Shown here one piece after another: positions 1 to 10,000 of a stretch of 10,000 nt of DNA (positions within the stretch are counted from its first letter, which is position 1; every line of letters starts with the position of its first letter). The DNA is from Thiobacillus sp. (GTDB lineage: Bacteria > Pseudomonadota > Gammaproteobacteria > Burkholderiales > Thiobacillaceae). Location: NCBI GenBank assembly GCA_020217265.1, contig JAIWOS010000080.1:1-10000 (forward strand). The letters run 5' to 3'. The notes below the pieces were generated by a model. The model saw only the letters and a list, made by a program, of their open reading frames with translations. It ran no database searches and was not told the origin of the DNA. The translations under genes were made by a program, and so were the position numbers.

Positions 1-639
1 CACGCCCTGCGCGGCGGGCTTGCCGGGCGCGGCGGGTTTGGCTTCCGTGGCCGGCTTGGCCTCGGCGGCCGGCTTGGCCACCGGCGGCTGCGGCGCAGTG
101 GCGACGACCGCCGGCTTGGTGCCAGGTTTGCGCGGCTGGCCGCCGGTGATGTCCTTGATCAGCGCGAGCTTGGTCTGCGCGGCGGTGTTCTTGCTGTCGA
201 GCGCGAGCGCCTTGTCGTAGGCGATAGAGGCCATCTTGGCGTAGATGTCGCCGAGGTTTTCGTGCGCGGTGGCGTAGCTGGGGTGGGTGCGGATCGCCTG
301 TTCGAGCGCGTTTTTCGCAGCTTCGTACTTGCCCTGCGAGGCGTACAGCACGGCCAGGTTGTTGTACGGCTCGGGCAGTTCGGGGTAGTCCTCGGTGAGG
401 CTGGTGAAAATGCCGATGGCGTCGTTGGTCTTGCCCTGGTCGGCCAGGATTAGGCCCTTGAGGAAGCGCGCCTGCGCGTCCTTGGGGTTTTTGGCGAGAT
501 AGCTGTCGGCGCGGGCGAGCGCGCCGGCGAGGTCGCCCTTGCGGAACAACTGATTGATATCCTGAACGTCGCCTGCCAGGGCAGGGGCGGTGGCAGCCAG
601 ACAGAGCGCGAGTACGGCGAAGAGGCGGGGCAGGGCCAT
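1..639 (-). CDS. Exported TPR-repeat protein, C-terminus beyond window
   Basis: The minus-strand frame is open for 213 codons from the ATG at 639 to the window edge, so the protein is partial at its C-terminus. Residues 1-22 form a Sec signal peptide (Arg5, hydrophobic core, APALA then Gly23), so it should act in the periplasm or envelope. Residues 24-155 hold about four tetratricopeptide units. Typical helix-pair patterns are [20 protein letters not shown] (33-52) and [20 protein letters not shown] (91-110), with prolines closing units at 52, 86 and 120. From residue 167 the chain becomes a linker rich in Ala, Pro and Lys, with imperfect [12 protein letters not shown] copies. TPRs bind other proteins; no enzymatic motif is visible. 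No clear Shine-Dalgarno precedes the ATG. It is divergent from cysS. From memory, betaproteobacteria often have peptidyl-prolyl isomerase genes next to such a gene, but that lies outside the window. The TPR assignment is secure; the partner is unknown. Confidence 0.85.
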
Positions 640-761
640 GTGATATGCTCGGTTGGTCACGGAAGCAGGCATTTTATCAGGCCGTTGAGTATATCGTCCG
701 GGTCGGGGCGGCCGGACCCTTGCGATTTCCATCCCCGTCGTTTCGCTTCGATTCCCGCATC
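640..761. promoter_or_regulatory. Divergent intergenic region between TPR gene and cysS
   Basis: These 122 bp must carry the promoters of both diverging genes. The best candidate is a minus-strand -10 element TAAAAT at 671-676, about 32 bp upstream of the TPR-protein ATG, but no convincing -35 hexamer lies 16-18 bp further upstream. On the plus strand, TATATC at 690-695 is a weak -10-like match, also without a -35. Two mutually exclusive short hairpins are possible in the cysS leader: GTCCGG (696-701) with CCGGAC (712-717), and GGGTC (700-704) with GACCC (715-719). Neither is followed by a T tract, so they are not terminators. The functional assignment is inference. Confidence 0.35.
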
Positions 762-2129
<1,368 letters not shown>

Positions 2130-2144
2130 TTTCAAGGCCGCAAA

Positions 2145-2177
2145 CAAAACGGGGACGGCCAAGCCGTCCCCGTTTTG
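2145..2177. terminator. Bidirectional intrinsic terminator
   Basis: The left arm 2145-2159 (CAAAACGGGGACGGC) and right arm 2163-2177 (GCCGTCCCCGTTTTG) are perfectly complementary over 15 bp, with a 3-nt loop. The stem has a GC-rich core and each strand ends in a TTTTG run, so it can stop transcription in both directions. It lies 15 bp after the cysS stop and 16 bp beyond the stop of the converging Met-rich gene, which is where a shared terminator belongs. Confidence 0.9.
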
Positions 2178-2193
2178 CTTTGCCTTGCCGGAA

Positions 2194-3066
2194 TTACTTC
2201 GCGGCGGGCGCGGCAGCCGGCGCGGGCTGCGCGTAGTTGGCCGGATTCCACATGTTCATCCAGGCGTTCGGGTCGAAGAAGTTGAACGTGCCAGCGGTGG
2301 CGGGTGCGTTGGCCGGTGCCGCGGTCGTGCCGGCAGCGGCGGGCTGGGCGGCGCCCTGGGTCGCCATGCCCATCCAGGCGTTCGGGTCGAAGAAGTTGAA
2401 GGTCGCGGGCGCAGCGGCGCCAGCAGCGGTGTAGCTGGCCGGGTTCATCCAGGTGCCCCAGCTGCCGTAGGTGGCGGGGTTCATCGAGGCGTTCATCCAG
2501 CCGGTGTAGGTGGCCGGGTTCATCGGCGCCATGGCGAGCTGCCACAGACGCGGGTCCATCGGGGCCATCATCCACTTCATGTACATGCCGGGGTTCATGG
2601 ACTGCATCATCATGTTCCACATGTTGGGGTCCATCGGCATCATCATCCAGCGCATCATCTTGCCGGGGTCGGCGAACTGGGTCATCAGCGCGGTGTAGAA
2701 GTTGGGGTCCATCGAGGCCGCCATCCACTTCATGTACATGTTGGGGTCGGCGAACTGCATGTAGTTGTTGAGCGAACGGGGGTCCATCATCGAACCCATC
2801 ATGCGGTACCAGTTGCCCGGTTCCATCATGTTCACGCCCATCTGGGTGTAGAAGCCGGGTTCGGTCACGGCGTTGGCCCAGGGCACGAACACCTTGGGAT
2901 CACGGTAGGCCGACGCGTTGCGGGTGAAATCGGTCATGCGCTCGAGCCACTGGGCGCTGGTTTGCGGCGTGGTGGGCTGGGCGGCGGGAGCGGGAGCGGT
3001 GCCGTTGGCGTAGGCTGCGGCGCTGCCCAGAAGACCGAGGGCGAGGACGATCGATTTCACTTTCAT
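2194..3066 (-). CDS. Exported Met-rich tandem-repeat protein, unknown function
   Basis: The product has 290 residues. Residues 1-20 are a Sec signal peptide (MKVKS, hydrophobic core, AYA then Asn21), so the mature protein is periplasmic or outside the cell. Residues 21-37 are an Ala/Pro/Thr spacer, and 38-55 (AQWLERMTDFTRNASAYR) look helical. From 57 to about 212 the chain is roughly twelve copies of a 12-13-residue unit, approximately P-x-x-[YWF]-x-x-x-M-x-x-x-M-[DN]. About 34 of 140 residues are Met, with many Trp and Tyr and almost no Cys or His. The C-terminus has two copies of TFNFFDPNAWM (222-232 and 260-270) separated by Ala/Pro linker. Start ATG 3066 has an AAGGAG at 3073-3078 and a good sigma-70-type promoter. 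It is monocistronic. I do not recognise a family. A thioether metal-binding, membrane-surface or structural coat role is speculation. Confidence 0.88.
   Translation of the reverse strand: MKVKSIVLALGLLGSAAAYANGTAPAPAAQPTTPQTSAQWLERMTDFTRNASAYRDPKVFVPWANAVTEPGFYTQMGVNMMEPGNWYRMMGSMMDPRSLNNYMQFADPNMYMKWMAASMDPNFYTALMTQFADPGKMMRWMMMPMDPNMWNMMMQSMNPGMYMKWMMAPMDPRLWQLAMAPMNPATYTGWMNASMNPATYGSWGTWMNPASYTAAGAAAPATFNFFDPNAWMGMATQGAAQPAAAGTTAAPANAPATAGTFNFFDPNAWMNMWNPANYAQPAPAAAPAAK
2257..2400 (-). repeat. Exact 30-bp direct repeat inside the Met-rich gene
   Basis: Positions 2257-2286 and 2371-2400 are identical over 30 bp, offset by 114 bp (38 codons, in frame). They encode the two copies of FNFFDPNAWM near the C-terminus. 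Exact identity at the DNA level suggests recent duplication, gene conversion or strong constraint. The spacer between them encodes Ala/Pro/Thr-rich linker. Confidence 0.9.
2431..2898 (-). repeat. Coding tandem repeats of 12-13 residues
   Basis: This stretch encodes residues 57-212 of the Met-rich protein. Reading from each Pro, successive units include PGFYTQMGVNMME, PGNWYRMMGSMMD, PNMYMKWMAASMD, PNFYTALMTQFAD, PGKMMRWMMMPMD, PGMYMKWMMAPMD, PRLWQLAMAPMN and PATYTGWMNASMN. Spacing is 12 or 13 residues throughout, with Pro at the start, an aromatic residue near position 4 and Asp or Asn at the end. Some DNA is also nearly repeated: a 19-bp segment recurs exactly at 2569-2587 and 2722-2740. Most units have diverged, so the array is not freshly amplified. 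Confidence 0.85.
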
Positions 3067-3072
3067 GGGTTT

Positions 3073-3078
3073 CTCCTT
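3073..3078 (-). promoter_or_regulatory. Strong Shine-Dalgarno of the Met-rich gene
   Basis: The minus strand reads AAGGAG here, six bases upstream of the ATG at 3066. It fixes the start and suggests efficient translation; several neighbouring genes lack such a site. Confidence 0.85.
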
Positions 3079-3145
3079 GCAGTTGCGTTGTGGGTGGGGA
3101 AAACGTGAATGAATAAGCGGCGCAGAAACAAGATGCGCAGGTCTA

Positions 3146-3175
3146 ATTATTTTGCTTATATCAGTATATTGTCAA
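3146..3175 (-). promoter_or_regulatory. Sigma-70-type promoter of the Met-rich gene
   Basis: On the minus strand, a perfect -35 TTGACA (plus 3170-3175) is followed after 18 bp by AATAAT (plus 3146-3151), a five-of-six match to the -10 consensus. The segment is markedly AT-rich compared with its surroundings. Transcription would begin near 3139, giving a 5' leader of about 70 nt before the ATG at 3066. This is the clearest promoter in the window. Confidence 0.7.
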
Positions 3176-3219
3176 TGTCTGATATTTGGTTTTGACGACG
3201 CTCGCCTGATAATTCGAGC

Positions 3220-3672
3220 ATGAAACCGAATCATTTCCTTTATCTCGGCGCCGAGAACTGGGTGCATCCCGCATGGCTGCGAGATTTCTATCCCGAGGGG
3301 CTCCCCGAAGACTGGCTGTTGTCGTATTACAACACTCAATTCCAGACGGTTTATCTGCCTGCCGCCGTCTGGCGACAGGCACGTCCGGAAACCTGGACGC
3401 AGTGGTTGTACGACACCCAGGAAGGCTTTGTCTTCATTGTGGAAGCGAGTCCGGATTCGGCTTTGCCGGCTTCGGAGCGCGTGCGTGTGGCGACGGCCGC
3501 GTGGCAGACGGCGCACGTGTGGTGGCTCGACGAATCTGCCGACCTGCGGGCCTTGTCGCGGCGCATCCGGGAGCACGCGGCGACGGGTGAAGAACTGTTC
3601 ATCCTCAGCCGCGTGGGCGATCTCGCCCTGCTACAGCAGGTCAAGGCGCTGCGCGAGGTGCTGGGTTACTGA
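3220..3672 (+). CDS. Small DUF72-like protein (N-terminal part only)
   Basis: The product has 150 residues with no signal peptide or membrane segment, so it is probably cytoplasmic. The first 75 residues resemble the start of DUF72 (YecE-like) TIM-barrel proteins: LYLGAENWVHPAWLRDFYPE (7-26) recalls their opening G-T-S-G-W-x-Y-x-x-W...FYP pattern, followed by a tyrosine pair and TVYLPAAVW, then a WxxW-like segment and FVFIVEAS, like their F-x-F-x-x-K stretch. DUF72 proteins are usually 240-300 residues, so at least half the barrel is missing, yet the reading frame is clean and ends normally. The canonical GTSGW is altered to GAENW. The last 60 residues are Ala/Leu/Arg-rich and probably helical. 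There is no clear Shine-Dalgarno; a GATAAT at 3208-3213 lies just upstream. It ends 50 bp before mlaF with no terminator between. The DUF72 relation is from memory of the family pattern and needs a profile search. Confidence 0.7.
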   Translation: MKPNHFLYLGAENWVHPAWLRDFYPEGLPEDWLLSYYNTQFQTVYLPAAVWRQARPETWTQWLYDTQEGFVFIVEASPDSALPASERVRVATAAWQTAHVWWLDESADLRALSRRIREHAATGEELFILSRVGDLALLQQVKALREVLGY

Positions 3673-3722
3673 AACCGGGAAAAACGGCCGGACGGCAACG
3701 GGAAACCGCCAGCTTCGGTAAA

Positions 3723-4568
3723 ATGGCGGCTCAACAACAATTCAGGTTCGATTCCTTGCATCCCGACAATCTGGTCGAAATCGCAGGTGTCGCATTTGGC
3801 TACGGTGCCCGGCCGGTTTTGAAGGGTATCAACCTGACCGCCCGCCGGGGCCAGGTGGTGGCCATCATGGGCAGCAGCGGTTGCGGCAAAACCACACTTT
3901 TGCGCCTGATCGGCGGGCAGATCAAACCCGACGAGGGGACGGTGCGCGTGGCCGGCGAATCGGTCGGCGAGCTCGATCAGGCCGGCCTTTACCGCCTGCG
4001 GCGCAAGATGGGCATGCTGTTCCAGTTCGGCGCGCTGTTCACCGACATGTCGGTGTTCGACAACGTGGCGTTCCAGTTGCGCGAGCACACCGATCTGCCC
4101 GAAGACGCGATCCGCGACCTGGTGCTGATGAAGCTCAACGCCGTCGGCCTGCGCGGCGCGGCTCAGCTGATGCCGGCGGAACTCTCGGGCGGCATGGCGC
4201 GGCGCGTGGCGCTGGCGCGCGCGATCGCCCTCGACCCCATGCTGGTGATGTACGACGAGCCCTTTGCCGGCCTCGATCCGATTTCGCTGGGGGTGACCGG
4301 CAATCTCATCCGCCGGCTCACCGACACGCTCGGCCTGACCTCGCTGCTGGTGACGCACGACGTGCAGGAATCGCTGAAGATCGTCGACTACGTCTATTTC
4401 GTGTCCGAGGGCGTGATCGTCGCCGAGGGCACGGCCGAGGAGATCAAGGCGTCCGGCCTGCCCTACGTGCACCAGTTCGTGCATGGCGAGGCCGACGGCC
4501 CAGTGCCCTTCCACTATCCGGCGCCCCCCTACGCGGCCGACCTGGGGCTGGAGGTGCGGCGTGCTTAG
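3723..4568 (+). CDS. mlaF: Mla phospholipid transporter ATP-binding protein MlaF
   Basis: This is the ATPase of the MlaFEDB complex, which moves phospholipids between the inner membrane and the periplasmic carrier MlaC to keep the outer membrane asymmetric. Counting from ATG 3723 (281 residues), Walker A is GSSGCGKT at 50-57, the Q-loop is in [20 protein letters not shown], the signature is LSGGM at 154-158, Walker B is LVMYDE at 174-179 and the switch His is 212. The C-terminal tail [17 protein letters not shown] is the MlaF extension that I recall as packing on the partner subunit. The start is uncertain. ATG 3723 has no Shine-Dalgarno and overlaps a TAAAAT. TTG 3756, preceded by AGG at 3744-3746, gives 270 residues, about the E. 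coli length. The gene overlaps mlaE by 8 bp. Confidence 0.95.
4550..4554 (+). promoter_or_regulatory. Shine-Dalgarno that sets the GTG start of mlaE
   Basis: GGAGG lies six bases upstream of GTG 4561, inside the end of mlaF. It favours this GTG over the in-frame upstream ATG at 4483, which has no such site and would add 26 residues not expected for MlaE. Confidence 0.8.
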
Positions 4569-5349
4569 GCGGGCGATCGAGAATCTCGGCAACCGCACCA
4601 TTCAGGGGGTGTGGCGGATGGGGTTCGCCACGCGCTTCTTCCTCGCGGTCTTGCTGCATTCGGGCACGGCGTTCCGCCGTTTCGGACTCACCATCCGCGA
4701 AATGTATTTCAGCGGCGTGCTCTCGCTCATCATCATCCTGGTGTCGGGGCTGTTCGTCGGCATGGTGCTCGGGCTGCAAGGCTATGAAACGCTCCAGACC
4801 TACGGCTCCGAGGAGGCGCTGGGCATCCTGGTGGCGTTGTCGCTGGTGCGTGAGCTCGGCCCGGTGGTGGCGGCGCTCCTGTTCGCCAGCCGTGCCGGCA
4901 GCGCCATCACGGCGGAAATCGGGCTCATGAAAGCGACCGAGCAGCTCTCCGCGATGGAAATGATGGCGGTCGATCCGATCGCCCGGGTGGTGGCGCCGCG
5001 CTTCTGGGCGGGGGTGTTCTCGATGCCGCTCCTGGCGGCGCTGTTTTCCGCCATGGGCGTGTTCGGCGGCTATCTGGTCGGCGTGCAGCTCATCGGCGTG
5101 GACGAAGGCTCGTTCTGGTCGCAGATGCAAAGCGCGGTCGATTTCGAGCAGGACATTTTGAACGGCGTGATCAAGAGCGTGGTGTTCGGCGTGGCCATTA
5201 CGGCCATCGCGCTGTTCGAAGGTTACGACGCGCCGCCCACCGCCGAGGGCGTGTCCGGCGCCACCACCCGCACCGTGGTGACGTCCAGTCTCGCCGTGCT
5301 GGCGCTGGATTTCGTCTTGACTGCATTCATGTTTCGGGGACTCAACTAA
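4561..5349 (+). CDS. mlaE: Mla phospholipid transporter permease MlaE
   Basis: This inner-membrane permease forms the dimeric core of MlaFEDB and carries lipid between MlaD and the bilayer. The start is GTG 4561, giving 262 residues, close to the 260 of E. coli MlaE. An amphipathic N-terminal helix (residues about 5-40) is followed by hydrophobic segments near 51-73, 86-112, 145-175, 201-219 and 238-258. The family motif [17 protein letters not shown] (119-135) lies on the cytoplasmic side, where it would contact the ATPase. [13 protein letters not shown] (63-75) is also typical. It overlaps mlaF by 8 bp, and mlaD begins at the next base after its stop, so the three genes are very likely cotranscribed and translationally coupled. 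No key residue appears to be missing. Confidence 0.96.
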
Positions 5350-5817
5350 ATGAACAAGACCGTGCTCGATCTCTGGGTCGGGATATTCGTCGTCGCGGGT
5401 ATCGCCGCGTTGCTGTTTCTGGCGCTCAAGGTGGGCAGCATGAATACCGTAAACACGTCCGACAGCTACACGGTACTGGCGCGTTTCGAGAACATCGGCG
5501 GGCTCAAGGTGCGGGCGCCGGTGAAGAGCGCCGGCGTGGTCGTCGGCCGGGTGTCGGATATCCGTTTCGACAATGAACGCTATGAGGCCGCCGTGACGCT
5601 TCGGCTGGATAAGCGCTATGCTTTCCCCAAGGATTCCTCGGCTGCAATCCTGACGTCGGGCCTGCTGGGCGAGCAGTATGTCGGCCTCAGCGCGGGCGGG
5701 GACAGCGTTAAATTGAAGCAAGGTGACCGTATCCTGATCACCCAGGATGCGGTGGTACTGGAAAACCTGATCGGACAGTTTCTCTACGGCAAGGCTCAAG
5801 AAGGAGCGCCCCAATGA
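5350..5817 (+). CDS. mlaD: Mla transporter MCE-domain subunit MlaD
   Basis: MlaD is anchored in the inner membrane by one N-terminal helix (about residues 7-27). It forms a periplasmic hexameric ring whose central pore passes phospholipids between MlaE and MlaC. The product has 155 residues. The MCE domain spans about 39-117, with YTVLARFENIGGLKVRAPVK (40-59), GVVVGRVSDI and GLLGEQYVGLSAGG (104-117). LENLIGQFLYG near the end matches the C-terminal helix that lines the ring. E. coli MlaD is longer (about 183 residues), mainly through a low-complexity tail absent here, so the short length is not a sign of damage. The stop TGA overlaps the ATG of the TolC-like gene by 4 bp. Confidence 0.95.
   Translation: MNKTVLDLWVGIFVVAGIAALLFLALKVGSMNTVNTSDSYTVLARFENIGGLKVRAPVKSAGVVVGRVSDIRFDNERYEAAVTLRLDKRYAFPKDSSAAILTSGLLGEQYVGLSAGGDSVKLKQGDRILITQDAVVLENLIGQFLYGKAQEGAPQ
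5801..5806 (+). promoter_or_regulatory. Shine-Dalgarno of the TolC-like gene inside mlaD
   Basis: AAGGAG lies seven bases before ATG 5814 and within the last codons of mlaD. It is one of the strongest ribosome sites in the operon, so the TolC-like protein should be made efficiently along with MlaD. Confidence 0.8.
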
Positions 5818-7172
5818 ACATGAACGTGCTTACACATACTTTACTGGCCGTGGGCCTGATCGCCGCGCTGCCGGCGCAGGCGGACACCGTGACGCTGCAG
5901 CAGGCGGTGGAAATGAGCCTCGCGGCCGATCCGCGCATCAAGGAACGCGAGCAGGTCATTGAAGCCGCGCGTGCGATGGTGCGCGAAGTGAAAGGCAACG
6001 CCGGCTGGCGTGTCAGCGCCAATGCCTTCATCGGGCTTGCACCTGAGGTGGATGGCGGGTTCTACCAGGGCGGCGCGTTTTCCGGCACGACCCCGCGTAC
6101 TGACGGCGACAAGATCCACGGCATTTCAGACTGGACGCACCTGGATTTCGCACTGATCAAGCCGCTGTACACCTTCGGCAAGGTCGAGCGCTACGGCGAC
6201 GCAGCGCAGGGCAACGTCGATCTCAAGCAGGGCGAACTCAAGCAGACGCGCGCCGACATCGCCTACGACACCAAGCGCGCCTATTTCGGCTATCTGGCGG
6301 CACGCGACGCACGCGGATTCCTGGAAGACATGCAGCAGCGTGTCAACCAGGCGATCGCCACGGTCGAGCGCAACCTCAAGGAAGAAAATGGCGAGGCGCG
6401 TCAGTCCGATTTGTTCGCCCTGCAGACCGCCAAGGGCCTGCTGGCCAAATACGTGCACCAGGCGCGCGCAATCGAGAAAATCAGCCTTGACGGCCTCAAG
6501 GTGCTGACGGGCGCGGGACTGAAATCCGATTTGCAGGTGGCGGATAGCCGCATCGAGCCGGTTGCCTTTCCGCAGGTCGACCTCGCCGAATTCCAGGCGC
6601 GCGCGCTGCAGGACCGGCCGGAGATGCAGCAGCTCGAAGCCGGTCTGCGCGCTCGCCGCGCGCTGGTCGCGGCGAAGAAGGCCGATCGCATGCCGGATGT
6701 GTATGCCGGCGTGATCGGCCAGTTCAATTACGCCTCGCAGCGCGAGCGTCTGGACAACCCCTACCTCTACGACCCCTTCAATGGTGGCGGGCTCACGCCG
6801 GTGGTCGGCGTGAAATGGGATACGGTGTTCGGCGTGTCCACCGCGCGCGTCGACCAGGCGCAGGCCGAGCTGGAGGCGCTCAATCACAAGAAGGCGTTTG
6901 CCGTCGCGGGCATTCCCTATGAAGTGGGCGAGGCGTACGCCAACGCCCAGGCCAATTTCGACGCGCAGCGCGATCTGGCCGAAGGCGCGGCCGCGGCACG
7001 CCGCTGGATGGTCGCCTCGCTGGCGGACTTTTCCGCCGGCATCGAGACCGCCGACAAGGTGGCCGACGCGATCAAGAACTACGCGCTGATGCAGACCGAA
7101 TACCTGCGCACGGTGAACGACTACAACATGAACGTGGCGCAACTCGCCCGCCTGACCGGTGAACTCAAGTAA
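5814..7172 (+). CDS. TolC-family outer-membrane protein in the mla operon
   Basis: The product has 452 residues. Residues 1-23 are a signal peptide (AQA then Asp24). The mature protein has the two-fold repeat of outer-membrane efflux proteins: VTLQQAVEMSLAADPRIKER (26-45) opens the first half, and LAEFQARALQDRPEMQQLEA (257-276) opens the second, each followed by long Ala/Gln/Glu/Arg-rich helices. The strand-forming segments HLDFALIKPLYTFGK (109-123) and TPVVGVKWDTVF (328-339) fit a trimeric barrel with a periplasmic tunnel. The end (NDYNMNVAQLARLTGEL) is typical of the family. No lipobox is present. Such proteins normally serve as exit ducts for type I secretion or efflux pumps, but no membrane-fusion protein is encoded nearby. 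It lies between mlaD and mlaC, where related bacteria commonly carry mlaA. A role as outer-membrane partner of this Mla system is inference; export for the downstream ABC-2 pair is an alternative. Confidence 0.9.
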   Translation: MNMNVLTHTLLAVGLIAALPAQADTVTLQQAVEMSLAADPRIKEREQVIEAARAMVREVKGNAGWRVSANAFIGLAPEVDGGFYQGGAFSGTTPRTDGDKIHGISDWTHLDFALIKPLYTFGKVERYGDAAQGNVDLKQGELKQTRADIAYDTKRAYFGYLAARDARGFLEDMQQRVNQAIATVERNLKEENGEARQSDLFALQTAKGLLAKYVHQARAIEKISLDGLKVLTGAGLKSDLQVADSRIEPVAFPQVDLAEFQARALQDRPEMQQLEAGLRARRALVAAKKADRMPDVYAGVIGQFNYASQRERLDNPYLYDPFNGGGLTPVVGVKWDTVFGVSTARVDQAQAELEALNHKKAFAVAGIPYEVGEAYANAQANFDAQRDLAEGAAAARRWMVASLADFSAGIETADKVADAIKNYALMQTEYLRTVNDYNMNVAQLARLTGELK

Positions 7173-7215
7173 GGCTTGCGCGTCTACCTATTTTGAATCC
7201 AGAAACAGGAACCCC

Positions 7216-7851
7216 ATGATGTTGCGCCAATTTTTCGCCGCGATCGCGCTCGTGCTCTCTTGCACGGCTCAGGCGGCCGATATTCCGCCCGATGTGCTTG
7301 CCCGCACCACCACGCAGGAAGTGCTGACCATCCTCAAGCAGGACAAGGAAATTCGGAGCGGCGACCTTTCCAGGGTGTACCAGCTGGTCGAGGCCAAGAT
7401 CCTGCCCAATTTCGACTTCAACCGCATGACCCAGCTGGCAGTGGGCAAGAACTGGCCGCGCGCGACCGCACAGCAGAAACAGGCGCTCGTGACCGAATTC
7501 CGCAACCTGCTGGTGCGCACCTATTCGGCATCGCTGACTGCCTTCAACAACCAGACGGTGGAATTCAAGCCGCTGGTGTTGAAACCAACCGATGAAGATG
7601 TCACCGTGCGCACCGAAATCCGCCAGCCCGGCGGCCAGCCGATCCCCATCGACTACAGCATGTACAAGACGGCGTTCGGCTGGAAGGTGTACGACGTGTC
7701 GATCGACGGCGTGAGCCTCGTCACCAACTATCGCGCCTCGTTTGCCACCACCATCCGCCAGAACGGCATCGACGGCCTGATCAAGACCCTGGCCGAGCAG
7801 TCTGCACGGGCGGGCGCATCCGGCAAGCCGGCGGCGCGTTCCGGTTCGTGA
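7216..7851 (+). CDS. mlaC: Mla periplasmic phospholipid carrier MlaC
   Basis: MlaC (Ttg2D/tol_Tol_Ttg2 family) shuttles phospholipids across the periplasm to or from MlaD. The start is ATG 7216, or the adjacent ATG 7219, supported by CAGGA at 7206-7210; 211 residues equals the E. coli length. An in-frame ATG at 7159 lies inside the previous gene and would place 19 polar residues before the signal peptide. Residues 1-20 form that signal (FFAAIALVLSCTAQA then Ala-Asp). The mature chain shows family patterns: KILPNFDFNRMTQLAVGKNW, QKQALVTEFRNLLVRTYSASL, and near the end WKVYDVSIDGVSLVTNYRAS, which forms the strand and pocket region. VLSC at 13-16 resembles a weak lipobox, but the signal peptidase I site is better. 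It overlaps mlaB by 4 bp. Confidence 0.95.
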   Translation: MMLRQFFAAIALVLSCTAQAADIPPDVLARTTTQEVLTILKQDKEIRSGDLSRVYQLVEAKILPNFDFNRMTQLAVGKNWPRATAQQKQALVTEFRNLLVRTYSASLTAFNNQTVEFKPLVLKPTDEDVTVRTEIRQPGGQPIPIDYSMYKTAFGWKVYDVSIDGVSLVTNYRASFATTIRQNGIDGLIKTLAEQSARAGASGKPAARSGS

Positions 7852-8114
7852 TCGCCTGCGAGAACGGCTGCTGCCGCATCGGCGGCGAAGTGACGGTCGA
7901 CAGCGTCGGCGGCTTGCTGCGCGAATTGCAGCCCCGGTTGGCGCCGGGCACCCGACTGGACTTCAGCGGCATCGAACGTGCCGATTCCGCCGCGCTGGCG
8001 CTCATCTTCAGCGCAATGCGGCAGGCCGGCGGCAAGCTTGCCGTAAGCGGCCTGCCTGCGGACTTCGTGACCCTGGCGGAACTCTACGGCGTCGCCGAGT
8101 TGCTGCCGACATGA
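7848..8114 (+). CDS. mlaB: STAS-domain subunit MlaB of the Mla transporter
   Basis: MlaB is the small cytoplasmic STAS protein that binds MlaF and is needed for assembly and activity of the ATPase. The start is GTG 7848, in a GTGA overlap with the mlaC stop, and gives 88 residues (E. coli MlaB is about 97). The STAS core is clear: LDFSGIERADSAALALIFSA has the conserved Asp-Ser pair at the start of the regulatory helix, followed by the strand KLAVSGLP and helix DFVTLAELYGVAELL. The N-terminus is unusual: Cys4, Cys8 and Cys9 lie in MIACENGCCRIGG. No good Shine-Dalgarno is seen, so translation probably depends on coupling to mlaC. Its stop overlaps the next ATG by 4 bp. Confidence 0.9.
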   Translation: MIACENGCCRIGGEVTVDSVGGLLRELQPRLAPGTRLDFSGIERADSAALALIFSAMRQAGGKLAVSGLPADFVTLAELYGVAELLPT

Positions 8115-9010
8115 GCGCGGCGATCCACGTCCGCGACCTCCACAAGCGCTTCCGCACCACCCAGGCTCTCGCCGGCGTGTCGCTCGACATCGAGCCCGGC
8201 GAGTTTTTCGGCCTGCTCGGCCCCAACGGGGCCGGCAAGACCACGCTGATTTCCGTTCTGGCGGGGCTCACGCGTGCGGACGCGGGCGAGGCTTCGGTGA
8301 TGGGGCACGACGTGGTGCGCGATTACCGGCAGGCGCGGCGCGCGCTGGGCGTGGTGCCGCAGGAACTGGTCTACGACCCATTCTTCAACGTGCGCGAGAC
8401 GCTTGCCATCCAGTCCGGCTATTTCGGATTGCGACACAACGACGACTGGATCGACGAAATCATGCATCACCTGGACCTGACCCCGCACGCCCACAAGAAC
8501 ACGCAGGCGCTGTCGGGCGGCATGAAGCGCCGCCTGCTGGTGGCGCAGGCGCTGGTGCACAAGCCGCCGGTGATCGTGCTTGACGAGCCGACCGCCGGGG
8601 TGGACGTCGACCTTCGCCGCTCGTTGTGGGCCTTCATCAGCGGCCTCAATCGCGAAGGGCACACCATCCTGCTGACCACGCATTATCTGGAAGAAGCCGA
8701 GGCGCTGTGCGGGCGCATCGCCATGCTCAAGGCCGGCCGCATCGTCGCCTGCGACACGACCCGCAACCTGCTGAGGCACACCAACGAACACTGCGCCAGC
8801 CTGCGCCTCGACGTCGAATCGCTGCCGTCCGGCTGGCAGGCGCGCGTGCAGCGCGACGACGACGGCAACTGGCGTTTCAGTTTCGGCGACTACACGGAGC
8901 TGGAGAACCTGCTTGCGGATCTGCGCGGCGCGGGCGTTCGCGTGCGCGAGTTGCACCTGCAGGAACCCGACCTGGAGGATGTCTTCACCGACATCATGCA
9001 GCGCGCATGA
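8111..9010 (+). CDS. ABC-2 type transporter ATP-binding protein (YadG-like)
   Basis: The product is a 299-residue cytoplasmic ATPase that would drive the permease encoded next. Motifs in order: Walker A GPNGAGKTT (37-45), Q-loop Gln84 (VVPQEL), signature LSGGM (134-138), Walker B VIVLDE (154-159) with D-loop TAGVD, and switch His191 (TTHYLEE). Residues 230-299 are the C-terminal extension common in DrrA/NodI/YadG-type exporter ATPases and end in EPDLEDVFTDIM, a hallmark of that class. The substrate cannot be read from the sequence; related pairs export drugs, lipids or polysaccharides. It overlaps both mlaB and the permease gene by 4 bp (ATGA), so it belongs to the mla transcript. From memory, this pair follows mlaB in many betaproteobacteria. 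Confidence 0.93.
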   Translation: MSAAIHVRDLHKRFRTTQALAGVSLDIEPGEFFGLLGPNGAGKTTLISVLAGLTRADAGEASVMGHDVVRDYRQARRALGVVPQELVYDPFFNVRETLAIQSGYFGLRHNDDWIDEIMHHLDLTPHAHKNTQALSGGMKRRLLVAQALVHKPPVIVLDEPTAGVDVDLRRSLWAFISGLNREGHTILLTTHYLEEAEALCGRIAMLKAGRIVACDTTRNLLRHTNEHCASLRLDVESLPSGWQARVQRDDDGNWRFSFGDYTELENLLADLRGAGVRVRELHLQEPDLEDVFTDIMQRA

Positions 9011-9762
9011 GCGGATTGCCGGCACTCTTCTACAAGGAAATGCTGCGCTTCTGGAAGGTGGTGGTGCAGACCGTGGTCGCGCCGGTGGTGACGGCGTTGC
9101 TCTACCTGCTGATTTTTTCCCATGTGCTGGAAGCCCACGTCCAAGTCTATCCCGGCGTCGCTTACACCGCCTTCCTGGTGCCCGGCCTGGTGATGATGAG
9201 CATGCTGCAGAACGCGTTTTCGAATAGCTCGTCCAGCCTCATCCAGTCTAAGATGCAAGGCAATATCGTGTTCGTTCTGGTGGCGCCGTTGTCCTATCTG
9301 GAGTTCTTTCTGGCCTATCTGGGCGCGGCCGTCATTCGCGGCCTGGTGGTGGGGGCCGGCGTGTGGGCGGTGACCTGGGTGTTCGTGCCGTTTGTCATGC
9401 CGCACTGGGGCTGGCTCCTGGCCTACGCGCTGCTGGCGTGCGCCATCCTCGGGGCGCTGGGCATCGTCGCCGGCATCTGGGCGGAAAAATACGACCAGCT
9501 GGCGGCGTTCCAGAACTTCCTGATCCTGCCGCTCACCTTTCTTTCGGGGGTGTTCTATTCCATCCATTCGCTGCCGGCGTTCTGGCAGACCGTGTCGCAT
9601 TTCAACCCGGTGTTCTACCTGATCGACGGGTTTCGCTACGCCTTCGTCGGGCAATCTGACGCCGACCCCTGGCTGGGCCTGCTGGTGTCGTTCGGGTGCT
9701 TTGTGGCAATATCCGCGCTCACGTTGATGCTGCTTCGGAGCGGCTACAAATTGAGGCACTGA
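9007..9762 (+). CDS. ABC-2 type transporter permease (YadH-like)
   Basis: The product is a 251-residue inner-membrane protein with about six hydrophobic segments, near residues 22-38, 51-68, 98-128, 134-157, 168-187 and 222-243. The ABC-2 family signature is visible: an N-terminal FYKEMLRFWK amphipathic helix, FLVPGLVMMSMLQNAFSNSS after the first external loop, and LPLTFLSGVFYSIHSLPAFW followed by NPVFYLIDGFRYAFVG. Length and motifs fit YadH (about 256 residues) and related drug or polysaccharide exporters. Start ATG 9007 overlaps the ATPase stop by 4 bp; a longer open frame starting at 8626 lies inside the ATPase gene and is not credible. The substrate is unknown. Its place after mlaFEDCB suggests envelope lipid or glycan traffic, which is inference. 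Confidence 0.93.
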   Translation: MSGLPALFYKEMLRFWKVVVQTVVAPVVTALLYLLIFSHVLEAHVQVYPGVAYTAFLVPGLVMMSMLQNAFSNSSSSLIQSKMQGNIVFVLVAPLSYLEFFLAYLGAAVIRGLVVGAGVWAVTWVFVPFVMPHWGWLLAYALLACAILGALGIVAGIWAEKYDQLAAFQNFLILPLTFLSGVFYSIHSLPAFWQTVSHFNPVFYLIDGFRYAFVGQSDADPWLGLLVSFGCFVAISALTLMLLRSGYKLRH

Positions 9763-9763
9763 T

Positions 9764-10000
9764 ATGGTTACCCCCGACGACATCAAAGGCTGGATCACCG
9801 AGAAACTGCCGTGCGACTACATCGAGCTCGACGGCGACGGCCAGCATTTCCAGGCCGTGATCGTCAGCCCCGCGTTCACCGGCAAGAACATGATCCAGCA
9901 GCACCGCCTGGTCTACGACGCGCTCGGCACGCGCATGCACGCGCAGATCCACGCGCTGTCGATGAAGACTTACACGCCCGAAGACTGGGCCAACCGCTGA
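9764..10000 (+). CDS. ibaG: BolA-family protein IbaG
   Basis: The product has 78 residues and its TGA ends exactly at the window edge, so it is complete. It has the compact BolA fold (alpha-beta-beta-alpha-alpha-beta): DYIELDGDGQHFQAVIVSPA covers the first hairpin, KNMIQQHRLVYDAL the central helix, and IHALSMKTYTPEDW the conserved C-terminal strand with the invariant His63. The TYTPEDW ending points to the IbaG (YrbA) branch. IbaG proteins bind iron-sulfur clusters with monothiol glutaredoxins and affect acid and envelope stress. Cys17 occupies the loop where some members carry a second cluster ligand. GAGG at 9753-9756 lies seven bases before the ATG, and the gene starts one base after the permease stop. 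In E. coli it also sits next to the mla genes and before murA. Confidence 0.93.
   Translation: MVTPDDIKGWITEKLPCDYIELDGDGQHFQAVIVSPAFTGKNMIQQHRLVYDALGTRMHAQIHALSMKTYTPEDWANR

Follow-up and report, generated by a model that had tools for sequence, protein, structure and literature searches.

What is the function of the methionine-rich repeat protein encoded at positions 2194 to 3066, on the minus strand, of the window (the whole 10,000-nucleotide stretch of DNA analyzed here), and with which cellular process is it connected? The gene, which we term MRR (Met-rich repeat), starts with ATG and encodes 290 residues. To our knowledge, little is understood of how sulfur-oxidizing bacteria hold elemental sulfur and hand it over between the periplasmic Sox and flavocytochrome enzymes and the cytoplasmic rDsr route, and the in-depth studies of globule proteins known to us concern Allochromatium vinosum. 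Our analyses place MRR in an undescribed family of exported proteins with predicted helical repeats, and they link that family to sulfur oxidation.

MRR is built from proline-led units

The N terminus of MRR carries a putative Sec-type signal peptide (residues 1 to 20; 3007..3066, minus strand), read as MKVKSIVLALGLLGSAAAYA|NG with probable cleavage after AYA, and Ala20 is at least 90% conserved among 66 sequences, in agreement with the export signal proposed in an earlier note on this DNA. The repeat core (residues 56 to 208; 2443..2901, minus strand) consists of [D/E/N]-P-led units that alternate between 13 and 12 residues in two flavors, giving a two-helix repeat of ~25 residues. The units follow the pattern [D/N]-P-x-x-[Y/W]-x-x-[W/M]-[M/L]..., and unit position 7 is usually Trp in one flavor and mostly Met or another residue in the other. 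In a distant relative (G222, L103:2195-3526), the ~25-residue pair is almost perfectly repeated. The longest chain of prolines at 12- to 13-residue spacing in mature MRR has 13 members, compared with at most 8 in 5,000 composition-preserving shuffles; the repeat is far beyond chance. Met accounts for 23.4% of residues 71 to 215 and 14.4% of the mature protein, neither Cys nor His occurs after residue 20, and the core has a mean Kyte-Doolittle hydropathy of -0.37 with 17 charged residues out of 157. Within the Ala/Pro-rich tail lie two copies of FNFFDPNAWM, at residues 223 to 232 (2371..2400, minus strand) and 261 to 270 (2257..2286, minus strand), which are identical at the DNA level too (30/30 bases); no 10-mer duplicate arose in 5,000 shuffles of the protein. 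The proline-led repeat, the one-quarter Met content over about 140 residues, the near-absence of Cys and His and the two exact tail copies had all been noticed previously, and each is borne out by these counts.

In the one AlphaFold model obtained, MRR is predicted to form short helices, with block-mean pLDDT values of 88 to 95 over residues 31 to 200 and 80 over residues 201 to 210 (pTM 0.57). Pfam and NCBIfam profile searches with the protein returned nothing significant, the OmpA domain PF00691 included, a PDB sequence search gave no match, and Foldseek searches of nonviral structure libraries found no related solved fold. Titles and abstract openings in the literature, with subscription papers outside the scope, contained no description of the family. 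By these searches, the confidently predicted helical array would represent a new repeat module, which upholds the earlier view of a protein of no recognizable family and is consistent with its proposal of a new repeat fold.

The gene also bears signs, though not proof, of high expression. A sigma-70-like promoter, TTGACA-N18-AATAAT (3146..3175, minus strand), scores 11/12, with one such site found against 0.4 expected in the region, and a putative Shine-Dalgarno sequence, AAGGAG (3073..3078, minus strand), stands 6 bases before the ATG. C-ending codons for Phe, Tyr, Asn and Asp make up 55 of 58 in the MRR gene, compared with fractions of 0.54 to 0.85 in nine neighboring genes, making it the most biased of the ten measured. 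Hexamers of the TTGACA/AATAAT type with a spacer of 17 or 18 occur upstream of 12 of the 107 family genes checked. These 12 genes represent 8 distinct genomes and every one lies at the mla locus described below, so a promoter common to all MRR paralogues was rejected. The suggestion that the gene looks well expressed is thus in accord with the promoter, its conservation and the codon bias. That it has expression signals entirely of its own holds for the promoter and AAGGAG, but the terminator-like hairpin that separates MRR from the converging cysS gene (2145..2177; 15-bp stem) scored on the plus strand only, that is, for the cysS side.

Distribution of the MRR family

Our protein search identified 229 MRR relatives among 8,000 candidates scored. 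Among the 120 relatives listed, an OmpA domain (PF00691) is present in 66, a BON domain in 4 and neither in 50, while 74 contain a [FVIYL]N.[FLYM][DN]P motif after the core. The window's own genome has five MRR places, one of which (on C175) is cut by a contig end. Within the same taxonomic family, 52 of 117 genomes, representing 9 of 12 genera, encode MRR, with 2 to 10 matches each. All 23 genomes of one genus (g27) are carriers. The window's genus has MRR in 9 of its 56 genomes and no match in the other 47, and thus provides a natural comparison. Beyond the taxonomic family MRR is scarce: it is present in 7 of 399 genomes of an order sample, 6 of them (the window's own genome included) from the same taxonomic family, and in 9 of 369 genomes of a class sample, a count that includes the window's genome and one marginal case (G846). 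MRR loci, 80 of 122 of which were kept as named loci, are labeled Thiobacillus, Hydrogenophilales, Parasulfuritortus cantonensis and some Gallionellaceae bins; the contigs are fragments, and a number of the bins are probably mislabeled. Parasulfuritortus cantonensis LSR1, a cultured carrier, encodes at locus L067 a member whose tail is OmpA-like by motif. One such record, a metagenome bin labeled Bordetella parapertussis (L098), has a Thiobacillaceae-type mla/MRR locus and is probably mislabeled.

Two further features of the family were apparent. Met-poor paralogues (L002:2069-2707(+) and L004:1468-2016(-)), with ~4 to 10% Met, keep the proline/aromatic frame; the first of these, which has numerous close relatives, forms a tandem pair with a Met-rich copy, and a search with the Met-poor paralogues returned similar labels (Thiobacillaceae, Hydrogenophilales and others), plus one Kiritimatiellia bin. 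In addition, members outside Thiobacillaceae (L135, L136, L137 and L141) retain two Cys residues in a YYxxC ... KCSxEP arrangement, which are absent from the window copy and from the other aligned Thiobacillaceae members.

MRR relatives are found in sulfur-oxidation loci

Two members of the window's genus, G031 and G481, have a cytochrome c-like gene, fccB, an MRR paralogue, soxY and soxZ on one strand, with gaps of about 17 to 80 bp, and the product of the MRR paralogue is ~51% identical to the window protein. A gene for a sigma-54 regulator, profile-tested in G031, is located upstream of these genes. The G031 FccB matches PF21706 and PF09242 over their cut-offs, with no NCBIfam equivalog above its cut-off, while SoxY and SoxZ both score over NCBIfam cut-offs; the proteins of the G481 locus are 90 to 94% identical to their G031 counterparts. 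The G481 genes are followed by genes for a CxxCH protein with no Pfam match, a rhodanese, a DUF302 protein, two Met-rich proteins with signal-like N termini (37% and 18% Met) and, at the end, what reads as a thioredoxin-like protein. The more Met-rich of the two proteins 3′ of the fcc-MRR-sox genes has 190 residues (L154:9543-10115(+)).

Sulfur genes also accompany MRR in other families. In G517, a cluster with genes on both strands comprises Sulf_transp, MRR, LTXXQ, two proteins with MNPA-x-Y repeats, a 27%-Met protein, DUF302, SoxZ and SoxY, with SoxY and SoxZ over cut-off. In G222, from a third family, Sulf_transp, MRR and DUF302 genes stand directly in a row. For the Sulf_transp proteins, matches to TsuA-type models stay below cut-off. 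In both G222 and G517, the sulfur-transporter cluster is preceded by a shared run of five genes, which read as putative tolB, pal, ybgF, queE and queC; of these, pal was profile-tested (PF00691). The two MNPA-x-Y proteins of G517 consist of 9-residue units and end in FNWFDP[NT]AW. They belong to a second exported repeat family, with 9-residue MNPA-x-Y-M units and a similar FN.FD..AW ending, which adjoins MRR genes in two gammaproteobacterial families (L142:8078-8749(-), L142:8809-9501(+), L143:1616-2221(+) and L144:807-1436(+)).

Among the loci examined, soxYZ lies beside MRR in those of three genomes only (L020, which is the same as L150; L142; and L154), and the sox and Sulf_transp loci were found by following hits rather than by a blind count, many loci having short flanks. 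The MRR loci of f95 and f160 show no recognizable sulfur gene, and in G713 (f138) an NrfD-type gene two genes from MRR says little, as its best NCBIfam models score far below cut-off.

Genome content points in the same direction at the level of the class. There, dsrA scores over cut-off in 7 of the 8 other MRR genomes, compared with 104 of 360 genomes without MRR (P = 0.0012, not tree-corrected), and in 6 of 7 when the marginal G846 is removed (P = 0.0036). Counted once per family, the values are 5 of 6 (P = 0.011) and, minus the marginal case, 4 of 5 (P = 0.031); the MRR genome with no dsrA match is G596. Inside the window's taxonomic family, dsrA does not separate genomes with MRR (42/52 over cut-off) from those without (52/65), and an association with either soxB or dsrA is uninformative there, with the two scoring over cut-off in 100 and 94 of 117 genomes, respectively. 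The window's genome itself has full dsrA and soxB, with soxYZ beside soxB (soxYZ by tblastn and soxB by model) and probably soxX and soxA in the same cluster. That sox cluster contains no MRR gene, and the genes linked to the window copy are mla and cysS rather than sox. The noncarriers of the window's genus are mostly sulfur oxidizers too. Because 47 of 56 genomes of that genus lack MRR and dsrA is equally common without it, MRR is not needed for sulfur oxidation itself.

Collectively, these data provide good support for a link between MRR and sulfur oxidation, and the sulfur reading is favored over one based on copper or oxidants because some relatives sit in sulfur-oxidation operons. That MRR proteins bind sulfur directly and act as a coat or store is our inference from this link, and the window copy would share such a role by extension from paralogues ~51 to 54% identical to it. 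We put at about even the chances that MRR proteins act in the periplasm by binding or coating zero-valent sulfur, in the manner of the sulfur globule proteins (Sgp), as part of the sulfur-oxidation apparatus. The periplasmic action of flavocytochrome c and Sox enzymes yields zero-valent sulfur. In the scheme that we envisage, the 12- to 13-residue units would form capped short helices that stack into an α-solenoid, whose Met, Trp and Tyr residues and few charges may create surfaces suited to zero-valent sulfur (S8 or polysulfane). MRR would bind, coat or hold the sulfur made by flavocytochrome c and Sox, which would then pass to the cytoplasmic rDsr route, with OmpA domains tying many relatives to peptidoglycan and a few relatives carrying BON instead. 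The multicopy family would, in this way, form part of the periplasmic sulfur apparatus of rDsr/Sox proteobacteria. A more specific version, in which MRR surfaces hold S8 or polysulfane loaded by flavocytochrome c and SoxYZ, are tethered through OmpA paralogues and take the place of Sgp proteins in Thiobacillaceae and a number of further gammaproteobacterial families, is put forward tentatively, as one that may well prove wrong. Of the three functions suggested in the earlier note, a coat or surface layer comes closest to this reading, although the connection to sulfur was absent from it. As a multicopy, probably abundant exported family with members in fcc-sox operons, MRR proteins are named candidates for sulfur handling.

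The mla neighborhood is probably inherited

The window copy has a different setting. In 39 of the 80 named loci, MRR occupies the same place, diverging from the mla genes and from a gene for a short DUF72 protein, and cysS lies within 6 kb in 33 of the 47 mla-type loci of the tree set, in which some genomes are counted twice. In the window, this divergent neighbor (3220-3672) encodes a short DUF72 protein of 150 residues that matches 54 of 217 profile positions. A TolC-type gene is located between mlaD and mlaC (5814-7172), and a similar gene clusters in only 12 of the 80 named loci, which are the ones closest to the window in the tree. In 27 of the 30 loci retrieved, out of 52 genomes with a match, cysS directly adjoins DUF72, with MRR absent. 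In a tree of MlaF plus DUF72, which has weak support at several forks, three changes are needed to account for MRR, and loss would be likelier than gain at exactly the same site, because carriers lie both outside and nested within noncarriers. A function for MRR read from the mla genes was therefore rejected: the position looks inherited, transcription is divergent and the same site occurs without MRR in those 27 loci.

These observations bear on the foremost alternative, that MRR binds no ligand and serves, in large amounts, as a periplasmic spacer or a surface protein of the layer formed by outer membrane and peptidoglycan, a role that the OmpA and BON relatives reveal. Such a scaffold would fit the 66 OmpA and 4 BON fusions among the 120 relatives listed, the mla lipid-transport operon adjoining MRR in 39 of 80 named loci, the interchangeability of Met with Leu, Ile and Val (see next section) and the abundance suggested by the codon bias and promoter. 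However, it leaves the clustering with fcc-sox, Sulf_transp and DUF302 genes unexplained, and the mla neighborhood looks inherited rather than operonic, since MRR is transcribed divergently. We therefore judge the scaffold unlikely, though it deserves to be kept in view.

Methionine is exchangeable, with no copper gene seen next to the window copy

Over 43 mla-locus copies, two of which are tandem paralogues, the number of Met residues in the core ranges from 14 to 39 and is inversely related to that of Ile+Leu+Val (r = -0.84), with the sum constant at 42.8 ± 4.1, while Phe+Trp+Tyr is steady at 16 to 24. Met content of MlaF plus DUF72 from the same loci does not track that of the core (Spearman -0.17, P = 0.27). 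Residues invariant across 66 relatives include several unit prolines, Phe60, Trp114, Tyr124, Tyr187, Met138 and Met142, among others, and Trp140 and Trp165 are conserved at 98%. M138 is lost in the Met-poor paralogues but kept in the further paralogues aligned, and M142 is lost in both. A conserved Met ligand set of the CopA/CopB type was not found in these alignments. Because Met trades with Leu, Ile and Val at a constant sum, it is mainly a structural core hydrophobe that is enriched in some lineages; this exchange argues against a metal-ligand array, and by itself it identifies no ligand.

The possibility that MRR is a soft-metal buffer, its thioethers holding periplasmic Cu(I) or Ag(I) in place of CopA/CopB, draws on a Met-rich composition without Cys or His and on a pronounced genomic pattern. 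Across the 117 genomes of the taxonomic family, MRR and the copAB copper operon hardly ever occur together: CopA (TIGR01480) scores over cut-off in 0 of 52 MRR genomes compared with 25 of 65 without MRR, and for CopB the counts are 1 of 52, the match being weak and partial, compared with 25 of 65. Within genera, CopA and MRR were seen together 0 times against 4.4 expected (P = 0.002, not tree-corrected). The LTXXQ gene of the G517 cluster, which we take to be of the Spy/CpxP type, adds a sub-cut-off Metal_resist match. The same exclusion, however, extends to g27, in which all 23 genomes are carriers, and the family includes Met-poorer members; the exclusion therefore need not go with Met richness, and it could stem from habitat. 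Moreover, sub-cut-off CopA matches, which represent other multicopper oxidases, occur in genomes irrespective of MRR, Met is not conserved as a ligand set and we saw no copper gene next to the window copy. The earlier proposal of metal binding is thus weakened by the exchangeable Met and the lack of an adjacent copper gene, retaining some support from the copAB exclusion, and we regard a soft-metal buffer as improbable. More improbable still is an oxidant sink of the MrpX type, in which Met oxidized by hypochlorite or peroxide is repaired by MsrPQ: it would suit an exported protein high in Met, Trp and Tyr and has a precedent in MrpX with YedY1 (PMC5748585, in the text available), but MsrP (NF003767) scores over cut-off in only 20 of 52 MRR genomes, leaving 32 with no such match, compared with 47 of 65 without MRR, co-occurrence inside genera is as expected by chance (20 seen, 19.4 expected), we saw no msr gene in the window and the promoter resembles a housekeeping one. 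The suggested sink repaired by MsrP is accordingly not upheld.

Comparison with known systems

The reading that we prefer, in which MRR proteins bind or coat zero-valent sulfur, invites comparison with the Sgp proteins. In the portions of the published account available to us, these have their own promoter, a signal peptide and a separate transcription unit, with a repetitive sequence containing spaced prolines; SgpA to SgpC are described as extremely hydrophobic, and SgpD, said to occur almost exclusively in Chromatiaceae, has P-x2-P patterns and a helix of 46 residues (PMC10386293). On that account, SgpA to SgpD of A. vinosum and MRR are alike in their Sec signals, spaced prolines, occurrence as several copies per genome, separate transcription units with their own promoters and rDsr sulfur oxidizers as hosts. 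MRR shares the spaced prolines (13 at 12- to 13-residue spacing) and, judged from its sequence, probable Sec export, but its core (-0.37) does not share the extreme hydrophobicity. SgpD, compared here by its description, also differs from MRR, in which units of 12 to 13 residues are predicted to form an array of short helices, Met is plentiful and some members are fused to OmpA or BON domains. As the pattern given for SgpD in the text consulted is a different one, we propose an analogy and claim no kinship.

Other known proteins resemble MRR in more limited respects. MrpX, in the available part of its report, is a Met-rich periplasmic peptide of the hypochlorite response that is co-regulated with YedY1 by SigF/NrsF (PMC5748585). 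MRR is likewise Met-rich and probably periplasmic, but it has no MsrP link and is a 290-residue repeat protein rather than a peptide. DUF302 genes are reported in sox clusters of other sulfur oxidizers, according to the accessible sections of two papers (PMC5037610, PMC5248467), and DUF302 genes share a cluster with MRR in G517, G481 and G222, in the last of which DUF302 comes immediately after it; DUF302 proteins form a separate family and are not relatives of MRR. Finally, short α-solenoids (TPR, ARM and the leucine-rich variant) are composed of tandem short helices, as MRR is predicted to be.
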